DNA of 64,000 bases from contig NZ_CP042910.1 in the NCBI RefSeq assembly GCF_008298035.1, positions 5,409,001-5,473,000 of the forward strand, written 5' to 3'. Shown here one piece after another: positions 1 through 64,000 of the stretch (position 1 is the stretch's first letter; every line of letters begins with the position of its first letter). A program made the translations under genes and the position numbers. The stretch comes from Gimesia maris (GTDB lineage Bacteria > Planctomycetota > Planctomycetia > Planctomycetales > Planctomycetaceae). Under the pieces are notes generated by a model that did no database searches, was not told where the DNA came from, and worked only from the letters and a program-made list of their open reading frames with translations.

Positions 1-436
1 GGAGTTTTCTTCCCCAGTAGTCAACAAGCTGCAGCAGGAACTGGTTGAGAATGGCCAGTGAAACGCCAATCAAAACACCGACATACAGCGGAAGCAGCTT
101 GCTTAAAATGTTGCCAAACGCCAGCGAAACAGAAAGATTTTCAGAAGGTTCAGCGGTATTAAAATCACTTCCCAGGAATCCCAGCGCAGTCAGAAAGACT
201 CCGAACAGGGGAGCCATGACTCCCAGCCTTTTCAACAGGAGTCGCCAGAGACTGTTCAGAATCAGATGGTCCAGACATCTTAATAATTGCTCTCGTCCCA
301 GACCTTCTCTGACTTTTTCGTTGGCCAGATCAGGCCAAAATGTCCGTATTTCCTGTAATTCAGTGCGCGCACGGTACCAGACATAGAACTGGAAAATAAA
401 AAATGACAGCCCAATTACAATCATGACAATTGGCAT
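1..436 (-). CDS. MotA/TolQ/ExbB-like membrane protein (partial, 3' end outside window)
   Basis: The minus-strand frame opens with ATG at 436 and runs off the left edge after about 145 residues, so the C-terminus is missing. The product starts with a hydrophobic segment (about residues 3-20). A charged stretch follows, then two more hydrophobic segments: one containing GVMAPLFGVFLTALGF (about 73-90) and one containing LLPLYVGVLIGVSLAILN (about 113-132). This layout, with a large soluble part between the first and second membrane segment, resembles proton-channel proteins of the MotA/TolQ/ExbB type, but the resemblance is only general. The next gene upstream on the same strand (starting at 2973) also encodes a membrane protein, so the two may be co-transcribed. 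Family assignment is tentative. Confidence 0.5.
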   Translation of the reverse strand, partial: MPIVMIVIGLSFFIFQFYVWYRARTELQEIRTFWPDLANEKVREGLGREQLLRCLDHLILNSLWRLLLKRLGVMAPLFGVFLTALGFLGSDFNTAEPSENLSVSLAFGNILSKLLPLYVGVLIGVSLAILNQFLLQLVDYWGRKL

Positions 437-549
437 AACTGTGTCCTTATGTGTAGATCATCAGGGATCATAACCCCAACAATGCATAAATCCGCAGACT
501 TAAACTATTCACATTTACACAATTATTCTATCGTGAAGAGTACCTATTT

Positions 550-2973
550 CTACCCTGGAGGTTCTATTCGTACACTTTTTTCATATAAATCCTGGCACAT
601 ATTTTTATTATATTCACAATTGCGTGCCTCTGCTGGCTCTGAGTTCTTGCTGTATTCGCCAGCTGCCTTTTCATAAAGTCCTGCAGCTGCTTTGTACAAT
701 CCGGCTGCTGCTTCGAGTTTACCGGCCCGTTTTAAGACGCCAGCCTGAAGATAAGTGCAATCAGCGCGTGCTTTACTGGCATGGAAATATCCATACCTTC
801 CCGCAAGTTCATAAAAATCTGTGGCTATCAAAAAGCTTTTTTGTACCTGCGGCAGCTGGTTTGGATAAGACTTCAGTTGATACTTGCCGTGACTCACATA
901 ACGCGTTCCTGAACTGACCAGATAATTCATCGTCTGATTGCGCCGCTCCGTATTTGTTCCGACAAAATGATCCAGCTTCATCTGTGCTGTCTCTGGATCC
1001 CCCTTGATGATCAGTTGATTAATCGCCTGGAGCTCATAAAAGTCACCCCAGGAGTACCAGAAAAAGATCAGCAGGAGTAGACAGATCATTGAGATGAAGC
1101 CGATAGCAACTCTGACGAGCCGATTTTCCAGATCCTTTCGTTTTTGATCAGCAGGGCTGATTTCATTGAGGACAAACACTTCTGTATCTGGGAGAGCAGG
1201 AATGTTACATTTCACAAGTCCTAATTTTGCCTGCTGGTTATCAGCACACTCGGCAAGTACGGCATGAAATTCATCCTCAGCTGCAGACTTGCTGTCTTCC
1301 TGTAGAAGCTTGTTCGCTTTGCGAACGTGAACCTGAGACTTCAGGCAGGCACGCTCAATTTTTTTTCTGATTTCAGGGATCTCGTCAAAATCGAGCAAAT
1401 TCAGTTTTGTCCTGGCCTGAAAAAAAAGGCGAGAGTTACATAAGGCCTGAATTTCAGCAACAAGTCGGTTCTTCTCTTTGATTGTTTCCGCTTCTGCTGC
1501 CAGCTTTTTGACTTCGTTGTCACCCGGAAACTCAAGTTCAAGCTGTTGAATCAAAGAGGCTGACTGGGAAAGATCAGTTTCGAGTGCGTTATGGACACTG
1601 CGAATTAGTGACAACTTTCTCCTGTTAGATTCACGCACCGCCTGCGTTTCGCGTTCTTTTTGCGCGATTTGTTCTGTGAGAATTTCCTGTTCTTTTTTTC
1701 GAATCTCAATTTCGTTGTGCCTGTCGATTCGCTCTTGCTGCTGATATTCAATGATTTCGGAAACCAGGGATCGGGCCTCAGTGTAGTCAGGCCATATCTG
1801 CAGTACTTTACCTGCTTCGATTCTGGCTTTCTGAAATTCCCTTTTATCCAGATATCCTCGCGCACTTCTCAGATAACGCTCTACCAGTGGCGCATCACCG
1901 ATCGTGCATCCGCACTGCGAGCAGGCAGCATCTTGTGTTGGTGGCGACGCCTGACACGTCGGATTGGGACAGTCAATCCGCAATGGCTCTCCACAGGAAC
2001 GGCATATCTTTTGATCTGGATCCGCCGCCAGGACTTCACAGAAACCACACATTAATAATTGACCGGTTTTCTGTTTTTGATCCAGAAATAGGTTCCATCC
2101 TTTTTTTTTGTTAACCCAATTGATGATGTATTCTCGAACTGCCTGCTGAGTAGCACCACTGATCGTCACAGAAGTCAAAATATCAGTTATCCGAGTTTCC
2201 GTGATCAGTTTTTCTTCTCCCCCCACAAGCTCAATGATGGTGTCCAGCTCTTGGAAAGCCTGATTGTCCAGATAGTTGTCATACCTCTTCCGGTTATCTT
2301 CATTTAACAGCTGCTTCTGTACATGCCCCAGGATCGCGTTCCGAACTTTATGAGAGGCAGAACCTCTGACCCGCTTTTGCAGTTCTGCTTTGTGTCTTTC
2401 ATAGCCACGTTGAAGCTCTTGAAGACTTGATCGGGAGGTGTAACCTTTACCCAGAAATTGATACAGCGACTTGATACCAGGGAGACCAGCCAGATCAGAA
2501 TTGATGCTCTCAGCTTCGGCATGACTCAAGGCAGGAATTTCAGGAACGGGAGGCTGAGTCAGTTCAGGTGGTCCGAGTGTCAACCCAAAAGACTGAAGCT
2601 GATCTTCAATATAGTCTTCGTCGAGATCCTGTAGATCTCTGGCAATCTTCTCGATGTTATTTTTAGTGTAGTGGTTCCCCCGCGTCTTAAGTGCTTTCAG
2701 GTAAGGAGTCAGTTTTGATTGAGCCTCGCGGATCTGCTCTCGACGGGCTGAGGCTTCCTGACGACGTGTGGTCTCTTTCATCATCACATTACTAAGATCG
2801 CCTTCAAGTATGATTTTGAAAGCGTCAGCCTCTCGCTGAGTTCTTTTAGGAGAGTCAGTCTTTACACGATTATATTTGGAGGTCAGTTCTTCAATCCGCT
2901 TTCGAATAGTCTCCCAATCGTCGACTGCAGGATCAAGTTTTAAAACCTTGTAGTAATTTTCGCGTTCGCACAT
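550..2973 (-). CDS. J-domain-like / zinc-ribbon / TPR single-pass membrane protein
   Basis: 807 residues, ATG at 2973. The N-terminus (about 7-35, YYKVLKLDP...) reads like a degenerate DnaJ-type helix pair. A charged helical region follows. A double zinc ribbon lies at about 308-357, with CxxC pairs in MCGFC, CRSC, CPNPTC and CSQCGC. Then comes a long coiled-coil stretch rich in Glu, Arg and Gln (about 390-580), one membrane helix (about 622-645, ISMICLLLLIFFW), and a C-terminal region of repeated Ala/Gly/Tyr helices (AGLYKAAAGLYEKAAGEY) that looks like TPRs. The topology suggests a cytoplasmic sensing or scaffolding half and a TPR half across the membrane. The partial MotA/ExbB-like gene lies 114 bp downstream on the same strand. 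No enzymatic motif is visible and the function is not known. Confidence 0.75.
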   Translation of the reverse strand: MCERENYYKVLKLDPAVDDWETIRKRIEELTSKYNRVKTDSPKRTQREADAFKIILEGDLSNVMMKETTRRQEASARREQIREAQSKLTPYLKALKTRGNHYTKNNIEKIARDLQDLDEDYIEDQLQSFGLTLGPPELTQPPVPEIPALSHAEAESINSDLAGLPGIKSLYQFLGKGYTSRSSLQELQRGYERHKAELQKRVRGSASHKVRNAILGHVQKQLLNEDNRKRYDNYLDNQAFQELDTIIELVGGEEKLITETRITDILTSVTISGATQQAVREYIINWVNKKKGWNLFLDQKQKTGQLLMCGFCEVLAADPDQKICRSCGEPLRIDCPNPTCQASPPTQDAACSQCGCTIGDAPLVERYLRSARGYLDKREFQKARIEAGKVLQIWPDYTEARSLVSEIIEYQQQERIDRHNEIEIRKKEQEILTEQIAQKERETQAVRESNRRKLSLIRSVHNALETDLSQSASLIQQLELEFPGDNEVKKLAAEAETIKEKNRLVAEIQALCNSRLFFQARTKLNLLDFDEIPEIRKKIERACLKSQVHVRKANKLLQEDSKSAAEDEFHAVLAECADNQQAKLGLVKCNIPALPDTEVFVLNEISPADQKRKDLENRLVRVAIGFISMICLLLLIFFWYSWGDFYELQAINQLIIKGDPETAQMKLDHFVGTNTERRNQTMNYLVSSGTRYVSHGKYQLKSYPNQLPQVQKSFLIATDFYELAGRYGYFHASKARADCTYLQAGVLKRAGKLEAAAGLYKAAAGLYEKAAGEYSKNSEPAEARNCEYNKNMCQDLYEKSVRIEPPG

Positions 2974-3291
2974 GGGATTAATTCAACCGCCAATAATTTC
3001 CAATATGTTTTTTAGAATTATACATAAGACCACACGTGCTGCTTCAAGCATATTTTTTATGGATCTCTGCTTTGCCCGCTGTTTTTCTTGGTCAATTCAA
3101 GTTTGCCAGACCTGAGGCTGTGAACACGAGTAATTCAAACCCCATGCCAGAGGCAACATTCTGATTCCAATAGCTCCTACGGCAAACACCTGCGCTCAGT
3201 AATCGAAGTGCCGCCGCACGTTTGAGAATTTTGGTCTAGGCCATTTAGTTCCAAATGTATATTTCATTCTTTTTGAAGTTAGTAATGTTGC
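2974..3291. other. Intergenic region, no gene seen
   Basis: This 318-base gap separates two minus-strand genes. I see no coding frame of useful length, no RNA gene and no clear hairpin terminator. The promoter of the gene starting at 2973 should lie here. Confidence 0.5.
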
Positions 3292-3927
3292 TCACTTTGA
3301 TTCGAGAAATGAGCGAATGTAACTGCATAACTCAGGCCACATAATATTTTTTCTCTCGTGCCAAGTTCGAATATACTCAAACACATAGGAATACAAGAGA
3401 GTATCAAGACCCTCTTGGTTTTGGGGTTTACTGAGGCGAGTACCTGTCAAGATGCGAAAAGTAAGTGAGTCAAGCGGCTCGAGTCGGAAGGTATCTCGGA
3501 TAACGTCTTTAACTGGCGACATCCCCATCCGCTTTACAATCAGCTTGTAGTAATCTTCCACTTCACGCTGTTTTCGGGTACTACGGGGGTTGGTTTCCTT
3601 TCTCGCTGCATCTTCTAACTTTTCTGACATTGCCACGTGCAGATAGGCAAGATTTTGACGGACCAGGCTTGGGCGTTGAACTTCATCTGAAGCAAGAATA
3701 TCAACCACAAAGTCAAACGGTTTAAAACATTTAATCCTCGCTTTAGTGATTGGACAAATATCTGGGGCGCCAAATACATTGAGACGATAATTCACTGATA
3801 CCTTCGCTTCAGAAAACAAAGGAAGATCGTTATTCAAAAACAGACCATACTCTCCGAAGATATCCTCGCGGAATAAAAACGCTCTACGTTTTACTAGCAT
3901 GTCTGCAATTTCTTTTCGATCTCTCAT
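3292..3927 (-). CDS. Hypothetical protein
   Basis: I do not recognise this protein. The frame can begin with TTG at 3948, but ATG at 3927 (MRDRKEIADM...) is preceded by the purine-rich GAAGAGAGTGAG and is the likelier start, giving 211 residues. It is soluble and charged, with no signal peptide or membrane helix. The middle has an Arg/Lys-rich stretch (about 115-130) and the C-terminus is Trp/Tyr/Arg-rich (EYIRTWHERKNIMW). It lies just downstream of the gene ending near 4090 on the same strand and the two are probably one transcript. Confidence 0.55.
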   Translation of the reverse strand: MRDRKEIADMLVKRRAFLFREDIFGEYGLFLNNDLPLFSEAKVSVNYRLNVFGAPDICPITKARIKCFKPFDFVVDILASDEVQRPSLVRQNLAYLHVAMSEKLEDAARKETNPRSTRKQREVEDYYKLIVKRMGMSPVKDVIRDTFRLEPLDSLTFRILTGTRLSKPQNQEGLDTLLYSYVFEYIRTWHERKNIMWPELCSYIRSFLESK

Positions 3928-4089
3928 GAGTATTCTCACTCTCTTCAAATTTATTGTCGTGACTTGTTTGGTCTTTCAGAGACTAAAGTGAAGTTTTCCA
4001 GAAATAGTTTATACTCTTTTAAGATCGCCCACAATTTCTGGGGAACTTCACCTTGCCCCCCAACTCTAAACCAGTAAATCGAAATATGA

Positions 4090-5172
4090 TCAGAAAGTGA
4101 CCTTGCCCAATTTCCCGTACTCATTGACGATTGATGCGGCTTGGGTCGCCAGCTCTGAATACTGAGTGGCGATGAGAGATGCGGCACCTAGGTCAGGATA
4201 CTTTTCTAGTACAGACTGAGAGAGCCTCGGTGTCAGCCGATCAAATTGTAAAACGAAGCCATCTCGCTGGGCGGCTTTCCAAACGTCAGGACGATTGCGA
4301 TTGAGTTCTATCAAACGCCAAGCAATTAACGAGGGATTGGCAATTTTATGACCGTTGATTTCTCTTTCACTAGTAAATAACGCATCGCGATTTAGGATAA
4401 TAATCTCTGCCGTTTCTTTGGGTGTTAGACCTTCCACGGCGGTCATCGCGATCACTTCGCCAAATTGGCGAAAGGTTTCATAATAGATACACGCTTCAAT
4501 CGGAGTTTTGTTGGGTTCGGGAACCATCTGCATTAAATAATGCTTGCCGTCAGACGACACTCGAAGGAGATCATCAAGGATGATTCCATTTACTGGAGAA
4601 TTTGCATCTTGCTTTACTTCCATCATTGTCATATACCACTCCCGATTCACTCGATAGTCATCTCTAAGCACTTCATCGTCTCGGAGTAGTATGCTCGTAA
4701 GCGCAACGGGATCATTACGTACGAGGCTCCAGTATTCACTGTGCTTACCAGCCTTTTCGAGCTGGGATAAATAGTCCTCGGTCGCTTCAGGAAGTTCTCC
4801 CATTGCGTCCAAAGCCATGCCGTGCGACCAAAGAATAGATTCGTCAGCCACAGGGGCTTTGCTATATAGCGAAGTCAGACGAGTTCGCACTTCGATGTTG
4901 CGACGCCGAGTTTCGGGATTGAGTGTTCTGCCTTGTAAAGACTCGATAGCCACAGCAGTATTAAATTCGCCGAACTGATTCCGCTGATTTTGAATGAAGT
5001 CCGTGAGCTTTGAATGTTGTTTCATATAGCTATCGCAGATTGTATCGGCGGTCGTATTTCGGTCTCGTGTGATGATGGATAATCCATTGAAAAGCCACCA
5101 TGCCGCAAAGAACAACAGCAGTAAGCCAACAAGACGCCTCGGCTGAAAAAGCAACAAAAGAATTCTGAACAT
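4090..5172 (-). CDS. Hypothetical membrane-anchored protein
   Basis: 360 residues, ATG at 5172. A short basic N-terminus (QPRRL) precedes one membrane helix (about 14-34, VGLLLLFFAAWWLFNGLSII). The rest is a predicted extracytoplasmic, mostly helical region with no motif I recognise. The frame stops at 4090, but a second frame carries a protein-like tail from about 4090 down to a TAA at 3951 (KLWAILKEYKLFLENF...), only 24 bases from the next ATG at 3927. Either the protein really ends at 4090, or a frameshift has cut off about 50 residues. The function is not known. Confidence 0.55.
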   Translation of the reverse strand: MFRILLLLFQPRRLVGLLLLFFAAWWLFNGLSIITRDRNTTADTICDSYMKQHSKLTDFIQNQRNQFGEFNTAVAIESLQGRTLNPETRRRNIEVRTRLTSLYSKAPVADESILWSHGMALDAMGELPEATEDYLSQLEKAGKHSEYWSLVRNDPVALTSILLRDDEVLRDDYRVNREWYMTMMEVKQDANSPVNGIILDDLLRVSSDGKHYLMQMVPEPNKTPIEACIYYETFRQFGEVIAMTAVEGLTPKETAEIIILNRDALFTSEREINGHKIANPSLIAWRLIELNRNRPDVWKAAQRDGFVLQFDRLTPRLSQSVLEKYPDLGAASLIATQYSELATQAASIVNEYGKLGKVTF

Positions 5173-6389
5173 AGTAGGATATGCCTCAGTTCAACTAATT
5201 TCCGATTGAGGTGAGGGACGAGACAAGTATGCCTATTTCATTTCACCATAAACAAGTATCCGGACCAATTCATAACCGTCCGCCATTTATCCCCGTCTTT
5301 TGTTTTATAGAATACTCGTCACTCGAGTTTATACTGATGGACTGGCCGATATCTACTTCGGATCTGTCAGTATACTCAGAGCCCGCATCAAGTAAATAAA
5401 CGGCTTCACGAAGCATTTTTGAGTGCCTAAACTTCTTAAGTCTATCTGTATCATACTTATTCCATATTCTTTTGAATTGCCTTTCACTCTGTCTCTCACA
5501 GACAGAAAGTGGAAGAAAGAGATCGATGTGATATTCTGCCTAACCATCATTGAGTCATAAACACTCAGAAGAAACACTTGGCCCAACCAGAGACCTTCTC
5601 GTACAGAGGAGTACTCTATTGGGACAACACTTAAATAGCGACGGAACTCAAATGAGATCTTCCTTGCGAAGAGCTAAGAATGTGTAATAGTCTCAATTTC
5701 TCGAAAGGCATCCATTGGGGTTGGTTTAAAATCGGAAACAGATCTTTTACCTGCAATCATTGCTTTTCCAAGATGTCTGTATATTACCTTCTCTCCAACT
5801 CAGTACCAGTCAGAAGTATCTCGCGCCTCAAAAAACGGAGTACAATCCACTCCTTAAGCAACACCAAGATAAAACGCTTGTGAACACTGTTTCTTTAGTG
5901 GTTGATGTCATTTTTATCGGAATTTCTTCAAAGAAATCGAGGACATCAAAACTTGTTCGTTACAACAGTCTGTGTGCTCCGCGGCCGCCATTACTCAGCA
6001 CTACTGAAAGACTGAATTCTTATCCCACAGTGGAGCATGCGCAAGCGCTTGCGCTGTCAGATTCACCGTTCACAGTCTTGTGTAGTCCTCTCGCTCCAAT
6101 CGGAACCAGTTCCTGAAATTCAAAGTTCCAGCTAAATCTTGAAATTTCAGATATTTCCAAGAGAAAAAGCAGGGTTGAGAACCGTTTTAACAACGAAGCC
6201 TGGAGCATGACTTTAGAGGTCAGAACGAAACACATTGGTACTTTTTCCTGTTTATGACAGTTTTTCGAAGCAGATTGCTAAAAGCTTTGGAGATTGCATC
6301 GTTTCATTTCTATAGAAATGCACTCTTTCCCGTCTCATCAAGGATGAGTTGCATTCGCAACAGGAAGCAGGAAATTCTGAGGAGGAAAC
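5173..6389. other. 1.2-kb region without a convincing gene
   Basis: Several short open frames exist on both strands, the longest being 118 codons at 5760-6116. None has a ribosome-binding site, recognisable domain or protein-like composition. The stretch holds a 7-bp hairpin (5489-5507) and a perfect 16-bp palindrome (6039-6054). It sits between divergently oriented gene groups, so it must contain promoters in both directions. It may be degraded coding DNA. Confidence 0.5.
6039..6054. repeat. Perfect 16-bp palindrome
   Basis: GCGCAAGCGCTTGCGC is its own reverse complement and stands out as GC-rich inside a neutral intergenic stretch. It could be a protein-binding site or a relic of a mobile element. 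Only one copy was noticed. Confidence 0.6.
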
Positions 6390-6818
6390 ATGACTACACT
6401 GAAAGAATATGAACTGGAATCCAATGCTAAGGCTCGACTGCAGCGGATCGATTTATCATCAAAGATCCCCCCTTCTGATCCAGGTTGCTGGTATTCGGTC
6501 TACTATGGCGAATTCCCCGCGGCTGATTTGATTGTCGCCAAAGCGTCCGATCGCATTGGGGTGGATCAGATACTGGATGCAACTGATAAGGGCTCCCTGC
6601 AGTTCCTGTTAATTGATCTCGATCAGCACCCCTGGCTTGCCCACGAAGACGGCCGACTAACCCGATTGGTGCGCAGTGCGGAAATCGAGGGGCTGCGAGT
6701 TGTTCCGTATTGCTGTGAACCGCTGGAAACCATCTCCACATTCGAAAGCAGAGATGCCGCAATCTCTTTTTGCCTTCAAAAGTGGGAGCAGCAGCTTCTT
6801 AAAAAGTTCTGGTGGTAA
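6390..6818 (+). CDS. Hypothetical protein, first gene of the RavA-LRR cluster
   Basis: 142 residues, ATG at 6390 with a strong GAGGAGG ribosome-binding site 5-8 bases upstream. The protein is soluble and has no signal peptide. It carries an acidic central stretch (FLLIDLDQHPWL, about 72-83) and a C-terminal helix rich in Gln, Lys and Trp ending in KKFWW. No family is recognised. It starts a run of seven or eight plus-strand genes that ends in the RavA-like/ViaA-like pair, so it may share their function; this is inference from position only. Confidence 0.6.
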   Translation: MTTLKEYELESNAKARLQRIDLSSKIPPSDPGCWYSVYYGEFPAADLIVAKASDRIGVDQILDATDKGSLQFLLIDLDQHPWLAHEDGRLTRLVRSAEIEGLRVVPYCCEPLETISTFESRDAAISFCLQKWEQQLLKKFWW

Positions 6819-6883
6819 GCGGTAGGGGGCCGGCTGAACAGGTCACCCGTTTTTTTAACTATTATTTTGACAAGGATATTCCC

Positions 6884-7279
6884 ATGAGAAAAACCCTAGC
6901 GTTTCACCTTACTATGGCTTCCATTCTATCACTGTTTCTTTCAGGCTGCGGCGCATCCGGTAACGATTTCTCAAAGCTGGAACGCGATCTTGCGCAGGCG
7001 CTGGCGCGGTTCGAGAATGCAGAGTCTCATTTCAGTTCTTCTGCCACGTACGACCAGCTGATCGTCAATGCAGGATGGCTCGACCGGATGGCTGAAGAGG
7101 TCTTAGCTATCCAGCGAATTGAAGCTAAGGCTGTTTCCCTGGGCTCCGAACCAATTCCAGAGATTCGGGAAGAGATTGCCCAGATTTTCAGGCGGAGACT
7201 TGCCACTTTCCAGTCCAACGCTGAATACCTGGAGGTCATGTCACAGTTGGAGATTGCCCGAATCTGGACGGAAATCTAG
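6884..7279 (+). CDS. Small lipoprotein
   Basis: 131 residues starting at ATG 6884, with AAGGA at 6872-6876. A longer frame reaches back to 6812, but that part lacks a start signal and overlaps the preceding gene. The N-terminus is a lipoprotein signal: basic MRK, a hydrophobic stretch, then the lipobox LSGC (Cys near residue 22). The mature part is a helical, acidic domain of about 110 residues with no motif I recognise. It is presumably tethered to the membrane on the periplasmic side. Confidence 0.7.
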   Translation: MRKTLAFHLTMASILSLFLSGCGASGNDFSKLERDLAQALARFENAESHFSSSATYDQLIVNAGWLDRMAEEVLAIQRIEAKAVSLGSEPIPEIREEIAQIFRRRLATFQSNAEYLEVMSQLEIARIWTEI

Positions 7280-7354
7280 CTGACAGCCAAGTGTGCTACG
7301 GCCTGGTCAAAATTTTTGGTCACCATTTTTATGAGATTTTACAAAGAAAATGTT

Positions 7355-7382
7355 CCAGCCGGTTCAATTTAGAGTCGGCTGG
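7355..7382 (+). terminator. Candidate hairpin terminator
   Basis: CCAGCCG (7355-7361) pairs with CGGCTGG (7376-7382) over a 14-nt loop and is followed by TTCGTTTATT. It lies 75 bases after the lipoprotein stop. The T-run is weak, so termination is only probable. Confidence 0.45.
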
Positions 7383-7462
7383 TTCGTTTATTAACTGATA
7401 TTGCGAATCATGTAAGCCTGACACGGTGTTATTGGCCTTGTAGCGAACCAGAGGGAATTACC

Positions 7463-7831
7463 ATGTCTCCCCCTTCATCAGACTCAGACAACCTTAACCC
7501 AGCTCTGATTGCATTTGGCAACGTAATCTGGGCAGTCATTGTTTGTGCTGCGATCAACGTTCTGTGTGGTTGGGGAGTGGATAGTGTAAATCATTGGACA
7601 GGTAATCCACCTGTCACCAAGGCACCAACGTGGATCGGGACAATGATCGTTTCATCGCAAACCGGCTGGCCCATACTCGCTCTTGCTGTGCTCTGTGGTC
7701 TTTTTGGGCGAGACATGTCAGGACTGACCCCCGTTTTGATTGGTACCTACTTCCTGGGACTCATCGACCCTATAGCAGCGTTGGCTGTAGGGAGCATATT
7801 AATACTGATTCAAAGAAACGAAGATGAATGA
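7463..7831 (+). CDS. Small multi-pass membrane protein
   Basis: 122 residues, ATG at 7463 with AGAGGGA upstream. Three hydrophobic segments are visible at about 14-34 (VIWAVIVCAAINVLCGWGV), 56-80 (WPILALAVLCGLF) and 88-115 (VLIGTYFLGLIDPIAALAVG). The C-terminus is short and charged (QRNEDE). No family is recognised. The GTPase gene begins 39 bases after the stop, so the two are probably co-expressed and the protein could be its membrane partner; that is inference. Confidence 0.65.
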   Translation: MSPPSSDSDNLNPALIAFGNVIWAVIVCAAINVLCGWGVDSVNHWTGNPPVTKAPTWIGTMIVSSQTGWPILALAVLCGLFGRDMSGLTPVLIGTYFLGLIDPIAALAVGSILILIQRNEDE

Positions 7832-7870
7832 ACAGACTGCTCATTCCACAAAATTGACGAAGGAGGAATT

Positions 7871-8638
7871 ATGCCACATAAAAAAATGACTCTGAAGGAG
7901 ATGGCTGCTGTGAAGCATGCCATCCTGCAAGAAACTCGACGCAAGCCCCCGACATTCGCGATGACTGGGGTATCCGGTGCTGGTAAAAGCTCGGTTATCA
8001 ATCGGCTCTTCAAAACGTCGCTACCGGTGAGTCATGTTCGCGCCTGCACGAAGGAATTCATTTCAACTGACATCGGACTGCAAATGAACGGTGGTGTTGC
8101 ATCCGGTACGCAGGTAAACCTTCGAGTAATCGATTGCCCGGGTAATGGTGAGGACATTACCCTGGAATCAAAGTACCTGGATCATTATCGTCAGCATCTG
8201 CCAGAAGCGGATGTCATTCTACATGTGTCAGCCGCTCGAAATCGAGCGGTGGCCCTCGAACAACAGCACCTGATGGCCTTGAAAGAACACTCCAATCGTA
8301 TGGTTTTTGGTTTATCTCAAATCGATCTTGTAGTGCCAGGTAATTGGAATGATCGATTGAATCAGCCTGGTAAAGAACAGTTGGCTCACATAGCGGAAAT
8401 CTGCGAAGACCGAAGCGCCCGATTCTCAGCGGTTCTTGACCGTGAGGTCAGTTTTATTCCATTTTCAGCTCAGCATGGTTACGGACTACAATCCCTCTTT
8501 ACCGCACTGATTATGGCGTGTCCGAAAGAACGTGCCTTCCTCTTCGATGGCCTGAAAGGTTTTTCTTTTCAGGATTTTATTCCGGCTGCTGCGTTGAAGC
8601 AACTTGGTAGCGAAATTCTTCAATCAAACCCTCAATAA
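7871..8638 (+). CDS. TRAFAC-type small GTPase (YeeP/YfjP/Era-like)
   Basis: 255 residues, ATG at 7871 with AAGGAGGA just upstream. The GTPase motifs are in order: G1 GVSGAGKS (33-40), a G2 Thr near 60, G3 DCPG (88-91), G4 SQID (149-152, a variant of N/TKxD) and G5 SAQ (199-201). The fold and the short C-terminal tail (F-x-F-x-D-F, about 231-236) resemble prophage- and island-borne GTPases of the YeeP/YfjP/Era type. It probably acts as a nucleotide-controlled switch, possibly at a membrane, because small proteins with hydrophobic segments flank it (7463 and 8655). It lies about 1 kb upstream of the RavA-LRR gene on the same strand. Confidence 0.8.
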   Translation: MPHKKMTLKEMAAVKHAILQETRRKPPTFAMTGVSGAGKSSVINRLFKTSLPVSHVRACTKEFISTDIGLQMNGGVASGTQVNLRVIDCPGNGEDITLESKYLDHYRQHLPEADVILHVSAARNRAVALEQQHLMALKEHSNRMVFGLSQIDLVVPGNWNDRLNQPGKEQLAHIAEICEDRSARFSAVLDREVSFIPFSAQHGYGLQSLFTALIMACPKERAFLFDGLKGFSFQDFIPAAALKQLGSEILQSNPQ

Positions 8639-8654
8639 CCAAGGAGATTCCCCA

Positions 8655-8861
8655 ATGTCAGATTATTCAGATTTAGAACTCGACGAGTTGCGAGCCGCTA
8701 TTCGGGCGGAAGTTCAAAGTGAAATGCTGGCAACTCAGCGGTCTCAGAGCGGCCTTGCCATGTTCCTCCGGGCGATCGGAATGCACGTCTTGGCGAGAAT
8801 GGTCATGAATATGACCATATCGACATGGCAGGCATTTAAAAAAATGATTGGCTGGTCGTGA
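8655..8861 (+). CDS. Small helical protein downstream of the GTPase
   Basis: 68 residues from ATG 8655, preceded by AAGGAGA at 8641-8647 and starting 17 bases after the GTPase stop. The first 35 residues are acidic (LELDELRAAIRAEVQSE) and helical. The second half is an amphipathic or membrane-associated helix (LARMVMNMTISTWQAFKKM). It is tightly linked to the GTPase and may be its partner or anchor. No family is recognised. Confidence 0.6.
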   Translation: MSDYSDLELDELRAAIRAEVQSEMLATQRSQSGLAMFLRAIGMHVLARMVMNMTISTWQAFKKMIGWS

Positions 8862-9210
8862 GTCCAAACATAATACTTGACGAATCGCAAAGCTGATATC
8901 TGGGCGGTTCGATAAATTCTACGAATTATCCACTCCACAGCGACAAAGTACGAGCAATGTATACTATGCTGAAATCTGTAGCAGGTTTGAAAGTTAGTTG
9001 AGAAGTTCAATCCCAACCACAGTTCAACAGGTCACACAGGCATACGTATAGATGAATCAAAATTGTCAGCAAGAATTCAGGAAGTTTGCTGCCGGCAGAT
9101 TAAGTAAGTAGTAAGCAAGCTAGTTGAATAATTGATAATCGCTGGGAATCAGCTTTATTGTATAGATTGCTTTAAGGTCCATAGAAATGAATTGAAAGTG
9201 AGGATCCATT
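8862..9210. other. Intergenic region, no gene seen
   Basis: No coding frame or RNA gene is visible in these 349 bases. The promoter for 9211 and possibly for the RavA-LRR gene may lie here. Confidence 0.45.
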
Positions 9211-9597
9211 ATGAGCTTTTTGAAACGTACAGCCGGTTTCCTTACCGGTACTGTACGATCAGTCGGATCGACCTTGAATGTCCTGACGGGCGGCATCTCG
9301 GTCAAAACTGAAGACGTCCCCATCAGCCCCACAGTAATTGACTCACTGTCCCTTTCAGACATCGAGCAATGGATGAAGCGGAATATGCTTACTGTAGACG
9401 AACCTGTGAAAGTCGCAGTCGTCCGAGAAAGACATGGTGATCTCTACAAAATTTCTTATGTAGTTTTGAACCAACGAAATAAACGCTGTAAAGACAGTGA
9501 GGGAAAAATACGTGCCCAGGCTCAATTAGTTCGAGAAATTAGTCCAGACTTAAACGAATTTCTGGGGAATCATAATTCAGTTCTATTAAATCTGTGA
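9211..9597 (+). CDS. Hypothetical protein upstream of RavA-LRR
   Basis: 128 residues, ATG at 9211 with GAGG about 8 bases upstream. The N-terminus is Gly/Thr/Ser-rich (RTAGFLTGTVRSVGSTLNVLTGG), followed by a compact alpha/beta region with a conserved-looking E-x-W-M-K segment (about 50-56). No domain is recognised. It is 79 bases upstream of the AAA+ gene and probably belongs to the same functional cluster. Confidence 0.55.
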   Translation: MSFLKRTAGFLTGTVRSVGSTLNVLTGGISVKTEDVPISPTVIDSLSLSDIEQWMKRNMLTVDEPVKVAVVRERHGDLYKISYVVLNQRNKRCKDSEGKIRAQAQLVREISPDLNEFLGNHNSVLLNL

Positions 9598-9676
9598 CGT
9601 TTTGTCACCGACCATTAATAATATATACTGATGTGGCTCTTGACCATAACCTGAAACCCAAATATGAGGTTTAAAA

Positions 9677-12073
9677 TTGAATCGTGAACTTAGTAATCGT
9701 GTCCAGGACCTGATCACAACCCTTTCTCAAGGTCTTATTGAGCGAGAGCAACACATCAAGCTAATGCTTTTAGCGGCATTGGCGGGGGAACATGTGTTGC
9801 TGATCGGTCCACCGGGGACGGCAAAGAGTTTGCTTGCGCGGCGGTTGCGGCTGGCATTTCGCGACGCGAAGTTCTTTGAACGTCTCCTCACCCAGTTCTC
9901 GGTCCCCGAAGACCTGTTCGGACCGTATTCACTGGAGGACCTTGACAGCGGTCGTTATCGACGTCTGACAGAAGGCTATCTGGCAGATGCAGATGTTGGA
10001 TTCCTGGACGAAATTTTCAAGAGCAATCCGAGCATCCTGAATGCCTTACTCGCGATCCTCAACGAGCGGGTGTTTCACAATGTTCCGCCGCTGAATGAGA
10101 ATGGCAACAGTGTCGGCGATGCTCCACAACCGTTGCCTGTTCCACTGAAATGCCTGATCGGTGCCAGCAATGAAGTCCCGGCTCCAGGGGAACTGGATGC
10201 CCTGTACGATCGGTTTTTAATTCGCTGTGAAGTGGGGCCGGTCGAAAACTTCCACGCGCTCCTTAAGTCTGCCAGCAATAAAGAACCGCAAGTTAAAAAC
10301 GGCTTGCCTTTTACAGCGGAAGAATTACAGCAGATTCAAGATTCTTCTGAAAAAGTCATTGTCCCAGAACAAGTTGATGAATTACTCGTTCTGTTACGAC
10401 AACGAATGGGCGAACTGCAATTGGATGTCTCCGATCGTCGCTGGTTGAAGATCCGCTGCTTGCTCCAAGTCGCCGCTCACACCAGCGGTCGCGAGCAGGT
10501 ATCACCGCTGGATGTCCTGCTCGTGCCACATTGTGTCTGGTCTCCACGCCAAGATCACATGGCAACTACTGACACTACAGACGACGAAGAAGACCGAAAA
10601 ACCTCCGTAGGAATTTCTCTCGATATTAGGAACGCCCTGACTACGTGGATTCAGGAACGACTTTGGAATTCTTATGCAACCGGGGATATACGCCTCTTTG
10701 AAATTAGTGTTGAAGCTTGGCAAATGAAAGTAGAGCAGGTCCTGGATGGCACGTTTAATGACCGACAAACAAACGAACTGCTGACTCATGCCAGCGAGTG
10801 CCTTTCTCGAATAGAAAATTACTATAAGAAACTGCAGTGTGAAAGTTCCAATTTGGAAAATTGTACAACTCAATGGTTGGAACATGATATAATGCAAGCC
10901 GCCGCAAAGAGCTTGGCTTTCGCCTTGGACTCGTGTTCTGAATTGGTACATCGCATCAGCGAAGTGGTAAAAGCCTTGGAACCAATTCTCAAATCCATAG
11001 ATACCCAATGCGAATTGGAGTCACTAGAAACCGTGCACACTGTTGATCTCTCACTTCCTGGAGAATGGTCGAGCCAAGATGGACAAAATGGTGAATGGCA
11101 GACTATTTCCTCATCAGAGGACGGGGAGATCCCTATGTCTCAGAATCTTCGATACAGATTCAGATTCAAGCCACCTGCAACTGAAGTAAATCTAGTGCGG
11201 TTGATGCGCGACTACGGTCGGTCGCAGTACTTAGTCGACCTGTCACTTGGTGGTACATATTCGCCGAAATCCAGCGTTTCTGATTTATCAGCACTTCGTG
11301 TTTGCAATTCAATTGAAAGATTAGACGTTTCCAAGAGCCAGGTACAAGACTTGAGCACGATTAGCAAACTCAAGTCACTTAGGTATCTGAATTGCGATTA
11401 CACGCCAGTTGACAACTTGGTCGCAGTCTCGGAGTTGCCTCAACTTGCAGAACTTTCGTTGACCGAAACGCGTGTCACGGACATCTCGCCACTCGCTCAA
11501 ATTCGAACGTTAAGTATTCTCTCGTTGGAAGGGGTATCGACTCTCTCAGACATTAGCCCATTTCACAAGATGACATGGCTCCGAGAAATAAATCTGTCAA
11601 GAGTACCTGTTCAAGGCTGGTTGCCGCTCAGCCATCTGACGCAGTTAGAATCACTTCGATTAAATAAAGTTGATCTCCCGTCATTGCAACCACTTCGCAA
11701 CATGCGAGAATTGAAAAGACTATACGTGTCTGAAGCTAAGGAACTTGATTGCATAGACGGTATCGACGGACTTCAGCATCTTCGAGAACTCATCCTTTCA
11801 CATACAAAAGTCAAAGACCTTTCGCCTTTGTCCCAACTATGTTCAATGAAATCAATAGTACTGACGGATACGTTGGTCGATAATCTTGCTCCATTGCAGG
11901 GATTGTTATTGTTGGAACAGTTGGATCTTGCGGGAACGCCAGCTCAGAATATTTCACCACTTGTGCACCTGACAAGTCTTCGTAAGCTCAACCTCAATAA
12001 TATGCCGAATATCGCAAATGAGGACGTTGACTCACTGCAGGCTGCATTACCTAATTGTGAGGTTGAACGGTGA
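9677..12073 (+). CDS. RavA-like MoxR AAA+ ATPase fused to leucine-rich repeats
   Basis: 798 residues. The start is TTG at 9677, supported by GAGGT at 9666-9670. The first 300 residues are an AAA+ domain of the RavA/MoxR group: Walker A GPPGTAKS (about 43-50), Walker B FLDEIFKSN (about 109-117) followed by the helix 2 insert region ILNALLAILNERVF, and the sensor 1 segment IGASNE. A helical region follows (about 310-480). The last 250 residues (from about 545) are at least ten leucine-rich repeats of 22-23 residues of the SDS22/internalin kind (L-x-x-L-x-L-x-x-T-x-V-x-D-I-S-P-L), closed by the cap LPNCEVER. Known RavA proteins end in a small LARA domain, not LRRs. The ViaA-like gene overlaps its stop codon (GTGA). 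The ATPase probably remodels a target chosen by the LRRs, with the VWA protein as partner. Confidence 0.88.
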   Translation: MNRELSNRVQDLITTLSQGLIEREQHIKLMLLAALAGEHVLLIGPPGTAKSLLARRLRLAFRDAKFFERLLTQFSVPEDLFGPYSLEDLDSGRYRRLTEGYLADADVGFLDEIFKSNPSILNALLAILNERVFHNVPPLNENGNSVGDAPQPLPVPLKCLIGASNEVPAPGELDALYDRFLIRCEVGPVENFHALLKSASNKEPQVKNGLPFTAEELQQIQDSSEKVIVPEQVDELLVLLRQRMGELQLDVSDRRWLKIRCLLQVAAHTSGREQVSPLDVLLVPHCVWSPRQDHMATTDTTDDEEDRKTSVGISLDIRNALTTWIQERLWNSYATGDIRLFEISVEAWQMKVEQVLDGTFNDRQTNELLTHASECLSRIENYYKKLQCESSNLENCTTQWLEHDIMQAAAKSLAFALDSCSELVHRISEVVKALEPILKSIDTQCELESLETVHTVDLSLPGEWSSQDGQNGEWQTISSSEDGEIPMSQNLRYRFRFKPPATEVNLVRLMRDYGRSQYLVDLSLGGTYSPKSSVSDLSALRVCNSIERLDVSKSQVQDLSTISKLKSLRYLNCDYTPVDNLVAVSELPQLAELSLTETRVTDISPLAQIRTLSILSLEGVSTLSDISPFHKMTWLREINLSRVPVQGWLPLSHLTQLESLRLNKVDLPSLQPLRNMRELKRLYVSEAKELDCIDGIDGLQHLRELILSHTKVKDLSPLSQLCSMKSIVLTDTLVDNLAPLQGLLLLEQLDLAGTPAQNISPLVHLTSLRKLNLNNMPNIANEDVDSLQAALPNCEVER

Positions 12074-13602
12074 CAAAAGCACATCAGGGGCTCCAGTTCT
12101 CACCTGACAAGCCTACCGTTGAACACTGCTTGGGACTGCCGCTAACAGTGTATCGTCGTGCTGTTACAAATACACATGGCAGGTTTGAAGACAGGATATG
12201 CTCTTTGCAGAGGATTTGGCGAGATACCATGTCTGGGACTTGGCCAATCGAGTTAGATTGGCCATCTGAAATAATACAATGTCGATTAGCTGAGTGGGTT
12301 AGTCGAAATAGTATTTTAGAGCTATGCTGTGGGTCTGAAGAGCTCGTCGAGCAGCTATTGTTGGACATTCTCAACCTTTCGGAGAAGTGCACAAGCAAAA
12401 GAAACGAACTCATAGATTCGTATCATGTTCAGTTCTGGGAAGAGTTTTGGCAGTCGTTTGTAGAGCAAAATAATGCCGTCGAGTATGTTCCAACTACTAG
12501 ATTGGAATTGATAGTATGGCTACATTTATTTCGAGCGATAAATGTCTTCGTGATCGAGAATTTATGTGAATCAGTCAAGGATGAATCAGTTAACATCTCT
12601 CTATCACCAATTAAAGAGATTTGGGAAGAAAGGGTTTCTATATGGCGACAGCTAAAAGATATGTTTGGTCCGCTGGATCGGCTGCTCAGCCCAGGGTGGG
12701 ACCTCTCAGCAGGGATCTTCAAGTATCGTGGCTGGGGAGATCTTAAAAAATACCGGGATTTGATCGACCGGATTCCACAAATTCGCCAAATGATCGAAGA
12801 ACTGGGCAGATTGCAGGCCAGCGAAGAAATGGACGACGATCCCACGTACGCCGATGCGTTCAATTCACTCAGACGAACTACTGAAGAACAACGAGAAGTC
12901 GAACATCCGCTGGCCCGGCATCAGGCACAGGGAATCGAGCGATCAGCCGACTTCATGCGAATGATTCCCAGCGAAGCGATGCTCCGCCGTCGCCCGGGTT
13001 TGAAACGGCTCTGGCATGCCAAGTTGGCCGAGCGGGGGCTACTGACCTACCGCGTGCGCGGAACCTATGTCGACCGTGTTTCTACTGAAGTCGAAGAACA
13101 GCAGCCGCAGTCGAAAAAACGGATTCGCGGACCGATCATCGTTTGTGTTGATACTTCTGGTTCGATGAGTGGTCGGCCCGAAGCTGTTGCCAAAGCGTTG
13201 ACTTTAGAAGCTTGTCGAATTGCTCATGCAGAACAGCGGCCTTGTCTACTGTTTTCCTTCAGCGGTTCCGGTCAGTATGTGGAGCACGAGTTATCTTTAT
13301 CACCCGATGGCCTGCAATCGCTGCTTGAATTTCTGACAATGAATTTCGATGGGGGAACTGATATTTCCACCCCTTTCGAGAAGGCACTTGCTCGATTGCG
13401 AACAGCCGAATGGGAACGTGCTGACATATTGCTGGTCAGCGATGGCGCTTTTTCAAAGTCTCAAGTGGATGCTCTCAAGCCGGCACTGGATGATGCGAAA
13501 AAAAGACTGGGGCTACGTGTTTCTGGCCTGCTCGTCGGAAACTATTCTTCAGGACCAATGAATTCGCTTTGTCAACCATTGATTTCTGTTAATGGTTGGT
13601 AA
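12070..13602 (+). CDS. ViaA-like von Willebrand factor A domain protein
   Basis: 510 residues. The start is GTG at 12070, overlapping the AAA+ stop as GTGA, with GAGG 7 bases upstream; this indicates translational coupling. The N-terminal 340 residues are helical and weakly conserved. They are followed by a basic-acidic linker (about 345-352) and a VWA domain (about 355-510). The metal-binding MIDAS is intact: DTSGS (360-364), a Thr in FDGGTDIS (about 427-430) and an Asp in LLVSDGAF (about 457). In the RavA-ViaA system the VWA protein binds the MoxR ATPase and modulates it. The fixed neighbour here, with fused LRRs, suggests the same partnership with a new specificity. Confidence 0.85.
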   Translation: MTKAHQGLQFSPDKPTVEHCLGLPLTVYRRAVTNTHGRFEDRICSLQRIWRDTMSGTWPIELDWPSEIIQCRLAEWVSRNSILELCCGSEELVEQLLLDILNLSEKCTSKRNELIDSYHVQFWEEFWQSFVEQNNAVEYVPTTRLELIVWLHLFRAINVFVIENLCESVKDESVNISLSPIKEIWEERVSIWRQLKDMFGPLDRLLSPGWDLSAGIFKYRGWGDLKKYRDLIDRIPQIRQMIEELGRLQASEEMDDDPTYADAFNSLRRTTEEQREVEHPLARHQAQGIERSADFMRMIPSEAMLRRRPGLKRLWHAKLAERGLLTYRVRGTYVDRVSTEVEEQQPQSKKRIRGPIIVCVDTSGSMSGRPEAVAKALTLEACRIAHAEQRPCLLFSFSGSGQYVEHELSLSPDGLQSLLEFLTMNFDGGTDISTPFEKALARLRTAEWERADILLVSDGAFSKSQVDALKPALDDAKKRLGLRVSGLLVGNYSSGPMNSLCQPLISVNGW

Positions 13603-13865
13603 AGTGTAATCCATGTCATAAAGTAGAATGAATTCCAAGGTTATAGTTATATATCAAAAGAAACTGAATGTCCTATCGCGATACCGCACCTATGTACCGT
13701 CGGGTATCGCTTTACTGCGAAATTCAACACTTCGTTATTCTCTGTTTTTCATGAAAATCTTCCTCAAAAAATAAATTTTTAGACGGCTGAGGTGTTCTTC
13801 CTTTGATGAAGGCGGTTGCCATCTGCTTGTAAGAAAACCTAGCTCATATGAGGAAATATTGAAAC
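13603..13865. terminator. Intergenic region with candidate terminator of the RavA-LRR/ViaA operon
   Basis: GCGATACC (13678-13685) pairs with GGTATCGC (13703-13710), with a 17-nt loop and TTTACTG after it. This is the best hairpin after the VWA gene. The rest of the gap holds no gene. Confidence 0.4.
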
Positions 13866-14120
13866 ATGATGAATCACACGAAAAAATTGCTTATTCGCCG
13901 AAATCTTCTACTGATTTTTCTGTCCATCATATCATGCCTGGCCACTCCCGGATGTGGTTCGGGTAGCTCCCAGAAATCAAGTACTTACGACGCAGGTCGG
14001 GCGAACCGTGATCAGCAAGCTGCGGAGTTATGGTATGAGATGGAAATGGAAAAACTCCAGTTGCAAAGCGACATCAACCGCATGTCAAACGAGGCTTTTG
14101 GTTCGCCAAGCATTGATTGA
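13866..14120 (+). CDS. Small lipoprotein
   Basis: 84 residues from ATG 13866, with GAGG upstream at 13849-13852; ATG 13869 is an equally possible start. The leader is basic (KKLLIRR), then hydrophobic (LLIFLSIISCLA), and ends in a lipobox ATPGC, so the mature part begins at Cys near residue 30. The remaining 50 residues are Ser/Gln-rich, then helical and acidic (ELWYEMEMEKLQLQ). No family is recognised. Confidence 0.6.
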   Translation: MMNHTKKLLIRRNLLLIFLSIISCLATPGCGSGSSQKSSTYDAGRANRDQQAAELWYEMEMEKLQLQSDINRMSNEAFGSPSID

Positions 14121-15156
14121 TAAAATTGGAAAACCAACCTGTGTAATGGTCGTTAAACTGCAAGGTAACTTTTTGGCCAATTGCATTATTTGACATTCGG
14201 TTTGGTTCTCCAAAGAGCACCTCTATCATTTGAACCATTACTGTCAATCCCCCCGTCGTCTTGAAAAATGGGGAGATTTGAATCCGAACTGCGATATCGC
14301 CTAAACGTGCACACTTCGGGCATGGTTCTCTATCTCGATGATTTTTTGAAAAACTCACCATGAACAACTAAATTCTTCTAACGTTGAAACGTTCTTTTAG
14401 TGACACGGGTGAATCATCACTCGGAAATCAAATTCACCAGGAGAACTTTGACATTTGGATGCTGCGGATAATAGTAAATTCTGAATTACTCATGGCTGTT
14501 TTCATTGATGTGGTGATAACTACAAGTATGAAATTCCGACAGACACTTTTCGTGTTGAAGGTTCAGACAGTGATGTGATTCAATCCGGGAACATTTCATT
14601 AATAGCTCTAGGCCTATTGATATTGAGTGAGTATGGGCGAAGGGTGCCTGCCCACCCCTCTGGGGTTTGATGCTTTGCAGAAAACTCTGGAGGGGCTTTT
14701 TTACTTTCAACCTGCTTGAAACTTAGATGTTGGGCAATTCTATTTCTCCGGCTTCTTAAAGTTGAACTGCGTAATTTATGCTGACTTCAACTTCATTCTG
14801 TGAAACTCCAAATGTTCTACAATCGTAAAAAAAGACTCCTATTTCTCTAGGTAATTGGCGCCCCAAAATGTTGAGGCAGGCAGTGTGGACCTAATTCCTG
14901 CGCCACGATTTCTGAGGAATAACATATCAGCAACAAAGTTATAGAGTTGACGTAGTTCACCTTGAATATCGAAGACGAAAGTGAGTTAACCTGCCAATCA
15001 AAAGTTTGAAAACTGTGGAGTTCCTTCAGTTAATGTGAATGAGATTAACTTTTGTTGGCCTCATTGATTTCATGACTTACTAAGTCAGAACACACAAGAG
15101 TCGTTATGAGTAGAGTTTTTATGTGACGAATGATATCAGTCTTAATTTCTGCGAGA
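14121..15156. other. 1-kb region with no convincing gene
   Basis: Only short frames without ribosome-binding sites are present. The region contains one candidate terminator (14655-14702) and otherwise looks like degraded DNA at the left edge of the decayed stretch that reaches 23.6 kb. Confidence 0.45.
14655..14702 (+). terminator. Candidate rho-independent terminator without a gene
   Basis: CCCCTC (14655-14660) pairs with GAGGGG (14690-14695) and is followed directly by CTTTTTT. No intact plus-strand gene ends nearby, so it may have outlived the gene it served. Confidence 0.45.
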
Positions 15157-15693
15157 CTACAAGTTTTTTTTCACGCTTGGATCTTGCAAACGCAAAATCT
15201 GGAAACTTTTTCGTTTTCTGGACTTCGTTTTGGGCAGTGGTTTGGCTTCATGAATCGACATCCAGATTTTCATTTTTAAGTTTAGATCCAAGGGGATAGA
15301 TTGATGTTCCCATTTCTGTGTTGTGCCTACTGCGAATTCATCTGAGGAATGAGATAGAACTTTGTATTTACCAAATTGGTATCTTCCGACTTTTTTCTCG
15401 CCGTTATTCCACTCAATCGTAAATTGATCAATACCCTGATCAAGGCTACTGGCATTCAAGCCTCCTCCTACCAGCATCCATTCCTTACCATTAATCCGAG
15501 TCGCCTTGAAAATAGTACCCTCGGTCGCTTTACGATTTGGCCAAATAAAGATGTAATATGTCTCGATTGTATTATTTCTCAGCTTTGATTCATGAAAAAA
15601 ACTGTGAGGATATTCCTCTGAAAGAGCAACTGTTTCAGACATCATGACCAAAATCATAATCGTCAATATCTTATACACGATATACTTCTCCAT
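15157..15693 (-). CDS. Hypothetical secreted protein
   Basis: 178 residues, ATG at 15693. The N-terminus is a signal peptide (MEKYIVYKILTIMILVMMSETVALSEE; cleavage expected after the ALS region). The mature part is beta-rich with many Trp, Gly and Lys residues, including a WNNGEKKVGRYQFGKYKVL segment (about 93-111). The C-terminal 30 residues are very basic (KPLPKTKSRKRKS). There is no recognised family and it stands alone. Confidence 0.55.
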   Translation of the reverse strand: MEKYIVYKILTIMILVMMSETVALSEEYPHSFFHESKLRNNTIETYYIFIWPNRKATEGTIFKATRINGKEWMLVGGGLNASSLDQGIDQFTIEWNNGEKKVGRYQFGKYKVLSHSSDEFAVGTTQKWEHQSIPLDLNLKMKIWMSIHEAKPLPKTKSRKRKSFQILRLQDPSVKKNL

Positions 15694-16317
15694 ATTTTCG
15701 GGACTATGATACTCAGTGGTTCGAATCGGGAGTGTTCAAGATGCTTGGTGTTTTCTGATGGCTAACAACCCATTCAATCAACGACACATGCCACATGAAG
15801 TTGTATTCCGATCTTTTAGAAATTTCCTGGACTTAAAAGTCAGTCAGATTCACACTCATTTGGTCACCGTTCGAGATTGCCCCCTGCTGATAGCAGCAGT
15901 CAAGTGCTCAGAAAAAGCCCCTGGTTCGTAAATTCGGCATCCATCCATGTCCGGGAATTAAATCGATTAAGATCTGATAAGAGTTTTAACGGGAAAATAA
16001 GTCTAAGGACAGATGAATAAGGATCTTTGCGGTGGATTCTTGCAGAGAATTGAGCGAATTCTTTGTTTTTTTTGATTTTAGAAAAAGAGAGAGTGCGTGG
16101 TCAGTGGCCAACCCACTTTGTCGAACCTGTGGTCGCGGTTACGAATCGCTGCCTGGAATAAATCAAACAACCATATCATCAAGGTGTTTGAGTTAGATTG
16201 TTTCTGTAGTCATATATGAAGCCGGTCAGATGCCCTGATATCTAAAAAAATGACATGGCCGCCCCCCCGCAAAGGTGGTCGGCATACAGAGTTGTCAAGG
16301 GAAAGTAACAGGGCCTG
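15694..16317. other. Intergenic region next to the recombinase remnant
   Basis: I see no gene in these 620 bases. The stretch lies beside the broken serine recombinase and could hold an attachment site, but no duplicated core sequence was recognised. Confidence 0.35.
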
Positions 16318-18038
16318 TCAAAGAGACTTCCTGCGAGTACGCCCGTCGGGTACAGGCAACCCACGTTGCTCATGCCAGTATTTGACTGAGCTGGTCACCG
16401 TATTCCGGTCGATATTCAGAGCTGCAGCGATCTCACCATACTCCTTCTTTTCTCGGAACAGTTTCATGACCTCCTCCGCGATCGCCTGATAGGGAGGCGG
16501 TTCTTTGTGTTTCACAGCAAGTCGCGACCGGCGGGATCGTCCATCCGGCTTTTTCTCGCCCCGTAGTTCAAAGACTTCATCTATAAGCTTCGTAACCCTA
16601 CTCCGGCTGACTCCTAATGCTTCAGCAATTTTGAATTCTGGTTCTTCAGCGTCGTACATCCGTTTGGCGATCTCGCGCTGCTGATCTGCTTTATCCGGCT
16701 GGATGAAGTCAATCATGACTTCCGCACCTTGCACAGTCCCCTCAACCAAAGCTGAGGTGCCAGTAAGAAAGTTATAAACCCCTCTGACGTTGAGTCGGAA
16801 TTTGCCACGAAAATAATTCCGTTTTCTCAGAGGAATCTCGTTCTCTTCCAGAATGATTTCCCCACCGACAAGGGCACTCAAGGCCTTATTAGCGGCAGGC
16901 GATGATTCCTGCAGAACATCAAACAACTGCTTAAGTCGTTCCCTCAGCCATGCTTCGGAGGGGGTTCCCAGGTCCTGGTTCCGCTCCAGCCGGAGCTGTT
17001 TCAGCTCATACTGGATTTCTTTCTGTTCTTCCTTCCTGGATTTGAGACGTCGCTGCAAATCCTCTGGGGGATCCCCCTGTTCGACCTGATCGACCAGACG
17101 CTCGATCTTTTGAGTTACCTGGTATAACTCCCGTTCTTTCTCTCTGATCGTCGTGGGGACCCGGTTTTCGTATTGATCACATAGATTTTTCGCGGCTTAC
17201 TGTTACGGCCTGCGCGATTCTGTTCCGATCCCGGTACTGGCTCAGAGCCGTAACCGAAACACCAGTCTCCCACAGAATAACCACTGAGCAGGGCCCCCTC
17301 CTGCCCCCGGATAACAGCTGCACTTAAATCTTTGATGAACTGTTCATGGATCAGGGCAAAAATCGCAGCGATAACTTCCCAGCCAGTTGTATCAGTGTCT
17401 ATACCTTCAGTCACACAGATACAACGAACACCGTAGACATAGACGAGCTTCTTGAGGATCGGTAATGTAATCACGGATTCTCGAGCCAGTCGGCTCAGGC
17501 TATACAAATAAAGTACATTGAACCTGCCCTGCTTTGCTGCCTCCAGCATTTCATTCAAGCCCTCTCTTTCTAGCTTCGTACCCGAGACGGCCCTATCTTC
17601 AAATTCGTAAGCAGGTAGAATAGTATGCCCTAACCGGGAGGCATGTTCTCGGCACTTTTGTTGCTGCTGATCAATACTTTCATCTCGCTGATTATTGGAA
17701 CTGAAGCGAGAATAATCAGCGGCTACTTCCGGAACATCCTGGGATTCCTGTTTCTTTTTACCGCGCCGTCGTTTTCGGGCATACACAACAGCTGATTCGC
17801 TGGTGGCTGGGGCAGGAACATGGCTAAAATCAATTTGTGCTGAAAGTGTGCTGAAACGATTGCCAAATAACAGAAAACAACCAGCACTAACCAGAAGCAA
17901 CCATAAGACTGCTCCCGCAACAAAAATAGGGGTTTGACGCTTAATCGCTACTATGCTAGAGTAAGATAAAAACAGGGATCCGAGTTTCCCCCTCTCTCCG
18001 CATCCAATGAACGATGGCTCGCAACCACCTGAAAACAA
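16318..18038 (-). pseudogene. Large serine recombinase with internal deletion and frameshift
   Basis: The upstream frame (18038-17115) has a Ser recombinase N-terminal domain: YSRFSSNNQ with the catalytic Ser, followed by VSGTKLEREGLNEML and LYSLSRLARE. It then breaks at KIYVINTKT. The second frame (17058-16318) and the in-frame codons just before it begin with TTIREKERELYQVTQKIERL. They continue into the coiled coil and the C-terminal region with two helix-turn-helix-like segments (IAEALGVSRSRVTKLIDE and IAAALNIDRNTVTSSVKYW). The recombinase-domain and zinc-ribbon region that should connect them is missing, so a deletion has fused the ends out of frame. An unusual N-terminal membrane helix (TPIFVAGAVLWLLLVSAGCFLLF) precedes the catalytic domain. 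No ATG start was found. The protein must be inactive. Confidence 0.8.
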
Positions 18039-18063
18039 GGGGTTTGCGAGCCATCGTTTTTTT
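18011..18063 (+). terminator. Strong rho-independent terminator-like hairpin
   Basis: A perfect 14-bp inverted repeat, ACGATGGCTCGCAA (18011-18024) and its complement (18044-18057), has a 19-nt loop and is followed by TTTTTT. The T-run points to termination of plus-strand transcription, yet no plus-strand gene ends just before it. It overlaps the 5' end of the broken recombinase on the other strand. Confidence 0.65.
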
Positions 18064-18190
18064 GTGTCCCCCCACTTGTCCCGTTTTTGGCCCTGTCAAG
18101 AAACTCCTGATTTGTGGCCCCCTTGAGCAATATTGCCAGTAATAACATTGCTCCTGAAAAGCCTACCAAGAGTTTTAAAATGAATTTTAA

Positions 18191-18328
18191 ACAACACATA
18201 CCGACAAGGACATCCCCAAGCTGGCGTCGATGAAGAATCTCGAAACCTTGAATTTGTATAATACATCAATCACTCCCGCTGGAATCGCAAAATTAAAGGA
18301 GCTGCTCCCCAATTGCAAAATCTCTTAA
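18191..18328 (+). pseudogene. C-terminal tail of a leucine-rich repeat protein
   Basis: The open frame up to TAA at 18326 reads DKDIPKLASMKNLETLNLYN, then TSITPAGIAKLKELLPNCKIS. This is one to two LRR units with the planctomycete end cap LPNC, the same cap as at the end of the RavA-LRR protein. No start codon or preceding repeats are present; the gene body is gone. The adjacent recombinase may have been inserted into or recombined with the original gene. Confidence 0.6.
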
Positions 18329-18553
18329 TGACGACAGGGGAAGAGAATTCTTATTGCAGCTTTTTGATTAAACCAGGTTCTGACAGACCAGCCTGCTGTT
18401 AAAATGGATCTCCGTGGCTAGTGATGTGAATCAGCCTGCGATAGCAATGCTGAATCGACATGATCAATTAATCGTTGATCCGGATGACAGTTTCGACAGC
18501 CAATAACAATATGTCTGAGAATGTTCAGGAAACTGTTTTTTGATGGAGCAAAA

Positions 18554-19183
18554 ATGAAGATAGATCCTGATGAACTAAAGGTTGTGTATGCCAAGCGGAA
18601 CATGTCCGCAAAGCTGAGGGCAACAGAATGGGCGCTGGGACTCTGGGAGAAGTACGGTGCTCTTAATTCAGGAGATACTGTTGTTGATCTGGGGTGTGGA
18701 GAACGGTATGCGGCTGCGATGTCACTGGATCCAACGATTCATTATATCGGTTTTGATGTAAATCAAGAATCCATTGAAACTTGCACTCAAGTGTACCCAC
18801 AATATCGCTGGCTGTATGCGGATCTTAAAAATGACATGTATAATCCGGATGGTAAGATCGAACCCCGAACATTTCAGTTTCCGATCGATGATCATACCGC
18901 TGATCTCGTCATTTGCGCGTCGCTGTTTACGCATCTGGAAACGCTTGAAGTGGCACAGCATTATCTCACTGAAATTCAGAGGATAATAAAACCAGGAGGC
19001 CATTTATAGATCAGCTGGTTTCGCTCACCACCAAATGAAGTCTGCACAGACGCCCAACGAACGGTTTTCACAGAGGCTGAAATTATCAATATGATAGGTG
19101 ACTGGTTGGAGCTCAAATTCACAATTGGAGGAATGTCCGAGGGCTACCATGATCAATGGGTTATGCTAGGGCAGGCATATTAA
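18554..19183 (+). pseudogene. SAM-dependent methyltransferase with in-frame stop
   Basis: ATG at 18554 has GGAG 5 bases upstream. The frame encodes a class I methyltransferase: motif I VVDLGCGE, an acidic strand-2 end in YIGFDVN, and HTADLVICASLFTHLE before the late motif IIKPGGHL. A TAG at 19007-19009 interrupts it, but the same frame continues as SWFRSPPNEVCTDAQRTVF to TAA at 19181-19183, with a normal methyltransferase C-terminus (total 209 codons). This looks like a single nonsense mutation. Reading through the codon would restore the full protein. Confidence 0.7.
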
Positions 19184-19225
19184 CTCTTCAGCATGCTTTT
19201 TATGGAAATTAGGAACAAGCTTGTT

Positions 19226-19447
19226 TAAAACCTGTTGGGAAAGCCTAAAGATAATGCGTATATTGAATCGTTCAACGGACGAGTTCGCCAGGAATGTTTA
19301 AACCAGCATTGGTTTATAAGTTTGGCAGATGCCGAGGAACAAATCGATCGGTGGCGGCTGGACTATTTCGCCCCCCCACACAGCTCCCTGGGAAATCAGA
19401 CCCCAGTAGAGTTCGGGAAAAATTCATCCCTGGATCGCCAGGGATGA
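19226..19447 (+). pseudogene. IS3-family transposase OrfB fragment
   Basis: Only the last 70 or so residues remain. GKPKDNAYIESFNGRVRQEC holds the catalytic Glu context of the DDE integrase core (D/N-x-x-x-E-S-F-N-G). It is followed by NQHWFISLADAEEQI and the typical end PHSSLGNQTPVEF. The upstream part is missing. The fragment ends inside a 14-bp inverted repeat (19420-19451). Confidence 0.75.
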
Positions 19448-19451
19448 ATTT
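19420..19451. repeat. 14-bp inverted repeat at the IS3 fragment end
   Basis: AAATTCATCCCTGG and its exact complement are separated by 4 bases (ATCG). A shorter copy of the outer part (GAAATTCAT) occurs near 19513. It may be the fused end of a mobile element. Confidence 0.55.
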
Positions 19452-19516
19452 ACCTTGGGTCTCTAACATTCCAACTGGTGCAAGGTCAATACTTGGGATT
19501 TGGTTACAGGGGAAAT

Positions 19517-20005
19517 TCATTTTAACGTTTGCTTAATTTCAATTAAAGTAGACGTTGCAGCCTCTTTGTCATCTTGAAGAGTTGCTTTGTATAACTTTTT
19601 GATTATTTCTAATCGGATTGATCGATCTTGACCGATCGAATTTTTCAGATACTGTAACTGCTCATCACTAGAGAGTGCCCATAGAGATTCACCCTTCGAT
19701 AAGGTAATAGATGCCTTTCCATCTCCATTGATATTCTTGTACTGTATTAAAGGAGCGAGTATCCATACGTGTTTATGGTCATTTCCATATTGGCTCTTAT
19801 ACCAACTGCTACATTTAGTTTCTATCGTAGAGTTAGATATGACTACAGAGAAGATACGACGAGAGTCACGATGCAAACGACATTCCCCACATGTATACAT
19901 CCTCGACTCTATCAAAGGGTGACTACTTAGTTGAATTCCTAATAAAACCACCGCGAAACCCAAAAATCCAAATATTATAAATTTGTTATTTTTCATGGAC
20001 AGCAT
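19517..20005 (-). CDS. Hypothetical membrane-anchored or secreted protein
   Basis: 162 residues from ATG 20005; ATG 19996 (MKNNKFII) is the alternative. The N-terminus has one hydrophobic helix (FIIFGFLGFAVVLLGIQL). The rest contains a CGEC pair (about 39-42) and a C-terminal helical region rich in Lys, Glu and Asp. The start overlaps the stop of the upstream Cys-rich gene, so both are one transcript. No family is recognised. Confidence 0.5.
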   Translation of the reverse strand: MLSMKNNKFIIFGFLGFAVVLLGIQLSSHPLIESRMYTCGECRLHRDSRRIFSVVISNSTIETKCSSWYKSQYGNDHKHVWILAPLIQYKNINGDGKASITLSKGESLWALSSDEQLQYLKNSIGQDRSIRLEIIKKLYKATLQDDKEAATSTLIEIKQTLK

Positions 20006-20292
20006 CCAGTAGGCGAATTTGTTGATGGAGCACCTAGCTCTGCAGGTAGGTCATTACAACATTCCATACAACAAGCAATTCTAGAAAACTCACCTGCCAC
20101 TCGATCTAGCTCATCATTGTAAGCGTCTACTTCATCTGTTTCTACGTAATTTCCTGAAACTCTTGAAGCTTCCCACATAAGTGTAGACGCTTGCTGGCAT
20201 TTAGATTTATTGTCGAAGAAACTTTTTGCAAAACAAGTGCATTTACCTTTTGTAATCGCATTGGCGTCCGCACCTTCAGCATCTGGTAACAT
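19993..20292 (-). CDS. Hypothetical Cys-rich protein
   Basis: 99 residues, ATG at 20292. It has no signal peptide. Ten cysteines are present, most in the N-terminal KCTCFAK and the C-terminal RIACCMECC...TGCCP. It may bind metal or be disulfide-bonded, or be the tail of a larger toxin-like protein; upstream DNA gives no continuing frame. Its stop overlaps the start of the downstream gene. Confidence 0.45.
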   Translation of the reverse strand: MLPDAEGADANAITKGKCTCFAKSFFDNKSKCQQASTLMWEASRVSGNYVETDEVDAYNDELDRVAGEFSRIACCMECCNDLPAELGAPSTNSPTGCCP

Positions 20293-20415
20293 GAAGTTCC
20301 CCAGGAATAATGGGCGCCTGCCTGAGAGTGTATACTCTCTGAGAGGAGTTCAGTATGTCCAGAAGTGCTTAATCATCTCTTAACTTCAGATGTTGGCTCA
20401 GAGATTCTTTCCCAT

Positions 20416-20718
20416 CTACAAAACCACGCGTCTCTCCAGTGTCTCCTGCAGATCCAGGTCAATCAGCTCCCGCACGCGTCGGCTGGCACAATCGTGTTTT
20501 TGAGCTATCAGCTGACTGGCGTAATGATGCCAGTCTTCGTCCCGGTGGGGACAGGTAAATCGATCGTGCAGATGCCCCAGGCCGCCGACGGATTCGGCAA
20601 AGCAGGTCGGTCCAAAACAGTTTCGTTTGACATCGCATTTTGTTTCACAGACGGGACAGTTCAGCTCATCTCTCTCCCCTGGTTTCGCGTGTAGATATTG
20701 TGTTCCGCTCAGTAACAT
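20416..20718 (-). CDS. Small zinc-ribbon-like protein of a multi-copy family
   Basis: 100 residues, ATG at 20718 with GAGGAG upstream. The N-terminus has CPVCETKC and further Cys residues (CFGPTC), then TCPHRDEDWHHYASQLIAQK and a C-terminal helix (RRVRELIDLDLQETLERR). The segment around EDW-x-x-YA-x-QLIA-x-K is echoed in a fragment at 36190-36270. The cysteines suggest a zinc-binding protein. Role unknown. Confidence 0.6.
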   Translation of the reverse strand: MLLSGTQYLHAKPGERDELNCPVCETKCDVKRNCFGPTCFAESVGGLGHLHDRFTCPHRDEDWHHYASQLIAQKHDCASRRVRELIDLDLQETLERRVVL

Positions 20719-21115
20719 TACCTGTGTCTCCTCATTAAAGTCTGATTGAAGTCAAACCATCACGGACAACACTGGCGGGCAGACAAAAGCGTTCAGGAGA
20801 ATCCCCGCTGGAATCTCTGAGCCATTCTTTGCCTCTGCAGGCCGCATCGTTTCCTTTCGGAAGGCAGTGGCACCTTGGTGGCTGAACCAGGTTGCCGGGC
20901 GTTTCAAAGGGCCTGTTCCCTCAACACCGCTCGTGATGCTCAAAATGGAATCAACTGTCTCAATTCCACTCACGTCGTAATCGTAGGACGGGATGAATCG
21001 AAGATCAAGACCTTAAATCATTTTAGCTGGTCAGGTATTGTTACATCGCATCGACTGCCTCGGCGAATCCTCTATCCGCAGGAAATACCAGCAGGAAATA
21101 TTCAGTTGCCTGCCA
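20719..21115. other. Intergenic DNA, no gene seen
   Basis: Short frames on both strands have no start signals or recognisable domains. It separates the Cys-rich small gene from the HsdR fragment. Confidence 0.4.
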
Positions 21116-21352
21116 GCATTCCTAACTGTTCAGCCCCAGGTGCGCGAAGAGGTTTCGTTTACTGACGGACAGATCATCGTCAAAGGGAAAACCGTTAAAC
21201 GGGGAAAACCCAAACGAGCCGATTATATTCTCTACTACCGGCCCAACATCTCCCTGGCCGTCACCGAGGCCAAAGACAACAACCACTCAGTCGGTGACCT
21301 TCGAGCTGGAGGGTATCCGAAAACTAAGAAAAGTGTGAACAGTCTGGTCTGA
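21116..21352 (+). pseudogene. Type I restriction HsdR N-terminal fragment
   Basis: The segment RADYILYYRPNISLAVTEAK, preceded by QVREEVSFTDGQIIVKGKTV, matches the N-terminal nuclease region of type I restriction R subunits (PD-(E/D)xK-type, with the E-A-K end). Sequence before and after does not continue the family, so only about 60-70 residues survive. It shows that a restriction system once lay here. Confidence 0.65.
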
Positions 21353-21390
21353 GATTTGCATGATTCTGTTCTCTGAAAGGAGGCTTTATC

Positions 21391-21779
21391 ATGCCCACAC
21401 GATCGCGTACAGAGCTAAGCCGGCTCGTCGACACGGGATCCAGGACGGACCCAACTGTAGAATTAACCGATAAACATTGGAGTTTATTTGAGGATTTAAT
21501 TCCCTGGGTACCACCGGCACCCCAGGGGGAGGCCCCAAAGCAAAACCCAGAGCCTGTTTCAATGACATTATGTGGGTGCTGCGGACAGGAGCCCGCTGGA
21601 AAGATTTACCAGAGAAGTATCCGCCGAAATCATCCTGTCATGATCGTTTGAAGGAATGGTCGGAGTCAGGTCTATTCGATCAAGCATTAGAACGATTATT
21701 GAGAGCCTTAGAAGAAACGGAGATTTTCAGTCTGAGCATAAAATTCCTAAAACACGCGTTTCTACAAGCGTTTTTTTAG
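21391..21779 (+). pseudogene. IS5-type transposase N-terminal fragment (frameshifted)
   Basis: The first frame gives LTDKHWSLFEDLIP and the next frame gives MWVLRTGARWKDLPEKYPPK followed by CHDRLKEWSESGLF. Joined, they form the N-terminal helical domain (DUF4096 type) of an IS5-like transposase. The DDE catalytic part is absent. A frameshift near 21545 and the missing 3' part make it a relic. Confidence 0.7.
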
Positions 21780-22323
21780 ATACAAGTTACAGCTGTGACC
21801 ATAAAACGGAAACAGGCTCTACATCCGTCCGGAAGTGGGAAGTATTCTCGCTTCAGAGATCCAGTATTTTAGAAATCAAAACAGTTTTAGATTGGAGCCA
21901 GATGGCCTTCTGACCTTGCCCCTTAACCGGCCCCTGAATTCGATATGCTGGAATAATCAAATCGATTTTCCATACTCAAAATAATCGACTGGTCGATAAG
22001 TTGTGAGAGATCTTCAATGTTGGCCTGTGATACCAATACTTCACCCGAAAGTACGCCGCGCAAAACAGCTTCGGGCACAGATAGTTTTCGAAGCGATCCT
22101 TTGTCCATTTCAAGAATCACTACTTATTTGGCATCGCCTCCCATCGTATGATATTGAGGACTTGTCTCAAGTCATCTCGTTTCTATAATCAAGCAAACAT
22201 GAGATCAAGGATTGGCATAGGGAAGTCTCATTCAATACCCTTCTCGGTTTTGGGACCGTCCCTTCCCTATTCGCCACTCAGATTGAAATACAGGTATCTA
22301 TAACAGTTTTTCAATGTTCCATC
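21780..22323. other. Intergenic DNA with a doubtful short frame
   Basis: A minus-strand frame of about 60 codons (ATG 22108, stop 21923) has a plausible protein composition but no ribosome-binding site or known domain, so it is not called as a gene. Nothing else is recognised. Confidence 0.35.
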
Positions 22324-22830
22324 TTGAGCCGAGAAGTCACTTCCGTGAGCGCTTATTCATACATATTCACTTTGATTGTTTGCGGATTGACTTTGCTATC
22401 AGGCTGTAACGGGAGCAACGCTACCACGAAATCATCCGCAGTGAATTTAAAGCCGGTTCCAGTAGTGAATGCGAGCGAGTTCTACGAACTTGTGCAGAGC
22501 TCAGAAGAACCTGTTCTTGTCGAGTTCAGCGTCATGACCGGATGTTTTCGCTGTAATGATATGCGACCACAGGTGCAGCAGTTACGTGATGATCTCCGGG
22601 GTCGCGTGGAGATAGTTCGCATGGATTATCATTCCAATCAGACTCTTGCAGCCTCGCTTGGCGCGACCGTCTGCCCCAGCTATGTGCTCTTTTCCAATGG
22701 TCAACCACTGTGGGCGCAGAATTACCCGTCTTCGGGGGGGCTATTGAGCAGCAAAGTTTCACAGCAGTTGACTGACAATTCACAATCGCCCTCGGAGAAT
22801 CGATCGGAGGAAGATTCTACATCGTTCTGA
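22324..22830 (+). CDS. Thioredoxin-like lipoprotein
   Basis: 168 residues from TTG 22324; GTG 22345 is an alternative, and no ATG start is available. The leader is hydrophobic and ends in the lipobox LLSGC (Cys near 28). The thioredoxin fold follows: EEPVLVEFSV, then the active-site region TGCFRCNDM (CFRC instead of CGPC) and the cis-Pro segment VCPSYVLF. It probably reduces or isomerises disulfides of envelope proteins from the membrane surface. The C-terminus is a Ser/Glu-rich tail. It stands alone among decayed genes. Confidence 0.75.
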   Translation: MSREVTSVSAYSYIFTLIVCGLTLLSGCNGSNATTKSSAVNLKPVPVVNASEFYELVQSSEEPVLVEFSVMTGCFRCNDMRPQVQQLRDDLRGRVEIVRMDYHSNQTLAASLGATVCPSYVLFSNGQPLWAQNYPSSGGLLSSKVSQQLTDNSQSPSENRSEEDSTSF

Positions 22831-23140
22831 TTTGATCATCGATTGAGTAGTGAATTTGACGCATCAGTAAGTTGTTAGCGAACGAAATTACTGTGTCAAC
22901 ATACGCGTGCGTGATGCAATCCCAGACTCCCCACTTCAAATACGACAGATCGGCGACCAGTTGTTTGAGACGCTTGGCTTCTTCCGATTTCATGCCGCCG
23001 TACTGATTCCGCCAGCGCTGAGAAGTGGATTCACTGACCTCCAGGGTCTGTAGCATGGAAGCCTGGTCTTTACCGACATTTCGCATCACACAGTTTGCGG
23101 ACGATTTGCTCGGTGTTGTGTCATTTTCTTCGCTTGTTCA
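22817..23140 (-). pseudogene. IS3-family OrfA fragment
   Basis: Two frames together give NTEQIVRKLCDAK and then LQTLEVSESTSQRWRNQYGG followed by MKSEEAKRLKQL. This is the helix-turn-helix and leucine-zipper region of IS3 OrfA. The match stops after LKQLVADLSYLK. A frameshift near 23085 breaks the start, and the OrfB gene is missing. Confidence 0.7.
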
Positions 23141-23198
23141 TCAAAAGTTCTCCTCTTCAAAAGGACGCTAAGAACCTTCTTAACAACTAGATCAGTTT

Positions 23199-23552
23199 TT
23201 GAAAATCAGTCCAGTATGGGCTGGTTCTAACTACCTGGTCAACAGTGACTCCGGACTCAATACCGAATACTGGATGCCTGAAAACGACGGTCTGTTCTGG
23301 TGGGGATTATCCTCACAACTGGGTGACATTACAGACGGAACCACAAATACCATCTTTATGGCAGAACCCCTGTTTGGAAACAGAGGGCCTGATACAGCGA
23401 CTCTACTAGCACCTGATCGTCAGATGAAACGTGTTAGTGGCAGAGGTCGATTTTCTGCTACGGCTGATGACCTGGTTTCCCGAGACGCAACCGGTTACGA
23501 AGGGGGATGTGCCGGTATGTGGATATACAGAAGGAGCTTTTCAACTATCTGA
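23199..23552 (+). pseudogene. DUF1559 protein fragment
   Basis: The frame contains the signature LGDITDGTTNTIFMAEP of DUF1559 pseudopilin-like proteins, embedded in a Gly/Asp/Trp-rich region. The N-terminal prepilin motif and the C-terminal H-X9-DG box are missing, so only an internal piece is left. Confidence 0.6.
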
Positions 23553-23819
23553 AGGGCAAGGAAACCCCTATGAAAATCTCGATCAGTAGATTGGTCTCAA
23601 ATCGGCTCTTCACGCCTCTGTCATTTATATAAAACAACTCATTCCTGTTTCCATTCATACCATCACACAAGGTGACCATCCGGCCAGACCTTATTCGTAA
23701 TTGCATCTTTATTGCAACTTATTTGCATTTACATGTTGATTTGTTTTAATTGAGTGGAAATAATTGGGCGTCAAGGAGATTCAATCCGAATACCACCATT
23801 CTTGGGCTTGAGGTACTAC

Positions 23820-25106
23820 ATGCCGGACTTCGAAGAATTGAAGACGAAAGAGCAGCTTAAAAGCAATCATTCGGTTCTCAACTCGCTCAATCAGATGCTG
23901 CATCATGACTTCTGTCCCCAGATCAACGAGTGGGTCTACTGGATGAAAAATCCCTTCTGGTGTCTGTCTCTCAGTATTCTGACAGCACTCGTTTGCGGCC
24001 TACTGGTCAATTCCGCGATTCTTTATATTGCAACAGCTCTGGCGATGATCATCGCAGTCGGGGTTCTGTGGCCCTGGGTCAGTGTGAAAGGCCTTGCAGC
24101 AGAACTTTCATTCAATAAAGTTCGCACACAATGTGGCGAACCAGTGGGAGCCAGGCTGATTGTGAAAAACAACTGGCCCTGGCCTGCCTGGGGCGTGTAT
24201 CTGCGCCATCCTTTCTCTGAACATTCCGATCACTTGTGCGAAGTCGCCATCGATTGTATTCCAGGCTGGAAAACCAGTGAGTATACCTGGAACTTTATCC
24301 CCCGCAAACGGGGCGTCTATTCCACCAGTACTGCATTTCTTGAGACAGCGTTTCCGTTCGGCCTGTATAAAAAGCAGATCTCGCTTTCGATGGATTCGGT
24401 GCTGATTGTCTGGCCCGAGATTTCCAAACTGGCTTTCATGCCTGAATTAAGAGAAGTCAGTTCCAGCGAAGATCGGTTTGCTTCACATCGTGCCGGCGAT
24501 TATGGCGATGTGATCGGCACCAGAACATTTCGTCTGGGAGATTCTCTGAGACGAGTCCACTGGTCGCAATCTGCCAGGCAGGGGCAGATGATTGTCACGG
24601 AACGTCAGGCAGCGGCAGTGTGTGCGCTCCGAGTTATTCCCGACCTCAATCAGTCGCACTATCAAAACGGTAACAGTGAATCTCTGGAAGCGGTGATTCG
24701 CATCACTGCCAGTATTTGTGATTCACTATTAAAACAGCATGCCTGCGTCGAGTGCCTCGTCGAGAACCAGCTGTTTCGTTGTGAAGGGAACCAGAGAGAT
24801 CAGTATAAACTACTGGATGAACTGGCCTGTATCCCGGCAAATGGTCTGCCTTCTGCTGAGGTCAAGCCTGTCAAGTCTGCTCTGCCAGAGTTCATCGTGA
24901 CCAATTCCAGTGGTTACCTTAAACAGATGCAAATCGGATCTCTAACCCATCGTTCTCGTTCTATTGTGGTTCAAGATCCACCATTACAGGAAAGCGACCA
25001 CGATTCTGTCTGTCAATGCGCGCCCTGGATGAGGTTGAACCACCCGGATGAAAGCCGGGATAAAACATTCGCTGACAGTTGGAAGAAAGCGTGTTATGCG
25101 AGCTGA
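23820..25106 (+). CDS. DUF58 domain protein
   Basis: 428 residues from ATG 23820, which has GAGGT 6 bases upstream; a GTG at 23754 in the same frame is less likely. Two membrane helices lie at about 50-95 (LSLSILTALVCGLLV and LYIATALAMIIAVGVLW). The DUF58 core holds HRAGDYGDVIGTRTFRLGDS and RRVHWSQSARQGQMIV, which match the family signature (R-x-Y-x-x-G-D-x-x-R-x-I-H-W). Proteins of this family usually act with MoxR ATPases and transglutaminase-like membrane proteins. Here they are encoded just downstream: the next gene overlaps by 11 bases, and the MoxR gene follows. Confidence 0.85.
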   Translation: MPDFEELKTKEQLKSNHSVLNSLNQMLHHDFCPQINEWVYWMKNPFWCLSLSILTALVCGLLVNSAILYIATALAMIIAVGVLWPWVSVKGLAAELSFNKVRTQCGEPVGARLIVKNNWPWPAWGVYLRHPFSEHSDHLCEVAIDCIPGWKTSEYTWNFIPRKRGVYSTSTAFLETAFPFGLYKKQISLSMDSVLIVWPEISKLAFMPELREVSSSEDRFASHRAGDYGDVIGTRTFRLGDSLRRVHWSQSARQGQMIVTERQAAAVCALRVIPDLNQSHYQNGNSESLEAVIRITASICDSLLKQHACVECLVENQLFRCEGNQRDQYKLLDELACIPANGLPSAEVKPVKSALPEFIVTNSSGYLKQMQIGSLTHRSRSIVVQDPPLQESDHDSVCQCAPWMRLNHPDESRDKTFADSWKKACYAS

Positions 25107-27435
25107 ACCGAAAACGATCAACGAAAGTCGTGTTCTGCATTTTGTCACGATCGCGATGGTATTGACGGGGGCATTGGCGCTTTCGATATCAGACGCCGAT
25201 GGCAGATATTCGCGTACCTGGATCGCTGTCAATTTTCTGATCGAAACAACGGTCGCGTTCCTGGGCGTACGTTATTTTGCTTCCCTCAAAACACGGAATG
25301 GTACGGAAGCATTCGTGAATCTCATTTTACTGGCTGTGATACTGGGGAGTCTGGTCTGGGAGCCAATCCAGCGAACATTCTTCGGAAATGGTAGACCGTT
25401 TGAACTGATCCTGATGTTCGCTGTCAAGAATACCTTTCTGGTGATGGCTGCCGCCGGTTGCTGGAAGAAATATCAGCAGTTTGCCGCCTGGGGATCCATC
25501 TTCCTGATTATCTGTGCCGCAACAACGTATACAGGTCCGGACATGATCGTGCTCGCGGGGCTGGAACTGATACTGGGATTTTTCTGGCTGTTTTACTCTT
25601 ACTGGAACACACTCCGAATTGCCCTGCTTCCGGCTGTCAAGAAACAGAATCTGGGTAAATATCTGCTGCTTTCCTCGCTGGCCTTAGTGCTGTTTCTGAT
25701 CATCTCCTTTTCCAGCGGGAATCCGGTTGTCCATGCCCTTAAGGGAATCATGCCCAGTTCCGGCGGTGACAGTCGAGGCGATCTCTACGCCAGGGACGGA
25801 CTCGGGGATGGCGAGTTACTGGTAGCCGGCAAGTACGATATTCGCAGCTTTGCTCCCATTGAAAATGCCCCCTTCATGTCATCAGACGATCCCAGCCTGT
25901 ATGACATCATGTCTGATACCTACGAAGATGAAGGTGAGATCTCGAAAAACATCGATCGTGCCATCGGCCTTAAAATGCAGGATCAGAAGATCGAAGAAAA
26001 AGAACTGCCCGATGCGGAGAACATCAACCGTCACTTTTCAACGGCAAGACAACAAAAAACAGCTGAAGAGCAATCGGCGGAAGGTATTTCTTCCGACGCA
26101 CTGCTTCACGTTTCGGGTAGAACTCCCCTGCACCTCCGCATGGAGACGTACGATATCTTCGACGGAGTGAACTGGTTCAGTGAACCATTAAAAGGTGACT
26201 ACAAGAAACCTTTCTCACTCAAAGAACGTTTTGAGAAGCCTTATATTGTCGTCGAGAGCAAGGCACATACCCTGTCGCAGGAGTGCAGAAATGAACTGCA
26301 TGTCATCACCAACAATCATCTGAAATCGAACCAGCTCCCCGCCCCCTTGCATTTGAGAGAAATTCATATCGATCTGGTCGACAGGATTGATCTGTTCGAC
26401 TGGCATCAGGAGAGCATTGTCAAACTCGACCGCAAGGAGTTACCCAGGCTGGTCCCCATGCACCTGATCAGCCATTTTCCTGATCATAAATTGATTGATT
26501 TTCTCGCTGTCAAATACGCGTCGACATCACATCAGCAAAAACACTTCTTTGCCCTGCCGGAATTACCCGTAGTGGAAAAAATAAAAAGACTGGCTGAAGA
26601 CCTGGTATCTGGAATAGAAAATGACTGGGAAAAGATCAAACGGATTGAACAATACCACCGCCAGCATTTCCAGCACGATCGCTCGATTACCTACGACGGA
26701 AAACAGGCGCTCCCCCTGGATCGTTTCCTGTTCGAACACAAAGCAGGTCCGGACTACCTGATTGCTTCGTCCGCTGCCTTGATGCTCCGATCACTGGGAT
26801 ATTCCACCAGGCTGGTGAGTGGATTTTACGCCAGTCCGGATCACTATGATATCAAATCAGACCACACTCCCGTCCTTGCAGATGATGTACACTTCTGGGT
26901 CGAAGTAAAAGTTGGACCGAGCGCAAGCGACTGGTGCACGATCGAGCCCACAGTCGGGTATGCCGTTCTTGGACCTCCCCTGTCGTTATATGAAAAAACG
27001 ATTGAAGCGTTTCTGGCTGTCACCAACTGGCTTGGTAAACACCTGATGTTGAGTTTACTCACGCTCGGAAGCATTATCAGTATCTTTATTCTCCGGTATC
27101 AGGTTATCGATTTTCTGGTCACAGGCTGGCTTAAGCTCTACCGTCCTCGCGATACCCGGCGGTTGATTTTCAGAACACTCTGGCTGCTTGAATTGAGAGT
27201 ACGCAGTCAGGGTCAGAAAAGACCTGTCACAATGTCTCTGAGCCAGTGGCTGAAACTGCAGTCAGACAATTTAGCCATTAATACAGCCTGTCTGTCTGAA
27301 CTGGCCCAATACGTGAACTGGGCTGCGTTTGCTCCCTGTTCCGCTGATAAAACGCATACTCCCCGAACGGAACAGATCAGCAATTGCTGCAATCGGATCA
27401 TCAACGATGCCCGCTGGATAAAACGATCTCCCTGA
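25096..27435 (+). CDS. Transglutaminase-like membrane protein with altered catalytic Cys
   Basis: 779 residues from ATG 25096, overlapping the DUF58 stop by 11 bases; an in-frame ATG at 25048 is possible. About six membrane helices fill the first 220 residues. A periplasmic part follows with a transglutaminase-like core at about 550-620. In the family the Cys lies in G-x-C-E-x-F/Y-A. Here the segment reads GPDYLIAS, with Asp553 in place of Cys. His is retained in DDVHFWVEV (about 598) and the acidic residue is Glu in TIEPT (about 617). The domain is therefore probably inactive or structural. A late membrane helix (about 655-675) and a cytoplasmic tail end the protein. Confidence 0.85.
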   Translation: MRAEPKTINESRVLHFVTIAMVLTGALALSISDADGRYSRTWIAVNFLIETTVAFLGVRYFASLKTRNGTEAFVNLILLAVILGSLVWEPIQRTFFGNGRPFELILMFAVKNTFLVMAAAGCWKKYQQFAAWGSIFLIICAATTYTGPDMIVLAGLELILGFFWLFYSYWNTLRIALLPAVKKQNLGKYLLLSSLALVLFLIISFSSGNPVVHALKGIMPSSGGDSRGDLYARDGLGDGELLVAGKYDIRSFAPIENAPFMSSDDPSLYDIMSDTYEDEGEISKNIDRAIGLKMQDQKIEEKELPDAENINRHFSTARQQKTAEEQSAEGISSDALLHVSGRTPLHLRMETYDIFDGVNWFSEPLKGDYKKPFSLKERFEKPYIVVESKAHTLSQECRNELHVITNNHLKSNQLPAPLHLREIHIDLVDRIDLFDWHQESIVKLDRKELPRLVPMHLISHFPDHKLIDFLAVKYASTSHQQKHFFALPELPVVEKIKRLAEDLVSGIENDWEKIKRIEQYHRQHFQHDRSITYDGKQALPLDRFLFEHKAGPDYLIASSAALMLRSLGYSTRLVSGFYASPDHYDIKSDHTPVLADDVHFWVEVKVGPSASDWCTIEPTVGYAVLGPPLSLYEKTIEAFLAVTNWLGKHLMLSLLTLGSIISIFILRYQVIDFLVTGWLKLYRPRDTRRLIFRTLWLLELRVRSQGQKRPVTMSLSQWLKLQSDNLAINTACLSELAQYVNWAAFAPCSADKTHTPRTEQISNCCNRIINDARWIKRSP

Positions 27436-27470
27436 TAGACGCATACATTCATTTATAAAAGCAGGGTCCC

Positions 27471-28451
27471 ATGTCAACACTATTAGAAAACGATACCAAA
27501 ATGGATTTGCAGCAGGAATATTCCCGAATTGAACAGTTAAGTGACTGTCTGAACCAGGTTCTGAAAGGGAAATCCGAAGTCATAGACAATGTCATAATCT
27601 GCCTGCTTTCCCGGGGTCACCTGCTGTTGGAGGACCACCCGGGCCTCGGTAAGACCATGCTGGCCAAAACGCTCGCCACGCTGATTGGAGGCCGGTTTGC
27701 CCGAGTACAATGCACGCCCGACCTGCTTCCCAGTGACATTACCGGCTTCAATATTTTCAATCAGAAGACACATGAATTCGAATTTCGCGAAGGGCCGGTC
27801 TTTTCTGACATCATGCTGGCCGATGAAATTAACAGGGCAACTCCCCGGACGCAGAGTGCCATGCTGGAAGCGATGGCGGAAAGACAGGTCACCGTGGATG
27901 CGGTCCGTTATCAGTTGTCGCAGGATTACTTTGTGATCGCCACCCAGAATCCCATTGATCAGCACGGAACATATGCCCTGCCCGAAGCGCAGCTCGACCG
28001 GTTTGCGATGAAGTTGACGATCGGATATCCGGAAGAAATTGATGAGATACGCATGCTGGCCGCGGCCATCGACCAGGACTCTGATGCGGTAACGGAACGG
28101 GAACCGGTCTTCAATGAGAAAGAATTGCTGGAAATGCAGCAGAAGATCTCAGCGATACCGGTGGCAGAATCCGTTCAACGTTATCTGGTGCAGATCGGAA
28201 ATGCGACTCGGAAACACCCCCATCTTGCGCTCGGCTTAAGTCCTCGTGGGTTACTGACCTGGCAGAGAGTAGCCCAGGCGCATGCATTTTTAAACCAGAG
28301 GAGCTATGTGATACCAGACGACCTTCTGGAAACCGCGTTGCCTGTACTCAGCGTCCGACTGGGTATCGACCAGTCAGAAAACCGGGTTCTGATTGATGAG
28401 ATCCTCACATCCGTAAAACTGCCTGATTATGCATTACCTTCTTCTCACTGA
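27471..28451 (+). CDS. MoxR-family AAA+ ATPase
   Basis: 326 residues, ATG at 27471. Walker A is DHPGLGKT (about 55-62), Walker B IMLADEINRA (about 117-126), followed by TPRTQSAMLEAMAE and the sensor-1 segment VIATQNP. The MoxR C-terminal helical lid contains the S-P-R-G segment. This is the third member of the DUF58 / transglutaminase-like / MoxR module and starts 35 bases after the stop of the second. Such MoxR ATPases act as chaperone-like remodelers for envelope or metal-cofactor proteins. Confidence 0.9.
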   Translation: MSTLLENDTKMDLQQEYSRIEQLSDCLNQVLKGKSEVIDNVIICLLSRGHLLLEDHPGLGKTMLAKTLATLIGGRFARVQCTPDLLPSDITGFNIFNQKTHEFEFREGPVFSDIMLADEINRATPRTQSAMLEAMAERQVTVDAVRYQLSQDYFVIATQNPIDQHGTYALPEAQLDRFAMKLTIGYPEEIDEIRMLAAAIDQDSDAVTEREPVFNEKELLEMQQKISAIPVAESVQRYLVQIGNATRKHPHLALGLSPRGLLTWQRVAQAHAFLNQRSYVIPDDLLETALPVLSVRLGIDQSENRVLIDEILTSVKLPDYALPSSH

Positions 28452-28502
28452 GTTTTTTCTCATGACTGGTTCATTCTTTTTCCTGTTTTGAATGGTTATC
28501 AC

Positions 28503-28976
28503 ATGCAAGCTCAACATTTTTTAAAAACGCGATTTATGAGCATTACAGCTTTGTGCATATGCGGTCTCTTGTTTTCATTTCAGACAGGATGCACACAGAC
28601 CGCGGAGTCTTCCATGGAAGATCAGCACCTTGAACATCATATACCGGGGCACAAACCAAAGTCATATACTGCAACAGTCAGAGAACTGGATACCCGGATG
28701 CGGTGGTTGCTGAATCATAAACAAGAGGAAGGCAGTCAGGAAAAGCAGCAGGAGCTGGGAGAAATCATCGACTGGATCCCCGAATTGGCCGCAGACAGTG
28801 AGTTGAAACACCGGGACTGGGATGAAGTCAAGCAGTCTTCCACAGAGCTGATGACTGTTTATCAGCAGATAGACTTCGCAGATGTCGACTCATCGCTGGT
28901 CGGGCACTACTTTCTGCTGGTCGTGAAATTAAAACAATTTTCCGCACTCTCTGAAATGAATAAAGTCAACGGCTGA
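28503..28976 (+). CDS. Small lipoprotein
   Basis: 157 residues from ATG 28503; ATG 28536 (MSITALCICG) is another candidate and TTG 28488 is unlikely. The leader ends in the lipobox FQTGC. The mature part begins with a His-rich stretch (DQHLEHHIPGHKP) and continues as acidic helices rich in Leu, Glu and Trp. The His cluster and the downstream permease/CobW genes suggest periplasmic metal binding. This is inference. Confidence 0.65.
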   Translation: MQAQHFLKTRFMSITALCICGLLFSFQTGCTQTAESSMEDQHLEHHIPGHKPKSYTATVRELDTRMRWLLNHKQEEGSQEKQQELGEIIDWIPELAADSELKHRDWDEVKQSSTELMTVYQQIDFADVDSSLVGHYFLLVVKLKQFSALSEMNKVNG

Positions 28977-29030
28977 AATTTATAAAACATACCTTCAATT
29001 GCCCTATTATTCCTGTTTCGGGACTCTGTC

Positions 29031-30569
29031 ATGATTGAATACATTCTCTGGGGATTCACACTTCGCTTTATACAGTGTCTGCTGGAAGCCGCGCCCTTTA
29101 TTCTCGCCGGACTGTTTATTGCAGCCATCTTTCAGCGTTTCTTTGGCGCAGCAGAAACAAGGCGTCTGTTTGGTGAAGGGACCAGGGCTGCACTGTTCCG
29201 GGCCTGGGTCATTGGCATGCTGCTTCCGGTCTGCTCACTGGGTGTGATTCCTGTTGCCCGTCAATTGAAAAAAGCAGGACTGGCGGGAGGTACCATTATC
29301 GCCTTTGCAATGTCCGCTCCCCTGTTCAACCCGCTCTCCTTACTTTACGGACTGACCCTTTCTGAACCGGTCACGATCCTGGCTTTTGCACTTTTCTCAC
29401 TGTTGATCGTGACTCTGGTGGGGACCATCTGGGACAGGCTTTTTCCCGAAAAACCAGAGTATCCCACTGACGATCAGGTGATTCCTTACGGAATGAAACG
29501 TATGCTCTCGGTCGGGGTCAGCGCGGTTAAAGAAGCATCGGGGACCAGTTTAATCTATATTATGATCGGACTGGCGGGTGTCGCACTCCTGGGCGTAGCA
29601 TTACCGCAGAGCAGTTTGCAGCGTTCGGTCAATTACGACAACCCGTATGCCCCGCTACTGATGACCGGGGTTGCAATTCCTGTTTATGCGACTCCTATGC
29701 TGGCGATGTCCCAGCTGGGTTCGATGTTTCAGCATGCCAACTCGGTGGGTGCCGCGTTCATACTGCTGGTGCTCGGCGCCGGAGTGAATTTGGGACTGGT
29801 TGCCTGGATCGTCCGAAATTACAACTGGAAAAAAACGATCGTCTGGTTTTCTCTCCTGTTACTGGTCATCGTCGGACTGGCATATGGAGTAGAAAAACCG
29901 CTGTTCCCGTCGCATATCGAGCCCGCGGACCATACGCATGCTTTCGATATTTATTGCCAACCTTTCAGTGCGGGAACGACCAACTTCTATAAAACCGCAA
30001 AAGAGAAACTGGGGCATGTCGTTGATCCTTATGAAATCTATTCAGCGGGCATTCTGGGCTGCGTAATCCTGGCAGGCTTTATTCTCAGATTCTTTGACCG
30101 AAACTCGCGTATCGAAAACTGGCTGAAAAAAGCAGAACCGGTTCGTACCGGCAAATATGACATTGTGCTTCCAGGACCGGTTCTGGGATTTTTGGTTCTT
30201 GTTGGTCTGATCGTCGCCAGTGGTGTTGGCTGCTTTTCCTATTACCCGTCGCCGGAAGTCATCTGTGAAGAGATGACAATCGCCAAAACGGAAGCTCTGT
30301 CCGGAGCACTCTCTGGAAATAAATCGCATTCAAAATACTGGATCGAAATCTACGATGACTGGACACGCAAGCTGGAGGTGGGCGTCTATTTGAGAAAACT
30401 GAAACTCAGTGAATATCATCATTGGAAGGCTCAGCTTCTACGGGAAAAACTGGAACTGCTGGCTCACGAAATCGAAGATGAAGAACACGAGGAAGTCAGG
30501 CAGTTGGTCTCCGACATTCACCATACGCATCGGCGGATGGTCGATGCTTACCTGAGAGATTTAAACTGA
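29031..30569 (+). CDS. YraQ/ArsP-family permease (UPF0718/DUF318)
   Basis: 512 residues, ATG at 29031. About ten membrane helices. The signature regions are [20 protein letters not shown] and [18 protein letters not shown], including the conserved Cys of the family. A second half repeats the helical pattern after a cytoplasmic linker, and the last 110 residues are a soluble helical tail. Family members export or take up organic arsenic or other metal compounds; the substrate here is not known. It lies between a His-rich lipoprotein and a CobW GTPase on the same strand. Confidence 0.8.
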
Positions 30570-30643
30570 ATTCGAACAGTGATGTAATTCGACAATTAAA
30601 AACACGATCAAATAATATTTTAGAATACCCAAATGGAGTTACC

Positions 30644-31969
30644 ATGATTCAGAGTTCTGAAAGTGTTCCTCAAAGGCTTCCTGTCACCGTTCTGTCTGGT
30701 TTCCTGGGAGCAGGCAAGACAACTTTACTCAACCATATTTTATCCAACCGGGCAGGTCTTAAAGTCGCCGTCATTGTCAATGACATGAGCGAAATCAATA
30801 TTGATGCAGCGCTGGTAAAAGACGGTAATCAGACTCTCAGCCGCACAGAAGAAAAACTGGTAGAGATGTCAAACGGATGCATCTGCTGCACGCTCCGAGA
30901 AGATCTGATGGTAGAAGTCAGCCGACTGGCGCGGGAACTCCGATTTGATTATCTGTTGATCGAATCAACGGGCATCTCCGAACCGATGCCTGTTGCCGAA
31001 ACGTTCACCTTTGAAGACGAAACTGGTAACAGTCTCTCGGATTATGCGCAGCTTGATACACTGGTTACGGTCATTGACGCCGCTAATTTTCTACGTGATT
31101 ACAAGTCCAGTGACGATCTGGTCGATCGTGAAATTGGCCTGAGCAATGAAGATTGCCGCAACATTGTGGACCTGCTGATTGACCAGATTGAATTTGCGAA
31201 TGTAATTCTGATCAACAAAGCCGATCTGGTCAGCACTCAGGAGTTGAAACAGCTTGAGGATATCGTTCGCCACCTGAATCCCAAAGTGCATGTTCTGCAC
31301 TCGGCCTTCGGGAAAGTTGATTTAAATCAGGTTCTGGGAACGGGGCTGTTTGACCTGAATTCCGCTTCTGCCCATGCTGGTTGGCTTGAGACGCCACGAG
31401 GCGAATTTCATTCTGAGGTAGATGAATATAACATTCGGAGTTTCACTTACCAGGCCCGGCGTCCCTTTCATCCGGAACGACTCTGGTATGCACTTGACGA
31501 AGACGATTCGTGGATGAACAACGTCCTCCGCAGTAAAGGTTTCGCCTGGGTTGCATCACAAAATAACATTGCCAACCTCTGGTCACACGCCGGTACTTCA
31601 ATGCGGTTTGACCCGTCGGGTTACTGGTGGTCCACCGTGGCACCAGAAGACTGGAACGTCGATGCTGAGCAGGAACGCGAGATCCGATCTAAATTCGAAG
31701 GCCCCTACGGGGATCGACGTCAGGAACTCGTTTTTATCGGCACCGAAATGGATGAGAAGCAGATTAGAACCGTATTGGATCACTGTTTGCTTCAGGATCT
31801 GGAATGGCTCCAGGGCCCAGAGGTCTGGTCAGCTTACTTCGATCCTTTTAAAGTTAATGATAATATCGATGATAGCTCTTCGGAATTAGTATCAGATACT
31901 GACTCGGAATCTGGTTCTCTCGACCAGATTATTCCCCAACATACTGAGAGACAGGCACGACTGACATGA
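30644..31969 (+). CDS. CobW-family (COG0523) metal-chaperone GTPase
   Basis: 441 residues, ATG at 30644. P-loop SGFLGAGKT (18-26), the metal-binding GCICC (78-82) characteristic of COG0523, then [10 protein letters not shown] (105-114) and NKAD (about 191-194). The CobW C-terminal domain follows ([10 protein letters not shown], then a Trp-rich core). The last 40 residues are acidic, Ser/Asp-rich. COG0523 proteins deliver zinc or cobalt to target proteins, often under zinc limitation. The permease and lipoprotein upstream make a metal-handling operon likely. No regulator site was recognised. Confidence 0.88.
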
Positions 31970-32163
31970 ATAAATATGATGCCGTGATAGTCGGTAGACT
32001 GGTAAGCGGTGAATATCAATACGCGCTAGACATAGGGTCCACAGCAGTTAAAATCTAAGGCAATCCAGGGCTGGAACGATTCCGGGCTGAACGATATAGG
32101 AGATCTTGTTCTTGAGTTTTACTTATATATGGTTCAGTTGCATTTTCAGTTCGAGATAAAATC

Positions 32164-33174
32164 ATGCATGTTCAAAATCAACAGCGGCTCATTCGAAGCG
32201 GTTTTACCATTATTGAATTGCTCGTTACAATCGCCATCATCGGTTTGCTGATTGCTCTATTGCTGCCAGCGGTTCAGCAAGCCCGAGCTGCTGCCAGAAA
32301 AACTCAGTGTGCGAATAATCTTAAGCAACTGGGACTGGCGACTCATTCCTTTCACGATACCCACGGTGCATATCCTCCCGCCAGGTTAATACTGAATGTT
32401 CCACGCACTGCAATTGATAATGGCGGCATGCTGGTTGGTTTGGACGAACCAACCTGGCTTGTGAGACTCCTCCCCTTTATGGAACAGTCCTCTTTGCACG
32501 CTCAGTGGGACGAATATATTGCCTACGGTTTGAATCCCAAGTCGACTCGTCAGCAGGCATTGCCAGTTTTCCTCTGCCCAGAGCGACACTCTGTCGATAC
32601 CGCTGTGGTCGATGAGGAAACCATAACGATCACCGCCCCCTGCGGTTGCCCGGCAGGCACTCAAACTGTTCCTGGTGGAGCAGTGGCGGACTATGCCGCC
32701 AACCATGGAGATCTCTCGCCGGGAGCGATCAGTCAACCCACCGATTTTTATTGGGGCGGCAACGGGACAGGAGTGATTATTTCCAGTCGACCGATGGGAG
32801 ACGAGTCTGGCATCGAGCGAAACTGGCTGGATAAAGTTCGCATCGCAGATGTGACTGATGGGGCAAGCAACACTTTACTGATCGGCGAAAATCATGTCTT
32901 GGGAACGTGGAAAAATAAGACACCATTCAATGGTCCCGCCTACTTAGGTCGGCATTTAACGAACTTTTCTCGCATCGCGGGGCCGGGCGTACCGCTGGGG
33001 CATCATCAAAATGACTCTCGGGCAGGATCGTATTCCTTTGGAAGTTCACACTCGGGCTATGTGCAATTCACCATGGTAGACGGCAGCGTGCGCGTTATTT
33101 CGACATCCATCAACACGCGTCTCCTGGGTCATCTTGCCAATCGTCATGATGGCGAAACGGTTGGAGAATTTTGA
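32164..33174 (+). CDS. DUF1559 prepilin-like secreted protein
   Basis: 336 residues, ATG at 32164. The N-terminus is a type IV pilin-like leader: basic, then [20 protein letters not shown] with the +5 Glu, followed by the DUF1559 segment [20 protein letters not shown]. The C-terminus carries the hallmark H-X9-DG box ([12 protein letters not shown]). Central loops are Gly/Asn/Trp-rich and include a Cys pair (APCGCPAG). These proteins are strongly amplified in planctomycetes and are thought to be envelope or pseudopilus components. The lipoprotein gene follows after 3 bases. Confidence 0.92.
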
Positions 33175-33177
33175 GCA

Positions 33178-33594
33178 ATGCGCTGGGTCATACTCACGTT
33201 GTTGATTTGCAGCTATGGTTGTGGTTCGGATAAGATACCGACCTACCCGGTTTCAGGCCGTGTTCAATTTGCTGACGGGGAGCCGGTTCGGACTGGCACC
33301 ATCGAATTAGAATCGAAAGAACACGGGACATCCGCGACCGGAACGATTCAAGAAGACGGAACGTTCGTACTCGGCACGTATACTACGAATGACGGTGCCG
33401 CCGCAGGAATACATCGTGCAATCGTAGTGCAAATTATTATCGCAGATGGAATCACGAAGCATACCAGGGATCATGGACGCGCTGTCCCTCCCTTATATGG
33501 GGATTACGACTCTTCACCGCTCTCTATTGAAGTTCAAGCAATTCCCCAAAATGAAGTGATCCTGTCTCTCTCAGAACCCCCTGCAACCAACTGA
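33178..33594 (+). CDS. Small lipoprotein with a carboxypeptidase-regulatory-like domain
   Basis: 138 residues, ATG at 33178, 3 bases after the DUF1559 stop. The signal ends in CSYGC (lipobox). The mature part begins YPVSGRVQFADGEPV and continues with repeated Thr/Gly beta-strands, the pattern of a small beta-sandwich common in planctomycete lipoproteins that accompany DUF1559 genes. It is most probably a cell-envelope partner of the pseudopilin-like protein. Confidence 0.8.
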   Translation: MRWVILTLLICSYGCGSDKIPTYPVSGRVQFADGEPVRTGTIELESKEHGTSATGTIQEDGTFVLGTYTTNDGAAAGIHRAIVVQIIIADGITKHTRDHGRAVPPLYGDYDSSPLSIEVQAIPQNEVILSLSEPPATN

Positions 33595-33650
33595 ATGCAA
33601 TTCAGCGGAACCTTTACGAAATTCTGACCTGGGCAGCGCTCAGAATATTT

Positions 33651-34285
33651 TTAAGCCACGGCATCGAAGAACAGATCATCCAGTCGAGACTGAATTTCCC
33701 TTGCCTTTTCGGCCACAAACTCAGGAGGGTCATCATTATCCATCACCAACTTCAACAGGTTGTTCTGTTGCCGCTTGATTTCAGTGCGACGTCTGTTTAA
33801 CGGGGTCCTAAGTTGTTCAATATTCTCAGGGGTCAGTAGTAATCGCTCTGCGTAGTCAGTTAGAGGATCCAGAATTATTTCTACTCGTTTTTGATCAATC
33901 CGATCATACTTGGGATCTTTTTGATCTTCCGGGTTACTCAGATACCGCTCGTATCCCGGGCGAAGCGGCCCCATCGCCCATCCTGTGTCCGCTTAATGCG
34001 ATAGCGGGTGAGATAATTGTCCTGCCCATCGTGTTTCTATGCATCTTCCAGGCGATGTTGCCAATCATCATTTGCGGCATCAACTTGATCATTAATACAG
34101 ATGATCCGAATTTCGTTATCGACAGCGGTTCCCACCAGGTTCATACACGGGGAGATACTTCTAAAGAGCCGACTGGAATCTTCGCAGATAATCAGGTCCC
34201 GTTTACGTTTCTCGATTCCCTGTTGAAACCATAATAGCAGCACTAATGCTCCCATGATATTTTGTGACATACTCACAGGATGCAC
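33651..34285 (-). pseudogene. Serine recombinase remnant
   Basis: The right frame (34285-34037) has RDLIICEDSSRLFRS, then VDNEIRIICINDQVDAAND, which matches the resolvase core (E-D-x-S-R-L-x-R) and following strand. The left frame (33974-33651) is the later coiled-coil region (RRRTEIKRQQNNLLKLV). Both are short, in different frames and separated by stops. There is no complete active-site domain, so it is a decayed element on the minus strand. Confidence 0.65.
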
Positions 34286-34417
34286 CTTGAGTTCTTGTCA
34301 AGGTCGTTGGCTTTGCTCTGTTTCCATTTGGGTTTAGTGTGGTCAGGATGAGAATAGAAAAGTGACAGGCATAAAGGACGATTGCGATATCGCGCCGAAG
34401 TTGCGATCCCCCGCGGC

Positions 34418-35896
34418 TCACTGTCCTTTTGCATTCAGACCGCTGAGCATTTCTACCAGGGCGTCAACCATCTTCTCCGAGGCATCAAGTTGCACCTTGT
34501 TGACGCCGATCCAGGTTTCGTAGCCGCCGAGCCGGTGCTGCCCGGGTGTTGGCAGATAGCCATGCGATCCATTGGCGATGGAGATATTCATCAGCGGCTG
34601 GATCGAGCTGCGCTGCTTGAGTTCCAGACCGATCTCCGCAAACACCTCGAACGGCATCGCGGCCACGGCCAGATCGCCGATGCGGTGCGTCTGCACGACC
34701 ACGTCGATGGTTGGCGGCATCTCAGGCGAGGCATAGGCGAGTACGGTACGGTAAGTACTGTATCGACTGGTACTCATCGGCTTAATCTTCTTGGCCTTAA
34801 CCGCTTCCGCCCATGTCACCTCCTCTTCGGTTGGATAACGCCGCTCAAATGTCAGCGTGCGTTGTACCGATGAAAGTTTCACATGATCGTGCCACTTCAG
34901 CGTCTTATGCTCCTGCATCACTTTCTCCGCGCACAGGTGTGCCACCTCCCTGGCTTTCTCGAAAGGCTGATACCGCTTTTTTGGCTGCGGGCCGCGCTTC
35001 TTCAACTCCTCCTCAGAATAGCGCGCAAGGTTGTTTACATCGCCGCTGGTGCCGTTGGCCATGATGCCCACGAACGGCGGATCCTGATGTCGGTCGGCAC
35101 CCAGCAGCTCTCCCACGCGGTCGGCAAAGATCGCAAAATAGTCGGCTGAAATCGTATTCGCCGGCACGCCGCCGACGTAGTGCAACCCGTAGGAAGCCAG
35201 CAGCGCAATGGGCTTGCCCGCGGTTGACTGTACCGCAAGGAACGTGATCTGCGGGTCGACAGGACCGGCAGGCCTCAGTAGACCGCTGTATCCGGGATTC
35301 GTGTCGACCTGTTCGATATTGTCGTGGGCACCGTAGATTGTGCCGCGACTGGGCATCAGGAACCACCGACGATTAAACACCTGCGTCGGTTCCTCAGCGA
35401 CTCCCCAGCCAATTCGCGCGGGTTGGAGTTGATTGACGGCGCGCTGCACGCCATCGGCGATCCGCCGGGTTAGAAACGCGCGGTAGTCGTAATACGGTTG
35501 CCCCTCACGGTCTTCCAGCTTGGCGCCACTCGAAGTGTGCGTGTGAGTCGCTGAGACGAGCACACATTCCGGCGGAATGCCGGTCGACTGCTGGATGATC
35601 TGTTTGGCGTTGACCACAACTTCGGCCGAAATGTGCCGCAGGTCGCAGACAACCAGCGCCAATTTGGACTGACCGTCGTCAAGCACCAGGCAGCGGGCAT
35701 GTAGTTCGTCGTGCACGTGCGTCGCCTGCCTCTTGCTGGAGCGACCCGTTTGATTCGAACCGATCGGCGGTGTGATATTGCTCATCGCGGCGCCGGCCTG
35801 AAACGTCGGCTCGTCCGACATCGCGGCGTTGGCAAATCCAGGTAAAACAAATGCGAGACACAGGCTTGTGAAGATGAGGTGACGTTGGATTCGCAT
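34418..35896 (-). CDS. Neutral/alkaline ceramidase-like secreted protein
   Basis: 492 residues from ATG 35896 (purine-rich AAGAG upstream); two more ATGs (35914, 35917) lie just before. Signal peptide HLIFTSLCLAFVLPGFANA. The core matches the N-terminal domain of neutral ceramidases: AAMSNITPPIG near the start, LHARCLVLDDG, VVCDLRHIS, SATHTHTSSG (zinc-binding histidines), GLHYVGG and MANGTSGDVNN. Those enzymes split ceramide into sphingosine and fatty acid. Substrate here is unproven; many planctomycete relatives lack a tested activity. The GC content is higher than in the surrounding DNA. A palindrome lies 130 bases upstream (36028-36046). Confidence 0.8.
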   Translation of the reverse strand: MRIQRHLIFTSLCLAFVLPGFANAAMSDEPTFQAGAAMSNITPPIGSNQTGRSSKRQATHVHDELHARCLVLDDGQSKLALVVCDLRHISAEVVVNAKQIIQQSTGIPPECVLVSATHTHTSSGAKLEDREGQPYYDYRAFLTRRIADGVQRAVNQLQPARIGWGVAEEPTQVFNRRWFLMPSRGTIYGAHDNIEQVDTNPGYSGLLRPAGPVDPQITFLAVQSTAGKPIALLASYGLHYVGGVPANTISADYFAIFADRVGELLGADRHQDPPFVGIMANGTSGDVNNLARYSEEELKKRGPQPKKRYQPFEKAREVAHLCAEKVMQEHKTLKWHDHVKLSSVQRTLTFERRYPTEEEVTWAEAVKAKKIKPMSTSRYSTYRTVLAYASPEMPPTIDVVVQTHRIGDLAVAAMPFEVFAEIGLELKQRSSIQPLMNISIANGSHGYLPTPGQHRLGGYETWIGVNKVQLDASEKMVDALVEMLSGLNAKGQ

Positions 35897-36027
35897 GGCT
35901 GTTGCTCTTTTCATCATGGTTGAGAATATGCGAGGGCCGAACCGGATAAAACATTCATTGTCATCGCTTCACCGGAAATTCCCCCTGGGAGAGAACCTGG
36001 AACCGATCCAGCCTCGCCACCTTCCCG

Positions 36028-36046
36028 GTGATTATAATATAATCAC
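36028..36046. promoter_or_regulatory. Candidate operator palindrome upstream of the ceramidase-like gene
   Basis: GTGATTATA, one central base, then TATAATCAC form a perfect 9-bp inverted repeat. A related site, GTGATTATATAACATCAC, lies at 57237-57254 upstream of the LexA-type gene. This may be a regulator-binding site; no factor is proven. Confidence 0.4.
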
Positions 36047-36174
36047 AACACCTCCCCGAGTCTAATTTGTGTGGGATTTTCGATATCTGAGCCGTCTTTC
36101 AGGCCGACCGAATATCACCGCTGAGACCATCGCTGCATAGCGAATCACCTGTCTTTGTTCTCTTAAGTAAATAG

Positions 36175-36300
36175 ATGAAGAACATCTATGGGGGTGAAGA
36201 CTGGCCTGATTACGCCAGACAACTGATAGCTCATAAACGTGAATGTGTACCGACTCAGGAGATTGATTCATCCTGCCCGGCGCCTGAACTACTCTATTTG
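36175..36300 (+). pseudogene. Fragment related to the zinc-ribbon protein at 20416
   Basis: The segment GGEDWPDYARQLIAHKREC matches part of the small Cys-rich protein at 20416-20718 (DEDWHHYASQLIAQKHDC). The Cys-rich front is missing and the rest of the open frame overlaps the lipoprotein gene on the other strand, so this is a relic. Confidence 0.45.
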
Positions 36301-36512
36301 AAAGACTTGATTGAATATCGCCACGGAAAAATCCGAATCCTGGTTACATTCGCTCATGACGGGGGGGTAAAGGTTTCGTATAAGAATCAGCTTCCCAGGG
36401 GAACGACATTCAAAAATGTCACAACGGGAACAGATACTCAGAACCGGTGGCTCATTTCTCACAAACCGCTAGCGCGAATTATTAGCGCATCATTGACCGA
36501 AGTAAGTTCGGT

Positions 36513-36971
36513 TCACTGCATTTCGGACGTGACCTCGGCAATAATGCTGTCATTCATTTTTACAACGTCAACCTTGTACTTCAGAGTGGCGTCAAACCGA
36601 ATGATTGCGATCTGGTTAGTGGAAACGGGATAGGATTGGCCGCGAAAACTCAAAGCGTTGCGTTTCGCGTCATAATCAAAATCGATTGAAATCGGACTGG
36701 TTGCTCCTGCACCAGTGAAATGAACGGTCCTATCTACCCGCCACAGAGCCTCGCCAGACGAAACGCTGTCAAAACCAGAGCCATCAAAGGTTGCAAATTG
36801 GTCAATCGCATCCGGGAAAACAAATGCGAAACCGACGCGATCGTTCGGATCGACATAGCTCAAGAAATAGAGGATGCCCTTGGGTTTGTACTCAGTGCTA
36901 CTGCCGTGAATAATATGGGAGCCGCATCCACTTACGAGAATCCATATTAGAAGCAGACTCTTGGAACGCAT
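36513..36971 (-). CDS. Small lipoprotein
   Basis: 152 residues, ATG at 36971. Leader SKSLLLIWILVSGC with the lipobox VSGC. The mature part is rich in Asp, Gly, Phe and Tyr and looks beta-rich (FAFVFPDAIDQFATFDGSG). No family is recognised. It stands alone on the minus strand. Confidence 0.6.
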   Translation of the reverse strand: MRSKSLLLIWILVSGCGSHIIHGSSTEYKPKGILYFLSYVDPNDRVGFAFVFPDAIDQFATFDGSGFDSVSSGEALWRVDRTVHFTGAGATSPISIDFDYDAKRNALSFRGQSYPVSTNQIAIIRFDATLKYKVDVVKMNDSIIAEVTSEMQ

Positions 36972-37238
36972 GTGTGAACCACCGTTCGTGCAATCTCAAA
37001 CGGAAACCTGTTGATATAATGAATTCGATTCAATTTCAATCTACCAGTATTTTATATGCTGTCAACTGGAATTCACCAGGGCTTGCTTCCACAAAATGAA
37101 TTCGTGTAAGACCGGCATAACAATGGATGTGAAGCACTTGTGTGCCTCGCTGCTGTTGCGAATGCTTTTTTCTGGTAGACTATGTCTGCGGTGGATTTGT
37201 TTTTCGCATCACACAGCAGAATCAGGATTCTCATCAGA

Positions 37239-38975
37239 ATGAAGCCACTTTTACTTTTCGTCGCCATTATGGTGTTGTCGGACACCAACTGTTTTTCCGC
37301 AGAGCGACCGCAGTCCGCTTCGGATCAGCCTCTGACCCAGCATGATATTGTTGGCCTCTGGTTAATGGGGCAATCGTTATGTGAAGGTGCCGAGTCGCTG
37401 CCCATTGTCACGCACTCCGGTGGTGACTGGGGAAACTATATGTTCCAGCGTGGCGTGCGCACCTGGTCTTATGGCAGGTATTGTGACAAGCCACACGAAC
37501 GACCTGCAGAACAGTTCTCCCTGGTACCGCTCACCGCCACTGTCAACGGCGGATTGGGTGAGACCATCGCCAACGGTCTGGCCGATCATTTGAAGTCCAG
37601 TATCATCGAATCTCAGCAGGACCTGAAAGCGAGGCAGAAAAAAACACCTCATTTTTTAGTGACTTATGCTGGTCAGGGGGGACGGATGATTGATGAACTT
37701 TCCAGCGTTGATCAATCGACTGATCCTCGTACGCCGCAATCCAGGCAGCACGGCGGCGGCTATTATCAAACGAGTCTGGATGATGCCCGCCGTGCCACAG
37801 CACAAGCGGCAGCCAGGGGTGATTCTTTTGGAATCGCGGCATTAATCTGGATGCAGGGGGAAGGCAATGCCGGGCCGACAGGCGGGATCAAGCCCAGTCG
37901 CTGGGGTAAAGAAATCCCTCGTCCCGCAGGATTGCACTGGTATCGGGATCGGCTGATTGAATACCGGAAACAATGGTCGCACGACTTGCAGAACATTACC
38001 GGGCAAACCGATGAGATCCCGCTGTTTACCTATCAGACATTGAGCCCCGCCGGTGAGGCACAACTGCTGGCTGCGGACAGGGATCCGCACATTACGATGG
38101 TTGGCCCGCATTATATGGTGGCAAGTGCCTTGAACAGTCGCTATGCAGGCAGATATGGAGACCCGATCCATATGTCAGCCGATGGCGAACGCTGGTTTGG
38201 CGAACAGGTGGCCAAGGTAATCAATCGTGTTCTCAAGCTGGGAGAATCATGGCAGCCGTTACGTCCCTTGAAAGCCTGGGTTGCGCCGGATCGTGCCAGT
38301 GTGCTGGTCGAGTTTCATGTGCCACGACCACCGCTGGTTTTGGATGAAACATTTCTTCCGCGAGAACAGTTGGTCAGAGGCGAAGGTTACCACTCCCTCT
38401 ATGGATTTCAGGTCCACAGCACTGCCCGTGCTGTCTCAGCGATCAAGGCAATTGAACTGGAATCGCCTTCACGCCTGCGAATTCAACTGGTCTCTCCGCT
38501 CAAAACAGACACACATTTTACACTCAGCTATGGACTGCCTTACGCAGGGCAAGTCGGAGAAATTACCGAGATCAGAACCGGACCTGTCATCGAGGGTCAG
38601 TCGACAACCGAACTGATCCTCAATCAAAAATTCGATCCTCAACTCAAACCACTAATGGCGGAAGGTGCCTTTTTCGTATCCAACATGCAGGCCGGCGATG
38701 CTTACGCCCAGGCCCCCATTCGTCACGTGACCGAAAGTGAGGGAAAAACCATACTCCGCTTTGAGAATCGGGAGCGTCGTAAGCAAAAAGATTTTGATAC
38801 CGGCCAGATACTCACAGCAGTTCGAGGTTTCTCGTTTGGAAATCTGCGAGATTCTGATCCCGAAAAAGCTATTTATCAATTTGCCGACCAGGGTTATGGC
38901 ACACGTGCAGGGGAACCTTATCCTCTCTGGAACTGGTGCGTCCTGTTTAAGCAGTTCCCCATTTCAAATGAATAA
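37239..38975 (+). CDS. Sialate O-acetylesterase-like SGNH hydrolase
   Basis: 578 residues from ATG 37239, because MKPLLLFVAIMVLSDTNCFSAE is a good signal peptide; an ATG at 37182 lies further out. The catalytic Ser context is LMGQSLCEG (about 42-50), followed by SGGDWGN, the block LIWMQGEGNAG, and DPIHMSADGERWFGE with the D-x-x-H pair (about 309-312). These are SASA-type motifs. The last 200 residues form beta-rich modules. The enzyme probably removes acetyl groups from envelope or dietary glycans. Confidence 0.8.
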   Translation: MKPLLLFVAIMVLSDTNCFSAERPQSASDQPLTQHDIVGLWLMGQSLCEGAESLPIVTHSGGDWGNYMFQRGVRTWSYGRYCDKPHERPAEQFSLVPLTATVNGGLGETIANGLADHLKSSIIESQQDLKARQKKTPHFLVTYAGQGGRMIDELSSVDQSTDPRTPQSRQHGGGYYQTSLDDARRATAQAAARGDSFGIAALIWMQGEGNAGPTGGIKPSRWGKEIPRPAGLHWYRDRLIEYRKQWSHDLQNITGQTDEIPLFTYQTLSPAGEAQLLAADRDPHITMVGPHYMVASALNSRYAGRYGDPIHMSADGERWFGEQVAKVINRVLKLGESWQPLRPLKAWVAPDRASVLVEFHVPRPPLVLDETFLPREQLVRGEGYHSLYGFQVHSTARAVSAIKAIELESPSRLRIQLVSPLKTDTHFTLSYGLPYAGQVGEITEIRTGPVIEGQSTTELILNQKFDPQLKPLMAEGAFFVSNMQAGDAYAQAPIRHVTESEGKTILRFENRERRKQKDFDTGQILTAVRGFSFGNLRDSDPEKAIYQFADQGYGTRAGEPYPLWNWCVLFKQFPISNE

Positions 38976-39262
38976 TCATTCTTTTGCAGCAATGACGGGC
39001 AATCATGCAAACAAAGTCTGTGTATCTCGTTGATTCTCGTCCAGAAAATTATGAATCAGGCTCGAATCCGCGAAGTCACGGGACTTCTTCGAACAATTGT
39101 GAAATGCATTTTAAGGTTCCGTTTTCACGAAATATCTGAAAAGTTCCGGAGAATATGATACGCTCTAAACTGGCGCTGTTCTTTTGTAACCTCGTGTGGC
39201 AGGACTGATTTGCCTGCATCTGAACAGGATCTTGGAATAAGGTACTGACGACTGGGTAAGCC

Positions 39263-40366
39263 ATGAATAACAACGAAACAAATGACCGTTTACAGGCGGA
39301 CGAATCAGCAAATCCCGAGAACATCGGTATCGAACGTCCCGCACAATCATTGCCGTCAACTACTGCGGCCGACTCCTCCACCGTCGGTTATCAATCGGCT
39401 GGTCAACCACAGTTCAAGGATCGAAAAACGGGGCTGATCGTTTACGGGATACTGCAAATCATCATGGGCTTCTTCTGCGCCATACTGATTCCTTTGATGT
39501 TGCTGCCTCGATTTGTCGGCCCTGCCGCCGGTCCCCCGATGAACGTGCAGACGCTCATTCCAACTATGGGAATGTACGCTCTGTTGGCAGTGCTGTTAGT
39601 CTGCCTGGGAGTTGGCTCAATTTTTGCCCGACGCTGGGCGAGAGCGTTGACTCTGGTACTGGCCTGGATGTGGCTGGCAGTCGGCAGCACGGCCTTGCTC
39701 ATGCTGGTTCTATTGAGGCTGATCCCTTTCGACTTTGCAGCCCAGGGTCAGCAGATCCCACCACAGATGGTCATGATCATCCAGGTGGTGATGTTGGGCA
39801 CGATGGGCTTCATCTACTTTTTCCTGCCCGGCATCTTTATCGTGTTCTATCGAAGTAAGCATGTGAAAGCGACGTGCGACTTTCAGGATCCCCATGTCCG
39901 CTGGACCGATCAGTGTCCGCTGCCAGTGCTGGCGATGAGCCTGATGCTGGGATTCGGGGCCATTTCAATGATCTTTTCGATGAGCTATGGTTTCGTTTTT
40001 CCGTTCTTTGGAATTCTATTGAAAGGTGTACCATGCGGCCTGCTGGTTCTGACGATGACGCTCCTTCTCGCTTATCTGGCCTGGACAACATATAGATTGA
40101 AGATTGCGGCCTGGTGGACAACACTTATTTTTTATATCACTTTCGGGGTGTCAAGCATTATCACTTTTTCACGCATTGGCTTAATGGAGTACTATCGAGA
40201 ACTGAATTTTCCCGAGGAACAATTGCGAGTCATGAAGCAAACTGGAATCATCGATCGCATGAATATGCCCTTGATGTTCGGCGTGAGCTTTGTCGTGTTC
40301 GTGGCATACCTGCTTTGGGTTCGCAGGTACTTCGTCGCTGGCTCCGTTCCGAACGTTGATTCGTAA
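39263..40366 (+). CDS. Polytopic membrane protein of unknown function
   Basis: 367 residues, ATG at 39263. The first 50 residues are disordered (Asn, Glu, Ser, Thr-rich). Eight to nine membrane helices follow, with a small loop (RSKHVKATCDFQDPHVRW) in the middle. No transporter motif is visible. A 12-bp hairpin between this gene and the converging transketolase gene (40496-40533) may end both. Confidence 0.65.
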   Translation: MNNNETNDRLQADESANPENIGIERPAQSLPSTTAADSSTVGYQSAGQPQFKDRKTGLIVYGILQIIMGFFCAILIPLMLLPRFVGPAAGPPMNVQTLIPTMGMYALLAVLLVCLGVGSIFARRWARALTLVLAWMWLAVGSTALLMLVLLRLIPFDFAAQGQQIPPQMVMIIQVVMLGTMGFIYFFLPGIFIVFYRSKHVKATCDFQDPHVRWTDQCPLPVLAMSLMLGFGAISMIFSMSYGFVFPFFGILLKGVPCGLLVLTMTLLLAYLAWTTYRLKIAAWWTTLIFYITFGVSSIITFSRIGLMEYYRELNFPEEQLRVMKQTGIIDRMNMPLMFGVSFVVFVAYLLWVRRYFVAGSVPNVDS

Positions 40367-40495
40367 GCCATTGTATTCACGTTGCCACATTTGAAAAGCC
40401 TGCAGGTTCTTTGAAAATAACTGCTTTCGATCCTTTTCTATGCTCCCAATCGTTCTGCTTTCTTGCTGTGGAGAGTCCCTTCATTCACAGCGGTC

Positions 40496-40533
40496 AGCGG
40501 TAACAGAGCCCGTATCCAGGTTCTGTTACCGCT
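40496..40533. terminator. Hairpin between convergent genes
   Basis: AGCGGTAACAGA (40496-40507) pairs perfectly with TCTGTTACCGCT (40522-40533) around a 14-nt loop. It lies between the plus-strand membrane-protein gene and the minus-strand transketolase. There is no clear T-run, so it may act as a bidirectional terminator. Confidence 0.5.
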
Positions 40534-40583
40534 CAGAAGATATATTTTCCAGATGTGAATGATTTTAATCACTCTTCCTACGA

Positions 40584-42608
40584 TTACTGTAGCAGGGCCT
40601 GAGCCCGCTTACAGACGTTTTCTACAGTGAAGCCGTATTCCCGCATCACGGTCTCTCCCGGTGCGGATGCCCCGAAGCCGGTGATGCCAACCGTAGCGGT
40701 CTGCGAACCGAAATAAGTCTCCCAGCCCAATGTGGAACCCGCTTCAATGGCAAGCAGAGGCACACCCGGCATGACAACCTGTTCCCGATACTCTTTTGAC
40801 TGAGTCGCAAACAGTTCCCAGCAAGGCAGACTGACAACCCGCGCCCGCACTCCTTCAGCCGCCAGTTGCTTCTGCGATTCCAGTGCCAGATGGACTTCAG
40901 ACCCGGTTCCCACAAGAATCAGATCGGGTACGCCGTCTCCGTCTGCTTCCGACAACACATACCCCCCCTGCGAGACCCCGGACATGAGACCTGGATAGTG
41001 TTCCAGGTCGAGGATCGGAAGTTTCTGTCTGGTCAAGATCAACGCCACTGGTCCATTCTGACGTTCCACCGCGACGCGCCAGGCGGCAACAGTTTCATTC
41101 GCGTCAGCAGGCCGGACGACAAACAGATTAGGAACGGAACGCAGACAGAGAAGTTGTTCGATCGGCTGATGCGTTGGGCCATCCTCACCCATGCCGATAC
41201 TGTCGTGAGTGAAAACGTAAACGACCGGCAGGTCGTTAATCGCCGCCAGGCGCATTGGCGGACGCATATAATCACTGAAAACCAGAAAAGTGGCCCCGTA
41301 GGGAATCAGTCCCTGGTGATATGCCATGCCGTTAAGAATGGCACCCATGGAATGCTCGCGGATACCGAAATGCATGTTGCGTCCGGCCCGCTCATGCGAT
41401 TGAAAGGTACCAGCACCTTCCATAAACGTCTGCGTGCTGGGGGCGAGGTCTGCAGAGCCACCCATTAACTCAGGCAAACGCGGTGCAATTGCGTTAATAC
41501 ATTTTCCCGACGCGGCACGGGTCGCCAGCGCGCCGCTCTCCGCGGTAAAAGTCGGCAGAGACGCGTCCCAGTCTGCTGGCAGTGTTCCACTCATGATCCG
41601 TTTGAACTCTGCAGCCAGATCGGGATGCGCTTTTCCATACGCCTCAAGTTTTTCTTCCCATGCGTTCTGCCACTCTTTTCCCCGGGTGACTGTCTGTCGG
41701 AAATGATCCAGGGCTTCCGGGGGAATATGAAAAGCGGGTTCCGCGGGCCAGCCGAGGCGTTCCTTGGTCAATAAAACTTCATCCACTCCCAGTGGTTCAC
41801 CGTGAGCCGACGCGCTGTCCTGCTTGTGTGGGCTGCCATAGCCGATGTGTGTTCTGACGGCAATCAGCGAAGGCTGGTCTGTCTGTTCCCGAGCTGCCTG
41901 TATCGCTGCTGTCACAGCTTCAAGATCATTTCCGTCTGCCACATGCTGGACGTGCCAGCCGAAGGAAGCGAAGCGGCCACAGCGATCTTCTGTGAAGGCA
42001 ATATCCGTATTTCCTTCAATCGTAATATGATTGTCGGCATACAGGACAACCAGTTTGCCCAGCCCGAGGTGCCCTGCCAGGGAACCTGCCTCGGAAGCAA
42101 TGCCTTCCATCAAATCGCCGTCACTGGCAAGCACATATGTGAAATGATCTACAACGGTGTGATCGGGCTGGTTGAACCGCGCCGCCAGATGAGTCTCTGC
42201 AATCGCCATCCCGACCGCACTGGCAAATCCCTGCCCCAGTGGACCGGTCGTCGCCTCCACGCCGGGTGTCATACCAAACTCTGGATGCCCCGGAGTTTTG
42301 CTCTCCCACTGTCGAAACTGTTTCAGTTCATCCAAAGACAGGTCGTATCCCGTGACATGCAGCAGCGAGTAGAGCAGAGCACAACCGTGGCCGGCTGAAA
42401 GGACGAAACGGTCGCGGTCGGGCCAGTTCGGATCGGCCGGGTTGACACGGAGAAAACGGTCCCACAAAGCATAAGCCATGGCGGCAGATCCCAGCGGAAG
42501 ACCTGGATGCCCGGATCCTGCTTTCTGTACCATATCGACTGACAGCAGACGTAACGTATTAACACAAAGCTCGTCCAGAGACACTGAAGAAGTAACGGAA
42601 GGGGTCAT
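40584..42608 (-). CDS. tkt: Transketolase
   Basis: 674 residues, ATG at 42608. The thiamine diphosphate domain shows [26 protein letters not shown], the GDL-type metal-binding motif ASDGDLMEG and the following NHITIEG. The pyrimidine domain has [18 protein letters not shown] and [20 protein letters not shown], which is the second transketolase signature. It interconverts pentose and hexose phosphates in the non-oxidative pentose phosphate pathway. It is first in order downstream of pgi on the same strand (gap 94 bases) and probably belongs to its operon. Confidence 0.96.
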
Positions 42609-42702
42609 ATGTAATTGCCTTTAAAAAGTTCGTTTTTCGGTTAATTATATTCAGTTCTCACAATCATTGCAGGCGCAGTGACTGATCAAATTCAGAAAGC
42701 TC

Positions 42703-44343
42703 TCAGTTCTTCTTAAGCTTCCTGTAACGACGAATGAGGCAATTCGTAGAGGAATCATGAGTGAGTTCTGGTTCTGTCTGACTTTCAAGTTCTGGTGTGA
42801 TACGCTGAGCCAGCGCTTTTCCGAGTTCAACACCCCATTGGTCGAACGAGTCGATATTCCAGAGAGCGCCCTGGGTGAATACCGAATGTTCATAGAGTGC
42901 GATCAGCTTGCCGAGTGTTTCCGGCGTGAGTTGTTTAATGAGGAGCGTGTTTGACGGGCGATTGCCTTCAAATACCCGATGAGGCACAAGCCAGTCCGGC
43001 GTACCTTCTGCTTTGACCTCTTCAGCTGTCTTACCAAAGGCCAGCGCCTCAGCTTGAGCGAAGACATTCGCCAGCAGCATATCGTGATGTCGCCCGAGTG
43101 GGTTCAGTGGCTGGCCGAACGCGATGAAATCGCAGGGAATGAGGCGGGTCCCCTGATGAATCAACTGGTAGAATGAATGCTGGCCGTTGGTACCCGGTTC
43201 ACCCCAGTAAATCGGCCCGGTATCATAATCCACGTGAGCCCCGTTGAGTGTGACATGTTTGCCGCTGCTCTCCATCGTCAATTGCTGCAGATAGGCCGGG
43301 AATCGTTTCAGATACTGTTCGTAGGGTAGAATGGCAACGGTCTGTGTTTTCAAAAAGTTGGTATTCCAGATGGTCAGCAGTCCTAAGATCGCCGGCAGGT
43401 TTTCCACGAACGGTGCCGTGCGGAAGTGCTCGTCCATCTGATGGAAGCCGTCCAGCATCGCCAGGAAATTCTCGGAGCCAATCGCCAGCATCGTCGACAG
43501 GCCAATTGCCGAGTCCATGGAATAGCGTCCGCCGACCCAGTCCCAGAACTCGAACATGTTTCCGGTGTCGATACCGAACTCAGACACTTTCTCAGCATTT
43601 GTGGAAACGGCAACAAAATGTTTAGCCACAGCTTTAGCATCACCGCCAAGCCCTGCGAGCAACCAGTCTCGCGCGCTGTGAGCGTTGGTCATCGTCTCCG
43701 CTGTGGTAAAAGTTTTTGAAGAAATGATGAATAGTGTTTCCGCGGGATCAAGCTCGTGAGTTGCTTCCGCCAGATCGGTACCATCGACATTCGAAACAAA
43801 GCGGAACGTGAGATCGCGTTCGCTGTAGAAGCGAAGTGCTTCGTACGCCATCACCGGCCCGAGATCAGAGCCGCCGATGCCGATATTGACGATATTACGG
43901 ATCCGCTGACCGGTGTGCCCCAGCCATGCACCGCTCCGAACCCGATTTGAGAAATCAACCAGCTTGTCCAGTACGGCGTGAACCTGGGGAACCACGTTTT
44001 CACCATCAACGAGGATACTTGCCCCTTTCGGCGCCCGCAAAGCCACATGCAGAACCGACCGGTTTTCAGTGAGATTGATTTTGTCTCCCCGAAACATGGC
44101 GTCAATCCGTTCGCGCAACCCCGTTTCCTCTGCCAGATCCAGGAGGAGTTTGATAGTCTCATCTGTGATTCGATTTTTCGAGTAATCGAGATAAAGCCCC
44201 AATGTATCGAGCGTTAAACGCTCACCGCGAGTCGGATCGTCGGCAAACAGTGTCTTGAGATGCAGGCCTTTGACCTTCTCATAATGAGCTTCAAGGCTTT
44301 TCCAGGCTGCGCTCTCTGAGATTAGCTGGCCTTCGGTCGTCAT
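42703..44343 (-). CDS. pgi: Glucose-6-phosphate isomerase
   Basis: 546 residues from ATG 44343 ([11 protein letters not shown]), preceded by AAAGGG. A longer frame to 44418 exists but adds residues not expected in the family, whose usual length is near 549. Signatures: [55 protein letters not shown] and the later signature [12 protein letters not shown]. It interconverts glucose 6-phosphate and fructose 6-phosphate in glycolysis and gluconeogenesis. It is encoded between malQ and tkt. Confidence 0.96.
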
Positions 44344-44569
44344 AATGACATTCCCTTTATTTCTCGTTTTTATGTTATCTTGTTTATAAATCGGCATTCG
44401 CAAGAGTGTTCTGCTCAAGCTGCCAGATCTTATTTTTCGGGTTCAAGGTCTGCTCTGTTACCTGGATTTCGTTAATCTCGCGTTGAAATCTGCCACTGAT
44501 ACACAGATCGCGCGTAATCATAGCCAAGACAGAGAATATGTTCCAGATCATGGAGTTCCAGAAGTGTTC

Positions 44570-46156
44570 TCAAGATATTACCTCAGAATCCGGCAGGGAA
44601 TCAAGCGTTGGATGAAAAGCAGGTAATCGCTGGGAGTTTGCCGTCAATTCCCGCAACGATTGAAATAAGGCTGGAGACAGCATCTCGTTTGTGCAGCGCC
44701 AGCGCCAATTTCCTTCGGAGCTGCCAGGGACGTTCATTCGGGCATCCTCTCCCAGATTGAGCAAATCCTGCAGAGGCGCCATTGCCAGCGCCGCTTGGGA
44801 AGACCATGCCAGCTCCAACAATGCCGCTGTGGCTTCGCTGCTATTAAGCTCGGGGCGCTGCAAATAATGACATACAATCTGCCGTTGATCGTCGGTCAAT
44901 GTGTCGTACCAGCCGAGCGTGGTGTTATTGTCATGTGTGCCGGTATAAACGACGGTGTTTGAATCATAGTTGTGCGGAAGATAGGGGCTATCAGCTGCGC
45001 CGTCGAACGCGAACTGCAGGACACGCGTTCCCGGCAATTGAAACTGATCGCGAAGTGTACTCACATCCGGCGTAATGATTCCCAGATCCTCTGCAATGAA
45101 TGGCAGGTCGCCCAGATCCTGTTGAACCGAGCTGAAAAACTCACGACCAGGACCGGGTATCCATTCACCTGACAAGGCTGTGGCAGCCCCAGCCTCTACA
45201 TGCCAGGCTGCAGCGAAGCCCCGAAAATGATCCAGTCGAATCAGGTCGACATGAGTCCGTATTGCACGCACACGATCGATGCACCATCTGTAACCCGACT
45301 GACGCAACACATCCCAGTCATAGACGGGATTGCCCCAGAGTTGGCCCTGCTCACTGAAATAATCGGGAGGGACACCGGCAACAAATCGCGGCCGTAAATG
45401 TTCGTCGAGCAGAAACAGTTCCGGATGAGCCCAGACGTCGCTTGAATCAGGTGAAACAAAAAACGGCAGATCCCCGATCAGACGCACACCCCTGCTGTGA
45501 GCATAATTCTTCAGATTACTTGCCTGCCGAAAAAACAGAAACTGTGCCAGCCGAATCTGATCGATTTCTTTTGACAGTCCACGCCGCGCCTGTTCCAGGG
45601 CAGCCGGGTCGCGTCGAACCAGTTCGGCTGGCCATTTGAGGTAACTCGCGCCCAGGTGCATTTCCTGCAGCGCCTGAAATAAAGCATAGTCATCCAGCCA
45701 ATGCTGCTCTGCCAGACAAAACTGTTCAAAGTCGGCCTTCAGAACATGGCCGTCTCCCTTGTTAAAGCGAATCCAGGCAGTTTCGAGTAACGTATGTTTG
45801 AACGCGTTGATGGTGTCGTAATCAACGACCGTTTCTGAAAAGGTGTATCCGGCAGTATCACTTTTCTCCAGCAGTCCGTCTGCGATTAAATCGTCCGGAC
45901 TGACCAGGAGCCAGTTGCCGGCGAACGATGACAGTGGTTGATAAGGCGAACTTCCGTAGCCTGTTGGTCCCAGAGGCAAAATCTGCCACCAGGTCTGGCC
46001 TGCTTCCTGAAGACAGTCAATCCAGTTTCGCGCCTGCGGTCCCAGATCACCAATACCGTAAGGCGAAGGCAACGACGTGACATGCAGCAGCACGCCGGAA
46101 GCCCGGTACCCTGGCGGAAACGGCGGTAATTTCGTCTGGAAACTATGTTCGCTCAT
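44570..46156 (-). CDS. malQ: 4-alpha-glucanotransferase (amylomaltase, GH77)
   Basis: 528 residues, ATG at 46156. N-terminal segment LPSPYGIGDLGPQARNWID and the active-site blocks LIRLDHFRGF (nucleophile Asp), DLPFIAEDLG (acid/base Glu) and YTGTHDNNT are typical of GH77. It transfers maltooligosaccharide segments between glucans. Together with pgi downstream and a histidine phosphatase upstream it forms a group for glucan breakdown and sugar-phosphate use, on one strand with gaps of about 230 and 105 bases. Confidence 0.95.
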   Translation of the reverse strand: MSEHSFQTKLPPFPPGYRASGVLLHVTSLPSPYGIGDLGPQARNWIDCLQEAGQTWWQILPLGPTGYGSSPYQPLSSFAGNWLLVSPDDLIADGLLEKSDTAGYTFSETVVDYDTINAFKHTLLETAWIRFNKGDGHVLKADFEQFCLAEQHWLDDYALFQALQEMHLGASYLKWPAELVRRDPAALEQARRGLSKEIDQIRLAQFLFFRQASNLKNYAHSRGVRLIGDLPFFVSPDSSDVWAHPELFLLDEHLRPRFVAGVPPDYFSEQGQLWGNPVYDWDVLRQSGYRWCIDRVRAIRTHVDLIRLDHFRGFAAAWHVEAGAATALSGEWIPGPGREFFSSVQQDLGDLPFIAEDLGIITPDVSTLRDQFQLPGTRVLQFAFDGAADSPYLPHNYDSNTVVYTGTHDNNTTLGWYDTLTDDQRQIVCHYLQRPELNSSEATAALLELAWSSQAALAMAPLQDLLNLGEDARMNVPGSSEGNWRWRCTNEMLSPALFQSLRELTANSQRLPAFHPTLDSLPDSEVIS

Positions 46157-46261
46157 GTTTTTCCTTATCTCGTGTCCGGAATTCGTGTCAGACTCAGGAA
46201 ACGTTGGTAAAAGTTTTTTGATGAACGGCCAAAGGAAGTATTCTCATCGCTGAATGCGTCC

Positions 46262-46867
46262 TCAAATATCTACGTGACGACAATCGTTCCAGAGCCGAAT
46301 CACAGGGTCGTGCCGGCCATGGTGATATCCCAGGATACTTAACGCGGATGTGTTCAGAAAAAAATGGCGCCCCAGTGCTGCATCCTGGCCCAACCAGCGG
46401 GCAGCGAACATGAGCAGAAAATGACCGTGGGAAAAAAGCACGACATTACTATCAAAGGCACGAATTCGATCAATGACTCGATCAGCCCTGGCAGACACTT
46501 CTGCAACCGACTCGCCACCCGGGCAACCGTCGCGAAATAGCTCCCAGTCGGGCCGTTGCAGATCAATTTCTTTCGTGGTCATTCCTTCGTAATCTCCGTA
46601 GTTCCATTCCACGAGATCATCATCTACGCCTGCCTCCTTTCCAAAGCCCGCTAATTCACAAGTAGAGGAAGCGCGTTGTAACGGACTGGTAATGACACGG
46701 GCAAAGGTCTCAGATTTAAGTCGTGCTCCAAGTCGGCGGGCGTTACGCGCGCCGCGTTCGGTCAACGGCAGATCTGTCAAGCCGGTATGCTGGCGTGATA
46801 TACTCCAGTCTGTTTCACCATGTCGAGCAAGGTAAATCAGAGGCAGCGGTTGAATTTCGTCGCTCAT
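46262..46867 (-). CDS. Histidine phosphatase family protein (phosphoglycerate-mutase-like)
   Basis: 201 residues, ATG at 46867. The catalytic RHGETDWS (about 15-22), ITSPLQRASSTC with the second conserved Arg, EWNYGDYEG with the acid Glu, and VVLFSHGHF with the second His are present. The family includes cofactor-dependent mutases and broad phosphatases; the sequence does not fix the substrate. It starts the minus-strand sugar group, 105 bases upstream of malQ. Confidence 0.88.
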   Translation of the reverse strand: MSDEIQPLPLIYLARHGETDWSISRQHTGLTDLPLTERGARNARRLGARLKSETFARVITSPLQRASSTCELAGFGKEAGVDDDLVEWNYGDYEGMTTKEIDLQRPDWELFRDGCPGGESVAEVSARADRVIDRIRAFDSNVVLFSHGHFLLMFAARWLGQDAALGRHFFLNTSALSILGYHHGRHDPVIRLWNDCRHVDI

Positions 46868-47025
46868 AATCGGATCACCGTCCCCTTCACTTCTATAATC
46901 AATCTGAGTTCAGCAGGACAAACCATTTGAATTCGACTGTGCCGTCGTCTGTTCTGACTGCGACTCAATCAAACAGGTTCGCAAACAGGTCTCCCGAGAG
47001 TTTTTGAAAGTCTGTAGACTTTCCG

Positions 47026-47250
47026 CTATTCTCCAGCTTCAACTGGTGCCGGCAGTGAGGGTGTATCCGCGGGCTGCTCTGACAAATCCATGGTCATCAC
47101 ATACACCACCATACCTGACAGCATCAGAATCACGGCAACATAAGTACGCCAGTCACGGTGCGCACGTTTTATGTAGGAGGGATGGCCTTGAGAATGATCG
47201 TTCCCGTGCGAGTCACTGTGCCGCTGTTTTTTGTGCTTTGATTGATTCAT
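47026..47250 (-). CDS. Small His-rich membrane protein
   Basis: 74 residues from ATG 47250 with AGGGA just upstream; a longer frame to 47325 exists but lacks a start signal. The N-terminus is hydrophilic and His/Lys/Asp-rich (KHKKQRHSDSHGNDHSQGH), followed by a basic stretch and one membrane helix (YVAVILMLSGMVVYVMTM). The short C-terminus is acidic. This is a small protein type I associate with planctomycete genomes; role unknown. Confidence 0.65.
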   Translation of the reverse strand: MNQSKHKKQRHSDSHGNDHSQGHPSYIKRAHRDWRTYVAVILMLSGMVVYVMTMDLSEQPADTPSLPAPVEAGE

Positions 47251-47860
47251 AGGGTCCCTGTTTCTCGTTGATATGTTCAGATTCTCTGTGACAGGTAACA
47301 TTATCCCGCAGCTTGCTGTTCTCAAAGGTTAATTGAGTCAAAATCGCTGGTGATCCTGAAAGTATTCGCTTCCCAATCCTGCTGCCAGTAGATTCATCAA
47401 AGCCATTTCTCACACATCAGCTACATTTTATGGTTGTATGTCAGTAACCGTTTTAATAGTTCACACAAACGCCAGTGATTCCTGTCTGAATTTCCACTTC
47501 TCATCGCTATCAGTCAGGAGATACTCTCACTGAATAAATTCCCCTTGATTCGCTCAATACCTGAGCCAGAATAAGCGTCTAAGTGAGTCGCGCGCGTGGT
47601 CAGTTTACAGTGCACCGAAACACACGCCAGTTGTTCATCCTCTTCACTGCAATTGAGCCTGTTTTTTCCAGATTTGCACTGCCTGAAACCACACCCGTTC
47701 ATGATGTAACCCTGCGGGTCGCCACACCATCGACGAGCTTCAGCCCGGCACCGTCTCGGCTTCGCAATCGATCGCCCCGGTATCAACCTGTATCGCCACA
47801 ATAATTTTTTCATCTCCTCTTGCTCCCTGCATGCCTTTATCGATAATCCAAATCCGACAG

Positions 47861-47900
47861 TGTTACCCCTGTGTCCGAATGTGTGTTACCTATGTGTCCG
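47861..47900. repeat. Tandem 17-nt direct repeat, possible IS end
   Basis: TGTTACCCCTGTGTCCG and TGTTACCTATGTGTCCG lie 6 bases apart. The sequence TGTTACC-x-x-TGTGTCC resembles ends of IS481-type elements as I remember them; no transposase is present here. Confidence 0.4.
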
Positions 47901-47964
47901 GTCTAAATACTTGCCGAGTGCTTCTGTAGCAAACTCGAATGCCACATTAAGTTTGTCGGGTGCC

Positions 47965-48055
47965 ACTGTCGGCTCGCCCGACAGTACGCGGAATACTCCT
48001 CATACAGTTAAGAAAAAGACCACCTCGGGCGGCAATGTTGGCTTGCCCAACAGTG
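47965..48055. repeat. Two copies of a palindromic intergenic repeat
   Basis: Copy 1 is ACTGTCGG-CTCGC-CCGACAGT (47965-47985), a perfect 8-bp stem. Copy 2 is CAATGTTGG-CTTGC-CCAACAGTG (48033-48055), a 9-bp stem with one mismatch. They share the loop pattern C-T/C-T/C-G-C and compensating stem changes, as in dispersed palindromic repeat families. Confidence 0.6.
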
Positions 48056-48189
48056 CATATTGCACTCATTCACACCACCAAAAGTAGAAGTCCATCCTAC
48101 TGAAAAGTCACCCAACCCGAGATATGAAAACAGGGCACTGCTTAACAGTGCCCCATTCTCAAATTCAGACTATCTACGTTCGCTCAGGT

Positions 48190-51100
48190 TCAGACCGGAC
48201 TCCCATTCAGCAGGAAGTCAGACAGCGGCTCTGTCAGCCCCGTTGACGTCCCGATAAAACCAAACGAGACCGTGCCACCAGCGGAAATGTCGTCGTTCCA
48301 GGAGGCACCACGAATCACGTAGGTGTTCCCGACGTGCGAAACGATCTCGGCGTTCCAGATATCCGTAATCTCGCCATCAAAGGTGAACTGCAGCAGCCAG
48401 CCTTCCATGGGTTGATCACTCTCATTCCGGATTTCCACCGCTCCCTGAAATCCACTGTTCCAGGCATTCACTACATCAAAGTTCACAGCACCTGAGGCAG
48501 GCGGGGCATCGTTATCCTGAATACTTCCCGTGCCAACCGCGGTCGCCAGCGTACCACCCACGGGTTGAGTTAATACGATCTGGAAGCCTTCGTTCGTTTC
48601 CGTCTCGACATCACCCAGGATCGGCACCATGATCGTTTTCGTCAGCTCTCCTGGCTGAAAGATCAGCTGGCCATTCACCGACTGATAATCCGCACCAGCG
48701 ACCGCCGTTCCATCAACTGTATGAAACTGAACTGTCACCGGTTCAGTCGTCGGTTGATCCAGTGAAACAGTAAACACTGCCTGTTGACTCCCACTGTCAC
48801 CTTCCGTCACATTCACATCATTGATGGATATTTCCGGGACAATCACCACGAATGCTTCCACGTCGACATGCACCGTGGTACTGGTCACACTCCCCGTATC
48901 AGATACTGTCGTGAACACGAAGCTGTCCGTCCCCGAGAAACCGGCGTCTGGTGTGTAAGTCAGCGTTCCATCCTGATTGTTGACCACCACCCCATGCACG
49001 GGTTGCGAAACCGACTGCAGCGTCCCCCCTTCTCCGAGAGCAGATGCAGGACTGATATAGTTGCCCGACATCACCAGCATACTCAACATCGAAACCGAGT
49101 CTGCATAGTAATTCGAGTGCGTCGTCGCCACACTGTCGAAGACCGAATTCATCCATGCCTGGTCAGCCGCATCGGAACCGGTCATTGCCGACACTCCGAC
49201 CGCCGCTCGGAAAAATGGATCGCTCCAGCTGTTGAGCGGAGTTCCATCCAAAGCATAGCCACCTCGAATCAATGCCGGATCTCCGCCTGACGATTGCTGA
49301 AAGAATTCCGACAGCATCTGCGCCTGCGCCAGCGAGACCGTGTCTCCACTCAAAACCGCGTCGGCACCAATCCTCCAGGGCACACGCCCCGCGTTATACC
49401 AGTAATGCTGGTCGTTGACTTCCAGAAAGCCTGAAGGCGCAGGTGACACATTCCCGGTCACAGGATCAACAATCACAAAGTCCGGCACCAGTCCCGTCCC
49501 CGACTGCTGTTGCAGTTTGGTCATCACAGCCTGCGTTGCGGCGATCACTTCATCCCAGGCCCCTGTACCGGTTGCGGCTTCAAAGGCGCGGAAGTGACCA
49601 TACATGAAATCGCTGGTACGTACAGACCACTGATTCCGCCCACCACCATAAGGATTCACCCAGTCTCCCAGCATCGGCAGATGACTGTCTGGTCCAATGG
49701 TCGAAGCGTACATCGCATCAATAATCGTAATCGCTTCCTGCAGATAGTTGACTGCACCGTCACTTCCCCATTGAGCATCTGCAACGAGCAGCGCATAGGC
49801 AATATCGGCGTCCCCATCGAAGGCGCTACTGTTTCCGTACGCATCCGGTTGCGCCCAGTCCATCAGATCAGGATTCCCTTCACTGGGATTGGCCCGCGAA
49901 TACTGGAACAGACCATCGAAGATCGCCCGGGCTTGAGGATCGTATCCATCCATATGCGCCAGGACCAGCATGCCGTATCCCTGGGCTTCTGATGTGGTTC
50001 GCCCTGACGCATCCATGATCACCCGGTAACCATTTCCTCCCGGATCTGCACGCAACCAGTCCGCCTTCCAGCTGTCATAGTAGTTGCTCACTATCTGATC
50101 CAACTGCGTCTGACCGTACTGGCTGGGGAATAACGTCCCCTCTTCATACGATTGCGCATGGCTGCCATAATCTGGATCGCCTCCCGAGCTTCCCGCGGAA
50201 ATTGTTACCGCCGTCTCATAAGGCGTCGTCACATTCAATTCATTTTCAGAAACCACTTCTTCATCGTCATTGGCAATAACTGTGGTCGCAGAAGACAAAC
50301 TCGCATCCAGCGTCGCGCCAACCGGGCTGCTGAGCGTGACATAAAACTGCTCGTCCGGTTCCACCTGGCTGTCGCCAAAGACGCGTACTGAAATCGTCTT
50401 TGAGGTTTCTCCCACTGCAAAGGTCACCTGACCGCTGGAAGCTTCATAATCCTCACCCGCTGTCGCCGTCCCATTGGACGTCTGATAGTTAACGACAACC
50501 GTTTGCGTCGCAGCCTCAGACAGGGTAATCGTCAAGGTAGCCGATACGGTACCGCTGACACCTTCCGCGACAGTTGCACCGCTGATGCGAACTTCAGGAA
50601 TCACTTCCACGGGCGGGTCCACAATACTCCCTTCCAGAGGAACCGGGTTCTGATAATACTCCTGCACCTTGGTAATCCACCAGTAATCGTCCGTCGGCTC
50701 ACTGCCAATTGCATCGGTGCTGATGCCAACACCGGCGCCAAACAGAATCTGCCTGATACCGGCGGCACGTGCTTCTTCCATATGGGAACCCCAGGTGATC
50801 GTGTTGCCGGAAACGGTCAGCTTCGCATCCCCCAGATCATTGGTCGAGAAATACTCCAGTCGATTTCCACTGGCGGTAAACGTATCTCCCAGAAAGAAAG
50901 AGGCTGCGGAATCTTCATACTGCCGCGTCGTATTCGTCAGGGGATCAAACTCACCATTCTCGTCATACGGATTCACCGCCTGACTGTCATTGATGTGACC
51001 AACGGGCAACTGCCAGAGCACCATTTCTCGCTCGGTCGTTTCCGTGAGGGTCTGGACGATCAACAGATAATTCTGCCAGTGATCGCTGTTCCAGAACCAG

Positions 51101-52980
51101 GTACTCGCTTCCGGATTACTGGCTGCCCCGTTTTGCGCCCCTGCATCCAGTCCATACTTATCGAGGGAGATGAACCCCGCCCCATAACTGAGAATGCCGG
51201 CGTCCATGTAATACTCGGCAATCAGTTCTGCTTCGCGTGCAATCGCCGCCTGACCGGCTGCGACTCCCATTGTATCCGTCAAATGCACAATTCCCGTGCC
51301 CGGAATCGGAGTTTCGATGCCCGGCGAAGCCCACAGATTAAACTGCCAGCCAAACTCCACATTCGGTGCAAAATGACTGATGGTATAATTGATCGCTTCA
51401 ATCAGTCCCGTCACCGTATTGTCAAACTGGGGATCAACGCCTTCCTGCAAAACACCGCTGCTGTAAGCGGCACTCGTCACAGCCGAGATTGCGTTCGCCG
51501 ATGTGCCGGCATTCTGCATCAGGTAACCGATGAAGTCCGGTTCCAGAATCATCTGCACCAGCTCATCCCCTGCTTCGGTGCGAATGGTATCCAGCGCGAA
51601 TTTCAGGTCTTGAAAATAGCTTTCCATGTACGACTGACTCTGGATGTGCTCCAGGTTGGTCGTATAGCTTTCGCCACCATCAGGAATATTGTAGTACACG
51701 AACTGCGGGATCATTCCCAGTTTCATACTTTCGCGCACATAGCTGCTCACGCGGTCCGGGTCCCAGCTCTGCCAGCCGGAAATGGGGCCTCCGTTGAGAT
51801 AGATATACCGCGAGTCAACATATTTGCCGGTCAAGGAATTGCTGTCATCAAAATCCTGCCAGAATGCCAGATCACCGGTCGTGTCTTCACTCACCGAACC
51901 GATGGTCAGATAATCCGGAAGCCCCGGCAGTGCGCCCTCTGCTGTACGTACACGAAACCCGATAAAACGGTCTTCGCCGCTCTCGGCATCGGTGATCCGT
52001 ACAGACGACCGTCCTGCTTCGAGACCGGTAATGCGTAATGTATTCCCATTCACAATCTCAGCGGTGACTGCCCGCGAATTACTGACTGCTACGCTGAACT
52101 GACTCGACTCACTCGAGGAGGCCAGCGTGTATTCGTAAACCGTTTCCTGATCAATGGTGACCTGCAATGCCTGACTGGCACTATCGACTCCATCAATACT
52201 GATCTGACTGGCACCGCCAGCCACATACACAACTTCGTCGCTCAAGGTCGTCCCGCTCGCATTACTGACTTCAACCTGGTATCGCAGCACACCATAGTCC
52301 CGGTTCGTAATCAACAGGCTGTCCGTTTGCGGGGTCGCGGTCCCTGTCAGATCTGCTTCATGGATGACAGTGCCGTTCTCGTATAACTTCCAGTGATTCG
52401 CTGCTGACCCTGCCCACAAATTAAGAGTCACACGAAAACCGCCCGCTGCCTGGTCTGCCAGCACACTGACGCTCGGCTGATTCGGCGCATTGACCACAGG
52501 ATCGGGATCCGGGTCTGGATCCGGATCGGGATCGGGGTCAACGGGACTACCACTCCCGTTAAATGAAAATCCGCTGGGCTCGCTGTAAGCGCCGACGGCC
52601 ACCAGTCCAATCGCCAGCGACTCACCTGCATCCAAAGTCGCATCCCAGCTGGGAGGCGTAATGCGATAACGGCCTCCCCCCAGGTTCTCTACTTCAGCGT
52701 TCCACAGTGACTGAATCTCGCCATTAAAGTCAAACTCCAGCTGCCAGTCTGTAAACGCCGTCGCTTCATCGTTATTCAGAATCAGGTTGGCTGTCCGACC
52801 GGAGCCCCAGTCCTGATCCACCTCAAACTGTACATCGGGTGCATCCGCCAGTGGATGGGCGGCGAGCATCGTCCGCACCTCCAGTGCCTCGATCTGTCTT
52901 GCTGCCTGAGCACGTGATCGCCTGGGAGTGCCGTGCTGTTGAATGAACCATTCAAGAAGTGTTGCGTAAAGTCGTTTCAT
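48190..52980 (-). CDS. Multidomain secreted cellulase: CBM2-like, GH6-like, Calx-beta, GH8, CBM2-like
   Basis: 1596 residues, ATG at 52980. The N-terminus ends in the planctomycete LEPR-XLL-like motif IEALEVRTMLAAH. The order is: CBM2-like module (about 40-145); a PDPDPDP linker (about 147-160); beta domains; and a catalytic-like domain (about 348-780). The last resembles GH6 cellobiohydrolases (FVYYNIPDGG at about 427-436, ILEPDFIGYL at about 478-487; Asp482 would be the general acid). A Calx-beta domain follows (about 794-903), then GH8 (about 937-1320, with SEAQGYGM, Glu about 995, and DGDADIAYALL, Asp about 1052), a cadherin-like domain, a second Calx-beta (about 1383-1488) and a C-terminal CBM2-like module (about 1495-1590). 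It probably degrades beta-1,4-glucans outside the cell. Confidence 0.88.
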   Translation of the reverse strand: MKRLYATLLEWFIQQHGTPRRSRAQAARQIEALEVRTMLAAHPLADAPDVQFEVDQDWGSGRTANLILNNDEATAFTDWQLEFDFNGEIQSLWNAEVENLGGGRYRITPPSWDATLDAGESLAIGLVAVGAYSEPSGFSFNGSGSPVDPDPDPDPDPDPDPVVNAPNQPSVSVLADQAAGGFRVTLNLWAGSAANHWKLYENGTVIHEADLTGTATPQTDSLLITNRDYGVLRYQVEVSNASGTTLSDEVVYVAGGASQISIDGVDSASQALQVTIDQETVYEYTLASSSESSQFSVAVSNSRAVTAEIVNGNTLRITGLEAGRSSVRITDAESGEDRFIGFRVRTAEGALPGLPDYLTIGSVSEDTTGDLAFWQDFDDSNSLTGKYVDSRYIYLNGGPISGWQSWDPDRVSSYVRESMKLGMIPQFVYYNIPDGGESYTTNLEHIQSQSYMESYFQDLKFALDTIRTEAGDELVQMILEPDFIGYLMQNAGTSANAISAVTSAAYSSGVLQEGVDPQFDNTVTGLIEAINYTISHFAPNVEFGWQFNLWASPGIETPIPGTGIVHLTDTMGVAAGQAAIAREAELIAEYYMDAGILSYGAGFISLDKYGLDAGAQNGAASNPEASTWFWNSDHWQNYLLIVQTLTETTEREMVLWQLPVGHINDSQAVNPYDENGEFDPLTNTTRQYEDSAASFFLGDTFTASGNRLEYFSTNDLGDAKLTVSGNTITWGSHMEEARAAGIRQILFGAGVGISTDAIGSEPTDDYWWITKVQEYYQNPVPLEGSIVDPPVEVIPEVRISGATVAEGVSGTVSATLTITLSEAATQTVVVNYQTSNGTATAGEDYEASSGQVTFAVGETSKTISVRVFGDSQVEPDEQFYVTLSSPVGATLDASLSSATTVIANDDEEVVSENELNVTTPYETAVTISAGSSGGDPDYGSHAQSYEEGTLFPSQYGQTQLDQIVSNYYDSWKADWLRADPGGNGYRVIMDASGRTTSEAQGYGMLVLAHMDGYDPQARAIFDGLFQYSRANPSEGNPDLMDWAQPDAYGNSSAFDGDADIAYALLVADAQWGSDGAVNYLQEAITIIDAMYASTIGPDSHLPMLGDWVNPYGGGRNQWSVRTSDFMYGHFRAFEAATGTGAWDEVIAATQAVMTKLQQQSGTGLVPDFVIVDPVTGNVSPAPSGFLEVNDQHYWYNAGRVPWRIGADAVLSGDTVSLAQAQMLSEFFQQSSGGDPALIRGGYALDGTPLNSWSDPFFRAAVGVSAMTGSDAADQAWMNSVFDSVATTHSNYYADSVSMLSMLVMSGNYISPASALGEGGTLQSVSQPVHGVVVNNQDGTLTYTPDAGFSGTDSFVFTTVSDTGSVTSTTVHVDVEAFVVIVPEISINDVNVTEGDSGSQQAVFTVSLDQPTTEPVTVQFHTVDGTAVAGADYQSVNGQLIFQPGELTKTIMVPILGDVETETNEGFQIVLTQPVGGTLATAVGTGSIQDNDAPPASGAVNFDVVNAWNSGFQGAVEIRNESDQPMEGWLLQFTFDGEITDIWNAEIVSHVGNTYVIRGASWNDDISAGGTVSFGFIGTSTGLTEPLSDFLLNGSPV

Positions 52981-53532
52981 CGCATCAACTCTGCGAACGC
53001 AGAGCCCTTTCAGTCTCTGCCAGAACAGTGCGACGTTTCAAACTGAGAATCAGCCTGAATATGAAGGAATAGATACGAGTCTCGGAAGGTAGAAATGCTG
53101 AGACGCGTTGATCTCCCCGTAACACTGTTTATCGAAAGGCGCGAGAAGAGACCGCAACACAGGCAGGCCACCACAGGCTCTCACACGCCCAGGATGTCCT
53201 GGCGCGGAAGCTGTTTTGGCCCAGATCAAACAGCAATTTCCGAAATTTAAAGATAGGAAGTAAACCGGAAACCAATCCCGGTCCGGAACAGTTTGATTGT
53301 AACCACAGTCACCCGCCCCCTGTCCAGAGCTGATTTGAAATTTCTTGAACACTCATCAAGTCAGCATATCAGAGGAACGTACGAATCACTCATAATCAAT
53401 ACGACCCGATCAGCAGTGAAGTCCAGAAAATAAACTGCGCATTGAATTCACATGTGAATTCGTTTACGTTTATGTTTACTTATCTGTGGAAATCCAGATC
53501 ACCTATTGATATTACCCGGAAAGGCTTATTCG
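52981..53532. other. Divergent intergenic region
   Basis: About 550 bases between the minus-strand cellulase and the plus-strand cysteine-peptidase-like gene. No gene is seen; it should hold promoters for both directions. Confidence 0.45.
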
Positions 53533-54873
53533 ATGAACTTACCTTCACGATTCTCCCTGAATCTGCTCTTCTCACTCGTCAGTCTGATCTGCCTGCAGAA
53601 CACTTGCACCGCTGCAGAACCAAAAGATGAAAAGATAGAACCAGCTCAACTGGAAGACTGGCAGAAAAAAGGAGTGGAGTATGCGCGGATTATGTCACAG
53701 GTAAAATGGACTCCGGTTGCCGAGGGAATGCCCCGCAGGAAAGGAACTTTCGAACCCGGTAAAGAGTACACGGGCGTCCCTTATTCGAGTGTAAAATATA
53801 TCGGCCGTTATATCGGATTTGATATTTATCTGAAGACCTTTCTGGCAGCCGTCGAAAATCCACACAGCGTGTTATACACAGAAAACCTGTATGGTAAGGT
53901 TGCCAATGCAGAGTGCTACTATGGTAAAGTCTGCTCTTCTTACACCAGTTATGCCTTACAGTGTGGCGTCTGGTATGTCAGCCGCCTGCACAACCCACCC
54001 TATCGCGAAGGCGTCAGCCTGGTCGAGCCCCAGACAGCACAGGCAGCACAGGTAGGAGATATCATTTACACACCGCCTCAGCCCGGCTCCCATGTGGAAA
54101 TCGTCACGGGCATTACCCGGAACGCGGAGGGGAAAATAACGCATGTCCGTGTGGAAGAAAGCCGCCCCCTCACCACCAAATCCAGCAACCGCTCCGTCTC
54201 GACCTTTAACAGTCATCTCAAAGCGCGAGGCAGAAAACTGTTTCGCATCACCGATCTGGACGCCTGGCGCGGCCCGAACAAAGCAGAGTCATTCCTGTTC
54301 CCCAACTATGAGGAAGACGCCAAAACCCCGATCATCAATCGGGTATTACTACTCGATCGTGGTGACTGGGTCCCCTATTTCAAAGACCAGAAAGTAAAAA
54401 TCAGCATCATGGACAAAGACGCCCAAGGTGTAAAATCCCTGGTCGTCAAACGGGGGGACAAAGTCGTCAAAGAAATCGATCAGCCTGGGAAAGGCGTCAT
54501 CGAACTCTCATTTTCCACCTGCGGCGATTACACGGCACACTGCATCATGAATGACGGTTCGCAGAGTCAAGCCTGCGAATTCTCTGTCTGTGACCTTGAT
54601 TTCAGCATCTCCGCAAAAACAGCCTCAATAAGTGAACCGTGGGAACTGAAGCTCAACTCTGAAAACATGAAAGTCATCATGGCACTTCTGGTAAGTGATA
54701 AAGACAGTTATGACCACCATCACGTATTCGTTACCGATGAAGATCGGCAGCAGGGAACAGTAGTGATCCCCGCCAATTTAATTCAAAGCACAGGCAAGAT
54801 GCAGGTCTGGCTGGTCGGTGAAAACAAATATGGCAGGCTCAAGAAACGGCGTGATATTCTCATACAGGATTAA
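53533..54873 (+). CDS. Exported NlpC/P60-like cysteine peptidase candidate
   Basis: 446 residues from ATG 53533 (AAAGG upstream); an ATG at 53506 in the same frame is less likely. Signal peptide FSLNLLFSLVSLICLQNTCTA. A Cys-containing segment (AECYYGKVCSSYTSYALQCG, about 123-142) and a downstream His (PGSHVEIVTGITR, about 186) fit the order Cys then His of papain-like NlpC/P60 or CHAP domains, though the overall match is loose. The C-terminal 200 residues are beta-rich. It could cut peptide cross-links or another amide in the envelope. The alpha/beta hydrolase gene follows 65 bases downstream. Confidence 0.6.
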   Translation: MNLPSRFSLNLLFSLVSLICLQNTCTAAEPKDEKIEPAQLEDWQKKGVEYARIMSQVKWTPVAEGMPRRKGTFEPGKEYTGVPYSSVKYIGRYIGFDIYLKTFLAAVENPHSVLYTENLYGKVANAECYYGKVCSSYTSYALQCGVWYVSRLHNPPYREGVSLVEPQTAQAAQVGDIIYTPPQPGSHVEIVTGITRNAEGKITHVRVEESRPLTTKSSNRSVSTFNSHLKARGRKLFRITDLDAWRGPNKAESFLFPNYEEDAKTPIINRVLLLDRGDWVPYFKDQKVKISIMDKDAQGVKSLVVKRGDKVVKEIDQPGKGVIELSFSTCGDYTAHCIMNDGSQSQACEFSVCDLDFSISAKTASISEPWELKLNSENMKVIMALLVSDKDSYDHHHVFVTDEDRQQGTVVIPANLIQSTGKMQVWLVGENKYGRLKKRRDILIQD

Positions 54874-54938
54874 GGCACAACAGAATGTGAACGACCACTG
54901 ACAGTAGTTCACATTCTGATTTATCAGGAGAACTCCCC

Positions 54939-56924
54939 TTGAAAATATTCCTGTGCATTCTGTTCTCTTCCGTTACCCTGGTACATGCTGCCGATACTGA
55001 AGTCCGCTGGAACTCAAACTTCAAAGAGACCTGTCACAGTCAGGCAGAAGGCGCTCTCGTTTCGTTCTCCGTCCGCACACCTCCGCAGATCGCAGGCAGA
55101 AAGAGCTACCCATTACTGATTGACCTCAAAGTCGGCCTCAACGCAGTACCGAGCACCCAGTATCCGTTTTTTTACACATTACCATCACGCGGACGCCTCT
55201 GGGGCTACCGTTCACTTTCTACTTACGACGTCATGCAGGTCATCGACTGTATGATACAGAAATACCCGATCGATCCGGACCGAATTTATCTCACTGGATT
55301 TTCCGCGGGTGGAAGTGGCGCCATGCATCTGGCCTCCTGCTTTCCCGATCAATTCGCGGCAGTCCTGGCCTTAGGAGGCGTCGGCAACAACTACCCGCTT
55401 GTCAATTTCAAAAATCTGCCGGTCGCCTTTCACCATGGTGACAAAGACTGGACCTCTTCCATCTGCAACGCGCGGGTGCAGGCAGACAGAATGCAAGCCC
55501 TGGGCAGTCCCATGTTTCTCAAAGAATACCCGGACGCCGGCCATTCCATACCAGGACCACGTGCGCCTCTGCTGGACTGGCTCTTCAAACAAAAACGCAA
55601 TCCGACCCCGCTGTCTCTCACCCACGAATGCGAAAGCATATCACTGGGGCGTTCCTACTGGTTCACCATTCAGGAGTTCATCGATCCACACCAGCGGGCA
55701 TCGGTAGCAGCTACCATCAATGACCGGACCGTCGTCGTCCATCCTCATAACATAGCTGTTTTTTCCTTAGACCTGGCTGCATTTCCCAATGTAAAGACAG
55801 TCCAGATTGATCAGACCCGGCTGCCAGCAGACATGCATTACAGGTTTCAGTCAGGCCATTGGATCAAGGGAAACCCTCTGCCGAAACCAGCAACCCGAGC
55901 TTACGAAGCGGGTGCTGCTGCCAACCTGTATCAGGGCGAGCCGTTACTCATTGTGTACGGCACTCGCGGTGATCGCACGCAGCTGTTGAAAACCCTGGCA
56001 CAAACGCTCGCATCCTATGGTGGCCCCACTAATGAGCGGATCCCCAACCTGTTTCCCGTAATTGCTGACAGAGAGCTGACGCAAACTCAGCAGACGAACG
56101 CTAATTTAATTCTGGTCGGTACTCCCGCGGAAAATAGTATCAGCCAGACGATCCTGCCGAAACTTCCCATTCAAATTCAAGAGGGTTATCTGCTGGCCGG
56201 GGAACGTACGCCATTGCCCCTGGAAAATCAGATACTCAGTCTGCTTGCCCCCCACCCAGAGCATCCACAGCGTCTGGTCTACCTGCTCGCCCCCTTCACT
56301 GACGCAGCCGGGCTCACTCAGGTTATCGCGAGTCCAGCGTCATTCCTGGCTGGCTCCAATGGGTTTGATCGCATCAGTCAGGCAGACCTGCTCACGCAAA
56401 ATCCACAGCATCTCATTTCACGACAATTGCAATACGGAAAAGACTGGAACTGGATCCGCTTCCCGGATGCAGACCAGCCGATACCGGCCCGTTATAGCGA
56501 CCGGGCCAACCTCGCGACCACCTGTCTGCAGCTCATGCAGGAAAAATCCCAGGCTGACTTTGCACTCTGGTGGGGGCCCGCCGATCGAGGCATGTGGGGG
56601 ACCGACTTCAATCACCTCGAACGCTATCAACCCGAATTCTATACCAAAGCAGACTTCCTCACCCGACATCGTCTCTTTGAGACCATGACAGGCAGTGTGA
56701 CTGGTGCAGAATTAAAAGAGATCTGGAATCGCTGGGGCACAAAACAGGAGCTGCAGAGCTTTCCTGAAATCACCCCCGGCACGCTGATCGACGAACAGCA
56801 ATACCGACTCCACATACCAATGGACCTGTATATCAAACTGGGTCAGCGCAAACAGAATCTCATCAATCCGCAGACAGCCCCCGGAATTACCTCCGCTGAA
56901 CTGCTACAGCAGATCTTTCCCTGA
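54939..56924 (+). CDS. Secreted alpha/beta hydrolase
   Basis: 661 residues. The start is TTG at 54939, supported by AGGAG at 54926-54930. Signal peptide MKIFLCILFSSVTLVHA. The N-terminal half has the nucleophile elbow TGFSAGGSGAMH (Ser about 129), an acid in FHHGDKDWTSS (about 170) and a His in PDAGHSIPG (about 204), the triad of prolyl-oligopeptidase-like and esterase alpha/beta hydrolases. The second half is an unrecognised domain rich in Gln, Leu and Pro. It likely acts outside the cytoplasm on an ester or peptide. Confidence 0.75.
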   Translation: MKIFLCILFSSVTLVHAADTEVRWNSNFKETCHSQAEGALVSFSVRTPPQIAGRKSYPLLIDLKVGLNAVPSTQYPFFYTLPSRGRLWGYRSLSTYDVMQVIDCMIQKYPIDPDRIYLTGFSAGGSGAMHLASCFPDQFAAVLALGGVGNNYPLVNFKNLPVAFHHGDKDWTSSICNARVQADRMQALGSPMFLKEYPDAGHSIPGPRAPLLDWLFKQKRNPTPLSLTHECESISLGRSYWFTIQEFIDPHQRASVAATINDRTVVVHPHNIAVFSLDLAAFPNVKTVQIDQTRLPADMHYRFQSGHWIKGNPLPKPATRAYEAGAAANLYQGEPLLIVYGTRGDRTQLLKTLAQTLASYGGPTNERIPNLFPVIADRELTQTQQTNANLILVGTPAENSISQTILPKLPIQIQEGYLLAGERTPLPLENQILSLLAPHPEHPQRLVYLLAPFTDAAGLTQVIASPASFLAGSNGFDRISQADLLTQNPQHLISRQLQYGKDWNWIRFPDADQPIPARYSDRANLATTCLQLMQEKSQADFALWWGPADRGMWGTDFNHLERYQPEFYTKADFLTRHRLFETMTGSVTGAELKEIWNRWGTKQELQSFPEITPGTLIDEQQYRLHIPMDLYIKLGQRKQNLINPQTAPGITSAELLQQIFP

Positions 56925-56936
56925 ACGCTATCAGGA

Positions 56937-57182
56937 CTATTGCACTTCGCCGCAGAACCGGATCCGCAGATTCTCCACGACTTCCAGCCCCCGGGGCATA
57001 AACTGATTCCGTTTCAGTCGGCCTTTGGCTTCAATCGCCTTGAGATGATCCGAGACCCCATTGGTCGATTTAATCCCAAACGACTGACCAATCTCCCGCA
57101 CCGTCGGCGCACAACCCGTCTTCGCGGTAAACACACGGATAAAACTGACAATATGCTTCTGTCGCTCGGTTAATTTTTTCAT
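56937..57182 (-). CDS. Stand-alone LexA-type DNA-binding domain
   Basis: 81 residues from ATG 57182 (MKKLTERQKHIVSFI). Winged-helix LexA N-terminus: TERQKHIVSFIRVF, CAPTVREIGQSFGIKSTNGV (recognition helix region) and the wing GRLKRNQFMPRGLEV. The peptidase half and its Ser/Lys dyad are absent, so it cannot self-cleave as LexA does. A candidate operator (57237-57254) lies 55 bases upstream. Confidence 0.85.
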   Translation of the reverse strand: MKKLTERQKHIVSFIRVFTAKTGCAPTVREIGQSFGIKSTNGVSDHLKAIEAKGRLKRNQFMPRGLEVVENLRIRFCGEVQ

Positions 57183-57236
57183 CGCAGGGTCTCTGAATAA
57201 TGGTACCTGAAATACAGATCGTCTCCGACCATCGCC

Positions 57237-57254
57237 GTGATTATATAACATCAC
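57237..57254. promoter_or_regulatory. Candidate operator upstream of the LexA-type gene
   Basis: GTGATTATATAACATCAC has inverted ends GTGAT/ATCAC and shares GTGATTATA with the perfect palindrome at 36028-36046. It lies between the acyl-carrier-like gene and the LexA-type gene. It may be an autoregulatory site. Confidence 0.4.
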
Positions 57255-57266
57255 CGAATCAGAATG

Positions 57267-57572
57267 CTACTCCATCCCCAGATCACGTCCCAGCCAGGCG
57301 TCCGGCGTCACTTCCTGCTCCTCAACCTGCAGACAGTCCATAATATCCAACCTGACGCCGGCAAAGACATCCACCGCAGCCTCAGGGTACTGTTCCGCGA
57401 CCAGAGTTTCGATTAATCCGACAAAATCACCCACGCAAATATCCGTCCAGAGATTGTCCGGCGGATCAGCAGTATTCCCCTCATGCAGAAGCCGATGCAC
57501 CTTATCCCGGGGAATTTTAATCTCAAACCGTTTTTCAACCCGAAATACCAGATCAAGTAAGTCAATTCCCAT
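57267..57572 (-). CDS. Acyl-carrier-protein-like protein without the usual Ser
   Basis: 101 residues, ATG at 57572. The helix MGIDLLDLVFRVEKRFEIKI resembles helix 2 of acyl carrier proteins (D-S-L-x-x-V-E-x-V-x-x-x-E-x-x-F-x-I-x-I), but the phosphopantetheine Ser of D-S-L is not present at the matching position. A second helical part ends in WLGRDLGME. It may be a structural relative or not an ACP at all. It is encoded just upstream of the LexA-type gene on the same strand. Confidence 0.5.
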   Translation of the reverse strand: MGIDLLDLVFRVEKRFEIKIPRDKVHRLLHEGNTADPPDNLWTDICVGDFVGLIETLVAEQYPEAAVDVFAGVRLDIMDCLQVEEQEVTPDAWLGRDLGME

Positions 57573-57627
57573 CCTGGTCTCCCATTAACGTGGCTTAGAG
57601 ACGAAGGCAGCCGCAACAGTGTCTCTC

Positions 57628-57888
57628 TCAAACCGGTTTATCGGATTGGAAGCAAGAGACCACTGTCCCGGAAATAAAACCAATCGCAAAGAAGAGACTG
57701 CCCAGAACAGCCAGTCCCAGCAGCGCTTCACAACGGGGATTCACCCCCACTGCGATCAACAGAGAGGTAAGCACATTAGTCACCGCCGGGACGGTGTATG
57801 CTAAAACATACCCCACCACCACCCCGATGAAGCCACCTGAAAAACCATAAACCAGCATGGGGTACTTCAGGTTCGGTTTAGAAGGCAA
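57628..57888 (-). CDS. Small two-helix membrane protein
   Basis: 86 residues from TTG 57888; ATG 57858 (MLVYGFSGG) is the other candidate and neither has a strong ribosome-binding site. Two long hydrophobic segments are present: GFSGGFIGVVVGYVLAYTV and LLGLAVLGSLFFAIGFISG. No family is recognised. Confidence 0.5.
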   Translation of the reverse strand: MPSKPNLKYPMLVYGFSGGFIGVVVGYVLAYTVPAVTNVLTSLLIAVGVNPRCEALLGLAVLGSLFFAIGFISGTVVSCFQSDKPV

Positions 57889-58238
57889 ACTAATTAATCT
57901 TCATTTTGGAACAGCTTTTACCAGCATTTTCAGATACAAAAAACAATCAGATATTACTTCAATTTGGCATTTATTTTCGGCTCACTAAACATATACAAGC
58001 CAAACTTATTGTGTTCTAGTATAGTTAAAACCCTTAGTTATAGACATAAAGACAATTTTGATCCATCACTAGAATCTTAAAACTTAATATTAAACTATGC
58101 CAAATCGTCTCAATTATTTTTAGAATTTTTCTTAGTAGAAAAACCACTGTAAAATCGAAATCCTAATCTGTTTTTATTATTTAAATCAGAATATTTATCT
58201 TTATTTCTGAGCTACTTTTATCAAATGGATACTTGTAA
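57889..58238. other. AT-rich intergenic stretch
   Basis: The base composition drops sharply here, with many A/T runs, and stays low through 59468. No gene is seen. It should hold the promoter for the DAC-like gene and is probably the left edge of an acquired segment. Confidence 0.5.
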
Positions 58239-59468
58239 ATGGATGAAACTAGACTGCGATATATTGTATCTAAATACTTGCTTCCAATGTTCCCGGGAAC
58301 CGAATTACTTCCAGACTCAATTGAGCTAAACCGTAGAGTCGATCTCGCTTCGTTTAAAACCCCAAATAAAATCATTCTATGGCCTGGTAGAACCGCTGAT
58401 TATCGTTTGCTAATTCAACGTAGTCAGCCATTTTCTCATACAGACGTAGTTTTCATGTCTCACTTTATGGGAGTAATAAATGGAATATTTGATCTACAAA
58501 ACAGAACTTTCTTTAATCAACTTCTAGAAGGCTTAATCCCTCTATCTATTGCAAACTACGTCAGTGGCCATACTGATTCACCGGTTGGCACATGTGTAAA
58601 AATTATCCAACAACTTGAGAACTGGGCATCACAAACTTACGAAGGTCAGAATATTAGTGCTTCTATTGGTTTCGATCCTAGTATTACTGATAGCAGAGGC
58701 CCAACACTTGATGAAATTTGGTCTGTGGATTTCAGCGCTGTTTTAACGTCTAGCGTAGATACAATTTTAGTAGTAGACTCAGATCTACATATTTCATCAT
58801 TTGAAGCGGTTACATACTCAGAAATAAACTCCATAGCACCTTACAGAATGCTTGCATTAGCGCAATGGTCAATTGGTCCTAAGTCGCTCTTTTGTTTAAA
58901 TCGAAGAGGAGAGATTCTAGTCTTCCGAAATGGACATCTAGAATTCGCTAAGAGAAGTGGCAAATGGGTTCATTATACTCATGACTCAATTACTAAATTA
59001 ATGGGTAGAATTGGTAGTCCTGAATTACGTATGTCAGTTTACGAGACTTGCTTAGATGTAGGATTTAGTCGCACCGGTGGTTGCATTTCAATCGTAAAGA
59101 GTAGTTGTAAGCACCAACTAAATAAAATAGTACACAATGACGACTTACTAAAATTAAGAATTGGGCCTAAATCGCATTGTATAGATACAATCGTGAATTC
59201 ACCTTTCCACGAGATAGATCGGCGTTTAAGGCAAGAACTCGCGGCAATTGATGGTGCAACAATAATTGATCACGATGGTAATGTACTTGCAGTTGGGGCA
59301 ATTGTTAAAGTTCCCTCTGGTAGTAGAGGTGGGGCTAGGAGAGCTTCCGCGATTTCATTAGCAAGACTCGGTATAGCGATAAAGATTTCCGCAGACGGTG
59401 GAATTACTGCTTTCAAAAGTTCTGCTGAAAATAGTGATGATGTTAATATCGCTTTTGAAATTGGATAG
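58239..59468 (+). CDS. DisA_N (diadenylate cyclase)-like protein with N-terminal sensor-like region
   Basis: 409 residues, ATG at 58239. The last 130 residues match the DisA_N fold: GGCISIV (about 281-287) at the position of I-G-G-L-I-V, DGATIIDHDGNVLAVGAIV (338-356, the DGA motif) and GARRASAISLARLGIAIKIS (365-384, where DisA has G-T-R-H-R-T-A). The RHR motif is thus changed to R-R-A, so cyclase activity cannot be assumed. The first 250 residues match no domain I know; Pfam lists several N-terminal sensor families (DACNV, DACNG, DACNH, DACNK) beside such domains and this may be one. The gene is far more AT-rich, with more AGA and TTA codons, than its neighbours. It is probably a cyclic-dinucleotide-producing or binding component acquired by transfer. 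Confidence 0.75.
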   Translation: MDETRLRYIVSKYLLPMFPGTELLPDSIELNRRVDLASFKTPNKIILWPGRTADYRLLIQRSQPFSHTDVVFMSHFMGVINGIFDLQNRTFFNQLLEGLIPLSIANYVSGHTDSPVGTCVKIIQQLENWASQTYEGQNISASIGFDPSITDSRGPTLDEIWSVDFSAVLTSSVDTILVVDSDLHISSFEAVTYSEINSIAPYRMLALAQWSIGPKSLFCLNRRGEILVFRNGHLEFAKRSGKWVHYTHDSITKLMGRIGSPELRMSVYETCLDVGFSRTGGCISIVKSSCKHQLNKIVHNDDLLKLRIGPKSHCIDTIVNSPFHEIDRRLRQELAAIDGATIIDHDGNVLAVGAIVKVPSGSRGGARRASAISLARLGIAIKISADGGITAFKSSAENSDDVNIAFEIG

Positions 59469-59924
59469 ACTACGTCGTCAATAAATTATTTAAAGAGTGA
59501 ATAAGCTTATCCGAGTACGTCTAAACAAATCAAAAATTCCCGGTAACCGATCCCAAGTCAAGAATCATCAGACTTCACTTCGCATTTTCACATCAATCAC
59601 TTACCTCTCTATTTATGTATCATTTGAATTGAAATTTATTCTGTTTGAACGTGGACATCATCACGTACAACCGGAATAACCCGCACAGCTTCCGCGGTCT
59701 TTAACGCAACCTTCTCACTTTGACCGCTTTTCAGCAAAGTACTTCGGCCTGCGTTTCCTGTCGCTGCAGTGCTCCAATTCCCGTAACCGATAAAATAAGC
59801 AGCCCTGCTGCTGCGGACACGGTCTGCGCCTGCGCGCGACAGACCGGATTCAGGGAAGGTCCTCAGCAGCAGTTCGGTTTCAATAATATTAACATTCACG
59901 GCCACAGATTCGAAATCCCGCCCG
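59469..59924. other. Intergenic region, no gene seen
   Basis: Base composition returns to the genomic average about midway through, which may mark the right edge of the AT-rich segment. No gene or RNA was recognised. Confidence 0.4.
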
Positions 59925-61289
59925 ATGGAACGACAGCAGGATCAATCGCGAAATGTGTTCCGGCACCCCGCTCGATTCCGACGCTGGTTGTCGCTGCTGG
60001 GATGTTGTCTCGCGCTCTATATCAATCCTCTGTTGGCGCAGGAACCAGGCGCAGACGCACTGCCGCCGCCTCTCACCGATTCGCTGCCAACCGATACAAC
60101 GTTCGTCAGTCCCTTCCCTGCCTGTGACGAAGAACTCATTCCCTGTGTAACCGGCCTGGATGAGCACGGCGATTACCCGACCGGCGAACTGAGTGGCTTC
60201 ATCCAGATCGACTCCGCGGCTTTCGAACAGTCACCGGCGTCCATGGCAGCGTTCGGGGATATTAATAACCGCACCGCCGTCCGTCGTGCGCGGCTCGCGC
60301 TGACAGGAGATCTCGCAACGGACGTCGGCTATAAAATGGATGTCGAATTCGCCACATCCCCTCCCGCGGCTCGCGATGTCTACCTGGATTTCCGTGATCG
60401 TCCCTACGCCGATCGCCTGATCGTCGGGACCACGAAAGTCCCTTTCCAGATGGAAGCACTCACCAGTTCCAAAAACTTCACCTTTGCCGAACGGGCTCCC
60501 TTTTTTACCTTCTCCCCGTTTCGGCAGGTCGGCATCTGGGCAGATGGCACGCTGGAAGAAGAACGGGGTACCTGGTCACTCGCCGGCTTCCTCGTCGGCA
60601 AGGGAGGCTTCGATCTGAATCACAACGCCGACGGCCAGGGCTTCGCTGCTCGCACCACGTATCTGCACTGGTACGAAGACGACGGCCGCGATCTGCTGCA
60701 CACCGGTTTGAATTACAGCGTCCTGCAGCCGTTTGATAAGATGGTTCGCTACGATTCCAAGTTGAGCTTCTTCACCAACCAGGAACCGGGCATCAATTCG
60801 TCAGGTCCCCCGCAACTCGTTGACACGGGTAATGTCCCCGCAGAAAGCGTCAACCTGTTTAACTTCGAACTGGCCGGGTCGCATGGCCGTTTCAATTATC
60901 AGGCCGAACTCACCTATGCCCTGGTCAATCAGATGGGCGGCCCCCCGCTGGTCTTTTACGGCGGATACGCCCAGGCCGGCTGGTTCTTTACGGGCGAATC
61001 CAAACCCTACAATCGCAAGGCAGGCGTCTTTGATTCCGTCAAACCGCTGCACAGCTTTTTTGACGGCGGCTGGGGTGCCTGGGAACTGGCCGCGCGGGGC
61101 ACCTTCCTCAATCTGAACGATAAAAATGTGACGGGCGGACGCATGAACTCCGCCGAACTGGTACTCAACTGGTACCTGAGTGATCAGCTCAGCGTCAAAT
61201 TTGATTACGTTCACGGCTTCATTAATAACGCGACCACTGACGATCTTCCCATTGATGTCATCGGCGGACGTCTGCAGTACATCTATTAA
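59925..61289 (+). CDS. Phosphate-selective porin O/P-like outer membrane protein
   Basis: 454 residues, ATG at 59925. A leader with WLSLLGCCLALYINPLLA precedes the mature part. The core matches the OprO/OprP group: ELSGFIQIDSAAFEQSP, NNRTAVRRARLALTGDL, AARDVYLDFRDRPYADRLIVG and the closing strands AELVLNWYLSDQLSVKFDYV. The alternating beta-strands and final aromatic residue (QYIY) fit a barrel in the outer membrane. It probably takes up anions such as phosphate. Confidence 0.85.
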   Translation: MERQQDQSRNVFRHPARFRRWLSLLGCCLALYINPLLAQEPGADALPPPLTDSLPTDTTFVSPFPACDEELIPCVTGLDEHGDYPTGELSGFIQIDSAAFEQSPASMAAFGDINNRTAVRRARLALTGDLATDVGYKMDVEFATSPPAARDVYLDFRDRPYADRLIVGTTKVPFQMEALTSSKNFTFAERAPFFTFSPFRQVGIWADGTLEEERGTWSLAGFLVGKGGFDLNHNADGQGFAARTTYLHWYEDDGRDLLHTGLNYSVLQPFDKMVRYDSKLSFFTNQEPGINSSGPPQLVDTGNVPAESVNLFNFELAGSHGRFNYQAELTYALVNQMGGPPLVFYGGYAQAGWFFTGESKPYNRKAGVFDSVKPLHSFFDGGWGAWELAARGTFLNLNDKNVTGGRMNSAELVLNWYLSDQLSVKFDYVHGFINNATTDDLPIDVIGGRLQYIY

Positions 61290-61310
61290 GGAAACGGCCC
61301 CGCTGCGAGC

Positions 61311-62747
61311 TTACCCAAACAACTGTTTGAGCGGTGTGCCGCTTTCGATAATGGGAATCGGTCTGTCTTCGCGGTCGGGCAGAAACAGTTCGGGGTCGAT
61401 GCCCAGCGACCAGTAGATTGTCTTCGCCAGGTCTTCCGGGGTGACCGGGTTGTCTACAGGATACGCGGCCTCTGCATCGGAAGTTCCATACACAATTCCC
61501 CCCTTCACTCCCGCGCCCGCCAGCAGACAGGGAAAACAATGCGACCAGTGCCCGCGACCCCACGCCGCAGTCCCTTGGGGAGTTCGCCCCATTTCGCCCA
61601 CGGCAACCACCAGCGTTTCATCGAGCAGACCCCGCTCTTCCAGATCGGTCAGCAGCGCGGAATACGCCTGGTCAAATCCGGGCAGCAGGTGATGCTGCAG
61701 ATGATGCGCACTGCGATGCGAGTCCCAGCTGTAACCATCGGGGGCATCCCAGCAGACGGTCACAAAACGGGCTCCCGCTTCAATCATCCGCCGCCCCATC
61801 AAAGTCGACTGACCAAACAGATGCCGCCCGTAGCGGTCACGCAGTTTTGCTGATTCCTGCTGAATATCAAACGCGGACCGCATCTTTTCTGAAGTCACCA
61901 GTGACAACGCCCGCTGCTGGATGCGATCATAGTTTTTATATTGATGGTCTTCGTGAAAATCCCGATTAGCCTGGTCAAACTGCTGCAGCAGACTGCTGCG
62001 ACGGTTCAGTCGATCCAGGGTCATCTCTTCTTTCGTCGCCAGACCGCGAATCCGGAAATCCAGTTCCGCATCCGTGCAGTCGCGGAAGTACGGATTGTCT
62101 GCGGCATTGCGTTTGCGAATATCCGTGGCGAACGCGATATAAGCCGAACCCAGCCAGCCCGCATGCTGCCCGGTTCGTTCCAGCCCCTGCAGCACTCCCA
62201 GTCGATTGGGCAGATAGACATAATCGGGCAGCGCTCGCTGGTGGGCATCAGGACTCTGGCGGGACAGGTATTCCACCACACTTCCCATCGCCGGCCAGTC
62301 CGTCCCCCGGGCATTGACATCACCCCCATCGGCGGCAGAACGCGTCCACTTGTGACCCGTCTGAATATAATGGCAGGCATTATGATCATTATGTGGATGC
62401 GTCATCGTGCGGATCACGCAGAGCTTGTCGGATATGTTCGCCGTTTGAGGCAGATACTCGCTGATGTGCAGACCCGGTGTGCGACTGTCGATGGGATGAA
62501 AAGGGCCGCGAATGCCACTGGAGGCTTCCGGCTTCATATCGAATGATTCCAACTGACTGGGGCCACCAAACAGAAACAGGAATATTACCGACTTCGCCCG
62601 CCCGTTCTGAAATGCACCGGCAACTTCTTCGGCGGCGAGCACGCCCGGCAGACTCAATCCGAACAATCCCGCACCGCCAGCCTGCAACGCTTCGCGTCGC
62701 GTCAGACCAGAACAAACCTGTTTCGCATATCCATTCACTGTCAGCAT
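61311..62747 (-). CDS. DUF1501 protein (sulfatase/phosphatase-superfamily-like, exported)
   Basis: 478 residues from ATG 62747, with GGTGGAG upstream; a frame to 62786 adds residues that do not fit the family. The N-terminus is twin-arginine-like: TRREALQAGGAGLFGLSLPG. Family marks include FLFGGPSQLESFDMKPEA, HISEYLPQ, MTHPHNDHNACHYIQTGH, AVGEMGRTPQGTA and GGIVYGTSD. DUF1501 proteins are abundant in planctomycetes, are related to alkaline-phosphatase/sulfatase folds and usually lack a tested activity. The converging porin gene ends 21 bases away. Confidence 0.9.
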   Translation of the reverse strand: MLTVNGYAKQVCSGLTRREALQAGGAGLFGLSLPGVLAAEEVAGAFQNGRAKSVIFLFLFGGPSQLESFDMKPEASSGIRGPFHPIDSRTPGLHISEYLPQTANISDKLCVIRTMTHPHNDHNACHYIQTGHKWTRSAADGGDVNARGTDWPAMGSVVEYLSRQSPDAHQRALPDYVYLPNRLGVLQGLERTGQHAGWLGSAYIAFATDIRKRNAADNPYFRDCTDAELDFRIRGLATKEEMTLDRLNRRSSLLQQFDQANRDFHEDHQYKNYDRIQQRALSLVTSEKMRSAFDIQQESAKLRDRYGRHLFGQSTLMGRRMIEAGARFVTVCWDAPDGYSWDSHRSAHHLQHHLLPGFDQAYSALLTDLEERGLLDETLVVAVGEMGRTPQGTAAWGRGHWSHCFPCLLAGAGVKGGIVYGTSDAEAAYPVDNPVTPEDLAKTIYWSLGIDPELFLPDREDRPIPIIESGTPLKQLFG

Positions 62748-63022
62748 AAATTCAGCTCCACCGGAGTCAGTGACAATCGAAGACACCCCCGACAGTTTTC
62801 TTGAGCCGCTGTCTGCGAAGGATGCAATTGGTACGGTCTCAGTCTAGTGAATTCTGAACAGAAGATCAATTATTTTCTGTGCTTGACCGGAAACAAATCA
62901 CATACCTTCCACCAGAGCGCATCGCATTTAACCATAGCGTCAGTCGGTCTATTATATTCAACCCAAATGGTCCTGGAGACACGACAATAAAACTGGACAC
63001 AGTCGAGCCTCTCAGTATCTGC

Positions 63023-64000
63023 TCATGTAGATAGTAGATCCGTCGAATCTTCTTCAGGATCGCGTGACTGCTGGCTTTGTCGCTCCAGCTCATTATATTC
63101 ACTTGCCAGGCTGCCTTCCGCATCGGTCACGGTCTCCTCATCTTGAATCTCAACCGGTGAGCGGGATGGTTGTTGAACCGGTTGCTGAGAGGGAGCCTGT
63201 TTTGCGGCTGCTGCTTCCTCTGCGGACACCATTGTCACAGGCACTCCCTGGGGAAAGATCACTTCTCGTGCGTCGTCCGGCATGGAGAATCCCCGCTCTT
63301 CAAACTTCGTCTTCACCAGTCGCATCATCGAGGAATTGACTTTCAAGACACTGAATTTGTGACCGTCGATCCAGTAATACAGACGCAGATTGACAGTCGA
63401 AGACCCCAGTCCCTCGACCAGCACCGTCGGTTCGGGATCGTCCAGAACAGCCGGATGCGATTCCAATATTTCTTTAGCGATCGATTGCGCTTCGTTAATG
63501 GGAACGTCGTAGCCCACCCCCACCATAAAATCGAGCCGCACTTTGGGGTTCGAGGTAAAATTCAGAATCTTACTTTTATAGATAATTGAGTTCGGGATCT
63601 GAATATGATTGCCGTCCAGCGACATCAGCAGGGTTCCACGCGTATTCACACGTTGTACATACCCCTGAATCCCTTCCACTTCAATCAGGTCACCATAGCG
63701 AAACGGGTTCTGCATGCTGATCAGAATGCTGGCAAGGAAATTCTCCGCAATATCCCGAAACGCGATCCCGACAATCAGGCCGAATAAACCCGTTCCCCCC
63801 AGTACCGTTGCTGCCAGCCGCGTCAGACCGGCAATCTGCAGCACCAGGTAAATTCCCAGCAGAAAGACCAGCAGTAACAACCCTTTGCGAACCACGCCAC
63901 GCAGCAGTTTATTTTGAAACCGGCTGAGAATCGTGTAATCGGCAACATGGCCTGAAATATACATCGCAAGAAACGTAAACAACAGCACCAGCAGCGCCGC
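63023..64000 (-). CDS. MscS-family mechanosensitive channel (5' end outside window)
   Basis: The frame continues off the right edge, so the start is not seen; at least 321 residues are present. The pore-lining helix and beta domain of MscS are clear: GLIVGIAFRDIAENFLASIL, MQNPFRYGDLIEVEG and GYVQRVNTRGTLL. The C-terminal 75 residues are a disordered acidic tail (Glu, Gln, Ser). It opens under membrane tension and protects against osmotic shock. Confidence 0.9.
   Translation of the reverse strand, partial: AALLVLLFTFLAMYISGHVADYTILSRFQNKLLRGVVRKGLLLLVFLLGIYLVLQIAGLTRLAATVLGGTGLFGLIVGIAFRDIAENFLASILISMQNPFRYGDLIEVEGIQGYVQRVNTRGTLLMSLDGNHIQIPNSIIYKSKILNFTSNPKVRLDFMVGVGYDVPINEAQSIAKEILESHPAVLDDPEPTVLVEGLGSSTVNLRLYYWIDGHKFSVLKVNSSMMRLVKTKFEERGFSMPDDAREVIFPQGVPVTMVSAEEAAAAKQAPSQQPVQQPSRSPVEIQDEETVTDAEGSLASEYNELERQSQQSRDPEEDSTDLLST

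Follow-up and report, generated by a model that had tools for sequence, protein, structure and literature searches.

A RavA-type MoxR ATPase with C-terminal leucine-rich repeats and a ViaA-type partner in a defence-rich region of Gimesia maris

Closest described systems

In enterobacteria, RavA-ViaA is a stress and respiration factor, and E. coli RavA, known from the LdcI-RavA cage, carries a small inserted domain, LARA, that selects LdcI and lipid. According to the accessible text of the sources, those RavA-ViaA pairs that have been characterised influence respiratory complexes, membrane lipid and drug sensitivity (PMC9489729, PMC10585395, PMC3893208), binding of ViaA by RavA does not require LARA, and the ViaA N-terminal domain alone is enough to bind RavA (both PMC9489729). 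In the MoxR-vWA beta-propeller conflict systems, the accessible text of PMC7159879 names a GxxxTAKS P-loop and describes a propeller as a strict feature of the vWA part. Leucine-rich repeats (LRRs) occur elsewhere than on MoxR in the accessible text of PMC8195603 and are mentioned in PMC7159879 solely in the reference list. The open-access literature searched held no relevant report of RavA or ViaA combined with LRRs and no MoxR-LRR fusion, with a VWA partner, in planctomycetes or otherwise, and none of the matches listed treated RavA as a defence gene.

We examined a gene pair in a window of 64,000 nucleotides from the Gimesia maris genome (Table 1). The pair resembles E. coli RavA-ViaA in its MoxR AAA+ core, its matching catalytic residues, the predicted helical region that follows the core and the overlapping or adjacent VWA partner with a MIDAS, but the ATPase lacks the LARA-type insert, carries C-terminal LRRs, is about 45% identical to E. 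coli RavA in the core only, belongs to a distinct clade and lies in a defence-rich setting. Like the MoxR-vWA ternary conflict systems (Kaur et al. 2020; PMC7159879, accessible text), the locus combines a MoxR ATPase and a VWA partner among conflict-type clusters, but VMAP, iSTAND, FtsH and propeller components were not recognised beside the pair. Like STAND/NLR immune proteins, it joins an ATPase and an LRR arm within one chain, but a MoxR-clade AAA+ module and a VWA partner replace the STAND module, and a Pfam scan of the ATPase at E 0.1 found no STAND or NACHT NTPase module.

Table 1. Features of the pair and its probable operon (positions in the window)
Feature	Position	Strand	Remarks
131-aa protein	6884..7279	+	lipoprotein-like by eye (LSGC lipobox); probable operon member
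122-aa protein	7463..7831	+	membrane-spanning by eye; probable operon member
GTPase, 255 aa	7871..8638	+	MMR_HSR1, 42.4 bits; probable operon member
128-aa protein	9211..9597	+	79 nt upstream of ATPase gene; probable operon member
RavA-type MoxR AAA+ ATPase with C-terminal LRRs	9677..12073	+	798 aa; intact ORF; TTG start; GAGG at 9666-9669, 7 nt 5' of start
AAA+ core, residues 1-290	9677..10546	+	Walker A 44-51, Walker B 109-112, arginine finger R179, sensor-2 R254
Predicted helical region, residues 305-448	10589..11020	+	aligns with helices on either side of the relatives' insert; no LARA-type insert
LRRs, residues 519-797	11231..12070	+	C-terminal cap LQAALPNCEV
GTGA overlap of ATPase and VWA genes	12070..12073	+	
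ViaA-type protein, 510 aa	12070..13602	+	GTG start; helical N-terminal part, C-terminal VWA with MIDAS

Domain composition of the pair

In NCBIfam the two proteins come closest to RavA and ViaA, and both matches fall below the curated equivalog cut-offs (RavA NF010054: 274.6 bits across residues 3-292, cut-off 681; ViaA NF008230: 187.9 bits across residues 186-474, cut-off 500). In Pfam the ATPase matched bpMoxR (159.7 bits), AAA_5 (78.8 bits) and AAA_lid_8 (residues 233-294). RavA chains were the best matches for the ATPase in a PDB sequence search (E 8e-66) and made up the top four rows of a Foldseek search with the ATPase model (E 2e-23 to 6e-23), in which the blocks of the core mostly had pLDDT values of 84-98, with dips to 77 and 62 at residues 131-150. 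Together with the tree described below, these matches agree with a first-pass annotation of the stretch, which had named the pair a RavA-like ATPase with LRRs and a ViaA-like VWA protein.

By sequence the catalytic residues of the ATPase and the MIDAS residues of the VWA protein are intact; that annotation had likewise noted intact Walker A/B and MIDAS motifs. Alignments of 29 and 24 sequences show G44, G47, A49, K50 and S51 of Walker A (GPPGTAKS) and F109, D111 and E112 of Walker B (FLDE) to be invariant and P46 to be nearly so. Of seven E. coli RavA residues placed at the nucleotide in the accessible text of PMC6987120, six are unchanged (A49, K50, S51, D111, R179 and R254, with numbering shifted by one) and the seventh, M189, is replaced by leucine. 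The MIDAS of the VWA protein is complete, with D361, S363 and S365 invariant and T430 and D458 nearly so in the same alignments. This protein can be aligned with its relatives nearly end to end (residues 23-510 at 39% against that of locus L051), its VWA domain forms the C-terminal end, and its gene adjoins that of the ATPase. A C-terminal VWA domain with MIDAS, a helical N-terminal part and a gene beside ravA place it, on sequence grounds, among ViaA-type proteins.

The region after the core differs from that of the relatives. Helices are predicted at residues 305-448 (pLDDT about 50-87), and the alignment has a gap where the LARA-type insert sits in relatives. In the 23 relatives in which the motif detects HLW, the distance from DRRW to HLW is 193-254 residues; from DRRW to QWLE, the matching position in the window ATPase, it is 145. 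The proposed lack of a LARA domain was thus upheld, with a short stretch where relatives carry the insert. Because LARA is dispensable for ViaA binding and the N-terminal domain of ViaA suffices (PMC9489729, accessible text), replacing LARA by LRRs need not break the pair.

The LRR array matched LRR_4 in Pfam (E 2.8e-22) and internalin A in the PDB (E 6e-39). These two matches discriminate LRRs; a crude count of LxxLxL motifs alone does not (16 observed; mean 9.0 and maximum 19 in 1000 shuffles). The register of about 22 residues runs from about residue 522 to 785, which gives 11-12 repeats rather than the ten or so first estimated, although the LRRs themselves stand. The array is complete, with a C-terminal cap also present in other LRR proteins of the same genome, and the predicted helical region before it is kept. 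The structure model has mostly pLDDT <50 here and draws scattered helices rather than a usable LRR fold.

Operon, genomic setting and relatives

The expected GTGA overlap of the two genes is borne out by the ORF coordinates, and both frames are open across 1308 codons. By its layout, the pair probably forms the end of an operon (lipoprotein, membrane protein, GTPase, 128-aa protein and then the pair), and the functional unit probably begins upstream of it, near 6.9 kb. The 128-aa protein had no match in Pfam, NCBIfam, PADLOC or a plasmid search; a paralogue of it opens the MoxR-VWA-CHAT cluster. That cluster, BREX type 2, a GAP1-N2/double-GTPase cluster and an HSP70-VWA cluster lie 73-13 kb upstream, and BREX type 2 and the other conflict-type clusters share one 80-kb stretch with the pair. 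An inverted relative of the operon, decayed to fragments, lies about 30 kb upstream. None of the models in PADLOC-DB 2.0.0 fits the pair: the VWA protein had no match, and the best for the ATPase was mad8 at E 0.025. Pfam scans of five upstream neighbours (6390-9597) and three downstream ORFs (15157-18038) found no third component (VMAP, iSTAND or FtsH), and no nuclease, protease or other effector was recognised beside the pair.

In the tree the window ATPase groups with RavA, in a 31-row clade (support 95/97) that includes Beggiatoa kin, Myxococcota, Rhodocyclales and others; this clade adjoins a 20-row enteric/Vibrio/Bacteroidota clade, and the RavA group jointly has support 85/90. The branch of the window ATPase is long (1.57), and the tree program issues a warning for rows of this kind. 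The other RavA/ViaA-type pairs of the 31-row clade have the same core, partner and gene order, and several lie beside defence genes; unlike the window ATPase, their insert is present or of canonical length.

Conservation of the fusion with the VWA gene in other genomes had been proposed as a check, and we saw it only here. A scan of 84,980 species genomes found no second MoxR-LRR fusion, and no LRR match, among the best 80 relatives and their loci. Among 392 genomes of the phylum, RavA was found at E 1e-60 in five, our genome included, and in none of the eight others of the genus; the LRR fusion is absent from the four other genomes with a strong RavA match, and the middle region (residues 295-530) was found in our genome alone. 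Viral contigs contained no relative of the full-length ATPase. None of 42 phage records covered 80% of the query, each match being to the AAA part alone or to the LRR part alone, and 101 plasmid records gave the same picture. Because the fusion was seen in a single gene of a single genome, its conservation cannot be used to judge whether it is under selection.

The neighbours of relatives, in loci partly picked by eye, include a type III restriction-modification system (L050); a type IIG enzyme, a ResIII protein and an integrase (L051); a CD-NTase between the RavA- and ViaA-type genes (L055) and a weaker SMODS match (L057); a Mokosh-like helicase (L056); and AbiEii (L063). Beside near relatives we counted 13 PADLOC families in 66 neighbour proteins (17 loci); two of these families go back to two RtcR-like regulators that recur under three models and need not be defence genes. 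Enteric/Vibrio controls gave one in 65 proteins (12 loci), these loci not being independent because they come from related enterobacteria with shared gene order.

Possible roles of the fusion

The anti-virus defence genes nearby suggest that the pair may serve in defence and have a new target. Since the LARA insert is gone and 11-12 LRRs stand at the C-terminus, the LRRs most likely do the target picking, and it is plausible that they recruit a target for remodelling. Given the defence-type setting, conflict with a phage or mobile element would be the likeliest use. We therefore favour, at about even chances of being right, a RavA/ViaA remodelling machine re-aimed by its LRRs, plausibly for conflict with invaders. 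By analogy with E. coli RavA-ViaA and NorQ-NorD, we infer that the AAA+ protein would form an ATP-driven hexamer; the VWA protein would attach to it by way of its helical N-terminal part and transmit force to a client held at its MIDAS. Six LRR arms around the ring would bind a protein client or trigger, and the ring and ViaA would then remodel the bound protein.

A broader version is tentative and, in our judgement, unlikely: the non-enterobacterial RavA/ViaA clade might consist of unrecognised defence ATPases with exchangeable recognition parts. Here an LRR array taken from the host's LRR proteins would make a six-armed ring. On detecting a protein of an invader, the ring would use ViaA to remodel that protein or a partner, so that a MoxR motor would follow an NLR-like logic; the GTPase and the 128-aa protein might be further parts. 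Should the sister clade prove to act in defence, and should LRRs be able to replace its recognition part, LRR sensors would be carried by MoxR-VWA motors as well as by STAND ATPases, and this pair would make a compact test of client choice by a MoxR-VWA machine.

Alternatively, the pair might be a housekeeping or stress chaperone involved, like the E. coli pair, in maturing or protecting a complex of its host. Its LRRs would then bind a host protein, and the defence genes around it would reflect the gathering of genes in islands. The activities of the characterised pairs and the lack of a recognised effector gene near this one are consistent with such a role, but the sparse distribution of RavA in the phylum and genus argues against it, and the mobile setting and the decayed relative nearby fit turnover better than core function. 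We consider it somewhat unlikely. Of the stress or conflict system first proposed, the conflict side gains from BREX type 2, the other conflict-type clusters and the relatives' defence genes relative to controls, and a stress role keeps this lesser probability.

It is quite improbable that the pair belongs to a MoxR-vWA beta-propeller system (Kaur et al. 2020) whose propeller has been replaced by LRRs. Although the ATPase matches bpMoxR and has the GxxxTAKS P-loop, the former is not discriminating because the relatives' RavA homologues score about 200 bits against bpMoxR as well. The Pfam scan found no propeller C-terminal to the VWA domain, with which the protein ends, and the family's own bpMoxR-like ATPases form a tree group (23 rows, 98/95) apart from the one that includes the window ATPase; on these two grounds we rejected bpMoxR membership.

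An assembly error at the ATPase-LRR join, raised earlier as a possible refutation, is unlikely because a single open frame spans the join in a genome of one 7.8-Mb contig. A chance fusion without function, in which a RavA gene was cut by recombination, joined to a stray LRR gene and is decaying like the relative upstream, might explain the fall in G+C (0.52 over the AAA part, 0.45-0.43 between ATPase residue 291 and ViaA residue 185, and 0.52 beyond) as a spliced-in block, but it is likewise quite improbable given the open codons, the intact catalytic and MIDAS residues, the kept predicted helical region and the complete, capped array, and the low-G+C block crosses the gene border rather than covering the LRRs alone.

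Domain make-up of the ATPase and its partner

The AAA+ core of the ATPase scored 274.6 bits against RavA and 159.7 bits against bpMoxR (NCBIfam and Pfam profiles); an AAA lid is present (Pfam), and leucine-rich repeats (LRRs) run from about residue 519 through the C-terminus. The VWA-gene product matched ViaA at 187.9 bits (NCBIfam), carries its VWA domain at its C-terminal end and has a complete set of MIDAS residues. Both proteins missed the NCBIfam equivalog cut-offs, as is expected of a divergent variant. RavA chains in the PDB matched ATPase residues 5-292 (E about 8e-66) and filled the top four Foldseek rows for the predicted ATPase model. An internalin A chain matched residues 537-775 (E 6e-39), and a Rab-family (Roco) LRR protein was also among the PDB matches (E 8e-32).

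At its nucleotide site, E. coli RavA has A51, K52, S53, D114, R170, R251 and M189, according to the available part of PMC6987120. With residues mapped through the E. coli RavA row without its first Met, six of these seven are kept in the window ATPase (A49, K50, S51, D111, R179 and R254) and M189 is replaced by leucine. In a ten-sequence alignment the loop after NERVFHN is longer than in relatives, the helices on either side of the insert can be traced up to the (H)LW/QWL motif, and the LARA-type insert itself is almost wholly missing. The DRRW-to-HLW span is 193-254 residues in relatives (n=23, those with HLW recognised by pattern), and DRRW-to-QWLE is 145 residues in the window ATPase.

The LRR array lies C-terminal to this helical region and ends in the cap LQAALPNCEV. 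Similar caps occur in two further LRR proteins of the same genome (LQRALPNCKI and LAQALPECDI) and in one of another Planctomycetaceae member (LQKALPNCKI); a loose pattern found the cap in three of eight fetched LRR regions, with a weak match in a fourth. From this likeness we infer that the LRRs were probably taken from the lineage's own LRR pool. G+C content is 0.52 in the AAA part (0.49 over the whole window), falls to 0.45-0.43 from ATPase residue 291 to ViaA-type residue 185, except in a short linker at 0.48, and returns to 0.52 beyond that point.

According to the accessible portions of PMC9489729 and PMC6987120, the N-terminal domain of E. coli ViaA is the RavA-binding part, removal of LARA from RavA abolishes binding of lipid but not of ViaA, and the LdcI cage is assembled through LARA. 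Because LARA is dispensable for ViaA binding and needed for lipid and LdcI, exchanging it for LRRs would change the client and leave motor and partner unchanged. For NorQ-NorD, the available text of PMC9976466 proposes a VWA finger that enters the pore of the ring and a MIDAS that faces the client, as an arrangement general to MoxR-VWA pairs; strands 269-280 and 332-343 of the ViaA-type model, predicted at low confidence, could be such a finger.

Relatives and phylogenetic position

RavA matches at E 1e-60 were found in five of 392 Planctomycetota genomes including that of G. maris, and the loci of the other four (5 matches) held no LRR match. The middle region of the ATPase was found in its own genome only (1 of 392). 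Among the best 80 of at least 576 confirmed relatives, retained from a scan of 84,980 species genomes, no locus had an LRR match; in one, L061, the gene is interrupted by a contig end. Across 120 family genomes (8 candidates scored per genome), the AAA frames among the matches listed were all without LRRs.

In a tree of 80 cores dereplicated from 122, the window ATPase fell within a 31-row clade of RavA/ViaA pairs (support 95/97) from Beggiatoa kin, Myxococcota, Rhodocyclales and others, on a long branch (1.57; the tree program flags long rows). The neighbouring clade holds enteric, Vibrio and Bacteroidota RavA, and the family's bpMoxR-like ATPases form a separate clade (98/95). The pair, kin to RavA-ViaA by core and partner, would work like that system, but the ATPase departs from RavA proper in two defining respects, the insert and the equivalog cut-off. 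The pair is a variant within the RavA-ViaA kin, seen once. A natural ravA-viaA fusion occurs in a gammaproteobacterial MAG (L067, 725-3157), with RavA core and VWA domain in a single 811-aa frame.

Defence genes beside relatives

Among neighbours of relatives chosen by eye, genes for a type III methylase and a type III restriction enzyme immediately adjoin ravA (L050), an integrase lies near the pair together with a ResIII protein and a type IIG enzyme (L051), and other loci hold a Mokosh-like helicase with a PLD protein (L056) or AbiEii (L063). A CD-NTase is flanked by ravA and viaA in L055 (PADLOC Cyclase, 1.3e-57), with a weaker SMODS match in the same interval of L057. Another by-eye pick, L051 1052-3394, is a dehydrogenase; at E 1e-10, PADLOC gave no match for L058 4316-5860 or for L059 2400-5303.

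A rule-based set took in, from the first 17 listed loci, every ORF of at least 200 aa outside the pair; its 66 proteins matched 13 PADLOC families at E 1e-20. Among them were RtcR-type regulators (three models, 2 proteins each), Cyclase (2), REase_I (3 models), MkoA (2) and, once each, SoFic, MkoC, DrmC and PDC-M16A. The control, at outset 17 enteric/Vibrio loci with 93 proteins, was used as 12 loci with 65 proteins (L079, L081, L083, L087 and L095 left out for size) and matched one family, mad3, in 6 proteins; since gene order is common to the control loci, the comparison is a contrast and not a test of independent trials. Use of the pair in defence and a host chaperone role appear about equally probable.

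The two CD-NTase-like genes between ravA and viaA (L055 1880-3357, L057 3413-4297) are from Parabeggiatoa, and in L055 a further 231-aa gene without Pfam match precedes the CD-NTase gene.

The probable operon, its broken sibling and the surrounding island

Upstream of the pair on the same strand lie genes for lipoprotein-like and membrane-protein-like products, a GTPase (MMR_HSR1) and a 128-aa protein (by eye or Pfam). About 28-35 kb upstream, on the opposite strand, fragments of these genes recur in preserved order, with short or broken frames and an interspersed 733-aa ORF without Pfam match. This shared order supports reading the genes from the lipoprotein-like gene to viaA as one unit.

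Genes of the probable operon and their pieces in the sibling copy
Gene	Window coordinates	Strand	State	Sibling piece	Identity
Lipoprotein-like	6884-7279	+			67% over 80 aa
Membrane-protein-like	7463-7831	+			41%
GTPase	7871-8638	+			57% over 107 aa
128-aa protein	9211-9597	+		tail	43%
ATPase (ravA)	9677-12073	+	intact, overlaps VWA gene	residues 5-38	59%
VWA protein (viaA)	12070-13602	+	intact, overlaps ATPase gene	residues 335-429	65%

The GTPase was found in one of 59 relatives (its own genome) and the 128-aa protein in two of 294 phylum genomes. Compared with G097, another species of the genus (window 8748-9623, L141 9884-9006), the 128-aa gene differs at 1 of 387 bases; there it adjoins a transposase gene, and ravA and viaA are absent. 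The equal synonymous sites point to a recent transfer. The preceding coding stretch is also almost identical, but the intervening spacer is clearly diverged, which recent transfer does not explain.

Upstream of the ATPase gene, conflict-type clusters extend from a distance of about 73 kb to one of about 13 kb. One is BREX type 2 (PglW, PglX, BrxC/PglY, PglZ, BrxD and BrxHI; PADLOC). A second, in L149 and L142 479-2566, opens with a 128-aa-protein paralogue (25% identity, E 1e-9 to 3e-13) and further encodes two ATPases (one AAA, one MoxR-like), a large CHAT protein, a VWA protein and a protein with a sigma-70 region. A third holds GAP1-N2/GAP1-M and two DO-GTPase2 proteins, families of GTPase-centred conflict systems according to Kaur et al. 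(PMC7159879, available part). The fourth comprises HSP70-VWA, HSP70 and GrpE, the fusion being in tandem with the second HSP70 and the GrpE gene (L143 3263-7891).

A 142-aa gene and its upstream stretch are duplicated about 43 kb apart at 98% DNA identity (window 5806-6831, L149 7725-6696). Window 14452-18001, which contains genes for a resolvase and an HTH protein, is a mobile element adjoining the pair; its identity is 91-92% with one other species of the genus and 73-88% with a further two. At 19236-19487 lies a repeat, about 250 bases long, with many copies across genomes of the genus.
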